A stretch of DNA of 54,973 bases from the NCBI GenBank assembly GCA_024330215.1, contig JANDLU010000016.1:1-54973 (forward strand), written 5' to 3'. Below the pieces are notes generated by a model that was not told where the DNA came from, ran no database searches, and was given only the letters and a program-made list of their open reading frames with translations. Of the stretch, positions 1-54,973 are shown piece after piece; positions within the stretch are counted from its first letter, which is position 1; the number at the start of each line of letters is the position of its first letter. Both the position numbers and the translations under genes were made by a program. Source of the DNA: Candidatus Gaiellasilicea maunaloa (GTDB lineage: Bacteria > Actinomycetota > Thermoleophilia > Gaiellales > Gaiellaceae).

Positions 1-54
1 CAGATCCTCGCCAAAGCAGTCAAACAACAAGGCACTTCAGAAACGCTGCACTAG
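1..54 (+). CDS. C-terminal end of an unidentified gene (partial)
   Basis: An open frame runs from the left window edge to a TAG at 52-54 and gives 17 residues ending in GTSETLH. The codons are less GC-biased (AAA, CAA, TCA) than the following genes. Too little is present to name a product, and it could be a chance frame. Confidence 0.3.
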   Translation, partial: QILAKAVKQQGTSETLH

Positions 55-58
55 CCGT

Positions 59-64
59 TAGGAT
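59..64 (+). promoter_or_regulatory. Candidate -10 box (TAGGAT) of the M24 peptidase gene
   Basis: TAGGAT fits TANNNT and lies 8 nt before the ATG at 73, with no Shine-Dalgarno in between. This is the leaderless arrangement seen repeatedly in the window. No clear -35 is visible. Confidence 0.4.
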
Positions 65-72
65 CGCGGCCG

Positions 73-1209
73 ATGCCCGACGTCCTGATCATCGGCGACT
101 CGATGCGCTCCCCGGAGCTGCGCCACGAGGTGCCGCTCTCGATCGGCGACCCCTTCCTCTACGCCGAGGTCGCGGGAATTCGGCACGTCGCGGTCAGCGT
201 GCTCGAGCTGAGCCGGGTCGAGGAGCTCGGCGGCGACCTCGAGGTGCACACACTCGAGGAGTTCGACTACGACGCGATCATCGCCCGCGGACTGCCCTCG
301 CACGAGCTTTGGACGGCGATCTGGGTCAGCGCTGCCGACAAGCTCGGCATCCGCGACGCCGTGGTTCCGCTCACCTTCCCGCTCGGCCACGCGGAGGCGC
401 TGCGTACCGTCGGGATCGAGCTGCGCGTCGACCAGCCTTTCTTCGACGACCGGCGGCGGGTCAAGAACGCGACCGAGCTCGAGGGAATTCGCCGCGCCAG
501 CCGAGCCGTCGAGGCAGGGATGACGCGCGCGCTGGAGCTGCTGCACGACGCCGAACCCTCGAACGGCGCGCTCACGCTCGGCGGTGATCCGCTCACGTGC
601 GAGCGGATCAGGGCCGAGCTCGAGCAGGTGTTCGGTGAGCACGGGGCGGTCGGCGAGGAGTTCATCGTCTCGCACGGCGCCCAGACCGCTGTCGGCCACG
701 ATCCCGGCTCGGGCCAGATCGCGGCGAGCGACGTCGTCCTCTTCGACCTCTACCCGCGCGATCGCGAGACCGGCTGCTACACGGACTTCACTCGCACCGT
801 TGCGGTAGGCGAGGTATCCGACGAGATCAGGGAGTACCACCGTCTGGCCCGGGAGGCGCTCGACGTCGCCCTCGCGGCGGTCCGGCCGGGTGTCGAGGGC
901 GAGGAGATCCACCGGCAGGTCTGCGAGTTCTTTTACGCAAACGGCCAGAAGACCCAGCTTCACAAGGAGCCGGGCGAAGTTCTTCGCGACGGCTACTACC
1001 ACGGCACCGGGCACGGCGTCGGGCTCGAGGTGCACGAGCAGCCGGGGATCGGCCGCACCGGCGGCACACTCGTCGCCGGCGACGTGATCGCGATCGAGCC
1101 GGGCCTCTACCGACACGGCTTCGGCGGCGTCCGCCTCGAGGATCTCGTGTTGGTGACCGAGGAAGGCGCCGAGGTGCTGACGAGCTTTCCGTACGACCTC
1201 GAGCTGTGA
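73..1209 (+). CDS. M24 family Xaa-Pro aminopeptidase-like metallopeptidase
   Basis: Predicted cytoplasmic dinuclear-metal peptidase (aminopeptidase P / creatinase fold) that removes N-terminal residues preceding proline. The 378 residues comprise an N-terminal creatinase-like domain (about 1-150) and a C-terminal pita-bread catalytic domain. All five expected metal ligands are visible: Asp225 (FDLYPRD), Asp238 (YTDFTR), His314 (GTGHGVGLEVHE), Glu342 (IEPGLY) and Glu356 (RLEDL). The ATG at 73 sits behind a TAGGAT box. The stop overlaps the start of the acs gene (GTGA at 1206-1209), so the two are probably cotranscribed. Exact substrate preference cannot be read from the sequence. Confidence 0.9.
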   Translation: MPDVLIIGDSMRSPELRHEVPLSIGDPFLYAEVAGIRHVAVSVLELSRVEELGGDLEVHTLEEFDYDAIIARGLPSHELWTAIWVSAADKLGIRDAVVPLTFPLGHAEALRTVGIELRVDQPFFDDRRRVKNATELEGIRRASRAVEAGMTRALELLHDAEPSNGALTLGGDPLTCERIRAELEQVFGEHGAVGEEFIVSHGAQTAVGHDPGSGQIAASDVVLFDLYPRDRETGCYTDFTRTVAVGEVSDEIREYHRLAREALDVALAAVRPGVEGEEIHRQVCEFFYANGQKTQLHKEPGEVLRDGYYHGTGHGVGLEVHEQPGIGRTGGTLVAGDVIAIEPGLYRHGFGGVRLEDLVLVTEEGAEVLTSFPYDLEL

Positions 1210-3155
1210 GCGACCAGACGATCGAGACGCACTTCGTCGAAGACAGGCGCTATCCGCCGCCGCTCGAGTTCGCCGCGCAGGCGAATGCGCAGCCCGAGAT
1301 CTACGAGCGCGACTTCGAGGAGTTCTGGGAGAGCGAGGGGCGCGAGCGGGTCTCCTGGATCGAGCCGTTCACGAAGCTCTACGAGTGGGAGCTGCCCTAC
1401 GCGAAGTGGTACCTCGGCGGGACGCTGAACGTGTCCTACAACTGCGTCGACCGGCACGTCGAGGAGGGCCGCGGCGAGCGCGTCGCCTATCACTGGGAGG
1501 GCGAGCCCGGTGACACGAGAACGATCACCTACGCCGAGCTCCAGCGCGAGGTCGTCCGCTTCGCGAACGCGCTCAAGGAGCTCGGCGTCGAGAAGGGGAC
1601 GCCGGTCGCGATCTACCTGGGGATGCTTCCGGAGCTCGCGATCGCGATGCTCGCTTGCACGCGGCTCGGCGCCCCGCACACCGTCGTCTTCGGCGGGTTC
1701 TCGGCCGACTCGCTCTCCGGTCGGATGGTCGACATGGGCTGCGAGGTGCTCGTCACGCAGGACGAGGCCTGGCGACGCGGCTCGACGGTGCCGCTGAAGC
1801 GCACCGCGGACGAGGCGATGGCCGCGGCGCCGAAGGTTCGCCGCTCGCTCGTCATTCGGCGGACTGGAAACGAGGTGCGGATGCAGGAGGGGCGCGACGC
1901 CTGGTTGCACGAGCTCGACCTCCCCGACGATCCGGCCTCCTGCCCGCCCGAGCCGATGGACGCCGAGGATCTCCTCTTCCTGATGTACACGTCCGGCACG
2001 ACCGCGAAGCCGAAGGGGATCGCGCACACAACCGGCGGCTACCTCGTCGGCGTCGCGGCCACGCACCGCTACATCTTCGACCTGAAGCCGGAGACGGACG
2101 TCTTCTGGTGCGCGGCCGACATCGGCTGGATCACCGGCCACAGCTACATCGTCTACGGGCCGCTCTGCAACGGCGCGACATCGGTGCTCTACGAGGGCAC
2201 GCCGGACTTCCCGGACAAGGATCGCTGGTGGTCGATCGTGGAGCGCTACGGCGTCACGATCCTCTATACCGCCCCGACTGCGATCCGCGCCCACATGAAA
2301 TGGGGGCCGGAGTATGCCCAGGGGCACGATCTCTCCTCGTTGCGGCTGCTCGGCACGGTCGGCGAGCCGATCAATCCGGAGGCGTGGATGTGGTATCGCG
2401 AGCACGTCGGCGGCGACCGCTGCCCCGTCGTCGACACCTGGTGGCAGACCGAGACGGGGATGGCGCTGATCACCCCGCTACCGGGAGTGACGACGACGAA
2501 GCCGGGCTCGGCGACGAAGCCGTTCCCGGGCGTCGACGTCGGGGTCTTCAACGAGGCCGGCGAGGAGGTGGGGCCGGGCGGCGGCGGCTATCTCGTGCTG
2601 AAGCGGCCGTGGCCGGCGATGACGCGGGGGATCTTCGGCGATGACGCGCGCTTCCGCGAGACGTACTGGTCGAAGTATCCGGGCGTCTACTTCGCGGGAG
2701 ACGGCGCCCGGATCGACGAGGACGGCGACTTCTGGCTGCTCGGCCGGGTCGACGACGTGATGAACGTGTCCGGGCATCGGATCTCGACGATCGAGGTCGA
2801 ATCGGCGCTCGTCGACCACCCGCGCGTTGCGGAAGCGGCGGTGTGCGGGCGCAACGACGCGCTCACCGGGCAGGCGATCGTAGCCTACGTGACGCTGAAG
2901 GGCGGCGATGACGGCTCGCTCGAGATGCTGGACGAGCTACGGAACCACGTCGCTGGAAAGATCGGCGCGATCGCGAAGCCCGCGAACATCGTCTTCACCC
3001 CGGAGCTGCCGAAGACGCGGAGCGGCAAGATCATGCGGCGGCTCCTGCGCGACGTGGCCGAGAACCGCCCGCTCGGCGACACGACCACGCTCGCCGACCC
3101 GACGGTCGTCAACGAGATCTCGCAGCGCGCCTCGGCGGACGCCTCGGACGACTGA
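1206..3155 (+). CDS. acs: Acetyl-CoA synthetase (AMP-forming)
   Basis: Activates acetate (or propionate) to its CoA thioester through an acyl-adenylate. The length of 649 residues is the usual Acs length. Visible ANL-superfamily motifs are the phosphate loop MYTSGTTAKPKG, DTWWQTETG, the hinge GRVDDVMNVSGHRIS, and the C-terminal PKTRSGK with the catalytic, often acetylated, lysine at about residue 608. The GTG start overlaps the stop of the upstream peptidase, and the stop overlaps the ATG of the following BAAT remnant. Propionyl-CoA synthetase cannot be excluded, but the length and motifs fit Acs best. A second, more divergent AMP ligase is at 23244-25133. Confidence 0.95.
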   Translation: MSDQTIETHFVEDRRYPPPLEFAAQANAQPEIYERDFEEFWESEGRERVSWIEPFTKLYEWELPYAKWYLGGTLNVSYNCVDRHVEEGRGERVAYHWEGEPGDTRTITYAELQREVVRFANALKELGVEKGTPVAIYLGMLPELAIAMLACTRLGAPHTVVFGGFSADSLSGRMVDMGCEVLVTQDEAWRRGSTVPLKRTADEAMAAAPKVRRSLVIRRTGNEVRMQEGRDAWLHELDLPDDPASCPPEPMDAEDLLFLMYTSGTTAKPKGIAHTTGGYLVGVAATHRYIFDLKPETDVFWCAADIGWITGHSYIVYGPLCNGATSVLYEGTPDFPDKDRWWSIVERYGVTILYTAPTAIRAHMKWGPEYAQGHDLSSLRLLGTVGEPINPEAWMWYREHVGGDRCPVVDTWWQTETGMALITPLPGVTTTKPGSATKPFPGVDVGVFNEAGEEVGPGGGGYLVLKRPWPAMTRGIFGDDARFRETYWSKYPGVYFAGDGARIDEDGDFWLLGRVDDVMNVSGHRISTIEVESALVDHPRVAEAAVCGRNDALTGQAIVAYVTLKGGDDGSLEMLDELRNHVAGKIGAIAKPANIVFTPELPKTRSGKIMRRLLRDVAENRPLGDTTTLADPTVVNEISQRASADASDD

Positions 3156-4112
3156 TGCGTGTCCTCGCCGTCGCGCTCGTCGGCCTCGTGCTGGGGTGCA
3201 CGGGTGGAGCCGAGACGCCGGCGCCACGGCTCGACGCAACGCCGGGCTCGGGGCTGCTCGACGAGCCGCTGCGGCTGACGATCACCGGTGCTCCGGCTCG
3301 CGGACGGGTGACGATCCGGGCGGTCGCGCGTGAGGCCGACGGCAGGCCGTGGGCAGCGGCCCGCACGATCGTAGCCGACCCAACCGGGCGGGCCGAGCTT
3401 CGGAACGGCGGAACCTTGCTCTCGGCGCTGACACCGCTGCGCGGGACGACCACCGGGCTCGTGCCGAAGCGAGTGTCGCTGGAGGCGCGCAGCGACGGTC
3501 GAGTGCTCGCGCGGGCGACGGTAACCCGTCGAACGGTTGCGCCGGGCCTCACGACCCGGGTCCTGACGGTGGCGAAGGATGGCCTCACCGGGCGCTATTC
3601 GGCGCTCCCGGGCGCGGCGGGGCCGGCCGTCCTCAAGCTCGGCGGCAGCGAGGGCGGGACGCCGTTCGGCGAAACCACGGAGCTGTTCGCCTCCCGTGGC
3701 TTCCCGACGCTCGCTCTCGCCCGTCGTGAACCGCTCGCCGAACGGGCTCGACGCGGCCTGGACGCTCGGAGGGAGGCCGCTACCGATGGCTGCGAGAGAC
3801 GAGTTCGGCAGCCACAGGCCACGGAATCCGGCCGCAGAGACTGCGGTCGAGCGCATCGACGGACCCGTGCTCCTCGTCTCCGGCGTCTCGGACGAGGTCT
3901 GGCCGTCCGCCGCGTACGCCGCCGCGATCGTCGAGCGCCGAAAGGCCGCGGGTCTCGCGACGACCTCGCTCACGGCCCTCTATGCCGGCGACTTCGTCGG
4001 CATCGGTCTTCCGAACACGGCGGCGCGCGTCCTCGGCGGTAGACGCGAGGCCGACGCCGCGCTGCGCGCCCACGCCTGGACGCGCGTGCTCGCAGTGCTG
4101 CGTAGCCTTTAG
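3155..4112 (+). pseudogene. Remnant of a BAAT-type acyl-CoA thioesterase/acyltransferase, catalytic core deleted
   Basis: The first frame (3155 to about 3722) has a lipoprotein-like leader (VLGCTGG), the BAAT N-terminal beta-domain, and the first hydrolase strand (VLKLGGSEGG ... FPTLALA). The matching C-terminal half continues in another frame from about 3723 (GLDAAWTLGGRPLP, then PVLLVSGVSDEVWPS and a terminal AHAWTRVLAVL). The frames join exactly where about 100 residues carrying the nucleophile elbow should be. An internal deletion not divisible by three is therefore the simplest explanation. The family is normally about 420 residues, and only about 319 codons remain here. The ATG overlaps the acs stop. 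The product should be inactive. Confidence 0.75.
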
Positions 4113-4122
4113 GCTCATGGAT

Positions 4123-4143
4123 CACGTAAAAACGTGCTACACT
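4123..4143 (+). promoter_or_regulatory. Palindromic operator and -10 box of the RHH/VapC operon
   Basis: CACGTAAAAACGTG (4123-4136) is an inverted repeat with 5-bp arms around AAAA. It is followed immediately by TACACT (4138-4143), 7 nt before the GTG start at 4151. RHH antitoxins usually bind such palindromes to autoregulate, so this is the likely operator over a leaderless promoter. Confidence 0.55.
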
Positions 4144-4150
4144 TGTTGAC

Positions 4151-4390
4151 GTGAAACGGAACGTCACTCTTGCGCTTCCCGTGGACACCCTCCAGCGGCT
4201 CCGGGTGCTCGCCGCCGAGCGCGGAACCTCGATCTCGCGGGTGCTCACCGAGACCCTCGACGAGATCCTCGATCGGGACTCCGGCTACGAGCGCGCACGT
4301 AAGCGCAGCTTGATGAACCTAGAGCGCGGCTGGAACCTCGGCACGAACGGCCGCATCGACTGGACCCGCGACGACCTCCATGAGCGCTGA
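4151..4390 (+). CDS. Ribbon-helix-helix antitoxin (VapB-like)
   Basis: A 79-residue protein opening with KRNVTLALPVDTLQRLRVLA, a typical RHH/CopG DNA-binding strand and first helix, followed by a second helix (GTSISRVLTETLDEIL). The C-terminal part (about 45-79) would wrap the toxin. The GTG start lies 7 nt behind a TACACT box and beside a palindrome, so it is probably leaderless and autoregulated. It overlaps the downstream PIN-domain gene by 11 nt, the usual antitoxin-first arrangement. Confidence 0.85.
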   Translation: MKRNVTLALPVDTLQRLRVLAAERGTSISRVLTETLDEILDRDSGYERARKRSLMNLERGWNLGTNGRIDWTRDDLHER

Positions 4391-4820
4391 GGGTTCGCGC
4401 TCGTTCGTCGACACGAACGTCCTCGTCTATGCCCACGATGCGTCGGCCGGGACGAAGCTCGACCGCGCCCGAGGTCTGGTTGGCGATCTCTGGCGCTCGC
4501 GGGAGGGATGTGTCAGCGTCCAGGTGCTGCAGGAGCTCTTCGTCACGCTGACTCGCCGGATCGCGACGCCGCTCGACTCGACGACTGCGGCGACCGTGGT
4601 CGCCGACTACGCCAAGTGGACGACGCATGCTCCCGCCAGCGGCGATGTCCTCGCGGCGATCGAGATCCACGAGCGGGACGGGATCTCCTTCTGGGACGCG
4701 ATGATCGCTCGGAGCGCCGCATCGCTCGGCTGCGACCTGCTGTACACGGAGGACCTGAACGCAGGTCAGCGCTACGGCGGCGTTCTCGTCGTCAACCCGT
4801 TCGCCGAAACCGACGAGTAG
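4380..4820 (+). CDS. vapC: PIN-domain ribonuclease toxin (VapC family)
   Basis: A 146-residue PIN domain predicted to be a Mg-dependent endoribonuclease inhibited by the adjacent RHH protein. The acidic site is visible: Asp11 in FVDTNVLVYAHD, a Glu in VLQELFVTL, Asp in ISFWDAMIA, and Asp in LYTEDLN. The reading frame is intact and of normal length. Its start lies inside the antitoxin gene, implying translational coupling. The tRNA, rRNA or mRNA target cannot be deduced from the sequence. Confidence 0.9.
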   Translation: MSAEGSRSFVDTNVLVYAHDASAGTKLDRARGLVGDLWRSREGCVSVQVLQELFVTLTRRIATPLDSTTAATVVADYAKWTTHAPASGDVLAAIEIHERDGISFWDAMIARSAASLGCDLLYTEDLNAGQRYGGVLVVNPFAETDE

Positions 4821-4845
4821 CTCCTGGGTGTGGACGGCATCGACG

Positions 4846-5391
4846 CACGCCGAGCGTGAACGATTCCCACCAATCCTCGAAGGTCGGATGCTCGAGGCTC
4901 GCTTCGAGGTGGGCTTCCTCGATCACCTGGAGGCCGGCTGCCTCGAACAGCTCCGCCAGGTGTCCCTCTCGCGCGCCCGCAAGCCTGGATTCGTCCTCGA
5001 CCTCGGGATCGAGCTCGCGCGCCGCATCCCAGCAGACGCTGAGCGGCCCCGGTCCACCGCCGTGATCCCAGATGCAGGCCCTGACGGCGCCCTGCCTGCG
5101 AGTCACCGGCCGAGCTCGCGAAGCGCGGCTATAGGGTCTGCCATAGAGTGGACGACGAGTTGCGCCAGAGCTGCGTCGAACGCCTCGTCCGGAAACGGCA
5201 GCTGCTCCGGCCGCGCGCTGCACCTCGACGCCCGGATGGCGCATCGTCGTGAGTTTGCCCGGCCCGCACCCCACATCGTGCACGCGCTGACTAGCGGCCA
5301 CATCTGCCAGAGCAGCAAGCTACGGCGCCAGCAGAACGGAGTAGCGACCCATGAACCGGTCCTACGCGTCAGCGGCGACCGTGAAGCTCAC
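4846..5391 (-). pseudogene. Decayed SAM-dependent methyltransferase (Methyltransf_11)
   Basis: Reading from a GTG at 5391, one frame gives VSFTVAADA-stop-DRFMGRYSVLLAP-stop, then VAASQRVHDVGCGPG (motif I). Both stops are TAG where Tyr and Gln would be expected, consistent with point mutations. The middle (PEQLPFPDEAFDAALAQLVVHS) lies in a second frame. The later part (ACIWDHGGGPGPLS ... LAELFEAAGLQVIEE ... FEDWWESFTLGV) is back in the first frame. There are thus at least two nonsense codons and two compensating frameshifts, and the C-terminus is missing. The gene is clearly dead. Confidence 0.8.
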
Positions 5392-5496
5392 GTGGACAAC
5401 CTACGCCGGGGACCGAACCAGAAGCAAGCGGGCGAGTGATAACGGCTCGGTGTGGGCTTGCGGGGCGTTGCCGACAGGGTGAGACTGACACTCGGC

Positions 5497-6021
5497 ATGG
5501 CCGACCAGATCGAGATTCGCCGTCTTGATGGGGCCGAGCTGCACGAGCAGCTCGACGGCTTCGCGGCCGTCCTCCACGACTGCGTCGACGGAGGCGCGTC
5601 GGTCAGCTACATGGCGCCGTTCTCGCACGAGGACGCGCGCCGCGCGTTCGAGGGGTTCGCCGCCGAGGTCGAGGAGGGCAATCGACTGCTTCTGGCCGCC
5701 TTCGCGGACGGCCGCCTCGTCGGTACGGTGCAGGTGATCCTGGTGCTGCCGCCGAACCAGCCGCATCGAGCCGAGATCGCGAAGCTCCTCGTTCAGCGCT
5801 CGGCGCGTGGACGCGGGATCGCCAAACTGCTGATGGAGCGTGCCGAGGCGGAGGCGCGAGCGGAGGGCAAGACGCTGCTCGTCCTCGATGCGGTGACCGG
5901 TGACACCGCCGCGCGCCTCTACGAGCGAATGGGCTGGAACACGGTCGGCGTGGTCCCCGGCTATGCCCTTTACCCGGACGGGCGACCCTGTGACACGACC
6001 TTCTTCTTCAAGACGCTCTAG
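5497..6021 (+). CDS. GNAT family N-acetyltransferase
   Basis: A 174-residue GNAT protein beginning at the ATG at 5497. An upstream in-frame start at 5452 has no similarity to the family. The acetyl-CoA pyrophosphate-binding motif A is LLVQRSARGRGIAKLLMERA, and motif B includes ARLYERMGWNTVGVVPGYAL. The sequence resembles acetyltransferases acting on small amines or drugs, but the substrate cannot be assigned. GACACT just upstream could be a -10 box. It stands alone between a pseudogene and a beta-lactamase-like gene. Confidence 0.85.
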   Translation: MADQIEIRRLDGAELHEQLDGFAAVLHDCVDGGASVSYMAPFSHEDARRAFEGFAAEVEEGNRLLLAAFADGRLVGTVQVILVLPPNQPHRAEIAKLLVQRSARGRGIAKLLMERAEAEARAEGKTLLVLDAVTGDTAARLYERMGWNTVGVVPGYALYPDGRPCDTTFFFKTL

Positions 6022-6052
6022 CGAGGGGTCTGGGACTCCGAGTCGGCATCCT

Positions 6053-7153
6053 GTGGACGTGCTCCGCGTCTTCGCCACCGTCCTCACGGCGCTCGTGCTC
6101 GTCTCGCCTGGCGTGGCCGGAGACGCCGAGTTGCTGCGCGCGCGCGATCGCTATCTGCCGGCCTCGACCCGTGACTACGCCGCCACGCCCGACGGGGCGC
6201 AGTCGCGGTACGACGCCGGTCGGAACCTCGTCGAGGCAGTGCTGGCGGCTGGAAGCGTGAGGGCGGGGCTGCGCCCGCTCCGCGCCGAGTTGCTCCGGCG
6301 TGGCCGGACCGTCGTCGCCCGGGCGGAGGCGCTCGACCGGCCCGACGGCTCGCGCGGCGCCGGTCGCTACGCACCGCTTCCGCTCGCGCCGAGCGGGGTT
6401 GCCCTGCGCGCCTCCGATGCCGCGCTCGACGGCCGGCTCGCGGCCGTGGCGGAACGATTCGACGGCTGGACGGCGATCTGGACACACGAACTGCGTACGG
6501 GACGCTTCGCCGGCTGGAACGAGGATCTTCGCTTTCCGGCGGCGTCCACCGTCAAGCTCGGCGTACTCGCGGCCGCTCTCCGAACCTCACCGGTTCCCGA
6601 GGCCGGTCGCTGGTGGTACGACGCACGCCAGCTCGGCGCCTGGTCGTCGAACCTCGCCGCGAACCGGATCCTGGCGCATCTCGGCTCCGACGCCGTGAGC
6701 GCCGGCCTACGCCGGCTCGGGATGACGTCGAGCACGTATCCCGGCCCGTATCGCGCCACCACCGCTGTCGGCTCGCCCCCGCCTGGAAACCACACGCGAG
6801 TGACGACCGCCAGCGATCTCGGCCGCGCGCTCTACCGCCTCCACGCCGGCGCTTACGGCGACCGGCGGGCGCTCCGTCTCCTCGGGCTCACGCGGTCGCA
6901 GGCCCAGGCGGGCGTCCGCATCCTGCTTTCCTCCCAGCGCGCGAGCGACAATGTCGGCCTGCTCCGCCCGTGGCTCGGCGTGACGCGGGTGGCCGAGAAG
7001 AACGGCTGGCTCACCGACACGCGGCTCACCGCTGCGATCGTCTACGGTCGCCGTGGGCCCGTGATCGTGGTCGTCGCGGCCTACCGGCCCACTCTCGAGA
7101 TCGTGGAGGCGCGGAGGCTGGGCTGGGACGTCCTGCGGGCGATCGGCCTGTGA
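6053..7153 (+). CDS. Exported serine beta-lactamase-like hydrolase
   Basis: A 366-residue protein with an N-terminal signal segment (VLRVFATVLTALVLVSPGVAG) and a C-terminal class A beta-lactamase-like domain. The SxxK motif is PAASTVKLGVL. The SxN-like position reads WSSNLAANRIL, and the KTG box is degenerate (EKNGWLTDT). Loss of a canonical KTG and the lack of a clear Glu166 region argue against a true antibiotic-resistance enzyme. A cell-wall-associated esterase or peptidase is equally possible. The GTG at 6053 gives the signal peptide a complete n-region, and GTG 6059 is an alternative. The next gene is also an exported cell-wall-type enzyme. Confidence 0.75.
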   Translation: MDVLRVFATVLTALVLVSPGVAGDAELLRARDRYLPASTRDYAATPDGAQSRYDAGRNLVEAVLAAGSVRAGLRPLRAELLRRGRTVVARAEALDRPDGSRGAGRYAPLPLAPSGVALRASDAALDGRLAAVAERFDGWTAIWTHELRTGRFAGWNEDLRFPAASTVKLGVLAAALRTSPVPEAGRWWYDARQLGAWSSNLAANRILAHLGSDAVSAGLRRLGMTSSTYPGPYRATTAVGSPPPGNHTRVTTASDLGRALYRLHAGAYGDRRALRLLGLTRSQAQAGVRILLSSQRASDNVGLLRPWLGVTRVAEKNGWLTDTRLTAAIVYGRRGPVIVVVAAYRPTLEIVEARRLGWDVLRAIGL

Positions 7154-7236
7154 CGGGCCGGCCAAGTAACAGACAGGCGACGAGTGCGGCGGCGGCAAGG
7201 AAGGAGACGAGCACCGAGCCAGAGTACGCTTCGTCC

Positions 7237-7854
7237 GTGCGGATCGCCGCCCTGCTCGCGCTCGCGCTCGGACTTTGTGTTTCTGAAACACAAGCGGCCT
7301 CGCCGCCCGTCGGCTCGATCGAGCCCGTTCGTTGGGGCGATCTACGTCATTCCTACCGTGCCCGCTGTCCTGTCGGACCCGCGCGCTTGCGCACCGTTCG
7401 CGTCTCCTACTGGGGCTTCGATCGTCGGCCGCACGTCGGCCGCATCGTCGTCGCGGGCCGTGTCGCGCCCGACGTGCTCGCCGTCTTCCGGATCCTCTGG
7501 AGCGCGCGCTTCCCGATCCGGCGGCTGCGACCTGTCTCGGTCTACGGCGGCAGCGACGACGCCTCGATGGAGGCCGACAACACCTCCGGCTTCAACTGCC
7601 GCTTCGTGGGCGGCACCTCGCGCTGGTCGCTGCACGCCTACGGGGAGGCGATCGACGTCAACCCGGTCGAGAACCCCTACGTCCAGGGATCGCGCGTCTC
7701 GCCGCCGGCCGGCCGGGCGTATCTCGACCGGAGTCGCTACCGGAGCGGGATGGCGCTCGAAGGTGGCGTGCTCGTGCGCGCGTTCGCGTCGGTCGGCTGG
7801 AAGTGGGGTGCCTCCTTCGGCGACTACCAGCACTTCTCGACGACCGGCCGGTAG
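7237..7854 (+). CDS. Exported M15-family peptidase (D-Ala-D-Ala carboxypeptidase-like)
   Basis: About 205 residues with a short signal segment (RIAALLALALGLCV), then an M15-type zinc peptidase domain. Metal-site motifs are visible: SLHAYGEAIDVNP (His and Asp ligands) and FGDYQHFS near the C-terminus (third His). Such enzymes trim peptidoglycan peptides outside the membrane. The GTG at 7237 directly precedes the signal segment. The first codons after the signal core run through the first copy of an AT-rich palindrome (7270-7292), which encodes LCVSETQ in frame. The stop is followed by a convergent minus-strand unit. Confidence 0.75.
   Translation: MRIAALLALALGLCVSETQAASPPVGSIEPVRWGDLRHSYRARCPVGPARLRTVRVSYWGFDRRPHVGRIVVAGRVAPDVLAVFRILWSARFPIRRLRPVSVYGGSDDASMEADNTSGFNCRFVGGTSRWSLHAYGEAIDVNPVENPYVQGSRVSPPAGRAYLDRSRYRSGMALEGGVLVRAFASVGWKWGASFGDYQHFSTTGR
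7270..7292. repeat. AT-rich palindrome, copy A (CTTTGTGTT family)
   Basis: TTGTGTTTC-T-GAAACACAA is a perfect 9-bp inverted repeat flanked by CT and AG, embedded in the signal-peptide region of the M15 peptidase gene. Its arms match two other palindromes at 20943-20966 and 22490-22514. It stands out from the GC-rich surroundings. Confidence 0.6.
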
Positions 7855-7951
7855 CGATCGACGTTCATCCGCCACGTCGACCGCCCCGGCCGGCGCGCGG
7901 TCGCAGCCGAGGCTAAACCGCTCCTCGGGTTTCTCGGCGTGCTGCGATAGT

Positions 7952-7964
7952 CCGCTTCGAGCGG
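7952..7964. terminator. Short hairpin between convergent genes
   Basis: CCGCT-TCG-AGCGG forms a 5-bp stem in the 112-nt gap between the M15 peptidase gene and the minus-strand ORF ending at 7967. There is no T-tract, so it is only a weak terminator candidate. Nothing else is evident in this gap. Confidence 0.25.
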
Positions 7965-7966
7965 GT

Positions 7967-8323
7967 CTAGCGAGAGGCGCGTTGCCAGGAGCCGATCTGG
8001 ATCACAGTGCCGCTCGCGCAGGTGCCGACGAGCGTCGGGGCGCTTCGCTCGTTGCCGGCTCGAACACGAAGCGGGATCGATGTCGAAGGAACGCTCGGGC
8101 TCGAGCAGTCCTCGCGGAGGAGCACCCCGGCGTAGGCTTCTCCGCCTGGCGGCAGTCGCACGCGCCGTCCCGCCGGCCCGAAGCCACCACCTGAGACATG
8201 TTCGATCAGGACTGGACCGCGGGCTCCGCGACCGATCTCCAGGATGACGCCGCCACGGATGGCGCAGGCGGATGCCGATCGATTCCGGACGAGAAGCGTC
8301 AGCAGCGCCCGCCACAGCCGCAA
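7967..8323 (-). CDS. Small DUF4232-like protein or remnant
   Basis: A 118-codon frame starting at TTG 8323, ten bases after the M16 protease stop and in the same frame. It reads like an Ig-type beta-sandwich found in actinobacterial exported proteins: LVRNRSASACAIRGG, then VRLPPGGEAYAGVLL, then PTLVGTCASGTVIQIGSW, with paired cysteines. No signal peptide is seen in this frame. An ATG overlapping the protease stop in another frame would give a short hydrophobic start (KRVLAAVAGA), so the 5' end may be frameshifted or truncated. Confidence 0.4.
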   Translation of the reverse strand: MRLWRALLTLLVRNRSASACAIRGGVILEIGRGARGPVLIEHVSGGGFGPAGRRVRLPPGGEAYAGVLLREDCSSPSVPSTSIPLRVRAGNERSAPTLVGTCASGTVIQIGSWQRASR

Positions 8324-8332
8324 GCACGCGCT

Positions 8333-9595
8333 TCATCCCAGCAGCTTCTCGAACCGCTCCGTGTCGTCGAACGGGCCGATCACGGCGAGATGGAAGCCGG
8401 AGTCGAGGATCTCCTGCGCGACGCGCTGGATGTCTTCCGCGGTGACGGCGTCGAGCGCATCGAGCACGGCCTGCGGCTCCTCCGCCCGACCCTCGAGCAC
8501 CTCGCGGCGGAGCCCGAACATCACCTTCCCGTGCGGGCTCTCGAGCTGGAGCACGAAGCGGCCCTTCGAGAAGTTGCGGGCCTTCTCGAGCTCGTCGGCC
8601 GGCACCGGCTCCGAGGCGAGCAGCCGGAACTGCTCCACGATCGTGGTCACCGCGTCGTCGATCCGGTTGATGTCGACCCCGGACTGCGCGTAGAGCGAGC
8701 CGGTGTCCGTATAGGCGTGGTTGGTGCCGAAGACGTAGTAGGCGAGCCCGCGCCGCTCGCGCACCTCGGTGAAGAGCCGCGAGGACATGCCGCCGCCGAG
8801 CACCGTCGAGAGGAGCTGGAGCACATAGCGGTCGGGATCGGCGAGCGGGCGGCTGCGGACGCCGAGCACGAGATGCGCCTGATCGGACTCCTTGGAGTGG
8901 ACTCGCACGCGTGAGCCGTTCGTCGGGAGCGCGAACGGCGCCGGCGAGCCTGTCTCGCGCGGCTCCAGGCTGCCGAGCAAGTCCTCGAGCTTCGCCTCCA
9001 GCCCGTCCCCGATCCGGCCGCCGATCCCGACGACGATCCGGTCGGGCCGGTACCAGGAGTCGACGTAGTCGAGGAACGTCTGGCGCGTCGCTTCGCGCAC
9101 CGTCTCCTTGCGGCCGATGATGTCCCAGCCAAGCGGCTGGTCGCCATAGAGGAGCGAGTCGTACACGCCGCCGATGAAGTCGCGCGGCGTGTCGAAGTAC
9201 ATGTTCATCTCCTCGACGATCACGCCCTTCTCGCGCTCGATCTCGTCGGGGTCGAAGGTCGAGCGGCGGAGCATGTCGACGAGCACGTCGAGCGCCGTGT
9301 CGCGGGTCTCGGCCGCGCAGCGCACGTAGTAGCCCGTGTACTCCTTGCCGGTGAAGGCGTTGAACTCGCCGCCGATCGCGTCGATCTCGCCCGCGATGTC
9401 GCGCGCGGTCGGCCGCTGCTCGGTTCCCTTGAAGAACATGTGCTCGGCGAAGTGGGCGATCCCATTCGTCTCGCGGGTCTCGTAGCGCGAGCCCGCGGCG
9501 AGCATCACGATGCACGAGACCGACTGCGCCTGCGGCATCGGCGCGGTGAGGACGCGCAGGCCGTTCGACAGCGAATGCCTCTCGAAGACGCCCAT
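8333..9595 (-). CDS. M16 family zinc metalloprotease (processing-peptidase type)
   Basis: A 420-residue M16B peptidase resembling bacterial homologues of the mitochondrial processing peptidase beta subunit. The inverted zinc motif HxxEH is AHFAEHMFFKG (about residues 47-57), with the distal Glu in the following helix (VEEMNMYFDTP). The C-terminal half carries the partner-domain signature SSRLFTEVRERRGLAY. The length suits a two-domain monomer that would dimerise. The ATG at 9595 diverges from the SIS gene at 9621, with only 25 bp between them. A CTATAG palindrome (9607-9612) lies where both -10 elements would be expected. Confidence 0.93.
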   Translation of the reverse strand: MGVFERHSLSNGLRVLTAPMPQAQSVSCIVMLAAGSRYETRETNGIAHFAEHMFFKGTEQRPTARDIAGEIDAIGGEFNAFTGKEYTGYYVRCAAETRDTALDVLVDMLRRSTFDPDEIEREKGVIVEEMNMYFDTPRDFIGGVYDSLLYGDQPLGWDIIGRKETVREATRQTFLDYVDSWYRPDRIVVGIGGRIGDGLEAKLEDLLGSLEPRETGSPAPFALPTNGSRVRVHSKESDQAHLVLGVRSRPLADPDRYVLQLLSTVLGGGMSSRLFTEVRERRGLAYYVFGTNHAYTDTGSLYAQSGVDINRIDDAVTTIVEQFRLLASEPVPADELEKARNFSKGRFVLQLESPHGKVMFGLRREVLEGRAEEPQAVLDALDAVTAEDIQRVAQEILDSGFHLAVIGPFDDTERFEKLLG

Positions 9596-9620
9596 CGACG
9601 GCCATGCTATAGAGGCATCC

Positions 9621-10481
9621 GTGGCCGGCGAGAGGATGCGAGAGGCGGTTGCGGCACAGCCGGATTGGCTCGCGCAGGTTCCCGTCGAGCGACGTCTTCC
9701 GGCCGGTCGGGTCGTCCACGTGGGTTGCGGTACTTCCTTTCACGCGGCGCAGACCGCTGGCTTGTCGGTGCAGGCGCTCGAGGCCGTCCTGCGACCGCCG
9801 GAGGCCGAAGCGATGGTGCTCGTCAGCCACGAGGGCGAGACGAGGCTGACGCTCGAAGCGGCGCAGGCCTTCTCCGGCCCGAAATGGCTCGTGACCGGGA
9901 GGGCCGAAGGACCGATCGCCGAGCTCTGCGACGAGGTCGTCGTCTGCACGCCCGCGATCGAGCAGAGCTGGTGCCACACGGCGAGCTACACCTGCGCGGT
10001 CGCCACGATCGCGGCTCTTCACGGGGAGGACGTCTCGGCGCTGCCCGCTCGCGTCGCCGAGGTGCTGGCCGGAGAGCGGTTTCCGGTCACCGCGCACGAG
10101 CGCTTCGTCATCGCCGGCGCCGGCGCCGGCTGGCCGACCGCTCAGGAGGCTGCCCTGAAGCTGCGCGAAGGAGTCTTCGTCGCAGCGGAGGCGTGGGAGA
10201 CCGAGCAGCTCCTCCACGGGCCTCTCGCCGCGGTCGACGCGACCGTCCGCTGCTTCGTCCTCGAGGGCGAGGGCCGCGCCGCCGAGCGCGCGCGGCAGGC
10301 GGTCGCCGCGCTCGAGGAGATCGGCTGCGACGTCCTGCTCGTGTCGACCGAGCACCCGGTCGTCGACATCGTCCGCTTCCAGCTCCTCACGCTCGATCTC
10401 GCCGAGGAGCGCGGGGTCGACCCCGATCTGATCCGCCGCGACGACGAGCGCTGGAAGCGTGCGGCGGCCGCGCATGGCTGA
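9621..10481 (+). CDS. SIS-domain sugar-phosphate isomerase/deaminase-like protein
   Basis: A 286-residue protein with two SIS domains, like the isomerase half of GlmS without the glutaminase half. The first sugar-phosphate-binding loop is VGCGTSFHAAQTA and the Ser-rich loop is VSHEGETRLT. The second domain contains GAGAGWPTAQEAALKLREG and a substrate loop EAWETEQLLHGPLA. It could act as a glucosamine- or fructosamine-phosphate isomerase/deglycase. The GTG at 9621 lies 7 nt after TATAGA; the ATG at 9636 is an alternative start. The gene overlaps the GH13 gene by 8 nt, suggesting shared sugar metabolism. Confidence 0.8.
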   Translation: MAGERMREAVAAQPDWLAQVPVERRLPAGRVVHVGCGTSFHAAQTAGLSVQALEAVLRPPEAEAMVLVSHEGETRLTLEAAQAFSGPKWLVTGRAEGPIAELCDEVVVCTPAIEQSWCHTASYTCAVATIAALHGEDVSALPARVAEVLAGERFPVTAHERFVIAGAGAGWPTAQEAALKLREGVFVAAEAWETEQLLHGPLAAVDATVRCFVLEGEGRAAERARQAVAALEEIGCDVLLVSTEHPVVDIVRFQLLTLDLAEERGVDPDLIRRDDERWKRAAAAHG

Positions 10482-11985
10482 ACGGCGGTGGTGGCGCGAG
10501 GGCGTCCTCTACCAGATCTATCCGCGCTCCTTCGCCGACTCGAACGGCGACGGGATCGGTGACCTGTGCGGCGTCATCGATCGTCTCGACCATCTCGAAT
10601 GGCTCGGTATCGACGGGATCTGGCTGAGCCCGATCCATCCCTCGCCGAACGAGGACTGGGGCTACGACGTGAGCGACTACCTCGGCGTCCACCCCGAGCT
10701 CGGCACGCTCGACGATGTCGACGAGCTCGTCGCGGAAGCGGGCCGGCGTGGAATCCGCGTCCTGCTCGACCTCGTTCCGAACCACACGTCCGACCGCCAT
10801 CCGTGGTTCCGCGAGCGGCCTGAGCTCTACGTCTGGGCGGATGCGCCGCCGAACAACTGGCGCAGCGTCTTCGATCGCAGGCCGTCGTGGACGCTCGACG
10901 GCGAGCGCGGCCGCTATTACCTGCACACCTTCGCGGGCGGGCAGCCCGACCTCGACTGGCGCAACCCCGAGGTGCCCGCGGAGTTCGAGCGCATCCTCCG
11001 TTTCTGGCTCGACCGAGGCGTCGCAGGCTTCCGGCTCGACGTCGTCAACGTGCTCTACAAGGATTCCGAGCTGCGCGACGAGCCGCCCGCGCGACCGGAG
11101 GATCCGCCGCTCCTGCGCGAGCTCGGGATGCGGCGAATCCACTCGATGAACCAGCCCGAGATCCACGATCTGTTGCAGGACTGGCGCCGGCTCTGCGAGG
11201 AGTACGAGCCGCCGCGGATCCTGGTCGGCGAGGTCTATGCGTTCCAGGTGCCGCACTGGGCGAGCTACTACGGGAACGGCGACGATCAGCTCCACCTCTC
11301 GTTCAACTTCCAGCTCATGTACAACCCGCTCGTCGCGGCGAAGCTGAGTGCCGTCGTCGCGGAGGTCGAGCACGAGCTGCCCGCCGGCGCCTGGCCGTGC
11401 TGGGCGGGGTCGAACCACGACGGCGGCAGGCTCGCGAGCAGGTGGGCGCGCGGCGACGAGCGCCTTTCCCGCTGCGGCCTCATGATCCTGCTCGGGCTTC
11501 GCGGAACGCCGTTTCTGTACTATGGCGACGAGCTCGGGTTGCTCGACGGGGAGGTGCCGCCCGACCGGCGGCTCGACCGCGCCGAGCCGGGACGGGACGC
11601 TGGGCGCACGCCGATGCCCTGGAGTCGGGCAGGCGATTGGCGCGATCCGTGGCTGCCGCTCGTGGACACGTCGCGCAATGTCGCCGATCAGCGCGTCGAC
11701 GCAGACTCGACGCTTCACTTCACGCGCGAGCTGATCGCTCTGCGACGCCGGCTGCCCGACCTACGTGTCGGTTCCTATCGCGAGCTCGAGTCGCCGGAGG
11801 ACGTCTGGGCCTGGCGGCGCGGCGAAGGTTGCGTCGTCGCGGTCAACCTGGGAGTGGAGGAGGCGCGTCTCGAGGTCGAGGGCCGGATCGAGCTCTCGAC
11901 GGATCCTGAGCGTGGGGGCGAGTCGTTCGCCGGACACCTCGCGGCCGGGGAGGGAGTGATTCTCGCCGGCGATCCGAGCAAGTAA
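10474..11985 (+). CDS. GH13 alpha-glucosidase / oligo-glucosidase
   Basis: A 503-residue alpha-amylase superfamily enzyme without signal peptide, thus cytoplasmic. It opens with the GH13 barrel start (WWREGVLYQIYPRSFADSNGDG) and LLDLVPNHTSD. The nucleophile Asp is in GFRLDVVNVL, the acid/base Glu in ILVGEVYAF, and the third Asp in GSNHDGGRLASRW. The GDLCG and EDWGYDVSDY signatures are typical of the oligo-1,6-glucosidase/alpha-glucosidase subfamily. The ATG at 10474 overlaps the SIS gene by 8 nt. The exact linkage specificity (maltose, isomaltose, trehalose-related) is not resolved. Confidence 0.9.
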   Translation: MAERRWWREGVLYQIYPRSFADSNGDGIGDLCGVIDRLDHLEWLGIDGIWLSPIHPSPNEDWGYDVSDYLGVHPELGTLDDVDELVAEAGRRGIRVLLDLVPNHTSDRHPWFRERPELYVWADAPPNNWRSVFDRRPSWTLDGERGRYYLHTFAGGQPDLDWRNPEVPAEFERILRFWLDRGVAGFRLDVVNVLYKDSELRDEPPARPEDPPLLRELGMRRIHSMNQPEIHDLLQDWRRLCEEYEPPRILVGEVYAFQVPHWASYYGNGDDQLHLSFNFQLMYNPLVAAKLSAVVAEVEHELPAGAWPCWAGSNHDGGRLASRWARGDERLSRCGLMILLGLRGTPFLYYGDELGLLDGEVPPDRRLDRAEPGRDAGRTPMPWSRAGDWRDPWLPLVDTSRNVADQRVDADSTLHFTRELIALRRRLPDLRVGSYRELESPEDVWAWRRGEGCVVAVNLGVEEARLEVEGRIELSTDPERGGESFAGHLAAGEGVILAGDPSK

Positions 11986-12017
11986 CGATCTCCTCAAGCA
12001 ACGACCCGTTGCGGCCG

Positions 12018-14021
12018 ATGACCGCTCCGATGAGATCGCTCAAGCTGATGCTGCTCGTCGCGGCGATCGCACTCGTCCCGCTCACCCTCGGCGTCGTCCT
12101 GCTCGACCAGCGGGAGCAGGCACAGCGCGAGCAGGATCGCGCCCTCGAGACGGAGGTCGGCTCGGCGATCGCCCGGCTGCGGGACAGCTTCGCCGAGACG
12201 CGCGCCACCGTCCTGATCACGGCTCACAATCCCGTCTTCCGCGATTTCTACCGTCGCGGCGGCGACCGCTACGAGACGATCGTCTCCGAGGGGCCGATCA
12301 TGGATCGGGTCAACGGGGCCTTGCTCTACCTGACCCACCTCTATCCCTCGAGCCTCGTCCAGGCGTCGTTCGTGGACGGCTCCGGCGCCGAGAACGCGCG
12401 CGTCGTTCGCGGCACCCGGGAGGCGCCGCACGTCCTTGCCGACGACGTCTCGAGCCAGCCCTTCTTCCGTCCGGCCCTCGCGGTGCGGCCGGGCGTTGTG
12501 TACGAGTCCCAACCGCATCTCTCCCGCGATGCCGGTGAATGGGTCGTCTCGTATTCGACGCTGGTGCCGCGACGCGCGGGCGCGGCGCTCGTCCATGTTG
12601 AGCATCGGGTCGAGAGCCTGCGTCTCGCCACCGTGCCGCACGATCCGCGCTTCCAGATCGTCGTCGTCGACCGCGGCACGGGTCGCGTCGTCCTCGACAG
12701 CCGTAAGCCCCAGTACACCGGCTCCGAGCTCGGGGTGCCGCTCGACCGGCGCTTCGCCGATTCGGCACTCGCGGGCGGCGACGGCGTCCGGGATCTCGGC
12801 GACCTGCGGATCGCCTCGCGCAGCCTCGGTCGTCACGCGGGGTCCGCCAACGATTTCATGGTCGTGGCCGTCGAGCCGCGGGTCGGCGCCGCGAGCCTCC
12901 TCGGACTGAGCTCGCTCCCGATCGCGCTCGCGCTGCTCGGAGTCGTCGGTGTCGGCGCGGCGATGAGCCGTCGGTGGGCACGAACGAGCACGGCGGCAGA
13001 GACGGATTCGCTGACGGGTCTCGGCAACAGGCGCAAGCTCGAGGCGGACGTCCTGCGGCTCGTGGACGCCGCCACCCCGGAGCGGCCTCTTGCGATCTGC
13101 GTCTACGACCTCGACGGCTTCAAGTCCTATAACGACACGTTTGGACATCCGGCCGGGGACGTCTTACTCGCGAGGCTCGGTGCCCGCCTGCAGGCCGTGG
13201 TCGGGGAGCGCGGCTACACCTACCGGCTCGGAGGTGACGAGTTCTGCGTCGTCGCCGACGCCGACGAGGTCTCGGTGCGCGAGCTCGAGGCGGTCACGTC
13301 CGCTGCGCTTGCGGAGCACGGCGACGGCTTCGCGGTCACGACAGCGTGCGGGCGCGTGCTCGCGCCGCTCGAAGGGAACGATCATCGGGAGCTTCTCCGG
13401 CTCGCCGATCAGCGGCTCTACGCGGCCAAGCGGAACAGCCGCTTCGGCGTCGGCAGGCAGGCCGCCGACGTGCTGTTGAGGGCGCTGCAGGAGCGACACC
13501 CGGACCTGCACACACATCTGCGGGACGTCGCGGAGCTCGCGGGCGAGGTGGCCGTCCGGCTCGGGATGGGGAGCGTCGAGGTCGATTGCGTCCGTCAGGC
13601 CGGTGCCTTGCACGACCTCGGCAAGATGGCGATCCCGGACGCGATCCTCTCCAAGCCGGGCACCCTCGATCCCGAGGAATGGACGTTCGTGCAGCAGCAT
13701 CCATTGATCGGCGAGCGGATCCTCGCCGCGGCGCCCGCGCTCGCCGAGGTCGCCCGGCTCGTCCGCTCGAGTCACGAGCGCTGGGACGGGCTCGGGTATC
13801 CCGACACGCTCGCCCGGGACGAGATCCCGCTCGGCGCGCGGATCATCGCCGTCTGCGACGCCTTCGAGGCGATGTCGACGAAGCGGCCCTATCGCTTCCC
13901 GGTGAGCGAGCAGCGGGCACTCGCAGAGCTCCGGCGGTGCGCGGGCACGCAGTTCGACCCGGGCGTCGTCGAGGCGTTCTGCGCCGTCCTCGCCGAGCGC
14001 GGGATCGCGCTCGTCGCCTAG
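12018..14021 (+). CDS. Membrane sensor with GGDEF and HD-GYP domains (c-di-GMP turnover)
   Basis: A 667-residue protein with one N-terminal membrane segment (LKLMLLVAAIALVPLTLGVVLL), an extracytoplasmic sensor region of about 260 residues and a second membrane segment (LGLSSLPIALALLGVVGVGAA). A GGDEF domain follows with an intact RLGGDEF signature (about residue 405), then an HD-GYP domain with HDLGKMAIPDAILSKPG, HPLIGERIL and HERWDGLGYPD. All key catalytic residues for both synthesis and hydrolysis of cyclic-di-GMP appear present, so the output is probably switched by the sensor. ATG 12018 was chosen; ATG 12030 is also plausible. It lies just after the GH13 gene. Confidence 0.92.
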   Translation: MTAPMRSLKLMLLVAAIALVPLTLGVVLLDQREQAQREQDRALETEVGSAIARLRDSFAETRATVLITAHNPVFRDFYRRGGDRYETIVSEGPIMDRVNGALLYLTHLYPSSLVQASFVDGSGAENARVVRGTREAPHVLADDVSSQPFFRPALAVRPGVVYESQPHLSRDAGEWVVSYSTLVPRRAGAALVHVEHRVESLRLATVPHDPRFQIVVVDRGTGRVVLDSRKPQYTGSELGVPLDRRFADSALAGGDGVRDLGDLRIASRSLGRHAGSANDFMVVAVEPRVGAASLLGLSSLPIALALLGVVGVGAAMSRRWARTSTAAETDSLTGLGNRRKLEADVLRLVDAATPERPLAICVYDLDGFKSYNDTFGHPAGDVLLARLGARLQAVVGERGYTYRLGGDEFCVVADADEVSVRELEAVTSAALAEHGDGFAVTTACGRVLAPLEGNDHRELLRLADQRLYAAKRNSRFGVGRQAADVLLRALQERHPDLHTHLRDVAELAGEVAVRLGMGSVEVDCVRQAGALHDLGKMAIPDAILSKPGTLDPEEWTFVQQHPLIGERILAAAPALAEVARLVRSSHERWDGLGYPDTLARDEIPLGARIIAVCDAFEAMSTKRPYRFPVSEQRALAELRRCAGTQFDPGVVEAFCAVLAERGIALVA

Positions 14022-14029
14022 CCTCCCAG

Positions 14030-14101
14030 CGAGGGACAGTCCCTCGGACACGTCCGTTCGAGCGACGTCTTCTTGGGACATGTACGAGGGTCTGTCCCTC
14101 G
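14030..14101. repeat. GGACAGTCC-type nested inverted repeat between convergent genes
   Basis: The outer arms CGAGGGACAG (14030-14039) and CTGTCCCTCG (14092-14101) are perfect reverse complements. Inside are GAGGGACAGTCCCTC and CGGACACGTCCG (14045-14056), each self-complementary. This fills the gap between two converging genes and may act as a bidirectional terminator or belong to a REP-like family. Confidence 0.6.
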
Positions 14102-14106
14102 GTTTC

Positions 14107-14844
14107 TTACCGCTCGATCTGCGAGCCGCCGACGATCGCGTCCCGGCCGTCCGGATAGCGCACCCACGCCTTGTGTGTGCCGTCGTAGTCGGGGCCGAAG
14201 AGAATCAGCGTCGCCTCTTGCCCTCGGACGCGGCACGGCTCGTCGCCCTCGGGGTCGAGCCCGCGCCAGATCCGGATGAACGGATTCTGCTCCGATTCGG
14301 CGCCGACCGTCGAGGGGAGCGTGTGTCCCGGATGGATCCGGGTCTCGGGCGGGAGGGACATCAGCCGCTCCATGATCGAGTGGTACTGGTCTGCGTAGCC
14401 GTTCGACCCGCCGCCGACCGTGCCGCCGACCGTGCCCTTGAAGAGGCAGTCAGCCGTGAGGCAGTCGGTGCCGTTCACGAGCAGCGCGTAGTGGTCGAGG
14501 CAGTGGCCGGGCGTCGCCAGCGCTCGGATCTCGAGAGACCCCGAGTGGAGGACGTCGCCGTCGGCGAAGGTCTCGTCGAGCCGGACGCCGGCAGCGGCGG
14601 TCAGCGAGCTCCCGACGACCGGCACGCCGAAGCGCTTCGCGAGCCCGCCCACGTCCACCACGTGATCGGCGTGATGGTGCGTGACGAGCACGTGCGTGAT
14701 CGTCAGCCCGCGCGCCTCGACCTGCTCGAGCAGCGGCTCCTCGACCCCGTTCGAGTCGACGAGCACGCCGTGCCCACCGTCCTCGCCGGCGACGAGATAG
14801 GCGTTCGACGTCCATTGCGGATGCTCGGCGCGCTCTAGGATCAC
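14107..14844 (-). CDS. MBL-fold metallo-hydrolase (glyoxalase II-like)
   Basis: A 245-residue metallo-beta-lactamase-fold hydrolase. The dinuclear metal motif is THHHADH, followed by ATPGHCLDHYAL and TADCLFKGTVGG, and the C-terminal His is in IHPGHTLPS. The GTG at 14844 lies 8 nt after the stop of the alcohol dehydrogenase gene, and the two are surely cotranscribed. Pairing of this dehydrogenase family with an MBL hydrolase suggests a thiol-dependent formaldehyde route, with oxidation of the hydroxymethyl-thiol adduct and hydrolysis of the formyl-thiol ester. That role is inference from context. Confidence 0.85.
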   Translation of the reverse strand: MILERAEHPQWTSNAYLVAGEDGGHGVLVDSNGVEEPLLEQVEARGLTITHVLVTHHHADHVVDVGGLAKRFGVPVVGSSLTAAAGVRLDETFADGDVLHSGSLEIRALATPGHCLDHYALLVNGTDCLTADCLFKGTVGGTVGGGSNGYADQYHSIMERLMSLPPETRIHPGHTLPSTVGAESEQNPFIRIWRGLDPEGDEPCRVRGQEATLILFGPDYDGTHKAWVRYPDGRDAIVGGSQIER

Positions 14845-14852
14845 TGGAGCTC

Positions 14853-15956
14853 TCAGAAGGAGATCACGCTCCTGATCCCGTCCTGGGCCTCCATCAGCTC
14901 GAAGCCGCGGTTGACCTCGTCGAGGGTCAGCCGATGCGAGACGAACGACTCGACGTCGATCTCGCCTGCGAGCCACCGCTCCACCAGCTGCGGCACCTGA
15001 TCCCGTCCCTTGACGCCGCCGAACGACGAGCCGGCGACGCGCCGACCTGTGATCAGGAAGCGCGGCACGATCTCCAATGTCTCGCCCTTGCCGGCGACGC
15101 CCGCGACCGTGCAGAGACCCCAGCCCATCCGCGCCGACTCGACGGCCTGTCGCATCACGGCGACGTTACCGGTCGCCTCGAAGGTGTAGTCGGCGCCGAA
15201 CCCGCCCGTCAGCTCGACGATCCGCTCGACCGTGTCGAACCCGCCCACGACGGTCTCGGTCGCGCCGTGCCGGGCCGCGAGCCCGAGCCGCTCCTCGGAC
15301 AGGTCGACGCAGATGATCCGTTCCGCGCCCTGGAGGCGGCAGCCGATCACCGCGCCGAGCCCGACCAGCCCGGCGCCGAAGACGACGCACGTCGAGCCGG
15401 GTTCGACCTTGGCGGTGTTGATCGCTGCCCCGAGCCCGGTCGAGAGCCCGCACGCGAACAGGCACGCCCCCTCGAGCGGCGCCTCCGGCGAGACCTTCGC
15501 GAGCGCGATCTCGGGCATGACGGTGTACTCGGCGAACGTGGACGTGCCCATGAAGTGCCGGATCGCCTCGCCCCCACGCGAGAGTCGGGCCGTTCCGTCC
15601 GGCAGGTAGCCCCGGTTCTGCTGCTCGCGGATCGCGAGGCAGAGGTTCGTCTGGTTGCTCTCGCAGTGGATGCACTCGCGGCATTGAGGCGAGAAGAGCG
15701 TGACGACGTGATCGCCCTCTTCGAGCGAGGAGACGCCCTCGCCGATCCGCTCGACGACGCCCGCGCCCTCGTGGCCAAGGACGGTTGGGGCGTAGCCCGA
15801 CGGATCGGCGCCCGAGGCGGTATAGAGGTCGGTGTGGCAGACGCCGCACGCGACGAGCCGGACGAGCACCTCGCCGGACTTCGGCTCTGCCAGCTCGAGC
15901 TCCTGAATCGTGAGCGGCGCTCCGAACTCCTCCAGGACGGCGGCCTTGATCCTCAC
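14853..15956 (-). CDS. Zinc-dependent alcohol dehydrogenase, S-(hydroxymethyl)mycothiol dehydrogenase-like
   Basis: A 367-residue class III-type medium-chain dehydrogenase. Catalytic zinc ligands lie in ACGVCHTD and GHEGAGVVE. The structural zinc cluster is CRECIHCESNQTNLC, and the NAD-binding loop is FGAGLVGLGAVIG, followed by VDLSEERL. The best fit is a thiol-dependent formaldehyde or S-nitrosothiol reductase (MscR/AdhE2 type in actinobacteria). The GTG start at 15956 overlaps the stop of the upstream epimerase gene (GTGA). An MBL hydrolase follows. Whether the organism uses mycothiol cannot be seen here. Confidence 0.88.
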   Translation of the reverse strand: MRIKAAVLEEFGAPLTIQELELAEPKSGEVLVRLVACGVCHTDLYTASGADPSGYAPTVLGHEGAGVVERIGEGVSSLEEGDHVVTLFSPQCRECIHCESNQTNLCLAIREQQNRGYLPDGTARLSRGGEAIRHFMGTSTFAEYTVMPEIALAKVSPEAPLEGACLFACGLSTGLGAAINTAKVEPGSTCVVFGAGLVGLGAVIGCRLQGAERIICVDLSEERLGLAARHGATETVVGGFDTVERIVELTGGFGADYTFEATGNVAVMRQAVESARMGWGLCTVAGVAGKGETLEIVPRFLITGRRVAGSSFGGVKGRDQVPQLVERWLAGEIDVESFVSHRLTLDEVNRGFELMEAQDGIRSVISF

Positions 15957-16948
15957 GTCGTACGTCCGTGCCAGGCGGCGAGCAGCTTGGCCTCGTGCTC
16001 GGGCGTCAGGCCGACGCCGTCAGCTTGCGGCTCGGTGCGGGCGGCGGCCCAGGCGAGGGTGTCGCGTACCGTCGCCTCGACCGGCCTGAACACGAGCCCG
16101 GCGGCAAGCGCCCGCGAGGCATCTGCCTCCTGCATGTGGGCGAAGTCGTCGCCCTCGGGGATCCAGAGCGGGAGCTCCATCCACGCGCCGACCTCGTGCT
16201 CGACGAGGAATGCATCGTCGACCCAGGTGAGCCGACCGTCGACGGCCGCTACTCGCAGACAGATCTCGAGCACCTCGCCGGCCGTCGTCGCGGGCAACGG
16301 ACCGGTCGCGTTGAAGACGCCGGCCGTTCGTTGCTCTGCCAGGCGTACGAGCCACGCGCCCAGATCGCGCGCATCGACGAACTGCCACTGCCGGTCGGGG
16401 TCGCCGGGCGCGAGGATCTCTCCGCCCCTCGCAGCGCGGACAGGCCAGTAGGTGAACCGATCGGTCGGATCGTGCGGGCCGACGATCAGGCCGGCGCGGA
16501 CGTGCGCAGCGCGGCCCGGGAAGATCCCTTCGACCGTCCGCTCGCAGAACGCCTTCAGGCCGCCATACGCCTCGGCGATGCTCTCCGTCGCTGGATCCTC
16601 CAACTCGACGACGCTCGCGGTCTCGTCGAAACCGGGCGCGAGGGGCGGCTCGTAGACCGAGACGCTCGAGACGAAGACGTAGTGCCCGACCGCGTCCGCG
16701 AGCAGGCTCGCCGAGGCGCCGACTACCCGGGGGAGATAACCGGAAGGATCGACCACCGCGTCCCATTCCCGCCCTTGGAGTGCGGCGAGATCCCCGTCGC
16801 GGTCGCCGCGCAGCTTCTCGGCCTCGGGAAAGAGCTCGGCGTTCGTCTCGCCCCGGTTGAAGAGCGTCAGCTCGTGCCCCCGCGCGAGCGCCCCTTCGGC
16901 GACGGCCCGCCCGAGGAACCTCGTCCCGCCGAGGACGAGGAGCCTCAG
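15953..16948 (-). CDS. NAD-dependent epimerase/dehydratase (extended SDR), apparent CTG start
   Basis: A 331-residue Rossmann protein beginning LRLLVLGGTRFLGRAVAEG, with the extended-SDR YxxxK motif as AYGGLKAFCE and a downstream VFVSSVSVYEPP segment. Such proteins act on nucleotide sugars or related substrates. The Rossmann strand starts directly after the stop of the aminotransferase gene. No ATG, GTG or TTG is available in frame upstream. A CTG at 16948-16946 forms CTGA with that stop and has AGGAGA just upstream, so a coupled CTG start is likely. Loss of a few bases is the alternative explanation. Confidence 0.85.
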   Translation of the reverse strand: MRLLVLGGTRFLGRAVAEGALARGHELTLFNRGETNAELFPEAEKLRGDRDGDLAALQGREWDAVVDPSGYLPRVVGASASLLADAVGHYVFVSSVSVYEPPLAPGFDETASVVELEDPATESIAEAYGGLKAFCERTVEGIFPGRAAHVRAGLIVGPHDPTDRFTYWPVRAARGGEILAPGDPDRQWQFVDARDLGAWLVRLAEQRTAGVFNATGPLPATTAGEVLEICLRVAAVDGRLTWVDDAFLVEHEVGAWMELPLWIPEGDDFAHMQEADASRALAAGLVFRPVEATVRDTLAWAAARTEPQADGVGLTPEHEAKLLAAWHGRTT

Positions 16949-18108
16949 AGCTCTCCTAGCGCGGCCAGCAGGCGGTCGACCTCGCCGTGCGTGTTGTAGT
17001 GGACGAACCCCGCTCGGACGGCGCCGGTGCCCTCGAGCCGGAGCTGTCGCATCACCTCGACGGCGTAATAGTCGCCGTGCCAGACGGCGATCTCCCGCGT
17101 CGCGAGCTCGATCGCGACCGCCTCGGCGCTGCGCCCCGGCAGGTTGAAGCAGAACGTCGGCACGCGGCCCTCCATCGAGCGCAGCCCGTAGAGCTCGACG
17201 CGCTCGGGCAGGCCGTCGAGGAAGCGCTGCCCGAGCTCCCGCTCGTGCGTGACGATCGCGTCCCAGCCGAGCGACTCGAGGTACTCGACCGCCGCAACGA
17301 AGCCGGCGAGCAGCTCGTGCTGCTGCGTCCCGTGCTCGAAGCGGTGGCCGACGGGCTCGTTCGCCGCCGGGCGTACCTTGTACGGCCGCCACGACTCGAG
17401 CAGGTCCCGTTTCCCGAATGCAAGGCCCAGGTGCGGCCCGAAGTACTTGTAGGGCGAGCAGAGGAGAACGTCGACGTCCCAGGCGGCGACGTCGATCGGC
17501 CCGTGCGGGCCGTAGTGGACGGCGTCCGCCCAGGTGAGGGCGCCCGCGCCGTGTGCGAGCTCGACGATCCGGGCGACGTCCGGTGCGGTCCCGACCGCGT
17601 TCGACGCGACCGGGAAGGCAACGACGCGCGTCCGGTCGGAGAGCTGCCGATCGAGGTCGTCCAGGTCGAGCGTCAGGTCGTCGCGCACCTCGACGAAGCG
17701 GACGACGATCCCGAGATCGTGCTCGAGCTCGAGCCAGGGCGAGACGTTCGCATCGTGGTCGAGCTTCGTCACGAGCACCTCGTCGCCGCGAGCGAGCGTC
17801 CGGCCCAGGCAGCGCGTGAGCAGGAAGTTGAGCGAGGTCATCGTCGGCCCGAAGGCGACCTCGTCCGGATGGCAGTTGAGGAAGCGCCCGGCGGTCGTGC
17901 GAGCCCGCTCGACCAGCTCGACCGTGTGCACGCTCGTCTCGTAGGGGGCGCCGATGTTCGCGTTGTCCTCGCGCAGGTAGCGCGCGATTGCGTCGATCAC
18001 CTCGTCCGGACATTGAGTGCCGCCAGGCCCGTCGAAGAAGACGAGTTGCCGGTCGAGCGCGGTCGTTCGCCTCCGGACGGTCTCGATGTCGAAAGCGACC
18101 GTGCTCAT
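16945..18108 (-). CDS. Class V aminotransferase (cysteine desulfurase-like)
   Basis: A 387-residue PLP enzyme of the class V fold. The cofactor lysine is in CSPYKYFGPHLG, the PLP-phosphate region in PTMTSLNFLLTR, and the PLP-stacking His/Asp region in LTWADAVHYGPHGP. It resembles the cysteine-desulfurase-like branch rather than true IscS or SufS, because no active-site cysteine loop is evident. It is the first gene of the four-gene minus-strand operon. TAGGCT lies exactly 6 nt before its ATG, a leaderless promoter. The substrate is unknown. Confidence 0.85.
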   Translation of the reverse strand: MSTVAFDIETVRRRTTALDRQLVFFDGPGGTQCPDEVIDAIARYLREDNANIGAPYETSVHTVELVERARTTAGRFLNCHPDEVAFGPTMTSLNFLLTRCLGRTLARGDEVLVTKLDHDANVSPWLELEHDLGIVVRFVEVRDDLTLDLDDLDRQLSDRTRVVAFPVASNAVGTAPDVARIVELAHGAGALTWADAVHYGPHGPIDVAAWDVDVLLCSPYKYFGPHLGLAFGKRDLLESWRPYKVRPAANEPVGHRFEHGTQQHELLAGFVAAVEYLESLGWDAIVTHERELGQRFLDGLPERVELYGLRSMEGRVPTFCFNLPGRSAEAVAIELATREIAVWHGDYYAVEVMRQLRLEGTGAVRAGFVHYNTHGEVDRLLAALGEL

Positions 18109-18114
18109 ACGCCG

Positions 18115-18120
18115 AGCCTA
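18115..18120 (-). promoter_or_regulatory. Candidate -10 box (TAGGCT) of the aminotransferase operon
   Basis: On the minus strand TAGGCT is separated by exactly 6 nt from the ATG at 18108. There is no ribosome-binding site between them, so the mRNA should be leaderless. Confidence 0.5.
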
Positions 18121-18161
18121 TCGCCTCGATGTCGTCCGGTCGGATTCGTACGGTGAGGGTC

Positions 18162-18350
18162 GTGCAGCGCCTACGAACGCTGAGCGAGGCCGAGTGCTAC
18201 GCCCGCTGCTACGGGTGGCGGGGCGGCGACACCGTCGAGGTGACGAAGGTCGAGCCCCACCCGTTCCGTTCCGAGACGTTCGTCTCCGGCGAGCTGCTCA
18301 GGTCATTGTTCGAAGATCGAATCGACACCCGAGAGCCCGAAGCAGCCTGA
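18162..18350 (+). CDS. Small hypothetical protein upstream of the Mug-Nudix gene
   Basis: A 62-codon ORF rich in charged residues (SEAECYARCYGWRGGDTVEV, then FVSGELLRSLFEDRI). GTG 18162 is preceded at 7 nt by TACGGT, so a leaderless start is proposed; ATG 18129 and GTG 18153 are alternatives. Its stop lies within the 5' part of the DNA-glycosylase frame. I do not recognise the family. It may have to be translated for the downstream gene, which lacks a usual start codon. Confidence 0.5.
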   Translation: MQRLRTLSEAECYARCYGWRGGDTVEVTKVEPHPFRSETFVSGELLRSLFEDRIDTREPEAA

Positions 18351-19305
18351 CTCCGACGTCCCGGACGTCCTCGCCCCCGATCTGACGGCGGTCTTCTGCG
18401 GGATCAACCCGGGCCGTTTCTCGGCCGCCGCCGGCGCTCATTTCGCCAATCCGCGCAACGACTTCTGGCGGCTGGTGCACTCAGCCGGCTTTACCTCACG
18501 GCTGCTCGACCCGGCCGAGCAGCTCGAGCTCCTCGGCTGCGGCTTTGGGATCACGAATGCGGCCCGCCGGACGACGGCGGGATCGGGAGATCTCCGGCGC
18601 GCCGACTTTGCCGGCTCCGCGAAGCGGCTGGGGCGGCTGGCCGTCGAGCTCCGCCCGCGCGCGATCGGCTTCGTCGGCAAGGAGGCATTCCGGGGCGCCT
18701 TCGGCGAGCGGCCCGAGCTCGGCCCTCAGGAACGTCGTTTGGGCGAGACCGCCCTCTTCGTGCTCCCGTCGACCTCGCCCGCGAACGCCGCGGTGCCGTG
18801 GGAGGAACGGCTGCGCTGGTTCAGGGAGTTCCATCGGAGTCTCGTGACGCTACGCCATGCGGTTCGGGCGCTTCTGCTGGACGCAAACGAGCGCATCCTC
18901 CTCGACCGGCGGCCGTCGGTCGATGACTCGAAAGACACGATCTGGGCGACTCCTGGAGGCGGGATCGAGCCCGGCGAGTCACACGAGGAGGCTCTGCGCC
19001 GAGAGCTCGTCGAGGAGGTGGGCCTGCACGACTTCGCCTTCGGGCCCGAAGTCTGGTGGCGGGAACACTTCTTCCCGATGGCCGGCGGCTACGGCGGCCA
19101 ACGCGAGCACTTTCACGTCGTCCGCGTCGCGCGCTTCGAGGTCGCGGGCAAGCCGGACGTGGACGTGGTCGAGCGGCGCTGGTGGTCACCTGTGGAGCTC
19201 GCTGCTGCGTCAGGCGAGCGGTTCGCCCCGAGCAGGCTCCCCGAACTGCTCGCCGCGCTCCTACGCGACGGGCCGCCCGAGGAGCCGCTCGATGTCGGCG
19301 TCTAA
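18316..19305 (+). CDS. Mug-type mismatch DNA glycosylase fused to a Nudix hydrolase
   Basis: The first domain is a G/U(T) mismatch-specific glycosylase: VFCGINPGRFSAAAGAHFANP (catalytic Asn), NPRNDFWRLVHSAGF, and FVLPSTSPANAAVPWEERL. The same frame continues into a complete Nudix domain whose box GGIEPGESHEEALRRELVEE matches GX5EX7REUXEE. One polypeptide would excise mismatched bases and hydrolyse nucleotide substrates. Homology extends upstream of the first GTG (18475), yet there is no ATG, GTG or TTG between the in-frame stop at 18241 and the conserved domain. An ATC at 18316 is used here as a placeholder start. GTG 18844 could start the Nudix half alone. Confidence 0.8.
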   Translation: MESTPESPKQPDSDVPDVLAPDLTAVFCGINPGRFSAAAGAHFANPRNDFWRLVHSAGFTSRLLDPAEQLELLGCGFGITNAARRTTAGSGDLRRADFAGSAKRLGRLAVELRPRAIGFVGKEAFRGAFGERPELGPQERRLGETALFVLPSTSPANAAVPWEERLRWFREFHRSLVTLRHAVRALLLDANERILLDRRPSVDDSKDTIWATPGGGIEPGESHEEALRRELVEEVGLHDFAFGPEVWWREHFFPMAGGYGGQREHFHVVRVARFEVAGKPDVDVVERRWWSPVELAAASGERFAPSRLPELLAALLRDGPPEEPLDVGV

Positions 19306-19740
19306 CTAGGGGCCTGTCGTCGCCTGCTCGACGAAGGCCGCGAGCACGACGTCCCACCCGCCTGCATAGCGCTCGCGCGGCTCGGAGCCGCTGAAGCCGC
19401 GGTGCTCGAGCTCGATCCGTGAGCCCGGCCCCTCCGGCGAGAAGCGCACCTCGACCTCGGTTCCGGCGGCTTCGCCGATCTGCCAGTCGAGCACGAATCG
19501 ATTCGGGGGCTCCCATGCGAGCACGCGGCCCCAGTCCTGCTCGCCCGCCTCGCTGATCTCGTACAGCCGCCCGCGGATGCGTGGCTCGAGGACGACGTCG
19601 GTCACGGCCTCGCCGCCGTACGAATGCGTTCCCACCGGCCACCAGGCCGCGATGCGGTTGGTGAAGAGCTCGAACGCTTCCGCCGGCGCGAAATCCACCA
19701 GCACGGTCTTGCGAATGGCGTCCGTTGCCACTGTGCTCAT
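19306..19740 (-). CDS. SRPBCC (AHSA1-like) domain protein
   Basis: A 144-residue START/SRPBCC small-molecule-binding fold: AIRKTVLVDFAPAEAFELFT at the N-terminus, VVLEPRIRGRLYEIS in the middle, and YAGGWDVVLAAFVE at the end. It overlaps the ArsR regulator stop by 4 nt (ATGA). This ArsR-SRPBCC pairing is very common in actinobacteria, where the SRPBCC partner is thought to bind a hydrophobic ligand. The ligand is unknown. Confidence 0.88.
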   Translation of the reverse strand: MSTVATDAIRKTVLVDFAPAEAFELFTNRIAAWWPVGTHSYGGEAVTDVVLEPRIRGRLYEISEAGEQDWGRVLAWEPPNRFVLDWQIGEAAGTEVEVRFSPEGPGSRIELEHRGFSGSEPRERYAGGWDVVLAAFVEQATTGP

Positions 19741-20045
19741 CCTGTCTCCTTTCGTGCCTCTGCGGCGAACCGATCGAGCGCCTCGTCCCAGAAGCTGTCG
19801 AAGTACGCGCGGATGTCGGCGAGCCCCTCTGCGTCGACGCGGTAGACGCGCCTCGTCCCATCCTTCCGGTCGATTACGAGGCCGGCGTCCTTCAGCACTC
19901 GCAAGTGCTGCGAGACGGCGGGCCGGCTGACCGGCAAGCCTGCGGCCAGCTCGCCCACGGAACGCGGGCCCTGCTTCAGCGCCTCCAGGATCTGGCGCCG
20001 AGTCCAGTCCCCAAGCGCATCGAGTGTCATTCCGTTCGCGCTCAC
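19737..20045 (-). CDS. ArsR-family winged-helix transcriptional regulator
   Basis: A 102-residue ArsR protein: ALGDWTRRQILEALKQGPRSV, then the recognition helix region LPVSRPAVSQHLRVLKDAGLV and the wing RKDGTRRVYRVD. There is no metal-binding CxC motif, so it is probably a ligand-independent or organic-ligand sensor of the kind paired with SRPBCC proteins. The GTG at 20045 lies 8 nt after TATACT, inside a set of inverted repeats that should be its own operator. Confidence 0.9.
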   Translation of the reverse strand: MSANGMTLDALGDWTRRQILEALKQGPRSVGELAAGLPVSRPAVSQHLRVLKDAGLVIDRKDGTRRVYRVDAEGLADIRAYFDSFWDEALDRFAAEARKETG

Positions 20046-20067
20046 TTACCGTAAGTATAAACTTACG
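20045..20067. promoter_or_regulatory. ArsR operator and -10 box
   Basis: CGTAAG-TATAAA-CTTACG (20050-20067) is a perfect 6-6-6 inverted repeat and overlaps a second one, CTTAC-C-GTAAG (20045-20055). The minus-strand TATACT -10 (20059-20054) lies inside, so a bound dimer would block the promoter. Autorepression is inferred. Confidence 0.65.
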
Positions 20068-20077
20068 CTAGAGAATG

Positions 20078-21784
20078 TCAACCACGCCAGCGATTCGTGA
20101 TCGGCGTCCGCCGATCGCGCCCGAACGCCTTCGGCCTCAGCTTCACCCCGGGAGGCGCCTGCCGGCGCTTGTACTCGGCTCCGTCGGTCAGCGCGATCGC
20201 CCGCTCGACGAGCGCCGCATCGAAGCCGTCCGCGACGAGCTCCTCGCGCGAGCGGTCGAGCTCGACGTACGCCTCGAGCACCTGGTCGAGCACGGGATAT
20301 GGGGGCAGCGAGTCCTCGTCGCGCTGGTCGGAGCGCAGCTCTGCCGACGGCGCCCGCTCGATGATCGAGACCGGGATCAGCTCCCGTCCCGCGCGCTCGT
20401 TCAGATGCCGAGCGAGCCGGAAGACGTCGGTCTTGAAGACGTCCTTGATCAGCGCGAAGCCGCCCGCCAGGTCGCCGTAGAGCGTCGAGTAGCCGACGGA
20501 GAGCTCGGACTTGTTCCCGGTCGCGAGCACGAGCCAGCCGTTGGTGTTCGAGAGCGCCATCAGCAGCATTCCCCGAACCCGGGCCTGGAGATTCTCGGCA
20601 GCGAGGCCTTCGAGTCCGCCGGCGGCCCCGTCGAGAGCGACGACCGCCGACTCGATCGGCAGCTCGCGGAAGTCGCAGCCGAGATTCTCCGCGAGTCGCT
20701 CGGCGTCTGTGCGCGTGCCCGCGGACGAGTAGCGGGACGGCATCGAGACGCAGTGCACCCGCTCCGGCCCGAGCGCGTCCGCCGCGAGCGCGGCGACGAC
20801 GGCGGAGTCGATCCCGCCCGAGAGACCGAGCACGACCTCGCGGAAGCCGTTCTTGCCCACATAGTCGTCGAGCGCGAGCACGAGCGCCCGCCGCATCTGT
20901 GCGAGGGGATCCGCGAACGGGACGACCGAGCCGGCTCGAACGAGACTTTGTGTTGGAACAACACTTTCTCCCAGCTCGACCAGCTCGGGCTCCTGCTCGT
21001 CCTCCCGCTCGCGGGCGAGCGAGCGCCGGCGCACGTCCCGCAGGCGCCGGCCGATCGCCTCGGTCGGGTCGACGTCGAGGACGAGCAGGGCTTCCTCGAA
21101 CCCGGGTGCGCGAGCCAGGACCTCACCCTCGTCGTCGAGCACGACCGAGTGCCCGTCGAAGACGAGCTCGTCCTGGCCGCCGACGAGGTTGCAGAACGCG
21201 AGGAAGGCCGAATTGTCCCGCGCCCGGGTGACGAGCATCTCCTCGCGGTCCTCCGCCTTGCCGACGTGAAAGGGCGACGCGGAGATGTTCACGAGCAACT
21301 CGGCGCCGGCGAGCGCCAGGTCCGTTGCGGGCGGGCCGGGCTGCCAGATGTCCTCGCAGACGGTGGGGCCAACGAGCGTCTGCCCGAGCCGCAACAGCAC
21401 GAGCCCGCGGCCGGGCGCGAAGTAGCGATCCTCGTCGAAGACCCCGTAGTTCGGCAGGTAGCGCTTTCGGTAGATCGAACGAACCTCGCCGTCGGCGCAG
21501 ATGGCGCAGGCGTTGAAGAGATCGCGGTCGAACCAGGGCGTCCCGACGAGAGCCGTCACCTCTGTGCAGGCCGCGGCGATCTGACGCAGGGAGCGCGCGG
21601 CCGCGCGCACGAAGGCGGGTCGCAGCAGCAGATCCTCGGGCGGATAACCGGTTACCGCGAGCTCGGGGAAGAGCACGAGTTCGGCGCCCTCTCTGCGCGC
21701 ATCGGCCAGAGACGAGAGAATGCGCTCGCGGTTGCCGTCCAGGTCGCCGACGACGACGTTGATCTGGGCGAGCGCGAGCCGCAC
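20078..21784 (-). CDS. nadE: Glutamine-hydrolysing NAD+ synthetase
   Basis: Amidates nicotinate adenine dinucleotide to NAD using glutamine. The 568 residues comprise an N-terminal nitrilase-fold glutaminase with Glu41, Lys107 and Cys143 (FPELAV, YRKRYLPNYG, TVCEDIW) and a C-terminal ATP-dependent synthetase with P-loop SGGIDS at 322-327. The interdomain linker (about 250-290) carries an extra ESVVPTQS stretch encoded by a copy of the CTTTGTGTT palindrome. The GTG at 21784 is preceded by TAGGAT at 7 nt. The stop at 20078 faces the ArsR operator. Confidence 0.95.
   Translation of the reverse strand: MRLALAQINVVVGDLDGNRERILSSLADARREGAELVLFPELAVTGYPPEDLLLRPAFVRAAARSLRQIAAACTEVTALVGTPWFDRDLFNACAICADGEVRSIYRKRYLPNYGVFDEDRYFAPGRGLVLLRLGQTLVGPTVCEDIWQPGPPATDLALAGAELLVNISASPFHVGKAEDREEMLVTRARDNSAFLAFCNLVGGQDELVFDGHSVVLDDEGEVLARAPGFEEALLVLDVDPTEAIGRRLRDVRRRSLAREREDEQEPELVELGESVVPTQSLVRAGSVVPFADPLAQMRRALVLALDDYVGKNGFREVVLGLSGGIDSAVVAALAADALGPERVHCVSMPSRYSSAGTRTDAERLAENLGCDFRELPIESAVVALDGAAGGLEGLAAENLQARVRGMLLMALSNTNGWLVLATGNKSELSVGYSTLYGDLAGGFALIKDVFKTDVFRLARHLNERAGRELIPVSIIERAPSAELRSDQRDEDSLPPYPVLDQVLEAYVELDRSREELVADGFDAALVERAIALTDGAEYKRRQAPPGVKLRPKAFGRDRRTPITNRWRG
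20943..20966. repeat. AT-rich palindrome, copy B, inside nadE
   Basis: ACTTTGTGTTG-GAA-CAACACTTTCT is an imperfect inverted repeat with a perfect GTGTTG/CAACAC core. It shares CTTTGTGTT with copy A and GTGTTG/CAACAC with copy C. It falls in the flexible linker between the two NadE domains and adds in-frame codons. Confidence 0.6.
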
Positions 21785-21791
21785 GACCTCG

Positions 21792-21797
21792 ATCCTA
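21792..21797 (-). promoter_or_regulatory. Candidate -10 box (TAGGAT) of nadE
   Basis: Minus-strand TAGGAT is followed by 7 nt and then the GTG of nadE. No Shine-Dalgarno is present, consistent with a leaderless mRNA. Confidence 0.5.
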
Positions 21798-21802
21798 CTG
21801 GT

Positions 21803-22495
21803 TTGCGACTCTCAGGCGAAAACATCCTCATCGAGCGCCGATTCCGCGGCCCGGAGGGTTCAGCGAACGGCGGCTACGCTGCCGGGCTGTTGGCATCCCG
21901 TCTGGACGGGCCGGCCGAGGTGACGTTGCGGCTGCCGCCGCCGCTCGAGCGGCGGCTCACGATCGAGGCTCGTGGCGAGAGGGTGGTCCTGCTCGACGGG
22001 GAAGCGATCGTCGCCGAAGCGATCCCGGCCGACGTCGAGCTGGAGGTGCCGGCGAGCGTCTCGTGGGAGGAGGCTGTCGAGGCGAGCCGCCACTGCCTCG
22101 CGTTCGAGGCGGATGCATTCCGCGGCTGCTTTAGTTGCGGCCAGCTCCGGACCGAGCGCGAAGGGCTGCGGATCTTCCCGGGCCGTGCAACGCCGGCGGA
22201 TCCGGTCGCGGCCCCGTGGATCGCCCGCGAGGTCTCGATTCCGGTCGTGTGGGCTGCGATCGACTGCTCGGGGGCGTATGCGCTGAGCGCGCAGGGCCGC
22301 GGCGAGACGCTCCTCGGGCGGATGGCCGCGCGGGTCGAGCGGCTGCCGGAGGAAGGCGAGCGCTGCGTCGTCGTCGGCTGGCCGATCGGGGAGGAGGGGC
22401 GGCGGCTCTACGCCGGGACCGCGCTCCAGTCCGCCGAGGGCGAGCTGCTCGCGCTCGCCCGCCAGACCTGGATCGTCCCGCGAGAAGGAACTTAG
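21803..22495 (+). CDS. Hotdog-fold thioesterase-like protein of unknown function
   Basis: A 230-residue protein resembling an uncharacterised actinobacterial acyl-CoA-binding or hotdog family: RRFRGPEGSANGGYAAGLLA at the N-terminus, VTLRLPPPLERRLTI, then a Cys-containing FRGCFSCGQLRTEREGLRIF segment and a C-terminal strand LALARQTWIVP. The start is uncertain; TTG 21803 is used because it precedes the conserved core closely and diverges from nadE by 18 bp. The stop codon is part of the palindrome at 22490-22514. Confidence 0.65.
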   Translation: MRLSGENILIERRFRGPEGSANGGYAAGLLASRLDGPAEVTLRLPPPLERRLTIEARGERVVLLDGEAIVAEAIPADVELEVPASVSWEEAVEASRHCLAFEADAFRGCFSCGQLRTEREGLRIFPGRATPADPVAAPWIAREVSIPVVWAAIDCSGAYALSAQGRGETLLGRMAARVERLPEEGERCVVVGWPIGEEGRRLYAGTALQSAEGELLALARQTWIVPREGT

Positions 22496-22514
22496 TGTTG
22501 TTGCAACACTAAGT
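22490..22514. terminator. Palindrome copy C: bidirectional hairpin supplying both stop codons
   Basis: ACTTAGTGTTG-TTG-CAACACTAAGT has a perfect 11-bp stem and a 3-nt loop. Its left arm provides the TAG stop of the plus gene (22493-22495). Its right arm provides the TAG stop of the minus SDR gene (22511-22509), so both proteins end in Thr-stop from the same symmetrical sequence. There is no long T-run. The arms match copies A and B. Confidence 0.65.
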
Positions 22515-23254
22515 CTGCTCGCGGCGGAGTCGAATCGCGTTCAGATCCTCGGCGAGGATCGTTGGAATCCGCTGCTCGAGCTCGTCCGGCGGATCGTGCT
22601 CGGCGTGGAGATACCGCCCCGAGAGCGCGTCGAAGCGGCCTGACGCAAGCTCCCGCACGAGTCGGGGCGCCAGCTCGGGCGGCGTCCACGGCGCGTCCTC
22701 GGGGAAGCGGTGTCCGGTCATCTCCGTGTTGACGAGGCCGGGGCTAATCACGAAGACCTTGATGCCGTGCGGCTCCACCTGCTTCGCGAGCACCTCGCCG
22801 AAGCGGCCGACCGCTGCCTTGCTCGCCGCGTAGGCGCCCGAGGTCGAGCCGGGGAGATACGAGGCGCCGCTGCCCGTGATCACGATCCGGCCGCCGCCGC
22901 GCTCGATCATTGCCGGCAGCGCGAGCCGACAGGTGAGAAAGGCGCCGAGGACGTTGACCTCGAAAACGTGCCACCAGGCATCGAGATCGGTCTCCCACGA
23001 CTCCTCCCACAGGGCGATGCCCGCGTTCGCCACGAGCAGGTCGATCGGGCCGGCTGCGGCGAGCAGCCGCTCCACGTCCTCGCGCCTCGAGACGTCGCCG
23101 ACGACCGCCGCGCCGCCGATCTCCCGCGCGACCTCGTCGACCTGGTCCTTCGTGCGGCCGGTCACGGTGACGTGCCAGTCGTTCGCTGCCAGCTCGCGTG
23201 CGATCGCCGCGCCGATTCCGCGGCCGCCGCCTGTGAGAGTGCTCTAGACGACAT
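22509..23254 (-). CDS. Short-chain dehydrogenase/reductase with a 1-nt frameshift near its start
   Basis: Classical SDR: TLTGGGRGIGAAIARELA (NAD(P) loop), LVANAGIAL, catalytic Ser in ITGSGASY, YAASK and ISPGLVNTEM. The open frame begins right after the AMP-ligase stop with no start codon. A perfect N-terminus appears if one base is restored near 23237: ATG at 23254 gives MSSRAL, then VTGGGRGIG. That ATG would overlap the upstream ligase gene in the usual coupled way. The deletion may be a real mutation or an assembly error. Otherwise translation could begin internally (about 23165), losing the cofactor loop. Confidence 0.75.
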
Positions 23255-25133
23255 TCGCGATCTCCTTCAGCGCATCCGGGTTTTCCAGGGTCGAGAGGTC
23301 GCCGGGATCCTTCCCGAGAGCGGTCGCCCGCACTGCCCGGCGGACGATCTTGGCGCTCCGGGTCTTTGGGAGCGCGCTGACGAAGAGAACGCGCTCGGGT
23401 GCGAACGCCTTCCCGAGCGCGGCCGCCACGACCGCCCTCACCGCGTCCGCCTCGGCCTCCGCACCCGGCTTGAGGGCACAGAAGAGCCACGCCACCTCGC
23501 CCTTGACCTCGTGTGGGATCCCGACTGCGGCCGCCTCCGCCACGCCGGGATGATCGAGCGCCGCGGACTCGAGCTCCGCCGGGCCGATTCGCTTGCCGGC
23601 GATGTTGAGGGTGTCGTCGGAACGGCCGTGCAGGCTCCAGTAGCCGTCCTCGTCGACCGAGGCCCAGTCGCCGTGCGTCCAGACGCCGGGGAACCTGCTC
23701 CAGTACGTCTCGAGATAGCGCGCGTCGTCACCCCAGATCCCACGCGTCATCCCCGGCCAAGCGCGCGTGCAGACGAGCTCGCCCACCTCGCCGCGCAGCG
23801 GCTCTCCCGCGGGCGAGTAGACGTCCATTGCCTGGCCGAGCGCCGGGAACCCGAGCGAGCAGGGCTTCGTCGGCGCCATCGGCGTGACCGAGAGGAAGCA
23901 GGCGCCCACCTCGGTCCCGCCGGAGATGTTGACGATCGGGATGCGACCGTTGCCGGCTGCGTGCTCGTCCAGCCAGTCGTACGGGCCGGCGTTCCACGGC
24001 TCGCCCGTCGTCGTGATCGCACGGAGGGAGCTCAGGTCGGCTGTCGGCTCGCCCTTCGGGATCAGAGCGCGAATCAGGGTTGGCGAGACACCCAGCATCG
24101 TCACCCGCTCTTCCTCGACGAGCCGCCAGAGCCGATCGTCGGGCCAGTCGGGCGCGCCCTCCATGTACACCACCGCCGCGCCGAGCGCACCCGTTCCGAC
24201 CACGGTCCACGGGCCCATGATCCAGCCCATGTCCGTCGCGAACAGGACCCGATCGCCCGCCTGGATGTCCGACTGGTAGGCGGCCTCGCGTGCGATCGAG
24301 AGCAGGAAGCCTCCGTGCACGTGCAGCGCTCCCTTCGGTCGCCCGGTCGTCCCGGAGGTGTACGCGAGCAGGAGCGGCTGCTCGGCCGCCACCTCGAGCG
24401 CGGGTAGAGATCCATCCCCGAGCGGCACGCTCCACGTCCGATCCTCGCGCCGCCACTCGGCGACGTACTCCACCGACGGCGCCTCGCGAAGCGCGTCCTC
24501 GATCGTCTCCCGCATCGGCGTGCGCTTGCCGCGGCGGTACGACCAGTCGGCGGTGATGACGACCTTCGCGCCGGAGTCCTGAAGCCGCTGCGCGACGGCG
24601 GTCGCGCCGAAACCGGAGAAGATCGGCACCTGGATCGCACCGAGATGCGCGCACGCGTACGAGGCGATTGCGGCCTCCGGGCACATTGGCAAATAGACGG
24701 CGATCCGGTCACCCGCCGCGACTCCTAGATCGGCAAGGCCCTGCGCGAGTTTCGCGACGTGGAGGGAGAGCTCCGCGAACGTCCATTCGTCGCGGGTGCG
24801 GTCCTCGCCGCAGAAGATCGCCGCGACAGCATCGGGTGTTCGCTCGGCCCACGCATGCACGCAGGCGGTTGCCACGTTCAGCCGCGCGCCCTCGAACCAG
24901 GTCGTCCACTCGATCCCGCGCGAGTCGTCCCGGACGCGCCGCCATGGCGACGCGAGCTGCAGCTCGAGATCGTCGACGACCGAGCGCCAGAAGCGATCCG
25001 GCTCCTCGACCGAGAGCCGGTGCAGCGCGGCGTAATCGGAGCAGCCGAGGGTCTGTGCGAGCCGGACGACGTTCGCGCGCTCGAGCTGTCCGGGGGAGGG
25101 CGTCCACGTAAACGTCGCGTCCCGGGCGGCCAC
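23244..25133 (-). CDS. AMP-dependent acyl-CoA synthetase (acetoacetyl-CoA/acetyl-CoA synthetase-like)
   Basis: A 629-residue ANL-superfamily ligase. Motifs: AYTSGTTGRPKG phosphate loop, NISGGTEVG, HGDWASVDEDGYWSLHGRSDD hinge (shown in part) and PKTRSAKIVRR at the C-terminus with the catalytic Lys. The N-terminal ACAS-like cap (FTWTPSPGQLERANV) supports GTG 25133 as the start, and GATGAT lies 6 nt before it. The carboxylate substrate is unclear. The end overlaps the putative true start of the SDR gene. Confidence 0.88.
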   Translation of the reverse strand: MAARDATFTWTPSPGQLERANVVRLAQTLGCSDYAALHRLSVEEPDRFWRSVVDDLELQLASPWRRVRDDSRGIEWTTWFEGARLNVATACVHAWAERTPDAVAAIFCGEDRTRDEWTFAELSLHVAKLAQGLADLGVAAGDRIAVYLPMCPEAAIASYACAHLGAIQVPIFSGFGATAVAQRLQDSGAKVVITADWSYRRGKRTPMRETIEDALREAPSVEYVAEWRREDRTWSVPLGDGSLPALEVAAEQPLLLAYTSGTTGRPKGALHVHGGFLLSIAREAAYQSDIQAGDRVLFATDMGWIMGPWTVVGTGALGAAVVYMEGAPDWPDDRLWRLVEEERVTMLGVSPTLIRALIPKGEPTADLSSLRAITTTGEPWNAGPYDWLDEHAAGNGRIPIVNISGGTEVGACFLSVTPMAPTKPCSLGFPALGQAMDVYSPAGEPLRGEVGELVCTRAWPGMTRGIWGDDARYLETYWSRFPGVWTHGDWASVDEDGYWSLHGRSDDTLNIAGKRIGPAELESAALDHPGVAEAAAVGIPHEVKGEVAWLFCALKPGAEAEADAVRAVVAAALGKAFAPERVLFVSALPKTRSAKIVRRAVRATALGKDPGDLSTLENPDALKEIANVV

Positions 25134-25507
25134 GCGGCGATCATCGCAGAGAGCTGCCGGACCGTGGCTCCTGGACCGTGGAACGTCCCCGGCTGCGGCT
25201 CCGGGGACGATCCTGTCGAGGCGCTGCCACTGGGCGACGCTCCGGCGGACGTGACTCTGCGGCTCAGTCACGGCCTTCGGGTTTGCGGCGGTCGCATCTC
25301 GGTGGCGCGCCCTTGCATCGCCTGGCGTCCGGCGAGCAAGTTGATCGCACTCTAGGAGCCATGTCCAAAAAAGTCAAGTGGCTCGGTCAAGTGATTTAGT
25401 GGTAGGCTCGCTTCACCCCGGTCCGGGTCCACGAGCGTCGCCGGAAGATCCCTGCAAAGGGGTACGCGCGTCGCTCCACTTCCCACTTGACTGAATCAAC
25501 CACCGCC
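25134..25507. other. Long intergenic region with hairpin and repeated TCAAGTG sites
   Basis: No convincing gene. It holds a GGACCGTGG direct repeat, a 9-bp stem (25184-25192 with 25201-25209, 8-nt loop), and two TCAAGTG direct repeats (25374-25380, 25387-25393). It also has TAGGCT (25403-25408) as a possible -10 and an inverted CACTTGA (25484-25490) near the regulator start. This implies a 5' leader of about 90 nt for the XRE-TPR gene. An open frame ending at 25355 has no recognisable similarity. Confidence 0.5.
25374..25408 (+). promoter_or_regulatory. Candidate promoter/operator of the XRE-TPR gene
   Basis: Tandem TCAAGTG sites 13 bp apart precede a TANNNT-type TAGGCT (25403-25408). A reverse copy CACTTGA is at 25484-25490. 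The 13-bp phasing is not a whole helical turn. These are the best visible sites for self-regulation by the HTH protein. Confidence 0.4.
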
Positions 25508-26854
25508 ATGAACGACGCCATCTCCACCCATCGCCTCACCGCCGCGCCGCCCACGTCCGGACGGCTCGGCGACCGGTTGCGCCTCCTGCGCGTCTCGGCA
25601 GGCCTGACCCAGACCGAGCTGGCCGGCGAGCGCTTCTCGAAGGAGTACGTCAGCCAGATCGAGCGCGGCAAGACGCGTCCGACCCAGGAGACCGTCGAGT
25701 GGCTCGCGCAGCGCCTCAACGTCGACCCCGCGTTTCTGGCCAGCGGCGTCTCCACCGACGAGCGCGGGCGGGTCGAGACGTTGCTTGCTCAGGGCGAGGC
25801 GCTGACGCACGCGCACCACTACAAGGACGCAATTGCCGCCTACGGCGATGTCCGGCGCGCGGTCTCGGCGACGAACTCGGCCGAGCTCGACGTTCGCGCT
25901 CGCTCCGGCGAGGCATGGGCCTGCATGCAGGACGGAGATCCGCGCCGAGGAATCGAGCTCCTGACCGAAGCGCGCGAGATCGCGGAGAGCCCCGCCTTCT
26001 CCGATCTCGATCGCGCCGAGCTCGTCTTCCGCCTCGGTGCGTGCAGATTCAAGCTTGCCAGCACCGGCACCGCGATCGCCCTCCTCGGGGAGGCGCTCAC
26101 GCTCGCGGAGCGCTCCGAGCTCCCATGCGACGTGCTCCGGGCCGACATCTTCCAGTGGCGCTCTCGCTGCCACCGCCGCCAGCGTGACTTCGAGGCCTCA
26201 CGCGAGGATGCCGAGCGGGCGCTCGAGTTGGCGCAGGCCGTCGGCGATCGCAGCATGACTGCGAACAGCTACTTCCAGGCGTCGCTCGTCGCCGAGCGCA
26301 CGGGGCACTGGATCCTCTCGCGCAGCTACGCCGAGCGTGCCAAGTCGCTCTATCAGGAGCTGAACGACGAGCGCAACGTCGGCCTGGTGCTGAACAACCT
26401 GGGCGGGCTGAACCTCCTGCTCGGCAACCCCCAGAAGGCGATCGAGCTGCTCAAGTCTGCTTTCGCCGTCGCCGTCGAGGTCGAATCGCAGAGCGACGCC
26501 GCCGTCGCGATGGGCGGGCTCGGCACGGTGCATCTCCAGCTCGGCGAGTGGGCAGAGGCGGAGAAGCACGCACGGCACGCGCTCGAGCTGCTCGAAGGGC
26601 GCGAGGACTATCTCGATCAGATCGGCAGCTCGCAGCTCGTCCTCGGCCGCTCGCTCATGGAGCGCGGCCGCCTCGACGACGCGGAGGTGTGCTTCCGGGC
26701 CGCCGACGCCGCGTACGAACAGCTTTCCTCCGTCAGCTATCGGGCGGGCGCGTGGGTGGCGCTCGGCGACCTGGCTGCTCGTCGTGGCGACGATCCGGAG
26801 GCCGCACGACTCTTCCGGAACGCCGCCGAGGCGCTTCAGGACATCCGCTTCTAG
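25508..26854 (+). CDS. XRE-HTH regulator with C-terminal TPR repeats (RRNPP-type architecture)
   Basis: A 448-residue protein. Residues about 18-75 form an XRE HTH (LGDRLRLLRVSAGLTQTELA, then FSKEYVSQIERGKTRPT). The rest is helical TPR repeats, several with the W/L-G-Y-A-F-A-P pattern, such as NVGLVLNNLGGLNLLLGNPQ and AVAMGGLGTVHLQLGEWAEA. HTH plus a TPR superhelix is the architecture of RRNPP peptide receptors (PlcR, Rgg, ComR), and also of other SARP- or XRE-type regulators. A 33-codon exported-peptide ORF follows 22 nt downstream, which favours peptide-sensing. ATG 25508 was preferred over TTG 25487. Confidence 0.85.
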   Translation: MNDAISTHRLTAAPPTSGRLGDRLRLLRVSAGLTQTELAGERFSKEYVSQIERGKTRPTQETVEWLAQRLNVDPAFLASGVSTDERGRVETLLAQGEALTHAHHYKDAIAAYGDVRRAVSATNSAELDVRARSGEAWACMQDGDPRRGIELLTEAREIAESPAFSDLDRAELVFRLGACRFKLASTGTAIALLGEALTLAERSELPCDVLRADIFQWRSRCHRRQRDFEASREDAERALELAQAVGDRSMTANSYFQASLVAERTGHWILSRSYAERAKSLYQELNDERNVGLVLNNLGGLNLLLGNPQKAIELLKSAFAVAVEVESQSDAAVAMGGLGTVHLQLGEWAEAEKHARHALELLEGREDYLDQIGSSQLVLGRSLMERGRLDDAEVCFRAADAAYEQLSSVSYRAGAWVALGDLAARRGDDPEAARLFRNAAEALQDIRF

Positions 26855-26861
26855 AACACGG

Positions 26862-26869
26862 AAAGGAGG
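26862..26869 (+). promoter_or_regulatory. Strong Shine-Dalgarno of the peptide ORF
   Basis: AAAGGAGG ends 7 nt before the ATG at 26877. It is the most complete Shine-Dalgarno I see in the window, where most genes appear leaderless or coupled, and it argues that the tiny ORF is translated. Confidence 0.7.
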
Positions 26870-26876
26870 CTCAAAG

Positions 26877-26978
26877 ATGAAGACGCGGCTACTCTCTCTG
26901 CTGCTCTCGGCTCCGGTGCTGCTCGCCGCCTGGAGCGGTTGGCTCGGCCCGATCCCCGGCTGGCACGAAGGCAACTAA
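26877..26978 (+). CDS. 33-residue putative secreted signalling peptide precursor
   Basis: ATG to TAA gives 33 residues: a charged start (MKTR), a hydrophobic core (LLSLLLSAPVLLAA) and a polar-aromatic tail WSGWLGPIPGWHEGN. This is a minimal Sec signal plus a short mature peptide, with possible cleavage after LAA. It lies 22 nt after the XRE-TPR stop, has a strong Shine-Dalgarno and no -10 box of its own, so it should be cotranscribed with the regulator. Size, order and composition match propeptides of RRNPP quorum-sensing systems. I know of no named homologue. A small membrane peptide is the alternative. Confidence 0.7.
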   Translation: MKTRLLSLLLSAPVLLAAWSGWLGPIPGWHEGN

Positions 26979-26992
26979 CGCGTAGGCGCGGC

Positions 26993-26998
26993 TACACT
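26993..26998 (+). promoter_or_regulatory. Candidate -10 box (TACACT) of the lipoprotein gene
   Basis: TACACT is followed by exactly 6 nt and the GTG at 27005. It lies 14 nt after the peptide ORF stop, so the lipoprotein has its own leaderless promoter. Confidence 0.5.
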
Positions 26999-27004
26999 CG
27001 CCGC

Positions 27005-27925
27005 GTGCCACGCACTGGCGCCCTCGCCTTCGCCCTCGTTCTCTTCCCGCTCTTCGCCGCCGGCTGCGGCGGCTCCTCCACCACCGAGGTAGTGGAGGAG
27101 CCCCCAGCCGGCTCGCTCGAGGCACTCTGGCGGAAGCCCGGAGAGGACGTGGCGATCGTTCCGGGAACTGCTGACTTCGCGCCCGGCCGCGTTCGTCTCT
27201 CCTTTCTCGTCGTCGACGGGCAGGGACAGGTGGTGACGCGGCCGACGGCACGGGTCTGGCTCGCCCGGGGCCTCGACCGAGAACCGTTCCTCGAGACAAC
27301 TGCGACGTCCGAGCCGATCGGGGTCGAGAGCTCGGAGGAGGAGGCGGGCGCGTCCCAGATCTTCGTCACCCGCCTCGAGATCCGGAAGCCCGGCAAGTAC
27401 TGGGTGCTCGCCGAGCCGGTCGGCGGCCGCAGGATCCAGGCGGTCGGGAACGTGGTCGTCGCGAAGGAGACCGTCGCGCCGGACGTGGGCGACCCTGCGA
27501 TCGCCTCGAGGACGCCGACGATCGCGAGTACGGGCGGCGACCTGGCCGCCCTGTCGACGCAGAAGCCGCCCGACCGCGAGCTGCTCCGCTCCTCGATCGC
27601 CGAGGCGCTCGCCGCGAAGGTCCCATTCGTCGTCGCGTTCGCGACCCCGCAGTTCTGCACGACTCGCACCTGCGGACCCATCGTCGACGTCGTCGGTGCC
27701 GTGCGCAGGAGGTTCGCAGACGCCGGGATCCGGTTCATCCACGTCGAGATCTACACCGACAACGATCCGGCGAAGGGCACGAACCGCTGGGTGAACGAGT
27801 GGAAGCTCCCCTCCGAGCCGTTCACGTTCCTCGTCGGCGCCGACGGGCTCGTCAAGGACCGGTTCGAAGGCACGTTCTCGGTGCGCGAGCTCACCGCCGC
27901 GGTCGAGCGCGAGCTCGTTCGCTAG
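27005..27925 (+). CDS. Lipoprotein with thioredoxin-like domain
   Basis: A 306-residue exported lipoprotein: signal VPRTGALAFALVLFPLFAAGC with lipobox FAAGC at the N-terminus, an Ig-like middle domain (VRLSFLVVDGQGQVV ... GKYWVLAEPVGG), and a C-terminal thioredoxin-like fold. The latter has a Cys pair in PQFCTTRTCGPIVDVV and a cis-Pro region LPSEPFTFLVG. The C-x4-C spacing differs from classical CxxC. It could serve in extracytoplasmic redox or metal handling. An 11-bp hairpin (27071-27081 with 27092-27102) lies just after the lipobox codons. It converges with the SDR gene, overlapping it by 4 nt. Confidence 0.8.
   Translation: MPRTGALAFALVLFPLFAAGCGGSSTTEVVEEPPAGSLEALWRKPGEDVAIVPGTADFAPGRVRLSFLVVDGQGQVVTRPTARVWLARGLDREPFLETTATSEPIGVESSEEEAGASQIFVTRLEIRKPGKYWVLAEPVGGRRIQAVGNVVVAKETVAPDVGDPAIASRTPTIASTGGDLAALSTQKPPDRELLRSSIAEALAAKVPFVVAFATPQFCTTRTCGPIVDVVGAVRRRFADAGIRFIHVEIYTDNDPAKGTNRWVNEWKLPSEPFTFLVGADGLVKDRFEGTFSVRELTAAVERELVR
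27071..27102. repeat. Perfect 11-bp inverted repeat inside the lipoprotein gene
   Basis: GGCTCCTCCAC and GTGGAGGAGCC flank a 10-nt loop, about 20 codons into the lipoprotein gene. In a leaderless mRNA this stable stem near the 5' end could affect translation or export. It may also be fortuitous coding for GSSTTEVVEEP. Confidence 0.4.
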
Positions 27926-28611
27926 CCGGGACCGCCGTGCGCCCCGACCCGCTCGATCACGACCTGGGGGACCCGCGCGGTCGGACTCAGCCTGAGACAC
28001 ATGCGCACGACCTCCGCGCAGTCCTCCGGTTGGATCATCTGCTCGCCCGGGAGCCCGGAGAACTCCGCCATCGGCGTGTCCACGAAGCCCGGGCAGATCG
28101 CGATCGAGCGGACGCCGTCGTCGTCGAGGTCGGCGTTCAGCGACCGCGTGAGTGAGATCACGGCCGCTTTCGAGGCGGCGTAGATCGGCAGGATCGGAAC
28201 GGCGATCGTGCCGGCGATCGAGGCGAGGTTGACGACCCAGCCGCGCGACGCTCGCAGGTGGGGGATCGCCGCCTGCGTGACGAGGACGAGACCGCGAAGG
28301 TTGATGTTGAGCTGGCGGTCGATGTGCTTGAGCTGGGCATCCTCGACGCGGCCGGCGATTCCGATCCCGGCCGAGTTCACGAGCACGTCGAGGCCGCCGT
28401 GGTGCGCGACGTGCTCGGCGACCACGCGCTCGCAATCCTCCGGCTTCGACATGTCGGCGGTGACGGCGTGAGCGCGGAGCTCGCCGGCTGCCGCCTCGAC
28501 CTTCTCAGCCGTCCGCGAGGCGAGCGTCAGGTCGAATCCTTCCTCGCCGAGCATCCGCGCGATCGCGAGTCCGATCCCCGACGAGCCTCCGGTGACGAGT
28601 GCCGAGCGCAT
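27922..28611 (-). CDS. Short-chain dehydrogenase/reductase
   Basis: A 229-residue classical SDR: ALVTGGSSGIGLAIARML cofactor loop, VNSAGIGIAG, VVNLASIAG with catalytic Ser, YAASK, and CPGFVDTPM. The ATG at 28611 lies 6 nt after minus-strand GATAGT (28623-28618), a leaderless promoter. Its last codons overlap the end of the convergent lipoprotein gene (shared CTAG). The substrate cannot be determined. It is intact, unlike the SDR at 22509-23254. Confidence 0.9.
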   Translation of the reverse strand: MRSALVTGGSSGIGLAIARMLGEEGFDLTLASRTAEKVEAAAGELRAHAVTADMSKPEDCERVVAEHVAHHGGLDVLVNSAGIGIAGRVEDAQLKHIDRQLNINLRGLVLVTQAAIPHLRASRGWVVNLASIAGTIAVPILPIYAASKAAVISLTRSLNADLDDDGVRSIAICPGFVDTPMAEFSGLPGEQMIQPEDCAEVVRMCLRLSPTARVPQVVIERVGAHGGPG

Positions 28612-28646
28612 CCGCGGACTATCTCAAAATGCGTTGCAGGATCACG

Positions 28647-28735
28647 CAGGGGGAGCGCGAATCCGAAGGCCACACCCTCAGGCTCCTCCTCCCCCTGAGC
28701 GCGACGACCGGGTTTGCCCCCGGTCGTCGCATTTT
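28647..28735 (+). ncRNA. Structured intergenic region: large stem-loop followed by a terminator-like hairpin
   Basis: CAGGGGGAG (28647-28655) pairs with CTCCCCCTG (28689-28697) across a 33-nt loop. It is followed at once by a 12-bp stem (28701-28712 with 28719-28730) and ATTTTCT. On the plus strand this resembles a small RNA or leader ending in an intrinsic terminator. selD downstream has its own -10 box at 28743, so the structure probably does not belong to the selD mRNA. It matches no RNA family I can recognise, and I looked for and did not find tRNA-Sec features. Confidence 0.4.
28701..28735 (+). terminator. Rho-independent terminator-like hairpin
   Basis: GCGACGACCGGG-TTTGCC-CCCGGTCGTCGC, followed by ATTTTCT. 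The 12-bp GC-rich stem plus T-rich tail is the best intrinsic terminator in the window. It would end plus-strand transcription just before selD. Confidence 0.6.
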
Positions 28736-28742
28736 CTGGGCA

Positions 28743-28748
28743 TAAGCT
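28743..28748 (+). promoter_or_regulatory. Candidate -10 box (TAAGCT) of selD
   Basis: TAAGCT fits TANNNT and lies 7 nt before the ATG at 28756. Its position immediately after the terminator hairpin supports an independent leaderless start. Confidence 0.5.
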
Positions 28749-28755
28749 GGTGGCT

Positions 28756-29778
28756 ATGAGCTCCGTGAAGCTGACCGACCTGGCGAAGAGCGGCGGGTGC
28801 GCAGCCAAGTTCTCGGCCGCCCGACTCGAGGAGCTCGTGCGAGGCTTCGTGCCTGCCGACGAGACGAATCTGCTCGTCGGGCTCGCTCCCTCCGACGACG
28901 CTGCCGTCTACAGGCTCGACGACACGCGCGCGCTCGTTTTTACGCTCGATTTCTTTCCACCGCTCGTGGACGATCCGGCTCTCTACGGTCGGATCGCGGC
29001 GACGAACGCGCTGAACGACGTCTTCGCGATGGGAGGCGTTCCGTTGCTCGCGCTCTCGATCGCTGCGTTTCCCGAGAGCTTGCCGAACGAGACGATCGCT
29101 GCGATCTTCGGCGCCGCGGCTGAGCAGGTGGCGCTCGCCGGCGGGATTCTCGCGGGCGGGCATACGCTCCGCGACGAGGAGCCGAAGTACGGGCTTGCCG
29201 TCGTCGGCACCGTCCACCCGGCTGGAATCTGGACGAAGAGCGGCGCCCGCCCTGGCGATGCGCTGTTCCTGACGAAGCCGCTCGGTACGGGCCTCCTGCT
29301 CCACGCGGCGCGTGCGGGGCGGCGGCACGAGGAGGGACTCGCGCGGGCGTCCGAGCAGATGACGGACCTCTCACGAGCCGCGGCCGAGGCGCTCCGGCCG
29401 TTCGAGCCGAACGCCGTGACGGACGTGACCGGATTCGGCTTGCTCGGCCACGCCTACGAGACCGCCGAGCGCAGCGGCGTCCGGCTCGTCCTCGACGCCG
29501 CGTCGTTGCCCGTCCTCCCCGGTGCGCTCGAGCTCGCGCGCGAGGGCGTCCGTACGGGAGGCGACCGGCGCAACCGCGACTTCTCGGGCAGTGCCGTCGA
29601 GGCACGCACGACCGAGGAGCTGCTTGCACTCGCCTACGACCCGCAGACGGCCGGCGGCCTCCTGATCTGCTTGCCGGCCGAGAAAGCGGCCGTGCTGACC
29701 GCGTCCTTCCGCGCCCGCGAGCTCTTCGTCGCCCGGATCGGCCGGGTCGAGGCGGGCGCGGGGGTCGTGCTCGCCTGA
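28756..29778 (+). CDS. selD: Selenide, water dikinase
   Basis: Makes selenophosphate from selenide and ATP, the selenium donor for selenocysteine or selenouridine. 340 residues, AIRS-like fold. The N-terminal active site is KSGGCAAKF with Cys (not Sec), and the glycine-rich region is AMGGVPLLALSI. GGHTLRDEEPKYGL and the DPQTAGGLLI motif near the C-terminus are conserved. The ATG at 28756 gives the normal N-terminus. Its stop overlaps the ctaA start (TGATG). No other selenium genes are in the window. Confidence 0.93.
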   Translation: MSSVKLTDLAKSGGCAAKFSAARLEELVRGFVPADETNLLVGLAPSDDAAVYRLDDTRALVFTLDFFPPLVDDPALYGRIAATNALNDVFAMGGVPLLALSIAAFPESLPNETIAAIFGAAAEQVALAGGILAGGHTLRDEEPKYGLAVVGTVHPAGIWTKSGARPGDALFLTKPLGTGLLLHAARAGRRHEEGLARASEQMTDLSRAAAEALRPFEPNAVTDVTGFGLLGHAYETAERSGVRLVLDAASLPVLPGALELAREGVRTGGDRRNRDFSGSAVEARTTEELLALAYDPQTAGGLLICLPAEKAAVLTASFRARELFVARIGRVEAGAGVVLA

Positions 29779-30695
29779 TGGACACTGTCGCCCAGACCCG
29801 GTCGCGCGAGGTCACGCCGTCGCGCTATCTCCGGCTCGCCGCCGCGTCGGCGATCTCGCTCTACGCGATCGTGCTCACTGGAGCGCTCGTCCGGCTGACG
29901 GGATCGGGGCTCGCCTGCGAGTCCTGGCCCGGCTGCCAGGAGGGAGCCTTCTTCCCCGCGGTCGGCGAGCACTCGACGATCGAGTTCGGCAACCGGGTGG
30001 TCGCGCTGGCTCCGATCCTGCTCAGTCTCCTCGCCTGGATCGCGGCCCCGCGGACAGGTGGTCTCGGCCGCGGCGCGACCTGGATCGCCGCCGGAGTCTT
30101 CCTCGGCACGATCGCGCAGGCGCCGCTCGGACTGCTCACGATCAGGCTCGACCTGCACCCGCTGATGGTGGGAACCCACTTCCTGCTCGCGCTCGTGGTG
30201 CTCGCAGGAGCGGTCGCGCTGGCGGTCGAGGCCTGGGGGAACGCCCGCGGTCGCGTCGACTCTCAGGCGCCGAGCTGGCTTCGCGCCGTCGGACTCGTCC
30301 TCGTCGTCGCCTGCGGCGTCCTCGTCGTCACGGGAACGCTCTCGACCGCGGCCGGCCCCCATCCGGGCGACAGCGCCGAGATCGACCGGTTCTGGAATCT
30401 CCTCGACGCCGTCTGGTGGCATGTTCGGGCCACCGCCGCATTCGGACTCTCGTTTCTCGTCCTGGTCGCATGGCTCGTGCGCGAGCGTCGACGGGTTCCG
30501 GGCCTGCTGTGGGCGGCGGCCGGGTTGCTCGTCCTCCTGCTCCTGCAGATGGGCGTCGGCGAGATCCAGTTCCGCAACCAGCTTCCCTGGTGGCTCGTGC
30601 TCGGCCACGTTGGTCTCGCGGCAGCCGTCTGGGCCTGGACGGTCGGGCTCGTGACCGCGCTCTGGCGGACACCTGTGCCGCTCGTGCGTCACTAG
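29778..30695 (+). CDS. ctaA: Heme A synthase
   Basis: A 305-residue polytopic membrane protein of the COX15/CtaA family that oxidises heme O to heme A for cytochrome oxidase. About eight hydrophobic helices are seen. Signatures: VRLTGSGLACESWPGCQ after helix 1, IEFGNRVVAL (the actinobacterial variant of the usual EHxHR), APLGLLTIRLDLHPLMVGTHFLLA, and WWHVRATAAF and VLGHVGLAAAV near the C-terminus with His ligands. The extracytoplasmic Cys pair in CESWPGC is present. The start overlaps the selD stop, suggesting coupling. Confidence 0.9.
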   Translation: MDTVAQTRSREVTPSRYLRLAAASAISLYAIVLTGALVRLTGSGLACESWPGCQEGAFFPAVGEHSTIEFGNRVVALAPILLSLLAWIAAPRTGGLGRGATWIAAGVFLGTIAQAPLGLLTIRLDLHPLMVGTHFLLALVVLAGAVALAVEAWGNARGRVDSQAPSWLRAVGLVLVVACGVLVVTGTLSTAAGPHPGDSAEIDRFWNLLDAVWWHVRATAAFGLSFLVLVAWLVRERRRVPGLLWAAAGLLVLLLLQMGVGEIQFRNQLPWWLVLGHVGLAAAVWAWTVGLVTALWRTPVPLVRH

Positions 30696-30698
30696 ACT
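30693..30698 (+). promoter_or_regulatory. Candidate -10 box (TAGACT) of the PAC2 gene
   Basis: TAGACT overlaps the ctaA stop codon (TAG 30693-30695) and lies exactly 6 nt before the ATG at 30705. Leaderless start. Confidence 0.5.
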
Positions 30699-30704
30699 TT
30701 CTCG

Positions 30705-31601
30705 ATGGCGAGCATAGAACTGCGGATCGACGCGCGCCCGACGCTGCAGCGTCCGGTCCTGGTTGCGGCCTTCCGGGGCTGGAACGACGGCGGTCAGGGA
30801 GCGACGCTCGCCGGGGGCTATCTCGCGCGGGTGTGGGAGGCCGAGCGCTTCGCCGAGATCGACCCGGAGGGCTTCGTCGACTTCCAGGCGAACCGGCCGC
30901 ACGTGTCGCTCGACGAGGGGATGACGAGGACGATCGACTGGCCCGAGAACGCCTTCTATCACGCGCGGGTCCCGGGCGCCGAGCGCGACGTGATCCTGCT
31001 GCTCGGGGTCGAGCCGAGCCTGCGCTGGCGCACCTTCTCCGGGCTCGTGATCGAGCTCGCCCGGGACTTCGGCGCCGAGCTCGTGGTCACGCTCGGCTCG
31101 CTGCTCGCGGACGTTCCCCATACCAGAGCGGCACCGGTCACGGGCACCGCGAGCGATCCCGCTCTCGTCGAGACCCTGGGGTTGCAGCACTCGCGCTACG
31201 AGGGTCCCACCGGGATCGTCGGCGTGCTCCAGGACGCCTGCCGCGACGCGGGTTTCCCGGCCGCGAGTCTCTGGGCCGCTGTTCCGCACTACGTCTCGCT
31301 CGCGCCGAGCCCCCGCGCGGCCCGCGCCCTCTGCGATCGGCTTGCGTCGCTCCTCGACGTGGCGATCGACACGACGGAGCTCGCGGAGGCGGAGGATGCC
31401 TACTCGGAGCAGGTGACCGAGGCCGTCTCCTCGGATGCGGAGACGTCCGCATACGTCGAGGAGCTCGAGCGGCGAACCGACGAGCTCGACCTCGAGGAGC
31501 ACGAGGAGCTGCCGTCGGGAGATTCGCTTGCGGCCGAGCTGACGCGCTTCCTGCGCGAGCGCGACGAGGAGTCGGACGACGACTCCCCGCGCGAGCGGTA
31601 G
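30705..31601 (+). CDS. PAC2 family protein (proteasome-assembly-chaperone-like)
   Basis: A 298-residue PAC2 protein: RPVLVAAFRGWNDGGQGATLA at the start, then FVDFQANRPHVSLDEG, LLGVEPSLRWRTFSGLVIE, LGSLLADVPHTRAAPVTG, and an acidic C-terminal helix (VEELERRTDELDLEEHEELP). Actinobacterial PAC2 proteins are often linked to the proteasome or ATP-grasp enzymes, but their function is not settled. No proteasome genes are present in this window. Leaderless promoter at 30693. Confidence 0.85.
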   Translation: MASIELRIDARPTLQRPVLVAAFRGWNDGGQGATLAGGYLARVWEAERFAEIDPEGFVDFQANRPHVSLDEGMTRTIDWPENAFYHARVPGAERDVILLLGVEPSLRWRTFSGLVIELARDFGAELVVTLGSLLADVPHTRAAPVTGTASDPALVETLGLQHSRYEGPTGIVGVLQDACRDAGFPAASLWAAVPHYVSLAPSPRAARALCDRLASLLDVAIDTTELAEAEDAYSEQVTEAVSSDAETSAYVEELERRTDELDLEEHEELPSGDSLAAELTRFLRERDEESDDDSPRER

Positions 31602-31603
31602 CG

Positions 31604-33259
31604 CTACCCGAAAGTGAACGCGTAGGCTGCGACACCGGGCGCAAGGCGCAGCTCGAGCAGGTGATCGCCGATCCCGGGTCGCTCGACGAGCGTGTAGAGC
31701 CGGTCGCCGTCGACCTCGACACGGCGCTCGCGCCTGCCATCGACGAGCACCTCGACAGAGCCCTTACCGGTGAGCACGAGATAGACGTCGCGGGCGCGGT
31801 AGCGGAGGCGCAGCTTCGCGTCGCGCCCGGCGACCGCGCGCTCGCCCTCGACCTGCCAGCGGCCGTCGAGGGTCAGCTCATTCTCGGCGAGGGTGGTCGA
31901 GAAGGCGTAGCGCTGCTCGCGATCCGGTGCGATCGTCGTGCCGACATAGCGGGCGAGGCGCTCGTGTCCGAGATAGCTCTCGGGTGTGACGAGCCCACGC
32001 GGGCTCTTGTCGGCGAGCGCCGCGGGAGGGGGAAGAGCGGCATCCCCACGCCGATCATCTCCACCTTGGGCGAGGAGCTCGCGAATCGCGCGCTCCGACT
32101 CGTCGTAGTCGCCCTCGCCGAAGTGGTAGTAGCGGACGTGTCCGTTGCGGTCGATCAGGTACTTCGCCGGCCAATATTGGTTGTGCCAGGCGTTCCAGGT
32201 ACCGAAGTCGTTGTCGAGCGCGATCGGATACTCGATCCCGAGCTCCTTCGCGTTCTCGCGCACGTTCGACCGTACGCGCTCGAACGCGAACTCGGGCGTG
32301 TGCACCCCGACGATGGTGAGGCCGCTCGCGCGATACCGCTCGTCCCAGGACGTGATGTAGGGGAGCGTGCGCAGGCAGTTGATGCAGGAGTACGTCCAGA
32401 AGTCGATCAGGACGACCTTGCCCCGTAAGCGCGCGAGCGTCAGCGGCTCCGAGTTGAGCCAGCCGTTGAGTCCGGCGAACTCGGGAGCGCGACCGTAGTC
32501 CTGCAAGGTGCTCTCCGCCCCGGGCCCGGCGACGGGCTCGGGCGCTCGAGCGCCGGTCAGATCCTGGAGCTCGCGCTGCGCGGCGTCCGACCGCTCGACC
32601 CGCTCCTGAACCGCTTCCGTGTAGCCGGGGACCCGGGTCTGCAGATCCTGGTCGACACCGAGCGCGATCGCGAGCGCGGCGACGACGACGAGCGCGCCGG
32701 CGGTGCTGCGGACGACGCTCGCGCGAGCGCGGAGCCGCTTCGCCGCATGCTGACCGGTAAAGGCGATCGCCAGCATCGGGAGCGCCGCTCCCACGGCGTA
32801 GGCGAGCGTGAGGACGAGGCCGTCCAGGCCGACGTTGCGCTGGGCGGCGATCACCGTCACCGCCGCGAGCACCGGCCCGGCACAGGGAACGAAGACGAGC
32901 CCGAGCGAGACGCCGAGCAGGAAACCTCCGCCCGAGTCGCCGCTGCGACGGCGGCTGAGCGCCTGAAGCGGCCGCGCCAGCAGTTCCGCGAAGCGCGGCC
33001 AGAGGAGCGAGAGCCCCAGCACGAGGAGCACCGCGATCGCCAGGTTGCGGAGGAAGTCGTCCGGCAGACCGAGCCGGTCGAGGAGCCAGGCGGCGAAGAG
33101 CGTGAAGACCGTGAAGCTGAGCACGATCCCCGCGATGATCGCGAACGGCCGTCGCCCGGTCGCACCGCCGGCAAGGACGATCGGCAGTACCGGGAGCACG
33201 CACGGCGAGAGCGCAGTCACGATTCCCGCGACGAAGCCGATGGCCAGCAGGACGAGCAC
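31604..33259 (-). CDS. DipZ-like fusion: CcdA membrane domain, TlpA thioredoxin domain and beta-sandwich domain
   Basis: A 551-residue fusion. Residues about 1-210 form six membrane helices of CcdA with the paired cysteines in SPCVLPVLPI and VPCAGPVLAAV. Residues about 260-400 are an extracytoplasmic TlpA/thioredoxin-like domain with active-site FWTYSCINCLRTLP. The last 140 residues form the DipZ-type carbohydrate-binding-like beta domain. The protein should carry electrons across the membrane and reduce exported disulfides, for example during cytochrome maturation. GTG 33259 is the start. It converges with the PAC2 gene, 2 nt apart. Confidence 0.9.
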   Translation of the reverse strand: MLVLLAIGFVAGIVTALSPCVLPVLPIVLAGGATGRRPFAIIAGIVLSFTVFTLFAAWLLDRLGLPDDFLRNLAIAVLLVLGLSLLWPRFAELLARPLQALSRRRSGDSGGGFLLGVSLGLVFVPCAGPVLAAVTVIAAQRNVGLDGLVLTLAYAVGAALPMLAIAFTGQHAAKRLRARASVVRSTAGALVVVAALAIALGVDQDLQTRVPGYTEAVQERVERSDAAQRELQDLTGARAPEPVAGPGAESTLQDYGRAPEFAGLNGWLNSEPLTLARLRGKVVLIDFWTYSCINCLRTLPYITSWDERYRASGLTIVGVHTPEFAFERVRSNVRENAKELGIEYPIALDNDFGTWNAWHNQYWPAKYLIDRNGHVRYYHFGEGDYDESERAIRELLAQGGDDRRGDAALPPPAALADKSPRGLVTPESYLGHERLARYVGTTIAPDREQRYAFSTTLAENELTLDGRWQVEGERAVAGRDAKLRLRYRARDVYLVLTGKGSVEVLVDGRRERRVEVDGDRLYTLVERPGIGDHLLELRLAPGVAAYAFTFG

Positions 33260-33447
33260 GCCTCAAGCGCCTGTCCGGGTAGCGGTCACCGTGGCCGGCC
33301 GGCGACACGTGCGGCGAGGCAAGGACGCAAGAAGTGCAAATCCGTGGGCATCCTGGCGCGACTGAGGACGCCGCATCGCGGTGCGTGGTGCGCGCCAGGC
33401 GCTCCGATCCAGTTGTCCGGACAGGCCCTTACGGTAGCGACCGTCCC

Positions 33448-36039
33448 TTACGAGGGGGTTACGGGTTCCGGCGTTGCCGGCGCGTCGTTGTCGTTCGTAG
33501 CGCCGGCCGAGCCCGACCCGCCCGACGATCTGCGCCGCCGCCGGCGCCGCGGTCGCGACGGCTGCTCCGCACCGGGTCTTGCGGCGGCCCCGTTCGCCGA
33601 GGGCTCGCCGGTCGATTCCCGCCCGTCCTGCTGCCCTGCCTGCTGTAGAGCCTGACCCTCGCCCGGCTTCTTCCGCTTGCGCCGGCGGCGCTGCTTGCGA
33701 GCCGGAGCCTTCGGCGCAGGCAGGTTGTCGGCGAGTGCAGTCGCGATCGACACGGTCTCGCCGAGCTCCTCGCGAGCCCGGTCGAGCGACGAGGTCGCCC
33801 GTGGGGTGTACCCGTCCGCCGAGGCGAGTAGGGCCGCCCCGACCTCGAGCGGCAGCGCCTTCGCCACCTGTACGAGCCGGGCCACGTTCTCCTCGTGGCG
33901 GTGCCCGCGCGAGTTCGCGACCGCTCCGAGCAGTCGCTTCGCCTCGGGGAACTCGGCGCTCGCGCGACGATCCTGCAGCTTGCGCGTCGCCTTCGCGAGC
34001 TTCCACGTCCAGCGCTGGAGGATCTGGTCTGGCGCGTTGGCCTTGCCCTCGCCGAGAGCGCGAAGCAGGATCCGGACACCGGCGGCGCGATCCTTTTCCC
34101 ATGGCGGTGCCTGACTCACCAGCGTGACGAGATCGTCGAACTCCGCCCGCTCGACGATCATCGAGACGCGATCCTGGAGCGCGGTCATCCGCAGCCGCCG
34201 GTTCGGGTTCTCGGCGGCGCAGACCGAGAGGAACTGCTCGAGCGCGACCTTCGACGCAGTGCTCTCGACGAACTTCTTCGCGAACTCGGCGCGCTGGTCG
34301 AAGCGAAGCTGGCGGCCGGCGATCGTCGCCCAATACCGCTGCTCGTCTTCGTCCATGAACTTGGGATCGATCCGCTGCCACTCGCGCTGGATCACGGCCA
34401 GCCGGCGCGCGACGTCAGGGGTGACCGGGACGAGCCAGTTCGCGGGCGAGAGCTGGCGGCGCGCGCGGCGCTGGACGCGACGGCGAGGCGCGGGTGTGAC
34501 ACGCGCGCCCTCGCGATAGAAGTCGGCGTCGAGCAGCGAGTGGAGCGAGACGACGCGGTCGCTGTGCGTCGCCGACTTGACGACGAAGTCGACGACGATT
34601 CCCGCCTCCTTGCGCGGGTGCGTCCGCATGATCCGGCCGATCCGCTGCTGATAGACGCGCTTCGACGCCGTCGGCGCGAGGTGCATGCAGATCGTCGCGC
34701 GCGGCGAATTCCAGCCCTCGGCGAGCAGCATTGCGTTGATCAGGACGTTGATCTCGCCCCGCTCGTAAGCCGCGAGCGTCTCGGCGAGCCGGACGGGCGG
34801 CGTCTTGCCGGAGACCGCTTCGGCCTTGAGACCGGCGGCACGGAACTCCTGCGCGAGGTTGTAGGCGTGGTCGACCCCGGCGGCATAGACGATCCCCGGT
34901 GTCGAGCCGAAGCGCTCGCGGTAGAGGCTGGCGGCGGCCTGGTTCAGCGCCTGGTGGTCGAGCGCGGCCGCCAGCGCCCGCTCCTCGAAGTCGCCGCCGA
35001 CGATTGGGACGGAGTTGATCGCCGCCGCCGGCGCGAGGCGGAGGCAGCGGAGCGGCGCGATCAGGCCGCGGCGGGCCGCGTCGGCGAGCGGCAGGTCGTC
35101 GACCGAGGCGGGGAAGACGTCCGAGACCTGCTTCGCGATCAGCTGCTCGGTCGCCGTCATCCCGATGTAGATCGGCTCCGGGAAGCTGCGGATCGCGGCG
35201 CTCGTCTTCTCGCCGAGAGCCGTGTGGGCTTCGTCGCAGATCACGAGCTGGTAGGCCTCGCGCGAGAGCGAGCCCACGTGGCGGGCGAACCAGGCGTAGG
35301 TCTGGATCGTGATCGGGTCGCGGCGGAGCGGCTCCTTGCCGGCCTCGATTGCGCCCCCCTCGAGAGGCATGACGAAGCGCTCGCCGTAGCCCTCGGTCGT
35401 CAGGTCGTTCCGAAACTGCGTGACGAGGAGGCGACGGTGGGTGAGGATCAGGATCCCGAGCGAGCGGGCCGCCTCGACGAAGCCGGCCGCGGCGATCGTC
35501 TTGCCCGAGGCCGTGGGATGGCGGAAACGATAGCGGCGCTCGGCGCCCGAGTCCTCGCCGGCGAGCTCCGCCGGCAGATCGTCGTCGGCCCCAGGCTCGG
35601 CCTCGCCGAGCTCGTCCTCCTCCTCGAGCTCGGAATCGGCATCGAGGTGACCGTTGCCGTTCTCCTCCTCTTCGGCACTGCGCTGGTTCGCGGCGATCAG
35701 CTCGGTCAGCATCCCGGCGAGCGCGTCGATCTGGTGGCGGCGCAGCTCGGTTCCGGCCGCGGTAGTCGGCGGCTTCGAGGAGAGGACGCGCTCGAGCCCG
35801 AGCATGAGGCCGAAGCGGACCTTCCAGCGCGCCGACGGGATCCTCCGGCCGTTGTCGAGCTCCGCAAGCGCCTCGTCGAGCGCCAAGCGGCGCGCGGTGC
35901 CGGGCGCGAGCGCCGACTCGGGTTCTTCGCCGGGGTGGAGAAACGGCTCGGCGACCCAGTCCTGCGCTCGGAGCGCGCCGGCCCGCAGGCCGTCCGCCGC
36001 ATCCGACGTGTTGGTCGGGTTCAGTATCGCTTCTGACAT
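33448..36039 (-). CDS. DEAD/DEAH-box superfamily 2 helicase with basic C-terminal tail
   Basis: About 863 residues. Walker A is HPTASGKTIAAAGF, the DEAH box is VICDEAHTALG, motif III is GMTATE and motif VI QQRIGRIMRTH, so both RecA-like domains are complete. An acidic insertion (Glu/Asp-rich, about residues 120-165) precedes Walker A, and the C-terminus ends in an Arg/Lys/Pro-rich segment likely to bind nucleic acid. It resembles restriction-type or stand-alone SF2 helicases. ATG 36039 is favoured; GTG 36087 or 36093 would add up to 18 residues and follow a CTTAGT box. No partner genes are adjacent. Confidence 0.85.
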   Translation of the reverse strand: MSEAILNPTNTSDAADGLRAGALRAQDWVAEPFLHPGEEPESALAPGTARRLALDEALAELDNGRRIPSARWKVRFGLMLGLERVLSSKPPTTAAGTELRRHQIDALAGMLTELIAANQRSAEEEENGNGHLDADSELEEEDELGEAEPGADDDLPAELAGEDSGAERRYRFRHPTASGKTIAAAGFVEAARSLGILILTHRRLLVTQFRNDLTTEGYGERFVMPLEGGAIEAGKEPLRRDPITIQTYAWFARHVGSLSREAYQLVICDEAHTALGEKTSAAIRSFPEPIYIGMTATEQLIAKQVSDVFPASVDDLPLADAARRGLIAPLRCLRLAPAAAINSVPIVGGDFEERALAAALDHQALNQAAASLYRERFGSTPGIVYAAGVDHAYNLAQEFRAAGLKAEAVSGKTPPVRLAETLAAYERGEINVLINAMLLAEGWNSPRATICMHLAPTASKRVYQQRIGRIMRTHPRKEAGIVVDFVVKSATHSDRVVSLHSLLDADFYREGARVTPAPRRRVQRRARRQLSPANWLVPVTPDVARRLAVIQREWQRIDPKFMDEDEQRYWATIAGRQLRFDQRAEFAKKFVESTASKVALEQFLSVCAAENPNRRLRMTALQDRVSMIVERAEFDDLVTLVSQAPPWEKDRAAGVRILLRALGEGKANAPDQILQRWTWKLAKATRKLQDRRASAEFPEAKRLLGAVANSRGHRHEENVARLVQVAKALPLEVGAALLASADGYTPRATSSLDRAREELGETVSIATALADNLPAPKAPARKQRRRRKRKKPGEGQALQQAGQQDGRESTGEPSANGAAARPGAEQPSRPRRRRRRRSSGGSGSAGATNDNDAPATPEPVTPS

Positions 36040-36392
36040 GTGTGCAGCGCTGAGTTCCGCTGCGACCTCTGAGGAGATTCGGCCCACTCGCACGGACTAA
36101 GCGGCGAACGGCGCTCCTCGCAGCATATCCGAACTTTCGGACGATCGACTGTTGGGCAGCCGGGTTCGGGATCGCCACCTCTCCGGTGAGACGGCTCCTG
36201 AACGAGTCCCAATCGTCGCCTTCCCGCCCGGTTGTGGGCGTTGCTCCGATCGCCACCCTTGACCTCGATCGCCGCTCGCGGAGCTCATGCAGCTGGATCA
36301 CCGCGACCGGCTCGAGTGCGACGTATCGGTAACAAAAGCGTAACGATCGGACCTGACGGCCAACGTACGCGTTCCGGCGCGATACTCATGCC
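36040..36392. other. Intergenic region between divergent helicase and 36393 genes
   Basis: No gene is supported. It contains the alternative upstream starts of the helicase (36087, 36093) and a GATACT box at 36381-36386 for the plus-strand gene. I see no repeat, tRNA or other conserved element. Confidence 0.5.
36381..36386 (+). promoter_or_regulatory. Candidate -10 box (GATACT)
   Basis: GATACT lies exactly 6 nt before the ATG at 36393, matching the leaderless spacing of other genes here. Confidence 0.4.
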
Positions 36393-37043
36393 ATGGGACC
36401 CGACTGGACCGACCTGCAGCGCCGGGCCGAAGAGCGCTACGCCGACGGCGAGCGCCGGCTTCCGGACGACGGCGACGAGCGCCAGCGACAGTTGACGCGG
36501 ATGGGAAACGCCGCGGGTGCGGCGGGGCTCGCGGCGCTGATGGCCGGAGAGGACGGGCGCGAATGGCTCGGGCGCGCGGCCGAGCGCTACCGAGAGAGCT
36601 GGGAAGGCGCGCCCCCCGGAAGCTGGGGCCGCCCGATCGGCGCGATCAAGGCCCGGATCCTCGCGAACGACTGGGACGGCGCCGACGCCGACGCGCGCTG
36701 GGCCCTCGAGGCCGGAGCCGGCGAGGCCGAGTCGCCGATCGGCCGCTATGCGGCGGCGCTCGCGTGTCTCGTGCTCGGGGAGTGGGACGATGCGCGCGTG
36801 CACGCCGACGTGGCGCGCGTCCACGAGGGGTTCCCTGCCGACGTGGGCGATGCGCTCGCGTTCATCGCCGCCGAGGACGTGGTCGACTACGTCGAGGCGG
36901 TCGAGCGCGTGCTCGAGTCGTTCGAGACGCGTGACGACTACCTCGAGGAGATCCCGGTCGCCGACACGGTCCTCGTCCTCCAGGCCCTCGCCGATCGTCG
37001 CGGGATGGCCACCGAGCTGCGCTCGGCGCTCCTGCCCGGCTAG
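36393..37043 (+). CDS. Hypothetical helical-repeat (TPR-like) protein
   Basis: A 216-residue, Ala/Glu-rich, probably all-helical cytoplasmic protein: RAAERYRESWEGAPPGSWGRP, then IKARILANDWDGADADARWA and YAAALACLVLGEWDDARVHA resemble degenerate TPR hairpins. No catalytic motif is evident. Such proteins usually mediate protein contacts. It converges with pgl, 8 nt apart. Codon usage matches its neighbours. Confidence 0.75.
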   Translation: MGPDWTDLQRRAEERYADGERRLPDDGDERQRQLTRMGNAAGAAGLAALMAGEDGREWLGRAAERYRESWEGAPPGSWGRPIGAIKARILANDWDGADADARWALEAGAGEAESPIGRYAAALACLVLGEWDDARVHADVARVHEGFPADVGDALAFIAAEDVVDYVEAVERVLESFETRDDYLEEIPVADTVLVLQALADRRGMATELRSALLPG

Positions 37044-37051
37044 CTGTCCTG

Positions 37052-37714
37052 CTAGGGAAGCAATGACGCGGCCGCTGCGTCGAGAAGCACGATCGTGCGG
37101 CGTCCACGGACGAGGCTCGCCGGCGTCCTCGTCGACGCCTCGGCCGCGAACGAGCGCCGGACGGCGTCGGCCTTGGCCTCGCCGGTGACGAGGTAGACGA
37201 GCGTTGCGGTCGCGGCGAAGACGGGCCTCGTCAGCGTCACTCTCGCGACGAACGGCTCGAGGCCCGGCTCGGCGGGGACGGCGCGGCGCTCGCTCTCGTC
37301 GAGCGTCTCCGCTCCCGGGAAGAGCGACGCCGTGTGGCCGTCCGGCCCGATTCCGTTCAGCGCCAGGTCGAGCGTCACGCCTTCGAGCTCCACGTCGTAG
37401 AGAGCGGCAGCCTCCTCGGCCGACAACTCCCCGAGGACGCGGTGCACCTCGGGCAACCCGCCGAGCGCGTCGAGGAGCGCCTCGCGCACGAGCCTGAAGT
37501 TCGAATCCTCGTCATCGCCCGGCACCACCCGCTCGTCGCCGAACCAGACGTGGACATCGCGCCACACGCCTTGACGCGCCGCCGCCGCGCCGTACGCCTT
37601 GCCGACGGTCGAGCCTCCAGAGAGCGCGAGATTCGCACCGGGCGTCGCCGCCTCCGCGAGCAGCTCACCCGCCGCTCGGGCGGGGTCGTCGAGCACCCGA
37701 ACCTCCACGTTCAA
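37052..37714 (-). CDS. pgl: 6-phosphogluconolactonase
   Basis: Hydrolyses 6-phosphogluconolactone in the pentose phosphate pathway. The 220 residues show the family signatures NLALSGGSTVGKAYGA, VHVWFGDERVVPGDDEDSN and LALNGIGPDGHTASLFPG (catalytic His). The ATG at 37714 overlaps the proC stop by 4 nt, so the two are cotranscribed although their pathways differ. No zwf or gnd genes are nearby in the window. Confidence 0.93.
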   Translation of the reverse strand: MNVEVRVLDDPARAAGELLAEAATPGANLALSGGSTVGKAYGAAAARQGVWRDVHVWFGDERVVPGDDEDSNFRLVREALLDALGGLPEVHRVLGELSAEEAAALYDVELEGVTLDLALNGIGPDGHTASLFPGAETLDESERRAVPAEPGLEPFVARVTLTRPVFAATATLVYLVTGEAKADAVRRSFAAEASTRTPASLVRGRRTIVLLDAAAASLLP

Positions 37715-38535
37715 GGCTGCTCGCCGCGTGCGAGCTCCTTCGAGCGCTCCATCGCCGCCTGGATCGCGTTCAGGAACGCGGCGCGGACGCCGGCCTGCTC
37801 GAGCTCCCGGATCGCCGCGATCGTCGTCCCGCCGGGTGAGGTCACCATCTCGCGCAGCTCGACTGGATGCATCTTCAGGTCGCGGAGCTGCTTCGCCGTC
37901 CCGAGCATCGTTTGGACGACGAGCTGCGTCGAGATCTCCCGCGACAGCCCGAGCAGGATCCCTGCCTCGATCATCGCCTCGGCGAGCAGCGCGAAGTACG
38001 CCGGACCCGAGCCGGAGACCGCGGTCACCGCGTCCATGTACGGCTCCGAGACGCGGACGACGCCGCCGAGATGTCTGAGTGCCTCCTCCGCGAGACTCAG
38101 GTGCCCCTCGCCCGCGTGCGCACCCGCGCAGATCCCCGCGATCCCCTCGTGCACGATTGCCGGGGTGTTCGGCATCGCGCGGACGACCGGGACTCCGCTC
38201 CCGAGGTGTCGCTCGATCGCGGCGGTCGGGATCGCGGCGGCGATCGAGAGGACGGTCTGCTCCGGCTGGATCAGCGTCCCGATCTCGCCCAGCAGCGCGT
38301 CGAGATCCTGCGGCTTGACGGCGATCACGACGAGTGCCGCCCGTGCGAGCGCCTCGGCGTTCGAGCGCGTGACCTCGATCCCGTGACGCTCGCGGAGCTC
38401 GGCGACGCGCTCCTCGCGGCGGGTCGAGGCCGAGAGCTCGCTCGGCTCGCGCCAGCCGGAGGAGAGCAGCCCGGCGACGAGCGCCTCCCCGATCTTGCCC
38501 GCGCCGAGGATCGCGATCTTCCGCTCCTCGATCAT
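37711..38535 (-). CDS. proC: Pyrroline-5-carboxylate reductase
   Basis: Last step of proline synthesis, NAD(P)H-dependent. 274 residues. Rossmann loop ILGAGKIGEALVAGLL, VIAVKPQDLDALL, RAMPNTPAIVHEGIAG, and the C-terminal dimerisation signature EMVTSPGGTTIAAIRELE. The ATG at 38535 lies 6 nt after TAGACT. That box overlaps the stop codon of the upstream glycosylase gene, so proC-pgl can be transcribed independently from inside the end of that gene. Confidence 0.95.
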   Translation of the reverse strand: MIEERKIAILGAGKIGEALVAGLLSSGWREPSELSASTRREERVAELRERHGIEVTRSNAEALARAALVVIAVKPQDLDALLGEIGTLIQPEQTVLSIAAAIPTAAIERHLGSGVPVVRAMPNTPAIVHEGIAGICAGAHAGEGHLSLAEEALRHLGGVVRVSEPYMDAVTAVSGSGPAYFALLAEAMIEAGILLGLSREISTQLVVQTMLGTAKQLRDLKMHPVELREMVTSPGGTTIAAIRELEQAGVRAAFLNAIQAAMERSKELARGEQP

Positions 38536-38541
38536 CCGCTC

Positions 38542-38547
38542 AGTCTA
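38542..38547 (-). promoter_or_regulatory. Candidate -10 box (TAGACT) of proC-pgl
   Basis: Minus-strand TAGACT contains the TAG stop (38547-38545) of the glycosylase gene and lies exactly 6 nt before the proC ATG. Confidence 0.5.
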
Positions 38548-39375
38548 GGCCGCCCGGCGCGCGGCGACCCGCACGGCGCGGGCGACGTCGGCGCTCGCGC
38601 CGGGCACGAGCCCGCGGCGCCAACCGGCCAGCAGGTAGACGCCGGCGAGTCCCGCCCACTCCTCGTAGGGGGCGAGCAGCTCCGCGGTCTCCGCGAGCTC
38701 GACCCAGCGGCCGCGCAGCGCCGAGCAGAGCTTCACGAGCGAGAGGTCGCCGACGAGGCCGTGGCGATAGCTGCCGAGTCCTTCGAGCGCGACGATCCCG
38801 AGCGACCACCGCCCGAAGCCGCGCTCGCGCAGGAGCCGGGCCTCCACGGCCTCGATCGGGAGCTCGCGCAGCCGCTCGAGCTCGAGCGTGCGACACAACC
38901 GGACGAGCGTCGATGCGCGATGCGTCGCGAGCCCAAACCCCCGCAGCTCCGCGGGCGAGAGCCGGCCGATCGCCTCTCGTGTGGGGATCGGCTCGCCGCA
39001 GGCGCGGATCACCGCCCGCTCGATCGCACGCGCCCGCCTCGCCTCGATCAGCTGGCCGCAGATCGCCCGCAGCACGGCCTGCGCGACCGTCGGCAGCCGC
39101 AATGGCCGCAGTCCCGAGAGCGCGCGAATCGAAGGGCCGAGCAGCTGGTCGGAGCGGAAGCGGCGCCCGAACTCGGTCGTATCGTCGTCGAGCGCGAGCA
39201 TGAAGCGGAGAAGCGCGACGCCGGCCTCGTCCGGTGCGCGCAGCGCGATCGTCGCGTCGCGCCGCTGCCAGGCGGCGCCGACGCCACCTCCGGGGAGCCC
39301 GCTCTCGAACACAGTCCGGCGCGCGCTCAGCCGCAACGAGTACGGCCCGACCGGCCTGACGACTGCCTCGATCAC
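38545..39375 (-). CDS. DNA-3-methyladenine glycosylase / AlkA-like HhH-GPD protein
   Basis: A 276-residue base-excision glycosylase. The N-terminal AlkA_N-like domain (VVRPVGPYSLRLSARRTVF) is followed by the HhH-GPD domain: GQLIEARRARAIERA, LRGFGLATHRASTLVRLC, the hairpin RERGFGRWSLGIVALEGLG and the catalytic Asp in LVGDLSLVKL. It should remove alkylated purines. GTG 39375 is the start. It diverges from the methyltransferase gene at 39403 with 27 bp between them. Confidence 0.85.
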   Translation of the reverse strand: MIEAVVRPVGPYSLRLSARRTVFESGLPGGGVGAAWQRRDATIALRAPDEAGVALLRFMLALDDDTTEFGRRFRSDQLLGPSIRALSGLRPLRLPTVAQAVLRAICGQLIEARRARAIERAVIRACGEPIPTREAIGRLSPAELRGFGLATHRASTLVRLCRTLELERLRELPIEAVEARLLRERGFGRWSLGIVALEGLGSYRHGLVGDLSLVKLCSALRGRWVELAETAELLAPYEEWAGLAGVYLLAGWRRGLVPGASADVARAVRVAARRAA

Positions 39376-39402
39376 CGGGTCAGACCTTACTGTTGTCTCC
39401 TG

Positions 39403-40029
39403 ATGAGGCTCGCCGACGCGATCTCGCTCCGCTCTCGCCGCCGCAAGCTCGCGCTCTTCCTCGAGACGATGCGCCCGACGTCCGAGACGAGCGTCCTCGA
39501 CATCGGCGTCGACGATGCCGGCTTCGGCGAGGTCCGCACCAGCGAGCACGGGAGCTGCGGCACCCTCAACTTCTTCGAGCAGGCATATCCCTGGCCCGAG
39601 CGGATCACGGCTCTCGGCCAGCACGAGGGCAGGGCATTCGGCGAGCGCTTTCCCTCGATCCGCTACATCCAGGGGAACGCGGCCGAGCTCCCGTTCGAGG
39701 ACGCGAGCTTCGACGTCGTCTACTCGAACGCCGTGATCGAGCACGTCGGCGGGATCGACGCACAGCGTCGCTTCGTCGCCGAGGCGCTTCGCGTTGCACC
39801 CCGGGCGTTCGTCACCACTCCGAATCGCTGGTTCCCGGTCGAGGTGCACACGCGGCTGCCGCTCGTGCACTGGCTCCCGGAGTCGCTTGCCCACCGCGTC
39901 TACGAGCTCGCCCGCAAGCCCTGGGCGAAGGAGAACCGTCTGCTCGGGCCGGGCGAGCTGGAAGAGCTCTTCCCCGGCGAGGTGCGGATCGTCAACCTCG
40001 GGATGACGCTCGCGGCGATCGTTGGCTGA
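39403..40029 (+). CDS. SAM-dependent methyltransferase (Methyltransf_11)
   Basis: A 208-residue class I methyltransferase: motif I region SVLDIGVDDAGFGE, an acidic strand end, AELPFEDASFDVVYSNAVIEHVG (motif II/III), and FVTTPNRWFPVEVH. The VLDIG-x-D motif I lacks the usual second glycine, yet the rest is intact. The pairing with a Wzy/O-antigen-ligase-like gene, overlapping by 8 nt, suggests modification of a surface glycan or lipid. The acceptor is unknown. Confidence 0.85.
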   Translation: MRLADAISLRSRRRKLALFLETMRPTSETSVLDIGVDDAGFGEVRTSEHGSCGTLNFFEQAYPWPERITALGQHEGRAFGERFPSIRYIQGNAAELPFEDASFDVVYSNAVIEHVGGIDAQRRFVAEALRVAPRAFVTTPNRWFPVEVHTRLPLVHWLPESLAHRVYELARKPWAKENRLLGPGELEELFPGEVRIVNLGMTLAAIVG

Positions 40030-41329
40030 GCGATTCCCCCGCTACGCGCTCTACGCGTTCATCGTCGGCCTGCCCTTCCACAACGTGGTCATGGCGGAGC
40101 TCTACGAGCTGGGCCTGCGCGGGCTCCCGCTCGACGTCCTCTCGGCCTGGAAGGAGGTGTTGCTCGCCGGTGCGCTCGGCGCCGTCGTCTGGAGCAGCCG
40201 CGGCATCCCCTTCCGATTCTCGCCGACCGACTGGCTAGCTCTCGCCTTCGCCACCTTCGTCGTCCTCTACGCGCTGATCCCGCAGGACTGGCTCGGCGGC
40301 GAGGCCTCGGGCCGGGGGATCCTCTACGGGCTGCGTCACGGCCTGACCCCGGTCGCCGCCTACGTGCTCGGCCGCAGCCTCCACCTGGGGCGCGACGAGC
40401 TCCGGCGGGTCGGGACGCTGATCCTCGGCGCGGCCGTGGTTGTCGCGACCTGGGGGCTGATCGATGTCTACGCGATCCCGCTCGACGCCTGGCGCAACTC
40501 GGGCGCGCCCGGCTGGTATGCGGAGCAGCTCGGGCTCGACTACGGCCCGGCGGTCTCGGGCCTGCCCGAGAACTTCGTCTACAACCCGGGTGACGAGCGG
40601 CCGCTGCGTCGGCTCGTCTCGACCTTCCTCAGCCCGCTCGCCAGCGGCTACCTGCTACTCGTCGCGCTGCTCGTCGCGGCTGCATGGCAGCGTTCCCGTT
40701 GGCTGAGCGTCGTCAGCGGGCTCCTGCTCGTCGGCCTCCTCTTCACGTACTCGCGGACGGCGCTCGCCGCGCTCGCACTCGGACTCGTCGTACTCGCCTA
40801 CGCGCTCCGCAACTGGTGGCCGCTCGCCGCCGCGACAGTGCTTGTCGCGACCGGCTTCTTCTTCGTCAAGGCCTATCCGGACTTCGGCCCCGAGACGACG
40901 TTCACCCCCGCCGAGCTCGAGTTCCAGCGCGGCAACGCCCAGGGCGATGCCGAGACGAGCGGCGATCCCACGAGCTTCGACGAGCCCTCTGTGGACAGCC
41001 ATCTCGACAGCCTGCGCGAGGGAATCGACACGGTGATCCGCCATCCGCAGGGCTTCGGCCTCGGGAACGCGGGGGTGACCGCGAAGCGAACGGGCGAGGA
41101 GATCAAGGCCGGCGAATCGACCTATACGGAGCTCGGCGTCGAGCTCGGCCTGCTCGGGATGCTCGCGTTCGTCGCCTGGAACCTAGCTCTGCTCAGGCGG
41201 ATCCTGCCGCGAGCTCCCTGGCTCGGAGCAGCGGTCACGGCCGTGCTCGCGCTCGGGATCCAGACCGACGTGATCGGCGTCCACTGGCTCGCGTTCGTGC
41301 TCTGGACGCTGGCCGGCGAGCGCGCCTAG
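40022..41329 (+). CDS. Polytopic membrane protein, O-antigen ligase/Wzy-like
   Basis: A 435-residue membrane protein with about 10-12 helices, the large extracytoplasmic loop near the middle (GLDYGPAVSGLPENFVYNPG) and another in the C-terminal third (FGPETTFTPAELEFQRGN ... HPQGFGLGNAG) before an ESTYTELGVELGLLGMLAFV segment. The RxxST-type loop and HPxGxGxGN-like motif fit the O-antigen ligase/polymerase superfamily. The TTG start at 40022 overlaps the methyltransferase end. It converges with a methyltransferase fragment at 41326. Confidence 0.8.
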   Translation: MAERFPRYALYAFIVGLPFHNVVMAELYELGLRGLPLDVLSAWKEVLLAGALGAVVWSSRGIPFRFSPTDWLALAFATFVVLYALIPQDWLGGEASGRGILYGLRHGLTPVAAYVLGRSLHLGRDELRRVGTLILGAAVVVATWGLIDVYAIPLDAWRNSGAPGWYAEQLGLDYGPAVSGLPENFVYNPGDERPLRRLVSTFLSPLASGYLLLVALLVAAAWQRSRWLSVVSGLLLVGLLFTYSRTALAALALGLVVLAYALRNWWPLAAATVLVATGFFFVKAYPDFGPETTFTPAELEFQRGNAQGDAETSGDPTSFDEPSVDSHLDSLREGIDTVIRHPQGFGLGNAGVTAKRTGEEIKAGESTYTELGVELGLLGMLAFVAWNLALLRRILPRAPWLGAAVTAVLALGIQTDVIGVHWLAFVLWTLAGERA

Positions 41330-41379
41330 TCCTTGAAGCCGTAGACGAGGTCGTAGATCTCGGCCGAGCGGTCGAACAT
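41326..41379 (-). pseudogene. N-terminal fragment of a SAM methyltransferase gene
   Basis: ATG 41379 to TAG at 41326 encodes 17 residues, MFDRSAEIYDLVYGFKD. This is the typical N-terminus of a class I methyltransferase (MFDRSA-x-YD-x-xY-x-FKDY), cut off exactly where the neighbouring membrane-protein gene ends. The shared CTAG holds both stops. The rest of the gene has been lost. Confidence 0.5.
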
Positions 41380-41409
41380 TGCACATACCTTCGCAGCTCG
41401 AGCACGGCG

Positions 41410-41415
41410 TACGAT
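41410..41415 (+). promoter_or_regulatory. Candidate -10 box (TACGAT) of the VOC gene
   Basis: TACGAT lies exactly 6 nt before the ATG at 41422, with no Shine-Dalgarno. Confidence 0.45.
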
Positions 41416-41421
41416 GCGGGC

Positions 41422-41901
41422 ATGGCGATCGATCCGCGTGTCGACATCGGCCATGTCCACCTGAAGGTCGCCGATCTCGAGCGTTCGCTCGCCTTCTACT
41501 GCGGGATTCTCGGCTTCGAGCTGCAACAGCGGGCCGGCGATCAGGCAGCGTTCGTCGCCGCAGGCGGTTACCACCATCACATCGGTCTCAACACGTGGCA
41601 GTCGAGGGGTGGCTCGCCGCCCCCGCCCGGGACGACGGGCCTCTTCCACACCGCGATCCGCTATCCCGACCGCGTCTCGCTCGCCGATGCGCTGCGGCGC
41701 TTGCTCGCGGCCGGGCACCCGATCGACGGGGCCACCGATCACGGCGTCAGCGAGGCGATCTACCTCCGCGATCCCGATGAGAACGGCGTCGAGCTCTACC
41801 GCGACCGGCCCGAGGCCGAGTGGCCGCGCACGCCCGACGGCGCCGTCGGGATGGCGAACGCGCCCTTCGACCTCGAAGCGCTACTCGCCGAGGCGTCCTA
41901 G
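41422..41901 (+). CDS. VOC family protein (glyoxalase / catechol 2,3-dioxygenase-like)
   Basis: A 159-residue vicinal-oxygen-chelate protein with two beta-alpha-beta-beta-beta modules. Candidate metal ligands: His in DIGHVHLKVADLERS, His in GLFHTAIRYPDR, and Glu in IYLRDPDENGVELYRDRPE. The His-rich GGYHHHIGLNTW is characteristic of the catechol-2,3-dioxygenase (CatE-like) subgroup. A ring-cleaving or glyoxalase-type reaction is possible. Leaderless start. Its last bases overlap a convergent small ORF. Confidence 0.88.
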   Translation: MAIDPRVDIGHVHLKVADLERSLAFYCGILGFELQQRAGDQAAFVAAGGYHHHIGLNTWQSRGGSPPPPGTTGLFHTAIRYPDRVSLADALRRLLAAGHPIDGATDHGVSEAIYLRDPDENGVELYRDRPEAEWPRTPDGAVGMANAPFDLEALLAEAS

Positions 41902-42104
41902 GCGCCCGCCGGCGGAAGAGCCGCGAGGCCCTCCCGCTCGGCCGCTGCTGGACCTGCCAGTCGGAGTCCAAGTCCGACGAGCCAGAATCCGATCCGGGTG
42001 CGAGTACGTCGCTCACGTCGGCGAGGAGTGGTGGTTGCGTCTGCTTGCAGCCGAACGAATCGCTCCGCCGCCAACAGCCTCATCGTTGTGGGATCCAGGT
42101 ACAC
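41898..42104 (-). CDS. Small basic, partly hydrophobic protein divergent from marR
   Basis: A 68-codon ORF: MRLLAAERFVRLQADA near the start, an Arg-rich stretch (PRRRERRTRTR), then an amphipathic segment IGFWLVGLGLRLAG. GTG 42104 is preceded by GGAGGTGA, and GTG 42140 is an upstream alternative. It is transcribed from the divergent TATACT promoter that shares a palindrome with marR, so MarR is its likely regulator. The family is not recognised. It may sit at the membrane. Confidence 0.55.
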   Translation of the reverse strand: MYLDPTTMRLLAAERFVRLQADATTTPRRRERRTRTRIGFWLVGLGLRLAGPAAAEREGLAALPPAGA

Positions 42105-42118
42105 AGCACTCACCTCCA

Positions 42119-42201
42119 CATCAAGTAACTCGACATTCACTTACTTAAGCGAGAGTATAAAGAGCCACTAGCTTGACGTCAAGTAACTTTGCATCAAGAA
42201 T
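42119..42201. promoter_or_regulatory. Divergent marR promoter region with shared palindromic operator
   Basis: The palindrome CTTGACGTCAAG (42172-42183) supplies a -35 TTGACG on each strand. Plus: 42173-42178, a 17-nt gap, AAGAAT (42196-42201), then 6 nt to the marR ATG. Minus: 42182-42177, a 17-nt gap, TATACT (42159-42154). TCAAGTAACT occurs twice (42121-42130, 42179-42188). A MarR dimer on the palindrome would block both promoters. Confidence 0.75.
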
Positions 42202-42207
42202 GCGTCC

Positions 42208-42720
42208 ATGACCGAGAACCCCGATGCGATCGACGGGCGGATCGCCGCGTGGGGAGACGACCTGGCAGGCGTCGATCTCGACGTCGAGGGGATCGTCGAG
42301 CGGATCCATCTGATCCACAAGCGGATCCGGACGATGCTCGACGACACACTGGCCGAGTTCGGTCTGAACGTCGGCGAGTGGGCGGTGCTCGGCTCGCTCG
42401 TGCGCGCCGGCTCCCCCTACCGGCGCTCGCCGAGCCACCTGGCGAACAGCTGCGGTTTGACCTCCGGCGCGATGACGAATCGCCTCGACCGGCTCGAGGC
42501 GGAGGACTTCATCCGCCGCCTGCCCGACCCAGACGACCGTCGTGGGGTGATCGTCGAGCTGACCCCGGAAGGCCGCCAGATCTGGGGGCGTTCGATCGGA
42601 GCGCAGGCGGCGAAGGAGGCGTTCGTCGCCTCGGGCCTGAACAAGCACGAGCAGGGGCAGCTCAACGCGCTGCTGCGCCGGATGGTGCATTCGAGCGAGC
42701 AGGCTGCGACACTGGACTGA
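42208..42720 (+). CDS. MarR-family transcriptional regulator
   Basis: A 170-residue winged-helix regulator. Dimerisation helices lie at both ends. DNA-binding part: VGEWAVLGSLVRAGSPYRRS, the recognition helix SPSHLANSCGLTSGAMTNRLDRLE and the wing IRRLPDPDDRRGVIVELTPEG. Leaderless ATG behind a textbook TTGACG-17-AAGAAT promoter whose -35 is a palindrome, so it is likely autoregulated together with the divergent small gene. It overlaps the next small ORF (TGATG). Confidence 0.92.
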   Translation: MTENPDAIDGRIAAWGDDLAGVDLDVEGIVERIHLIHKRIRTMLDDTLAEFGLNVGEWAVLGSLVRAGSPYRRSPSHLANSCGLTSGAMTNRLDRLEAEDFIRRLPDPDDRRGVIVELTPEGRQIWGRSIGAQAAKEAFVASGLNKHEQGQLNALLRRMVHSSEQAATLD

Positions 42721-42953
42721 TGCCAAGGGGCTACATGGAAGGGCCGGCGGCCGAGGAGGCAGAGCGGCGGCTCGACGAGCTGGATCGCCCGGTCGAGGAC
42801 GCGCCCGAGGAGCGTCTCGCGGTGATGGGCTCAACAGCAGACGATTCCGAGCGGCACTTCCTCGGCTGGCTCGGCGAGGTCGACCCGGACGAGCTCTTCG
42901 AGTCGGGTGCGGCCTGGGGAGTCAGCGTCGTTCGGCGTCGGGTTGACGCCTAG
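42720..42953 (+). CDS. Small acidic hypothetical protein
   Basis: 77 residues, acidic (EEAERRLDELDRPVEDAPEE, then DDSERHFLGWLGEVDPDELF). The ATG overlaps the marR stop, so it is probably translated with marR. No known domain is recognised. A role connected to the MarR regulon is only inferred from its position. Confidence 0.6.
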   Translation: MPRGYMEGPAAEEAERRLDELDRPVEDAPEERLAVMGSTADDSERHFLGWLGEVDPDELFESGAAWGVSVVRRRVDA

Positions 42954-42975
42954 CGACGTGCGCTACAACTAGGAC

Positions 42976-44826
42976 ATGGCGAAAGCCATCGAGCAGCTCG
43001 AGCAGGTGACGATCCGCTTCGCCGGCGACTCGGGCGACGGGATGCAGCTCACCGGCGACCGCTTCACGAGCGAGACCGCGGTGCTCGGGAACGACCTCTC
43101 GACGCTGCCCGATTTCCCCGCCGAGATCCGAGCTCCCGCAGGCTCGCTCCCCGGGGTCTCCGGCTTCCAACTCCACTTCGCCGACCACGACATCCTCACC
43201 CCCGGCGACGCGCCGAACGTGCTCGTCGCGATGAACCCGGCGGCGCTGAAGACGAACCTGCGCGACCTGCCGAAGGGTGGCACGCTGATCGTCGATACCG
43301 ACCAGTTCAAGGAGCGCAACCTCCAGAAGGCCGGCTACGAGGCGAATCCGCTCGAGGACGGCTCGCTCGAGGACTACCACGTGCATCCGGTCGCCCTCAC
43401 CTCGATGACCGTCGAGGGGCTGAAGGGGATCGCCGGGATAACCCCGCGCGAGGCCGAGCGCTCGAAGAACTTCTTCGCGCTCGGGCTGATGAGCTGGCTC
43501 TACAACCGGCCCACCGACGGCACGCTCGGGTTCATCGAGCAGAAGTTCGGCAAGCGGCCCGAGATCGCGCAGGCGAACGCGACCGCGTTCAAGGCCGGCT
43601 ACGCCTACGGCGAGACCTCCGAGGACTTCGCGGTCAGCTACCAGATCGCGCCGGCGCCGATGGCTCCGGGGACCTACCGTCAGATCTCCGGGAACACGGC
43701 GCTCGCCTACGGACTGATCGCCGCCTCGAAGCTCTCCGGTCTCGATCTCTTCCTCGGCGCCTATCCGATCACGCCCGCCTCCTCGATCCTGGAGGAGCTG
43801 GCGCGGCACAAGGCCTTCGGCGTGCGGACGTTCCAGGCCGAAGACGAGATCGCGGCGGTCGGCGCGGCGCTCGGCGCGGCATTCGGTGGCTCGCTCGGCG
43901 TCTCGACCTCCGCCGGCCCGGGTGTCGTGCTGAAGCAGGAGACGATCGGGCTCGGGATCATGCTCGAGCTGCCGCTCCTGATCCTCGACATCCAGCGCGC
44001 CGGCCCCTCGACCGGGATGCCGACGAAGCCCGAGCAGGCCGATCTCCTGATGGTCCTCTTCGGCCGGAACGGCGAGAGCCCGGTGCCGGTGATCGCGGCG
44101 TCGACGCCGTCGCAGTGCTTCCACGCGGCGATCGAGGCGGCGCGGATCGCGCTCAAGTACCGGACGCCGGTTTACCTGCTTTCGGACGCGTACCTGGCGA
44201 ACGGCTCGGAGCCGTGGCTCGTCCCGGACGTGGCGACGCTCCCGGACATCTCGATCTCCTTCGCGACCGACCCTGAAGGCTTCGAGCCGTACGCGCGCGA
44301 CCCGGAGACACTTGCGCGGCCGTGGGCGATTCCCGGCACCCCCGGGCTCGAGCACCGGATCGGCGGGCTCGAAAAAGCCGACGTGACCGGCTCGATCTCC
44401 TACGACCCGGACAACCACGACCTGATGACGCGCCTACGAGCGGCAAAGGTGGCGGCGATCGCGAACGACATCCCGCTGCTCGAGGTCGACGATCCGGGCC
44501 TTGTCGATCGAAATGGGGCGACGACGCTCGTGCTCGGCTGGGGCTCGACCTACGGCCCGATCGGCGCCGCGGTCAAGCGCGTCCGCCGCGCGGGCGTGAG
44601 CGTCGCGCAGGCGCACCTCCACTACCTGAACCCGTTCCCGCGCAATCTCGGGGACGTGCTGCACGGCTACGAAAAGATCCTGATCCCGGAGATGAACCTC
44701 GGCCAGCTGCTGAAGCTCGTGCGCGCTGAGTTCCTCGTCGACGCGGTCGGCTACAACCGCGTCCGTGGGCTCCCGTTCAAGGCGAGCGAGCTCGCCGAGG
44801 CGATCACCGCGCTGGTGGAGTCGTGA
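42976..44826 (+). CDS. korA: 2-oxoacid:ferredoxin oxidoreductase, fused gamma-alpha subunit
   Basis: A 616-residue KorA-type subunit of 2-oxoglutarate (or related 2-oxoacid) ferredoxin oxidoreductase, converting the 2-oxoacid plus CoA to acyl-CoA with reduction of ferredoxin. The N-terminal gamma domain has VTIRFAGDSGDGMQLTGDRF, and the alpha (pyrimidine-binding) domain has GAYPITPASSILEELARH and SAGPGVVLKQETIGLG. The C-terminal transketolase-like domain (LVLGWGSTYGPIGAAVKRVR) is present. TACAAC lies just before the ATG. Two small ORFs separate it from korB in a fully overlapping operon. Confidence 0.95.
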   Translation: MAKAIEQLEQVTIRFAGDSGDGMQLTGDRFTSETAVLGNDLSTLPDFPAEIRAPAGSLPGVSGFQLHFADHDILTPGDAPNVLVAMNPAALKTNLRDLPKGGTLIVDTDQFKERNLQKAGYEANPLEDGSLEDYHVHPVALTSMTVEGLKGIAGITPREAERSKNFFALGLMSWLYNRPTDGTLGFIEQKFGKRPEIAQANATAFKAGYAYGETSEDFAVSYQIAPAPMAPGTYRQISGNTALAYGLIAASKLSGLDLFLGAYPITPASSILEELARHKAFGVRTFQAEDEIAAVGAALGAAFGGSLGVSTSAGPGVVLKQETIGLGIMLELPLLILDIQRAGPSTGMPTKPEQADLLMVLFGRNGESPVPVIAASTPSQCFHAAIEAARIALKYRTPVYLLSDAYLANGSEPWLVPDVATLPDISISFATDPEGFEPYARDPETLARPWAIPGTPGLEHRIGGLEKADVTGSISYDPDNHDLMTRLRAAKVAAIANDIPLLEVDDPGLVDRNGATTLVLGWGSTYGPIGAAVKRVRRAGVSVAQAHLHYLNPFPRNLGDVLHGYEKILIPEMNLGQLLKLVRAEFLVDAVGYNRVRGLPFKASELAEAITALVES

Positions 44827-45068
44827 GGCCGAAGAAGGCGCGGCCGGACGCGCGCGGCCTGCTGCTCAAGGAGCGGCCGTTCTCGTATCGAGCGCGCAAG
44901 GACGGGACGGTGGAGATCTCCCACAGGCGGCGCCCGGTGACGACGCTCGCCGGCAAGCTCGCCGAGAACTTCGTCGCAGCGGCGGAGGAGTCGACGTCCG
45001 ATGAGCTCCAGTTCCTGATGGCGAAGGCGACGGGCAACTTCAAGCACGGCAACGAGAGGAAGCAATGA
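44823..45068 (+). CDS. Small hypothetical protein between korA and korB
   Basis: An 81-residue basic protein: LLLKERPFSYRARKDGTVEIS, then HRRRPVTTLAGKLAENFVAA and TSDELQFLMAKATGNFKHGN. The GTG start overlaps the korA stop (GTGA) and its stop overlaps the next ORF (ATGA). Tight coupling inside an enzyme operon suggests an accessory or assembly role. I do not recognise the family. Confidence 0.7.
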   Translation: MRPKKARPDARGLLLKERPFSYRARKDGTVEISHRRRPVTTLAGKLAENFVAAAEESTSDELQFLMAKATGNFKHGNERKQ

Positions 45069-45382
45069 AGGATCTACCACTGATCGTGGCCGACGGCTGC
45101 ACGCTCTCGCCGGAGGGGCTCGCCGATCAGGCCGGACGCGCGGCGCGGTTGCTCCCGTCGGTCGCGAAGCTGGAGCGGTCGGAGGACGAGCTCCGCGTGT
45201 CGTTCGCCGATGGCGTCGATCGCGCGCTCGTCGACGAGGTCGTGGCGACCGAGCAGCGGTGCTGCTCGTTCCTCGAGATCGAGTACGGCGGCGGCGCGCG
45301 GTTGCTGCGGATCGCGGCGCACGACGCGCAGGGACGGGAGATCGTGGGTCAGATGGCGGCGTTCTTCGGGGAGGCACGATGA
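45065..45382 (+). CDS. Small Cys-containing hypothetical protein between korA and korB
   Basis: A 105-residue protein with ADGCTLSPEGLADQAGR at the start and the motif VATEQRCCSFLEIEYGGG. This CC-SFL motif is similar to short domains found near metal-related regulators and hydrolases. It overlaps both neighbours by 4 nt, so it is part of the kor operon. A metal or Fe-S related role is possible but unproven. Confidence 0.7.
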   Translation: MKDLPLIVADGCTLSPEGLADQAGRAARLLPSVAKLERSEDELRVSFADGVDRALVDEVVATEQRCCSFLEIEYGGGARLLRIAAHDAQGREIVGQMAAFFGEAR

Positions 45383-46377
45383 GCGAGAACGGGAACGGGC
45401 TGGTGCAGCTGACGAAGAAGGACTTCACCTCCGACCAGGAGGTGCGCTGGTGCCCGGGCTGCGGCGACTACGCGATCCTGAACGCCGTCCAGAGCTTCAT
45501 GCCCGAGCTCGGGCTGAAGCGCGAGAACATCGTCTTCGTCTCCGGGATCGGCTGCGCGGCGCGCTTCCCGTACTACATGGAGACCTACGGGATGCACTCG
45601 ATCCACGGGCGCGCGCCGGCGATCGCGACGGGGCTCTCGGTCTCGCGGCCGGACCTCTCCGTCTGGGTCGTGACCGGCGACGGCGACGCGCTCTCGATCG
45701 GCGGCAACCACCTGATCCATGCGCTCCGCCGCAACGTGAACCTGAAGATCCTGCTCTTCAACAACCGGATCTACGGGCTGACGAAGGGCCAGTACTCGCC
45801 GACCTCGGAGCTCGGCAAGGTGACGAAGTCGACTCCGATGGGCTCGCTCGACCACCCGTTCAACCCGCTCTCGCTGGCGATCGGCGCCGAGGCTAGCTTC
45901 GTCGCGCGCGCGATCGACACCGACAAGAAGGAGCTGACCGAGGTACTCCGAGCCGCCGCGCACCACAAGGGAAGCGCCTTCGTCGAGATCTACCAGAACT
46001 GCAACATCTACAACGACAACGCGTTCGACTTCGTCCGAGAGCAGAAGGAGAACCGGCTCTACCTGAGGCACGGCGAGCCGATCGTTTGGGGCGAGAAGGG
46101 CGTGCGGCTGCGGCCGGACGGCTCGCCGGAGGTGGTTGGCGCATCGGAGGACGGCTTGCTGGTGCATGACGCCCACGCCGCAGAGCCGGCGCACGCGTTC
46201 GCGCTGAGCCGGATGACGCAGCAGGTGATCGGCGCGACCCCGATGGGCGTCTTCCGCTCGGTCGCCCGGCCGGTCTACGACGAACTGATGGCCGAGCAGA
46301 TCGACGTGGCGAAGGCGAAGGGTGCAGGCGAGCTCGCGGCGCTGCTCGGCTCGGGCGACACCTGGTCGATTTCCTAG
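45379..46377 (+). CDS. korB: 2-oxoacid:ferredoxin oxidoreductase, beta (TPP-binding) subunit
   Basis: A 332-residue TPP-binding beta subunit, partner of KorA. WCPGCGDYAILNAVQ is near the N-terminus, VSGIGCAARFPYYM follows, and the TPP/Mg motif is VTGDGDALSIGGNHLIHALR with FNNRIYGLTKGQYSPTS. Cysteines in CPGCGD and SGIGCAAR fit the Fe-S site of the family. The ATG at 45379 overlaps the preceding small ORF. Together with korA it supplies reduced ferredoxin and a TCA-type step. Confidence 0.95.
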   Translation: MSENGNGLVQLTKKDFTSDQEVRWCPGCGDYAILNAVQSFMPELGLKRENIVFVSGIGCAARFPYYMETYGMHSIHGRAPAIATGLSVSRPDLSVWVVTGDGDALSIGGNHLIHALRRNVNLKILLFNNRIYGLTKGQYSPTSELGKVTKSTPMGSLDHPFNPLSLAIGAEASFVARAIDTDKKELTEVLRAAAHHKGSAFVEIYQNCNIYNDNAFDFVREQKENRLYLRHGEPIVWGEKGVRLRPDGSPEVVGASEDGLLVHDAHAAEPAHAFALSRMTQQVIGATPMGVFRSVARPVYDELMAEQIDVAKAKGAGELAALLGSGDTWSIS

Positions 46378-46413
46378 GATCCGCCCGTCGGCTTGACCAT
46401 GCTGCGCTCATCG

Positions 46414-46431
46414 CCGCTTACGTCGAAGCGG
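46414..46431. terminator. Hairpin after korB
   Basis: CCGCTT-ACGTCG-AAGCGG, a 6-bp stem with 6-nt loop, 37 nt after korB and 33 nt before the restriction-modification operon. No T-run. It could terminate kor transcripts or be an operator for the RM genes. Confidence 0.35.
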
Positions 46432-46450
46432 CATTATCCGGTGCTCTACC

Positions 46451-46456
46451 TAACAT
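46451..46456 (+). promoter_or_regulatory. Candidate -10 box (TAACAT) of the RM operon
   Basis: TAACAT lies 7 nt before the ATG at 46464. It marks an independent promoter for the three-gene restriction-modification unit. Confidence 0.45.
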
Positions 46457-46463
46457 CAACTTC

Positions 46464-47969
46464 ATGAGGATGCCGCGCAAACTGCTGAGGTGCGACAACC
46501 TCCAGGCTCTAGGCGAGCTGCCAAGCCGTTCTGTAACGCTCGCCTACCTCGATCCCCCCTTCAACTCGGGGCGTCCGTACGAAGCGATTGTTGCGAGTTC
46601 TTGGGAACCCGGTTCGGAGGCATTCCGGGATCAATGGTCGTGGAGCGATGAGGCTGAAGCCACCGCGCCGCTTCTACCGCAGCTCGTAGATGCGCCGGTC
46701 GCCGCACTCGTCACTAATCTCCTCGAGACGCTAGGTCGCACGGACCTCGTCGCGTACCTCGTGATGATGGCGCCGCGCGTTGCCGAGATCCGTCGTGTAC
46801 TCACGGACGACGGATCGGTCTACGTGCATTGCGACCCGGCGGCGAGTCATTACCTCAAGATCGTCCTCGACCACACGTTTGGGGTCGAAAATTTTCGCAA
46901 CGAGATCATTTGGCGGCGAACGCACGCGCATAGCAGCTCGCGTCGGTACGGCCCCGTACACGACGTGATTCTCTTCTACTCGAAGGGTCCGAAGTACGTC
47001 TGGAACAAGACGTACGCCAGCTACTCGGCGGCGTACATCGAGAAACACTTCAGAACTGAGGACGATAAGGGCCGGTACCAGCTCATTACTTGCACGGCTC
47101 CAGGCGATCGAACCGGCACGCGAGCCCACTACGAATGGCACGGCCAGCTGCCTCCGCCGGGCCGCCACTGGGCATGGAAACGCGAGCGGATGGAAGCGTT
47201 CGAGCATGAAGGTCGGCTCGTCCACTCCTCCAACGGTGTTCCGCGATTGAAGCGCTACGTGGACGACGGCCCAGGGGTTGCCCACCAGGACATCTGGACA
47301 GACATCAATCGGCTCGATGCTCACTCGCATGAGCGCGTCGGCTACGAGACACAAAAACCCCTTCTTCTTCTTGAGCGGATCATCGCGTCCAGCTCACGGC
47401 CCGGAGACACTGTCCTGGATCCTTTTTGTGGCACTGGCACAGCCCTCGTCGCGGCGGAGCGCCTCAACCGAGGTTGGATCGGCATGGACGCGTCGCTGCT
47501 CGCCTGTTCCATCGCGCTCGCGCGCGTGCGGCCCGAAACGAACCTCAAGCGCGTGGAACTGCGCGGATTCCCCGACGACGTTGCGACGGCGATACGACTC
47601 AAGCGAGACGATCCCGTTGCGTTCGGGATGTGGGGGACGAGCATGCTGGCGACACTCGCCGATCGGCAAGCCTTCACGTCTACGCTCGCCGCTGGCTCGG
47701 GGAGCCTCCGGATCGCTCGCCGTCAGTTCGAGGTGATGAGCTGGGTGCCACTGCGAGCGCGCGTTGATCGTGCGCTGCCCCGCAGCCCGAAGCGTTATGG
47801 ACGTCTGGCCAAAGTGGGCTTCGTTCTTCGCTCTAGCCGCAGCGAAGACGGCCTTCGGGGGTGGGTGGAGGAACAGCTGGGAATTCCACTCCAGGAGGTC
47901 GAGGTTGATGAGCTGGTGACGGCCGAGGCGCGGACGTCCGGGGTCGCTCGTAGCGTTCACGCTACGTGA
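46464..47969 (+). CDS. Beta-class DNA amino-methyltransferase (probably N6-adenine)
   Basis: A 501-residue DNA methyltransferase. The catalytic motif IV DPPF (residues 30-33, YLDPPFNSGRPY) precedes the SAM motif I (VLDPFCGTGTALVAAERL, about residue 310), the beta-class order. The DPPF form favours N6-adenine, with N4-cytosine not excluded. The region between is the target-recognition part. The C-terminal 130 residues after motif I are an extra extension. Codon usage is less GC-biased than in the kor operon, suggesting transfer. It overlaps the next gene by 4 nt (GTGA). Confidence 0.9.
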   Translation: MRMPRKLLRCDNLQALGELPSRSVTLAYLDPPFNSGRPYEAIVASSWEPGSEAFRDQWSWSDEAEATAPLLPQLVDAPVAALVTNLLETLGRTDLVAYLVMMAPRVAEIRRVLTDDGSVYVHCDPAASHYLKIVLDHTFGVENFRNEIIWRRTHAHSSSRRYGPVHDVILFYSKGPKYVWNKTYASYSAAYIEKHFRTEDDKGRYQLITCTAPGDRTGTRAHYEWHGQLPPPGRHWAWKRERMEAFEHEGRLVHSSNGVPRLKRYVDDGPGVAHQDIWTDINRLDAHSHERVGYETQKPLLLLERIIASSSRPGDTVLDPFCGTGTALVAAERLNRGWIGMDASLLACSIALARVRPETNLKRVELRGFPDDVATAIRLKRDDPVAFGMWGTSMLATLADRQAFTSTLAAGSGSLRIARRQFEVMSWVPLRARVDRALPRSPKRYGRLAKVGFVLRSSRSEDGLRGWVEEQLGIPLQEVEVDELVTAEARTSGVARSVHAT

Positions 47970-49204
47970 ACGCCCCCGACCTAGGCGTAGTCTTCGATCA
48001 CGCGGCTGGAAAGCTCAGCGCTCTTGACCGGGAGGTTGTGGAAGCGGTACCGCCGGGCGGCAACTGGCGGGATCTACCGCTCACCTTTGATTCCCAACGC
48101 ATCGCGCAGATCCGCGCAAGCGCTGACCGTGGCGAGGGAAGCCGGAGCACGTACTACGGGCGGCTTCGCTGGGATCGGCCGAGCTACACGATCTCGACCT
48201 ACTTCAACCGCCCCGGAAACGGATGCTTCATCCATCCGACGGCTCCGCGGCTGATCTCAGTTCGCGAGGCAGCACGCCTTCAGGGCTTCCCCGATTGGTG
48301 GCGGTTCGCTGGTCGTGGGCGCGCTCGATTCGTTCAGGTCGGAAATGCCGTCCCTCCGCTCCTTGCTTATCAACTTGCGCGGGTGTACGAACCTGGGCCC
48401 GTCGTTGATCTCTTCTCGGGGGCAGGTGGGTTCGCGGCCGGATTTCAGTGGGCTGGCTTTCCGCTTGTTGCTGCGGCGGACCACGATCGCGCGGCCAATG
48501 AGGTGCTAGCGCGCAACCTAGACGGCGAGGCAGACAACGTCGTCGCGGCTGACCTAAGCGACTCGGATCAACTGCGAGCCGTCGTTGAACATGTGCGTAC
48601 CCGCCTTGGTGGTGGGGGTCTTCGAGCGCTCGTCGGCGGCCCGCCATGCCAAGGCTTCTCGACAGCAGGCAACTGCCGCCCCGATGATCCGCGCAATCGG
48701 CTCGTCTTTGCCTTCGTCGAGGCGGTTGCCCAGCTGCGACCAGACCTTGTGTTCTTCGAGAACGTCGCTGCGCTCTTGTGGCGCGGTCGGCGCGCGGTGC
48801 TGGAGCAGGTGCTAGCAGCCTTCCGTGCGCTTGGATACAAGACGTCCATGAACCTCGTTCACGCTGAGGCGTTTGGCGTTCCTCAGTTGAGGCGCCGCGT
48901 CGTAGTGGTTGCGTCGCGGGCCGATCCGATTAGATGGCCGATACCGGCGTATGCTCTAGTTGATCCGGCGCGTCGCGACTCCCAGATCGGCTCAGAACTT
49001 ACGACTTCACCGCTCCCTGTGGCTACGGTTTCCGATGCAATTGACGACCTTCCAACGTTGACGTCGTCCGATCCGGATGACTCGGTTGCATACCGGAGCA
49101 CACCAACCTCTTCTTACCAGCAGTGGGCTCGTGGCCGGCTGGGGCTTGACCAGTTGGTACCGGATCCGTGCGTTGTCGAGACGCCTGAGTCGGTCGCAGC
49201 ATGA
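47966..49204 (+). CDS. Circularly permuted DNA cytosine-C5 methyltransferase
   Basis: A 412-residue C5 methyltransferase with motifs in permuted order. Motif IX (LISVREAARLQGFPDWW, about 96-112) and motif X (QVGNAVPPLLA, 124-134) come first. Then come motif I (VVDLFSGAGGFAAGF, 146-160), motif IV with catalytic Cys228 (GGPPCQGFSTAGN), motif VI (FFENV, 263-267) and motif VIII (QLRRRVVVVA, 307-316). No second motif IX/X follows at the C-terminus. All catalytic residues are present, so it should be active. It sits between a beta-class methyltransferase and a nuclease, each overlapping by 4 nt. Confidence 0.88.
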   Translation: MNAPDLGVVFDHAAGKLSALDREVVEAVPPGGNWRDLPLTFDSQRIAQIRASADRGEGSRSTYYGRLRWDRPSYTISTYFNRPGNGCFIHPTAPRLISVREAARLQGFPDWWRFAGRGRARFVQVGNAVPPLLAYQLARVYEPGPVVDLFSGAGGFAAGFQWAGFPLVAAADHDRAANEVLARNLDGEADNVVAADLSDSDQLRAVVEHVRTRLGGGGLRALVGGPPCQGFSTAGNCRPDDPRNRLVFAFVEAVAQLRPDLVFFENVAALLWRGRRAVLEQVLAAFRALGYKTSMNLVHAEAFGVPQLRRRVVVVASRADPIRWPIPAYALVDPARRDSQIGSELTTSPLPVATVSDAIDDLPTLTSSDPDDSVAYRSTPTSSYQQWARGRLGLDQLVPDPCVVETPESVAA

Positions 49205-50469
49205 TCCCTCCCGAGCGCCACGACTTGCTCGACCCTGCGCTTGCGATACTGCGTGACTTCGGTGCCCGCACCAGCATTCGAGGTCGCTTTGTCGCCCTCT
49301 ACCTTGGATTGCGACGCCTGGGCGAGGATATGCCAGTGCTTGGGAGCGGCAGCGCAATTGCGACGGGCGAGCTCGAACAGCATCTTGATGACCTGTTCAC
49401 GAAAACTCATCGGCTCGAGCCGTTCGTGGTGCTGACTGCTCCGTTTGGCGGAAGTGCGTCTCCGAATGCTCCTTACAGCACTCGCACGGGCGTCACGGCA
49501 CCAGGCCACAGTTATGCGACGAATACCTGGCGAAACAACTTCGGTATCCAGAAAGGCATTGGCTGCCCAGCTGAAGCCGACGTGATCACGGAGCTCATTC
49601 AGCATCCGACGATGCGGCTCGCGTGTCCTCACATGCAGCAGGACACCGAGGGTCGCCATGTTTGTGGCATCACCGGCACCGCTTACCGCGGCGAAGAGCA
49701 CGCGATCTGGCTCCGTAACCTTGGCGGCGGCGTTCAGCGCGTGGACTTGAGGCTACGCAACTTGTACGAGGGATACCTTCGGCCAGTTGGTTCCCGAATC
49801 CCAATCTTTCCGTTGATCGCGACGCTCTACTGCGCCGCTCGGCAGGATGCATACCCGCACCGCGAAGTCGTGGGCATTCCCGATTTTGCGGAGGACTTCC
49901 ACTTCGACTTAGGCGAGGTCGGCGACCTATTTGACTGCGACCCGGACTCCACGGCCAATGGGTCGCTCCTCTCCTTGCTCAACGAGGCCGTGCCTCCACG
50001 CGGCCCGATGGTCGGACCCGACGCAGAAGAGTCTGTCCCCGTACGACCAGAGCCGAACCCCCTCCCAGAGCTTGCGCCCGCTGGCCAGATCAATAGCGGT
50101 GTCGGCGCCGAGATCGCAGTAGCGAATGAGTTGATCGCGAACGGGTGGACCGTGACGTACCGAGGGAACCAGCGGGGCCTCGGCTTCGACCTTGAGGCTA
50201 CGCGCAGCGGCGATACGATCCACGTCGAAGTGAAATCGTCGTTTGGTTTCGCTCATCCGGAACTGCTCGAAACGGAGTGGGCCGCGGCGCAGCAACACGC
50301 GGACGAGTTCGTGCTAGCGGTAGTGGACTTCTACGGGAGCGAACAGCAGAGCATCTGGTATGTCAGAGATCCTGCCGCCGCGGCCGTCCCGGTGGAGCGC
50401 GTGACAACGATCTTTCGGCTCATCCGAGCGGACATTATTCCAGTGAGTACCGAAGTCGACTTTCTGTAG
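49201..50469 (+). CDS. Predicted restriction endonuclease with C-terminal DUF3883 nuclease domain
   Basis: A 422-residue protein. The N-terminal 290 residues (THRLEPFVVLTAPFGGSAS, CPHMQQDTEGRHVCG with possible zinc ligands) are unfamiliar and may recognise DNA. The C-terminal part (about 300-400) looks like a DUF3883/NO VEIN-type PD-(D/E)XK fold: INSGVGAEIAVANELIANGW, GLGFDLEATRSGDTIHVEVK with Asp and E-x-K catalytic residues, and QHADEFVLAVVDF. Position after two methyltransferases and ATGA overlap make it the likely restriction partner. Biochemical activity is inferred. Confidence 0.75.
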   Translation: MIPPERHDLLDPALAILRDFGARTSIRGRFVALYLGLRRLGEDMPVLGSGSAIATGELEQHLDDLFTKTHRLEPFVVLTAPFGGSASPNAPYSTRTGVTAPGHSYATNTWRNNFGIQKGIGCPAEADVITELIQHPTMRLACPHMQQDTEGRHVCGITGTAYRGEEHAIWLRNLGGGVQRVDLRLRNLYEGYLRPVGSRIPIFPLIATLYCAARQDAYPHREVVGIPDFAEDFHFDLGEVGDLFDCDPDSTANGSLLSLLNEAVPPRGPMVGPDAEESVPVRPEPNPLPELAPAGQINSGVGAEIAVANELIANGWTVTYRGNQRGLGFDLEATRSGDTIHVEVKSSFGFAHPELLETEWAAAQQHADEFVLAVVDFYGSEQQSIWYVRDPAAAAVPVERVTTIFRLIRADIIPVSTEVDFL

Positions 50470-50568
50470 GCGTCAGGTGCAGGTCGGCTAGGAGAACTCT
50501 CTGGCGAGTCGACTCCGGAATCCTTTTCAATCGACGGGTTGCCGCACCTGTGCGTGGGCTGCGGCGCA

Positions 50569-51198
50569 TCAGCTGTTGGATCGGCCTGCCAACTTCGGCA
50601 TCTTGAGTTCCTGCTCCTCGATCATCTTCCGCACCCCCGGAAGCTCCAGCGCCCTCAGCCAGTGCGCGCAGGTTCGGCCGCTCCCACGCTGCCGGCTCGA
50701 GGAACCGCCCCCAGCGCGTCAGCATGAAGAGGAACAGATCGACGACCGTGCGCTCGTCGCCGACGAGCCGCTCGCGACCCGCGAGATACCCGTCGATCAG
50801 GTCGTAGTGCTCGGCCAGCTCCGCGTCGCCTCCTCCACCCCCGCCGTCCCGAAGCGCTCCGGGTACGTGCGGCGCATCTGGGTCATCTGAACCGTGTTCG
50901 AGAGCCAGAAGAGCCAGCGGTAGAGCTCCGCGCGCTCGCGTGTGTCCGCCGGCGGCGCGAGGCGCGCGTCGGGGAACTGCTCCGCCAGGTAGAGGCAGAT
51001 CGCGGCCGACTCGGTCAGGACGACGTCGCCGTCCTCGAGCGTCGGGATCTTTCCCACGGGTTCAGCGCGTGGTACTCCTCCGAAACCCGCCGGTCTGCAT
51101 CGCGCTCGACCCGGACGAGCTCGTAGGGGGACGCCGATCTCCACGAGGGTCGTGTGCGGCATCATCGCGGCCGTGCCGGGAAGGTAGTGGAGCCGCAT
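50569..51198 (-). pseudogene. Glutathione S-transferase-like pseudogene with three frameshifts
   Basis: ATG 51198 begins MRLHYLPGTAAMMPHTTLVE. A frameshift near 51113 leads into VGKIPTLEDGDVVLTESAAI, then AELYRWLFWLSNTVQMTQMR. A second shift near 50820 leads into HYDLIDGYLAGRERLVGDER and LFMLTRWGRFLEPAAWERPN. A third near 50650 leads to VRKMIEEQELKMPKL and a TGA at 50569. All parts of a thioredoxin-fold N-domain and helical C-domain are recognisable but no single frame survives. 50470-50568 holds nothing recognisable. Confidence 0.8.
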
Positions 51199-51223
51199 CA
51201 CGGCCAACGACTCTACTGCAGGC

Positions 51224-51252
51224 TTGCAGCGTACGGCTACTGTACGTACACT
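51224..51252 (+). promoter_or_regulatory. Promoter and palindromic operator of the DUF1778-GNAT operon
   Basis: TTGCAG (51224-51229), a 17-nt gap, and TACACT (51247-51252), 6 nt before GTG 51259. The perfect palindrome TGTACGTACA (51241-51250) overlaps the -10, a fitting autorepressor site for the antitoxin. Confidence 0.6.
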
Positions 51253-51258
51253 TCGATT

Positions 51259-51531
51259 GTGGCCGACGTCAGGATCCGCGAGCGCTGGGACTTCCGCGTC
51301 ACCCGAGAGGCCAACGACCTCGTTCGCGAAGCCGCGGCCGCTACCGACCGCAGCCTGACCGAGTTCGTCGTCGAGGCGGCTACCGTCGAGGCCGAGCGAG
51401 TACTCGCCGATCGCACGCGGTTCTCGCTCGACGAGAGCCAGTGGAAGCGGTTCAGCGAGCTGCTCGACCGGCCGCCGCAGGAGAATCTGGATCTCGCGAA
51501 GCTGTTCGCACGACCGGACGTCTTCGAGTAG
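51259..51531 (+). CDS. DUF1778 (RHH) antitoxin
   Basis: A 90-residue antitoxin: RIRERWDFRVTREANDLVRE is the RHH strand-helix, AAATDRSLTEFVVEAATVEAE the second helix, and the C-terminal SLDESQWKRFSELLDRPPQE is the conserved DUF1778 segment that neutralises the acetyltransferase toxin. GTG 51259 is leaderless behind TACACT. The GNAT toxin gene begins 4 nt after its stop. Confidence 0.9.
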   Translation: MADVRIRERWDFRVTREANDLVREAAAATDRSLTEFVVEAATVEAERVLADRTRFSLDESQWKRFSELLDRPPQENLDLAKLFARPDVFE

Positions 51532-51534
51532 CAC

Positions 51535-52038
51535 TTGGGTTACCGGCACCCCGAGCCGCTCGCGAGGCAGCATCGTCTCGAGGACTTCCGGTGCGGCGAG
51601 ACGGCGCTAGACGACTGGTTGAAGAGGTACGCCCGCTCGGCGCACACGGCTGACTCCGCGAAGGTCTTCGTCACGACGCTGGCCGATGCCGAGACCGTGG
51701 TCGGCTATTACGCGCTCGCTGCGGCGCAGATCGTCCCGAGCGACGCAACCGAGCGCGTTCGGAAGGGGCAGCCGACGACCCGTGCGGTCCCGGCCGTGCT
51801 GCTGGCGCGACTCGCGGTGCAGGAGGATCACCAAGGTGCCGGGCTCGGGCAGTCGTTGCTGCGCGACGTGCTGAGGCGCTGCGTCGTCGCGGCCGATTCG
51901 ATCGGAGCACGGGTGATGCTCGTTCATGCGAAGCACGAGCGGGCAAAGGCGTGGTATCTGCGCTTCGGCTTCGAGGCGTCGCCCACCGACCCGCTCCACC
52001 TGCTGATGCTGATGAAGGACGTCCGGAAGCTGCTCTAA
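51535..52038 (+). CDS. GNAT-type toxin (TacT/AtaT-like acetyltransferase)
   Basis: A 167-residue acetyltransferase of the toxin clade that acetylates aminoacyl-tRNA. LEDFRCGETALDDWLKRYAR is the typical N-terminus, VVGYYALAAAQIV follows, and the acetyl-CoA loop is LARLAVQEDHQGAGLGQSLL. The catalytic Tyr region is HERAKAWYLRFGFEASP. TTG 51535 is the only usable start near the conserved N-terminus. Partner of the DUF1778 antitoxin. Confidence 0.9.
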   Translation: MGYRHPEPLARQHRLEDFRCGETALDDWLKRYARSAHTADSAKVFVTTLADAETVVGYYALAAAQIVPSDATERVRKGQPTTRAVPAVLLARLAVQEDHQGAGLGQSLLRDVLRRCVVAADSIGARVMLVHAKHERAKAWYLRFGFEASPTDPLHLLMLMKDVRKLL

Positions 52039-52050
52039 ACGGGAGACCCT

Positions 52051-52260
52051 GTGGAGCGAGAGTTGGTGAGCTCATCGGCCATCGTCAGCGTGGGATACGA
52101 CGCCGACGCGATGATCCTGGAACTCGAGTTTGAGAGCGGCCGGTTGTACCAGTACTTCGATCTTCCGTCGTCCGTGTACGAGGAGTTCCGTGCTGCCGGC
52201 TCGCTCGGCGGCTATTTCAATCGCAACATTCGCGATCACTACCTATGTACTGAGTTGTGA
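52051..52260 (+). CDS. KTSC-domain small protein
   Basis: A 69-residue protein: SSAIVSVGYDADAMILELEF, SGRLYQYFDLPSSVYEEF and GSLGGYFNRNIRDHY are the typical KTSC domain, named for its occurrence at the C-terminus of some lysyl-tRNA synthetases. The function is unknown; such proteins are often near phage or toxin genes. GTG 52051 follows the toxin stop by 12 nt and may be cotranscribed. Confidence 0.8.
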   Translation: MERELVSSSAIVSVGYDADAMILELEFESGRLYQYFDLPSSVYEEFRAAGSLGGYFNRNIRDHYLCTEL

Positions 52261-52292
52261 ATCAGGCCAAGTGCTCGCCGTCGGTGGGCATC

Positions 52293-53390
52293 TCAGGTCC
52301 GTTCTCGGTATGCCACCGCCTCTCCTACCTCGCTGCGCAGCGTTTCGCTCGCGAAGTAGCGCGTGCTGCGGCCGCGACCGACCTGGCTCACAAGGCCAGC
52401 GTCGAGTAGTCGCCGGAAGTCGTTGCTGGCGGTTGCGGTCGAGATCTCCGCCTCCTGCTCGTACTTCGTTCTGTCCGTGCCGCCGATGAGGCTCTGCTCG
52501 AGTGCGATCACGAGGCGGTCCGGCCAGCCGCGGCTCGGGGCGAGTCGCTCGAGATACCGCCACCTCGACGAAGCCTCGGCGATCTGATCGAGGCGTCGGC
52601 GCGCCTGGCTGATGTGCGCCTCGACACAGAACGCAACCCATTCGGATGCGTCGCGCTCGGGTGAGTAGCTACCTCCCTGCACGCGCTGGAGGACGGCGTA
52701 GTACTCCGGTGTGTTGTTGGCGAGGTACTCCTCGATCGAGGCGAACTCCGGTGAGAGCAAGCCTTCACGCGCCAGCACGAGTGACTGAACGATGCGCGAG
52801 ATCCGTCCGTTGCCGTCGCGGAACGGGTGCACCGAGACGGTGTGCAGGTGTGCCATCGCGGCGCGCACGACGACATGGGTGTCGAGGTCGCCGTTCTGGA
52901 GCCACTCCACGACCTCGGCCATCAACCCCGCGACACGATCAGCCTCAGGCCCCTCGTACGCCTGGCGTCCGTCGCTGCCCGTGACTGAGATCGGACCAGT
53001 CCTCCAGCGGCCTGGGCCCTTGTCCTGTTGGAAGTAGCAGGCGTCGAAATGAAGATCGAGGATGACGCGGTCGCTCCACTTGAAGACCGGATCCAACGTC
53101 ATCACTCCGACGTGATCCATCGCTCGCGCATAATCGGCAACCGCCTTACGATTCTCGTCATCGGCCTCGGTCGCCGAGCCCGAGACGATTGCGAGCGCTT
53201 CCCCTTGGGGTACCTCGAAGCCTTCGATCGAGACCGAGCTCTCGACCGACGACGCTTTCGCGAGGCGCCTCAGCGTGCCGAGCCAGGGGCTCGGATTCGT
53301 GATCTCGCGCCCGAGTGCGGCGCGGAGCTGATCCAGCTCGCCGAGGCGACCTGCGAGTTCTTCGGTGCTAGTAGGTATTTGGAAAAGCAT
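52293..53390 (-). CDS. Fic-domain AMP-transferase with N-terminal inhibitory helix and C-terminal winged helix
   Basis: A 365-residue Fic protein. The active-site loop is intact: HPFRDGNGRISR (188-199). An inhibitory motif of the (S/T)xxxE(G/N) type is seen at 52-57 (SVSIEG), placing it in the self-inhibited N-terminal class. The last 80 residues form a winged helix (AEISTATASNDFRRLLDAGL ... GRGRSTRYF). It probably transfers AMP to a target protein. The gene has a near-consensus promoter with an inverted repeat over the -10, so the winged helix may autoregulate. Confidence 0.92.
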   Translation of the reverse strand: MLFQIPTSTEELAGRLGELDQLRAALGREITNPSPWLGTLRRLAKASSVESSVSIEGFEVPQGEALAIVSGSATEADDENRKAVADYARAMDHVGVMTLDPVFKWSDRVILDLHFDACYFQQDKGPGRWRTGPISVTGSDGRQAYEGPEADRVAGLMAEVVEWLQNGDLDTHVVVRAAMAHLHTVSVHPFRDGNGRISRIVQSLVLAREGLLSPEFASIEEYLANNTPEYYAVLQRVQGGSYSPERDASEWVAFCVEAHISQARRRLDQIAEASSRWRYLERLAPSRGWPDRLVIALEQSLIGGTDRTKYEQEAEISTATASNDFRRLLDAGLVSQVGRGRSTRYFASETLRSEVGEAVAYRERT

Positions 53391-53394
53391 AGAG

Positions 53395-53425
53395 ACGATT
53401 ATACGAATAATCGTAAAAACGTCAA
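53395..53425 (-). promoter_or_regulatory. Promoter and operator of the Fic gene
   Basis: Minus strand: TTGACG (53425-53420), 16-nt gap, TATAAT (53403-53398), 7 nt to the ATG at 53390, so leaderless. ACGATTAT-ACGA-ATAATCGT (53395-53414) is a perfect 8-bp inverted repeat over the -10. The -35 overlaps the TGA stop of the upstream MFS gene. Confidence 0.75.
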
Positions 53426-54723
53426 GGTGATATGAAAGCTTCGGTGGTCGAGACGACCTCCGTAGGCTCGAGCGGCGCCGGTGTGCCGATCGCGTAGTCG
53501 GCCGGGTCGTTCTGGCGCCGTGAGAGGTAGACGAACGGCAGCGCCAGCGCCGAGATCGCGGCGCCCAGGAGATACGAGCCCGGATAGCCCCAGACGTCGG
53601 CCGAGCGGCCGAGCACCGGCTGCGCGACGACGCCGCCCGTGGAGCCGAGCATCGAGTCGAAGGAGAGGATCGACGCCCGCTGCTGGGAGGGGATCAGGCC
53701 GTTCAGGTAGGCCTGGCGGATCGGCATCGAGGCCGCAAAGAGCAGGCCCCAGACCGCGATCAGGGCGACCACGGCCCAGAAGCTCTCGAAGACGCCGATC
53801 AGCGCCAGCGTCACCGCGCTCGCGGCCACCGCCGCCAGCAACGCCGAGGTCCGGCACTTGAACAGCTTCCTGATCCAGGGCGCGGCCACGCCGCCGACGA
53901 TCTGGGCGCCGGCCACGATCGCCGCCACGAGGCCCGCGATCCCATAGGCCTCAGGGTCGCCGTAGAGCTCCAGCAGGTACGGCTGCAACGCGTAGAAGGC
54001 GTAGATCCCGACTCCCGCCGTGAACGGCGACGCGAGCATTACCCACTTCACTGCCGGCACGCGCCAGCCGTACTGGATCGACGCGCCCGAGATCCGCCGC
54101 ATCCCGCGCATCATCCCGTCACCGCGCTGGGGCGTGAAGCCGATGTCCCGCATCAACGTGAAGGCGAACGCGAACATCAGCGCCAGGACGACCGCCCGCA
54201 GCACGAATGGCACGCCGAGATTGGTGGCCTGGGCGATGTACCCGCCGGCCACCGATCCCGTCAACATCGCCGCCCCCATGACGATCTGCCCCCTACCGAA
54301 GACCGACTCGAGGCTGCCTTCGAATCCGGTCGCGTCGAGCGCATCGACGAGCCACGCCTCAACCGCGCCGGAGAAGAAGGTGAAGCCGAGCCCCAGCAGC
54401 ATCGAGACGACCGCCCACGTCCAGAACGGCGCCTCCAGCATCCAGAGGAGGACGTAGAGGAGCGTCGTCGCGGCGAGCGTGACCGTCCCGAGCAGGTAGG
54501 AGACGCGGCGGCCGATCGTGTCGGCGACGATCCCGGTCGGCACCTCGAAGACGACCATTCCCGCGGTGAAGAACGCGTTCGCCGCGAAGGCCTCCAGGTT
54601 CGAGAGCCCGGCATCGAGCAGGAAGATCGTGTTGATCCCCCAGATGAACGACGCGGCGAGCGTGTTCCCGAGGAGGAGAAGCAGGTACGTGCGCTGGATG
54701 GAGGAGGGTGTCGGCATGCCCAT
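53422..54723 (-). CDS. Major facilitator superfamily transporter
   Basis: About 433 residues with 12 predicted helices. The loop 2-3 signature is GIVADTIGRRVSYLLG (A-like motif), and a second related loop is AAPWIRKLFKCRTS in the C-half. FWTWAVVSMLLGLGFTFFSGAVEAWLVDALD is typical of the drug/efflux-like MFS branch found in actinobacteria (shown discontinuously). The substrate is unknown. The start is uncertain: ATG 54723 was used, with ATG 54717 or GTG 54744 as alternatives. Confidence 0.85.
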   Translation of the reverse strand: MGMPTPSSIQRTYLLLLLGNTLAASFIWGINTIFLLDAGLSNLEAFAANAFFTAGMVVFEVPTGIVADTIGRRVSYLLGTVTLAATTLLYVLLWMLEAPFWTWAVVSMLLGLGFTFFSGAVEAWLVDALDATGFEGSLESVFGRGQIVMGAAMLTGSVAGGYIAQATNLGVPFVLRAVVLALMFAFAFTLMRDIGFTPQRGDGMMRGMRRISGASIQYGWRVPAVKWVMLASPFTAGVGIYAFYALQPYLLELYGDPEAYGIAGLVAAIVAGAQIVGGVAAPWIRKLFKCRTSALLAAVAASAVTLALIGVFESFWAVVALIAVWGLLFAASMPIRQAYLNGLIPSQQRASILSFDSMLGSTGGVVAQPVLGRSADVWGYPGSYLLGAAISALALPFVYLSRRQNDPADYAIGTPAPLEPTEVVSTTEAFISP

Positions 54724-54846
54724 GGCGGACGGTCGGTCCACCACGGGCTAACGCCGACCTGCCGCTGGAGATTCCGGCGGCTTCCACCGAGATCCCGCGC
54801 GGCGCATCCTCTCGCGCAGGGCGGACGGGGTCAAGCAGTCGGGGGG

Positions 54847-54973
54847 CTACTTGTGCGGCTTCGGCTTCGCCTTCGTATGCGTTGGCTTGGCTCTCGGGGC
54901 CGGATGCGCCCGTGGATGCGCCGTCGTGCTCTTCCCGGCCGCGGCCCTGACTCGCGGCGGGCGCTTCGTCTGC
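54847..54973 (-). CDS. Basic C-terminal tail of a gene continuing beyond the window (partial)
   Basis: A minus-strand frame enters from the right edge and ends with TAG at 54849-54847. It reads KRPPRVRAAAGKSTTAHP, then RAHPAPRAKPTHTKAKPKPHK-like repeats (Lys/Ala/Pro/His-rich, quoted in overlapping parts). Such tails occur on HU/histone-like DNA-binding proteins and on some secreted proteins. The gene body is outside the window, so the product cannot be named. Confidence 0.45.
   Translation of the reverse strand, partial: QTKRPPRVRAAAGKSTTAHPRAHPAPRAKPTHTKAKPKPHK

Follow-up and report, generated by a model that had tools for sequence, protein, structure and literature searches.

Peptide signals of the RRNPP type are described as a trait of Bacillota, and small molecules as typical of Actinomycetota (PMC10075063). 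The RRNPP(A) systems nearest by structure to the locus described here are NprR-NprX, PlcR-PapR, and Rap-Phr. They combine a tetratricopeptide repeat (TPR) receptor with a helix-turn-helix (HTH) domain, which Rap lacks, and an adjacent propeptide that begins with basic residues, continues with a hydrophobic segment, and carries the signal at its C-terminus. In the arbitrium system of SPbeta-group phages (AimR-AimP-AimX), an HTH-TPR receptor is encoded next to its propeptide, and an operator lies at the promoter from which a small ncRNA is made (PMC6458997). A 2016 review gave no report of quorum sensing for Thermoleophilia (PMC4748050), and we found no earlier report of RRNPP systems in Actinomycetota or Gaiellales in the open-access literature searched, subscription papers and preprints being outside the scope.

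We analysed a window of 54,973 nucleotides (the whole stretch of DNA under study) from a draft genome of 3.85 Mb. It contains what is likely an RRNPP-like receptor–propeptide signalling cassette of Actinomycetota with the receptor, peptide, and ncRNA anatomy of arbitrium; its export, re-import, peptide binding, and response to cell density are inferred. The cassette consists of a conserved gene pair with a selected ORF, a conserved and elsewhere repeated peptide tail, a conserved operator–promoter, a structured RNA, and a receptor whose fold is predicted by a model. It lies among metabolic genes in the window (AMP-binding, SDR, AIR-synthase-like). The features, in window coordinates, are as follows.

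25173..25343, minus strand: conserved structured ncRNA, from a covariance model, with a central hairpin and a 3' terminator-like hairpin (25185-25208)
25349..25377, minus strand: divergent sigma-70-type promoter of the ncRNA, TTGACT-N17-TAGAGT, from a promoter scan and conservation in relatives
25373-25380 and 25386-25393, strand not assigned: putative operator of two direct GTCAAGTG boxes with a period of 13, from sequence and conservation
25403-25408, plus strand: putative receptor promoter -10, TAGGCT (weak, by eye)
25411-25417, plus strand: degenerate third box CTTCACC in inverted orientation (weak, by eye)
25484-25491, plus strand: inverted site CACTTGAC, 16 nt before the receptor ATG
25508..26854, plus strand: XRE-TPR receptor/regulator of 448 aa (ATG at 25508, TAG at 26852-26854), from Pfam, AlphaFold2, and orthologues
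25565-25744, plus strand: receptor HTH, about residues 20-79
25754-26839, plus strand: receptor TPR helices, about residues 83-444
26862..26869, plus strand: Shine-Dalgarno AAAGGAGG of the propeptide ORF, 7 nt before its ATG at 26877, with an equivalent in orthologous loci
26877..26978, plus strand: propeptide ORF of 33 aa, MKTRLLSLLLSAPVLLAAWSGWLGPIPGWHEGN, conserved and under purifying selection
26958..26975, plus strand: candidate mature signal GWHEGN, the last six residues (exact ends undefined), from the alignment, the repeats, and a fused model

The cassette resembles the RRNPP(A) systems in its HTH and TPR receptor, in the build of its adjacent propeptide, and in the tandem signal repeats found in some species. 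It differs from them by its presence in Actinomycetota (Gaiellales), by the lack of any sequence match beyond generic HTH and TPR, by a tail motif [GS][WFM]x[DE]G, and by a divergent structured ncRNA; its Sec signal is also unconfirmed. It shares with arbitrium the HTH-TPR receptor, the adjacent propeptide, and the operator at an ncRNA promoter, binding at the Gaiellales operator being inferred. However, the Gaiellales ncRNA is divergent from the receptor, whereas that of arbitrium lies downstream of the peptide gene, and it outlives the cassette in genome G058 and perhaps in G038. Unlike arbitrium, the cassette belongs to the chromosome and is widely conserved within a single order; the loci read show no phage context. 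Carriage by a temperate phage with lysis–lysogeny control is thus an arbitrium trait that it does not share, given the metabolic neighbours and the conservation across most genera of the family. The resemblance to the NsdA family and other Streptomyces XRE-TPR regulators is a weak TPR similarity (36 bits for NCBIfam NF053720, far under the cut-off of 75).

Membership in RRNPP was judged by the five criteria that Bernard et al. set out in 2023 (PMC10075063). Four are met: a propeptide of 10-100 aa (33 aa), a receptor of 250-500 aa (448 aa), TPRs in the receptor, and adjacent genes (22 nt apart, with 99 of 107 loci paired). On the fifth, export by Sec or PptAB, most relatives show a basic start and a hydrophobic core, and a clear cleavage site is present only in some. 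It is likely that the cassette works like RRNPP systems and that it has the three parts of arbitrium, while formal membership rests on peptide binding, which is still inferred.

The receptor matches HTH_31 and several TPR families in Pfam (TPR_12 at 2.3e-28). Its AlphaFold2 model, made with 95 relatives in the alignment, has a pLDDT of 92.4 and consists of an HTH followed by about nine TPR hairpins in an all-helical superhelix; it contains no separate ligand domain in the TPR region. Among the matches compared, the top Foldseek TM-scores were those of NprR (5dbk, 0.62/0.76) and RapJ (4gyo, 0.61/0.75). VIA-align gave Z scores of 30.9 for a phage Rap, 30.4 for Rap 4gyo, 30.2 for NprR 5dbk, 23.3 for PlcR (3u3w), whose match spans HTH and TPR, and 22.8 for AimR (5zw6). 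Yet generic TPR chains score alike (31-32 for APC/C and APPBP2, similar for LGN), and the fold alone therefore does not settle the function of the receptor. The predicted likeness to NprR, Rap, and PlcR is met, yet it is necessary rather than sufficient for RRNPP identity. Sequence searches of the PDB were rejected as proof of RRNPP identity because they do not separate RRNPP from generic TPR proteins. PADLOC and PHROGs returned only generic HTH/TPR matches for the cassette. Conserved polar residues occur in the first helices of the repeats (R180, R218, Q257, N296, N297) and are possible groove residues, their facing not having been computed.

Orthologues of the receptor are present in 97 of 129 Gaiellales genomes, with 40-94% identity over most of their length, and the cassette is spread over most genera of the family. 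The closest named relatives are Gaiella sp., Gaiellaceae, and Thermoleophilia metagenome-assembled genomes, in agreement with a sequence-only reading of the window that had proposed a probable Thermoleophilia lineage. That reading had also claimed a regulator with the HTH and TPR layout of RRNPP receptors, which is borne out by Pfam, AlphaFold2, and the fold matches; a 33-codon ORF 22 nt downstream with its Shine-Dalgarno 7 nt before the ATG, which holds as read from the sequence; and tandem TCAAGTG sites with an inverted CACTTGA upstream of the regulator, which hold as well, the tandem boxes being conserved across loci. Class-level homologues of the receptor (about 32% identity, family f7) lack a propeptide ORF. 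Two of them (L214, L215) nevertheless have similar boxes upstream (CACTTGACC / TACTTGACT), and the f7 homologues with boxes may perhaps represent a peptide-free ancestor or relative of the circuit. In a phylum-wide sample of 296 genomes, strong matches were confined to these lineages. The cassette was also seen on contigs titled Burkholderiales (L178, JAICUZ010000045.1) and Acidobacteriota (L146, JAGWRZ010000060.1); these titles are more likely wrong bin names than signs of transfer.

The association of the small ORF with the receptor was counted in the 107 loci that could be read through the receptor stop codon, using fixed criteria (24-75 codons, a Shine-Dalgarno, a basic start, a hydrophobic core, and a start within about 75 nt). 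Such an ORF lies directly 3' of the receptor in 92 loci under the strict count and in 99 under the relaxed one. None of the 330 other genes called in these loci carries one under the same criteria, and a cruder control gave 1 in 987. In nearly all loci read, the small ORF comes right after the receptor, its Shine-Dalgarno is strong, its start is rich in K/R, and its core is hydrophobic; in most relatives it encodes 28-70 aa. In 15 close pairs, the pN/pS of the propeptide ranges from 0.22 to 0.55 (median 0.37), and its codons are therefore under purifying selection. The small ORF is thus real and more than a product of chance. Some second copies of the receptor lack it (L084, L090, L103, L108).

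In the alignment of the propeptides, the basic start and the end are conserved and the hydrophobic part between them varies; the end has a family tail motif, [GS][WFM]x[DE]G, with a single invariant glycine (G32). The conserved portion of the 15-residue tail is restricted to its last five or six residues, GWHEGN in the window, which are identical in the congener L003 even though the preceding residues differ. In one genus (L017-L019, L022), the tail is tandemly repeated (SMFDGG SAFDGG ...), and L029 has four copies of GM(H/Q)DGHG. Tandem pheromone repeats are known from RRNPP propeptides (PMC11343458). Only some relatives show an unambiguous signal-peptidase site of the classical kind (e.g., LAQA-K); in the window peptide, such a site is doubtful. 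Some propeptides have long linkers and AxA-like sites; the length of the tail and the linker vary, and the last residues are conserved. In L009 (G060:C14), the ORF has shrunk to MKARLILHRSWTDGH, with the hydrophobic core lost and the tail SWTDGH kept, possibly as a decaying or leaderless signal.

One alternative is that the product of the small ORF stays in the membrane as a small protein, where it would bind the receptor as an anchor or co-regulator; no peptide would then be released and no signal would pass between cells. In its favour, many orthologues have little beyond a basic start, a single hydrophobic stretch, and a short tail, and show no obvious cleavage site, and both the conserved pairing and the selection are compatible with it. 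Against it stand the tandem repeats of the tail in several species, the long linkers and AxA-like sites of some propeptides, the persistence of SWTDGH in L009 without a hydrophobic core, and the conservation of the last residues while tail length and linker vary. We consider this alternative unlikely and retain the reading of the ORF as a propeptide.

Ten genomes have two paralogous receptor–propeptide pairs, and the tails differ between the pairs. From genome to genome, each class of paralogues retains its own tail, for example GFSDGR in one and PDGMxDG in another. GFSDGR is the tail of the copy beside a UvrC-like region, and GF(S/F)SGG that of the copy beside an isocitrate-dehydrogenase-like region (these labels are our reading of the flanks, not a database result). 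Paralogue-specific tails are the expected appearance of receptor-specific signals, an inference that rests on sequence alone. A second alternative is that the cassette is a cell-autonomous, self-sensing export–import timer, or a sensor of the state of secretion or import, rather than a signal of density. It requires the same parts and is genetically indistinguishable from quorum sensing, and Opp-type binding proteins are numerous. The divergence of tails between paralogues and lineages is as expected for signalling specificity. We hold this alternative to be improbable, although no evidence here separates the two. The sequence-only reading had described a charged start, a hydrophobic core, and a 15-residue tail, which holds in part, only the last five or six residues of the tail being conserved. 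Those of its proposed comparative checks that could be run were favourable: the small ORF is kept beside the regulator in relatives, its pN/pS is well below 1, and a conserved signal-like part accompanies a class-specific tail. Its proposal of peptide quorum sensing is supported by the comparison, with export, re-import, and binding remaining inferred.

We also modelled the receptor fused to the propeptide, by reading the receptor stop as an amino acid in orthologues with an in-frame propeptide. This fusion is artificial and we do not claim that it exists in the cell. It was made on L003, whose receptor is 93-94% identical and whose tail, GWHEGN, is the same. Across the linker and the hydrophobic part, the mean pLDDT is 42, 50, 41, and 55; it rises to 81 in the last four residues. 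The free end of a chain normally has the lowest confidence. The raised value at the tail therefore suggests that it is placed; this leaves open, as a prediction of the model only, the possibility that the tail lies against the receptor in the L003 fusion, where the binding site was not located. These data also bear on a third alternative, in which what the receptor senses in its TPR groove is a metabolite or a protein, and the ORF that follows is merely co-transcribed and encodes a small protein of unrelated function. Some TPR regulators do respond to ligands other than peptides, and no such ORF accompanies the f7 homologues. This alternative is nevertheless very unlikely in view of the near-universal adjacency in two families, of tail classes that track the receptor class, and of the higher pLDDT that the tail reaches in the fusion. 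A non-peptide ligand domain in the TPR groove would have refuted the peptide reading, and the model shows no extra domain.

Upstream of the receptor, the tandem TCAAGTG boxes are conserved in more than 70 loci. On the minus strand, the conserved element reads TCACTTGAC-N5-ACTTGAC with a period of 13, and its inner box overlaps the -35 of a divergent promoter, TTGAC-N17/18-TATAGT, that is conserved in relatives. The window version of this promoter is the sole promoter-like site in 25100-27100. Of 61 Gaiellaceae genomes, 38 contain the composite operator–promoter pattern, each of them a single time and at the receptor; the reversed pattern, used as a control, gave 0 matches. We infer that the direct repeats are the operator of the receptor at the ncRNA promoter, for which there are no binding data. 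Many orthologous loci also show TANNNT just 3' of box 1 and an inverted ACTTGAC/ACTTCAC box (weak, by eye), and several have a TTGACT/TTCACT element at the position of CACTTGAC.

The divergent promoter is followed by a conserved RNA of about 170-185 nt, and most loci with the receptor–peptide pair have such an RNA back-to-back with the receptor gene. The sequence-only reading had missed that the TCAAGTG boxes overlap the promoter of this ncRNA, which is the most likely output of the cassette. In an alignment of 24 sequences, 12 of the 20 pairs show compensatory changes; the covariation score is 0.341 versus 0.162 in shuffles, with 0 of 500 shuffles as high, and it drops sharply when slid. The Infernal covariance model R1 matches 25173-25343 on the minus strand with 107 bits (E 1e-20). 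The window sequence is one of the 24 training sequences of R1; loci outside this set (L065, L031, L057) score 100-116 bits. A search of the source genome with R1 revealed no second real copy, and Rfam, searched at lax thresholds with the ncRNA and its neighbours, returned only chance-level matches and no family. We rejected the possibility that the RNA is an mRNA, as there is no conserved ORF inside. It is also unlikely to serve as the leader of a single gene: most loci have a terminator-like hairpin at its end, and the genes seen beyond it vary from lineage to lineage. In the window, this hairpin lacks a long T run, and a terminator scan found none. The loop letters GCCGCAG are common to the central and the terminator hairpins, and this repetition could possibly mark a binding site for a target RNA or protein.

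In the mechanism that we propose, the receptor would be a cytoplasmic HTH-TPR transcription regulator. The propeptide, with its basic start and hydrophobic export segment, would be exported and trimmed to a C-terminal signal of about five or six residues. The tail would then be re-imported by one of the Opp-type transporters of the genome, which has at least 12 SBP_bac_5 (Opp-type) loci, and would bind the TPR groove, shifting the binding of the receptor at the direct repeats. One state of the receptor would repress the ncRNA promoter, the ncRNA being the main output, and autoregulation of the receptor–peptide operon may be added. Repression is inferred, and is thought the most likely because the inner box covers a consensus-like -35; activation is not excluded, and apo-AimR acts as an activator (PMC6458997). 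A bolder reading, whose chances we put a little below even, takes the locus to be a quorum-sensing system of Actinomycetota that is carried on the chromosome and conserved by vertical descent. In it, an imported peptide would control an HTH-TPR receptor with only one DNA site of high quality in the genome, at the promoter of a structured regulatory RNA; this would be an arbitrium-like switch outside Bacillota and phages. If this is true, intracellular peptide communication would extend to a second phylum, and the peptides would make up a defined code, some species having several tails per genome, with one ncRNA as a testable output. About three-quarters of the genomes sampled from this order, a major soil group that is mostly uncultured, carry the cassette.

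Natural losses of the cassette separate the ncRNA from its putative regulator. Genome G058, which is 97% complete, has kept the ncRNA (85.6 bits; L260, G058:C5), and both the receptor and the peptide are missing. The boxes have decayed to CACCCGAC and GACTTGCC, with the operator/-35 degenerated, and therefore the receptor and the operator vanish together while the RNA stays. The ncRNA is directly followed there by the gene of a thioredoxin-like lipoprotein, which in the window sits downstream of the cassette. In G038 (L261, G038:C153), the cassette is missing and the match to the ncRNA is weak (32.5 bits). Since the ncRNA persists without the cassette in G058, and perhaps in G038, it is likely to have a job of its own, independent of the receptor–peptide pair. 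In the window, the 3' end of the cassette is adjoined by a lipoprotein-like gene (27007-27925) with GCGG near its start, for which there was no Pfam match from 27020 on. The same lipoprotein-like gene also adjoins the empty site in G058 and G038.
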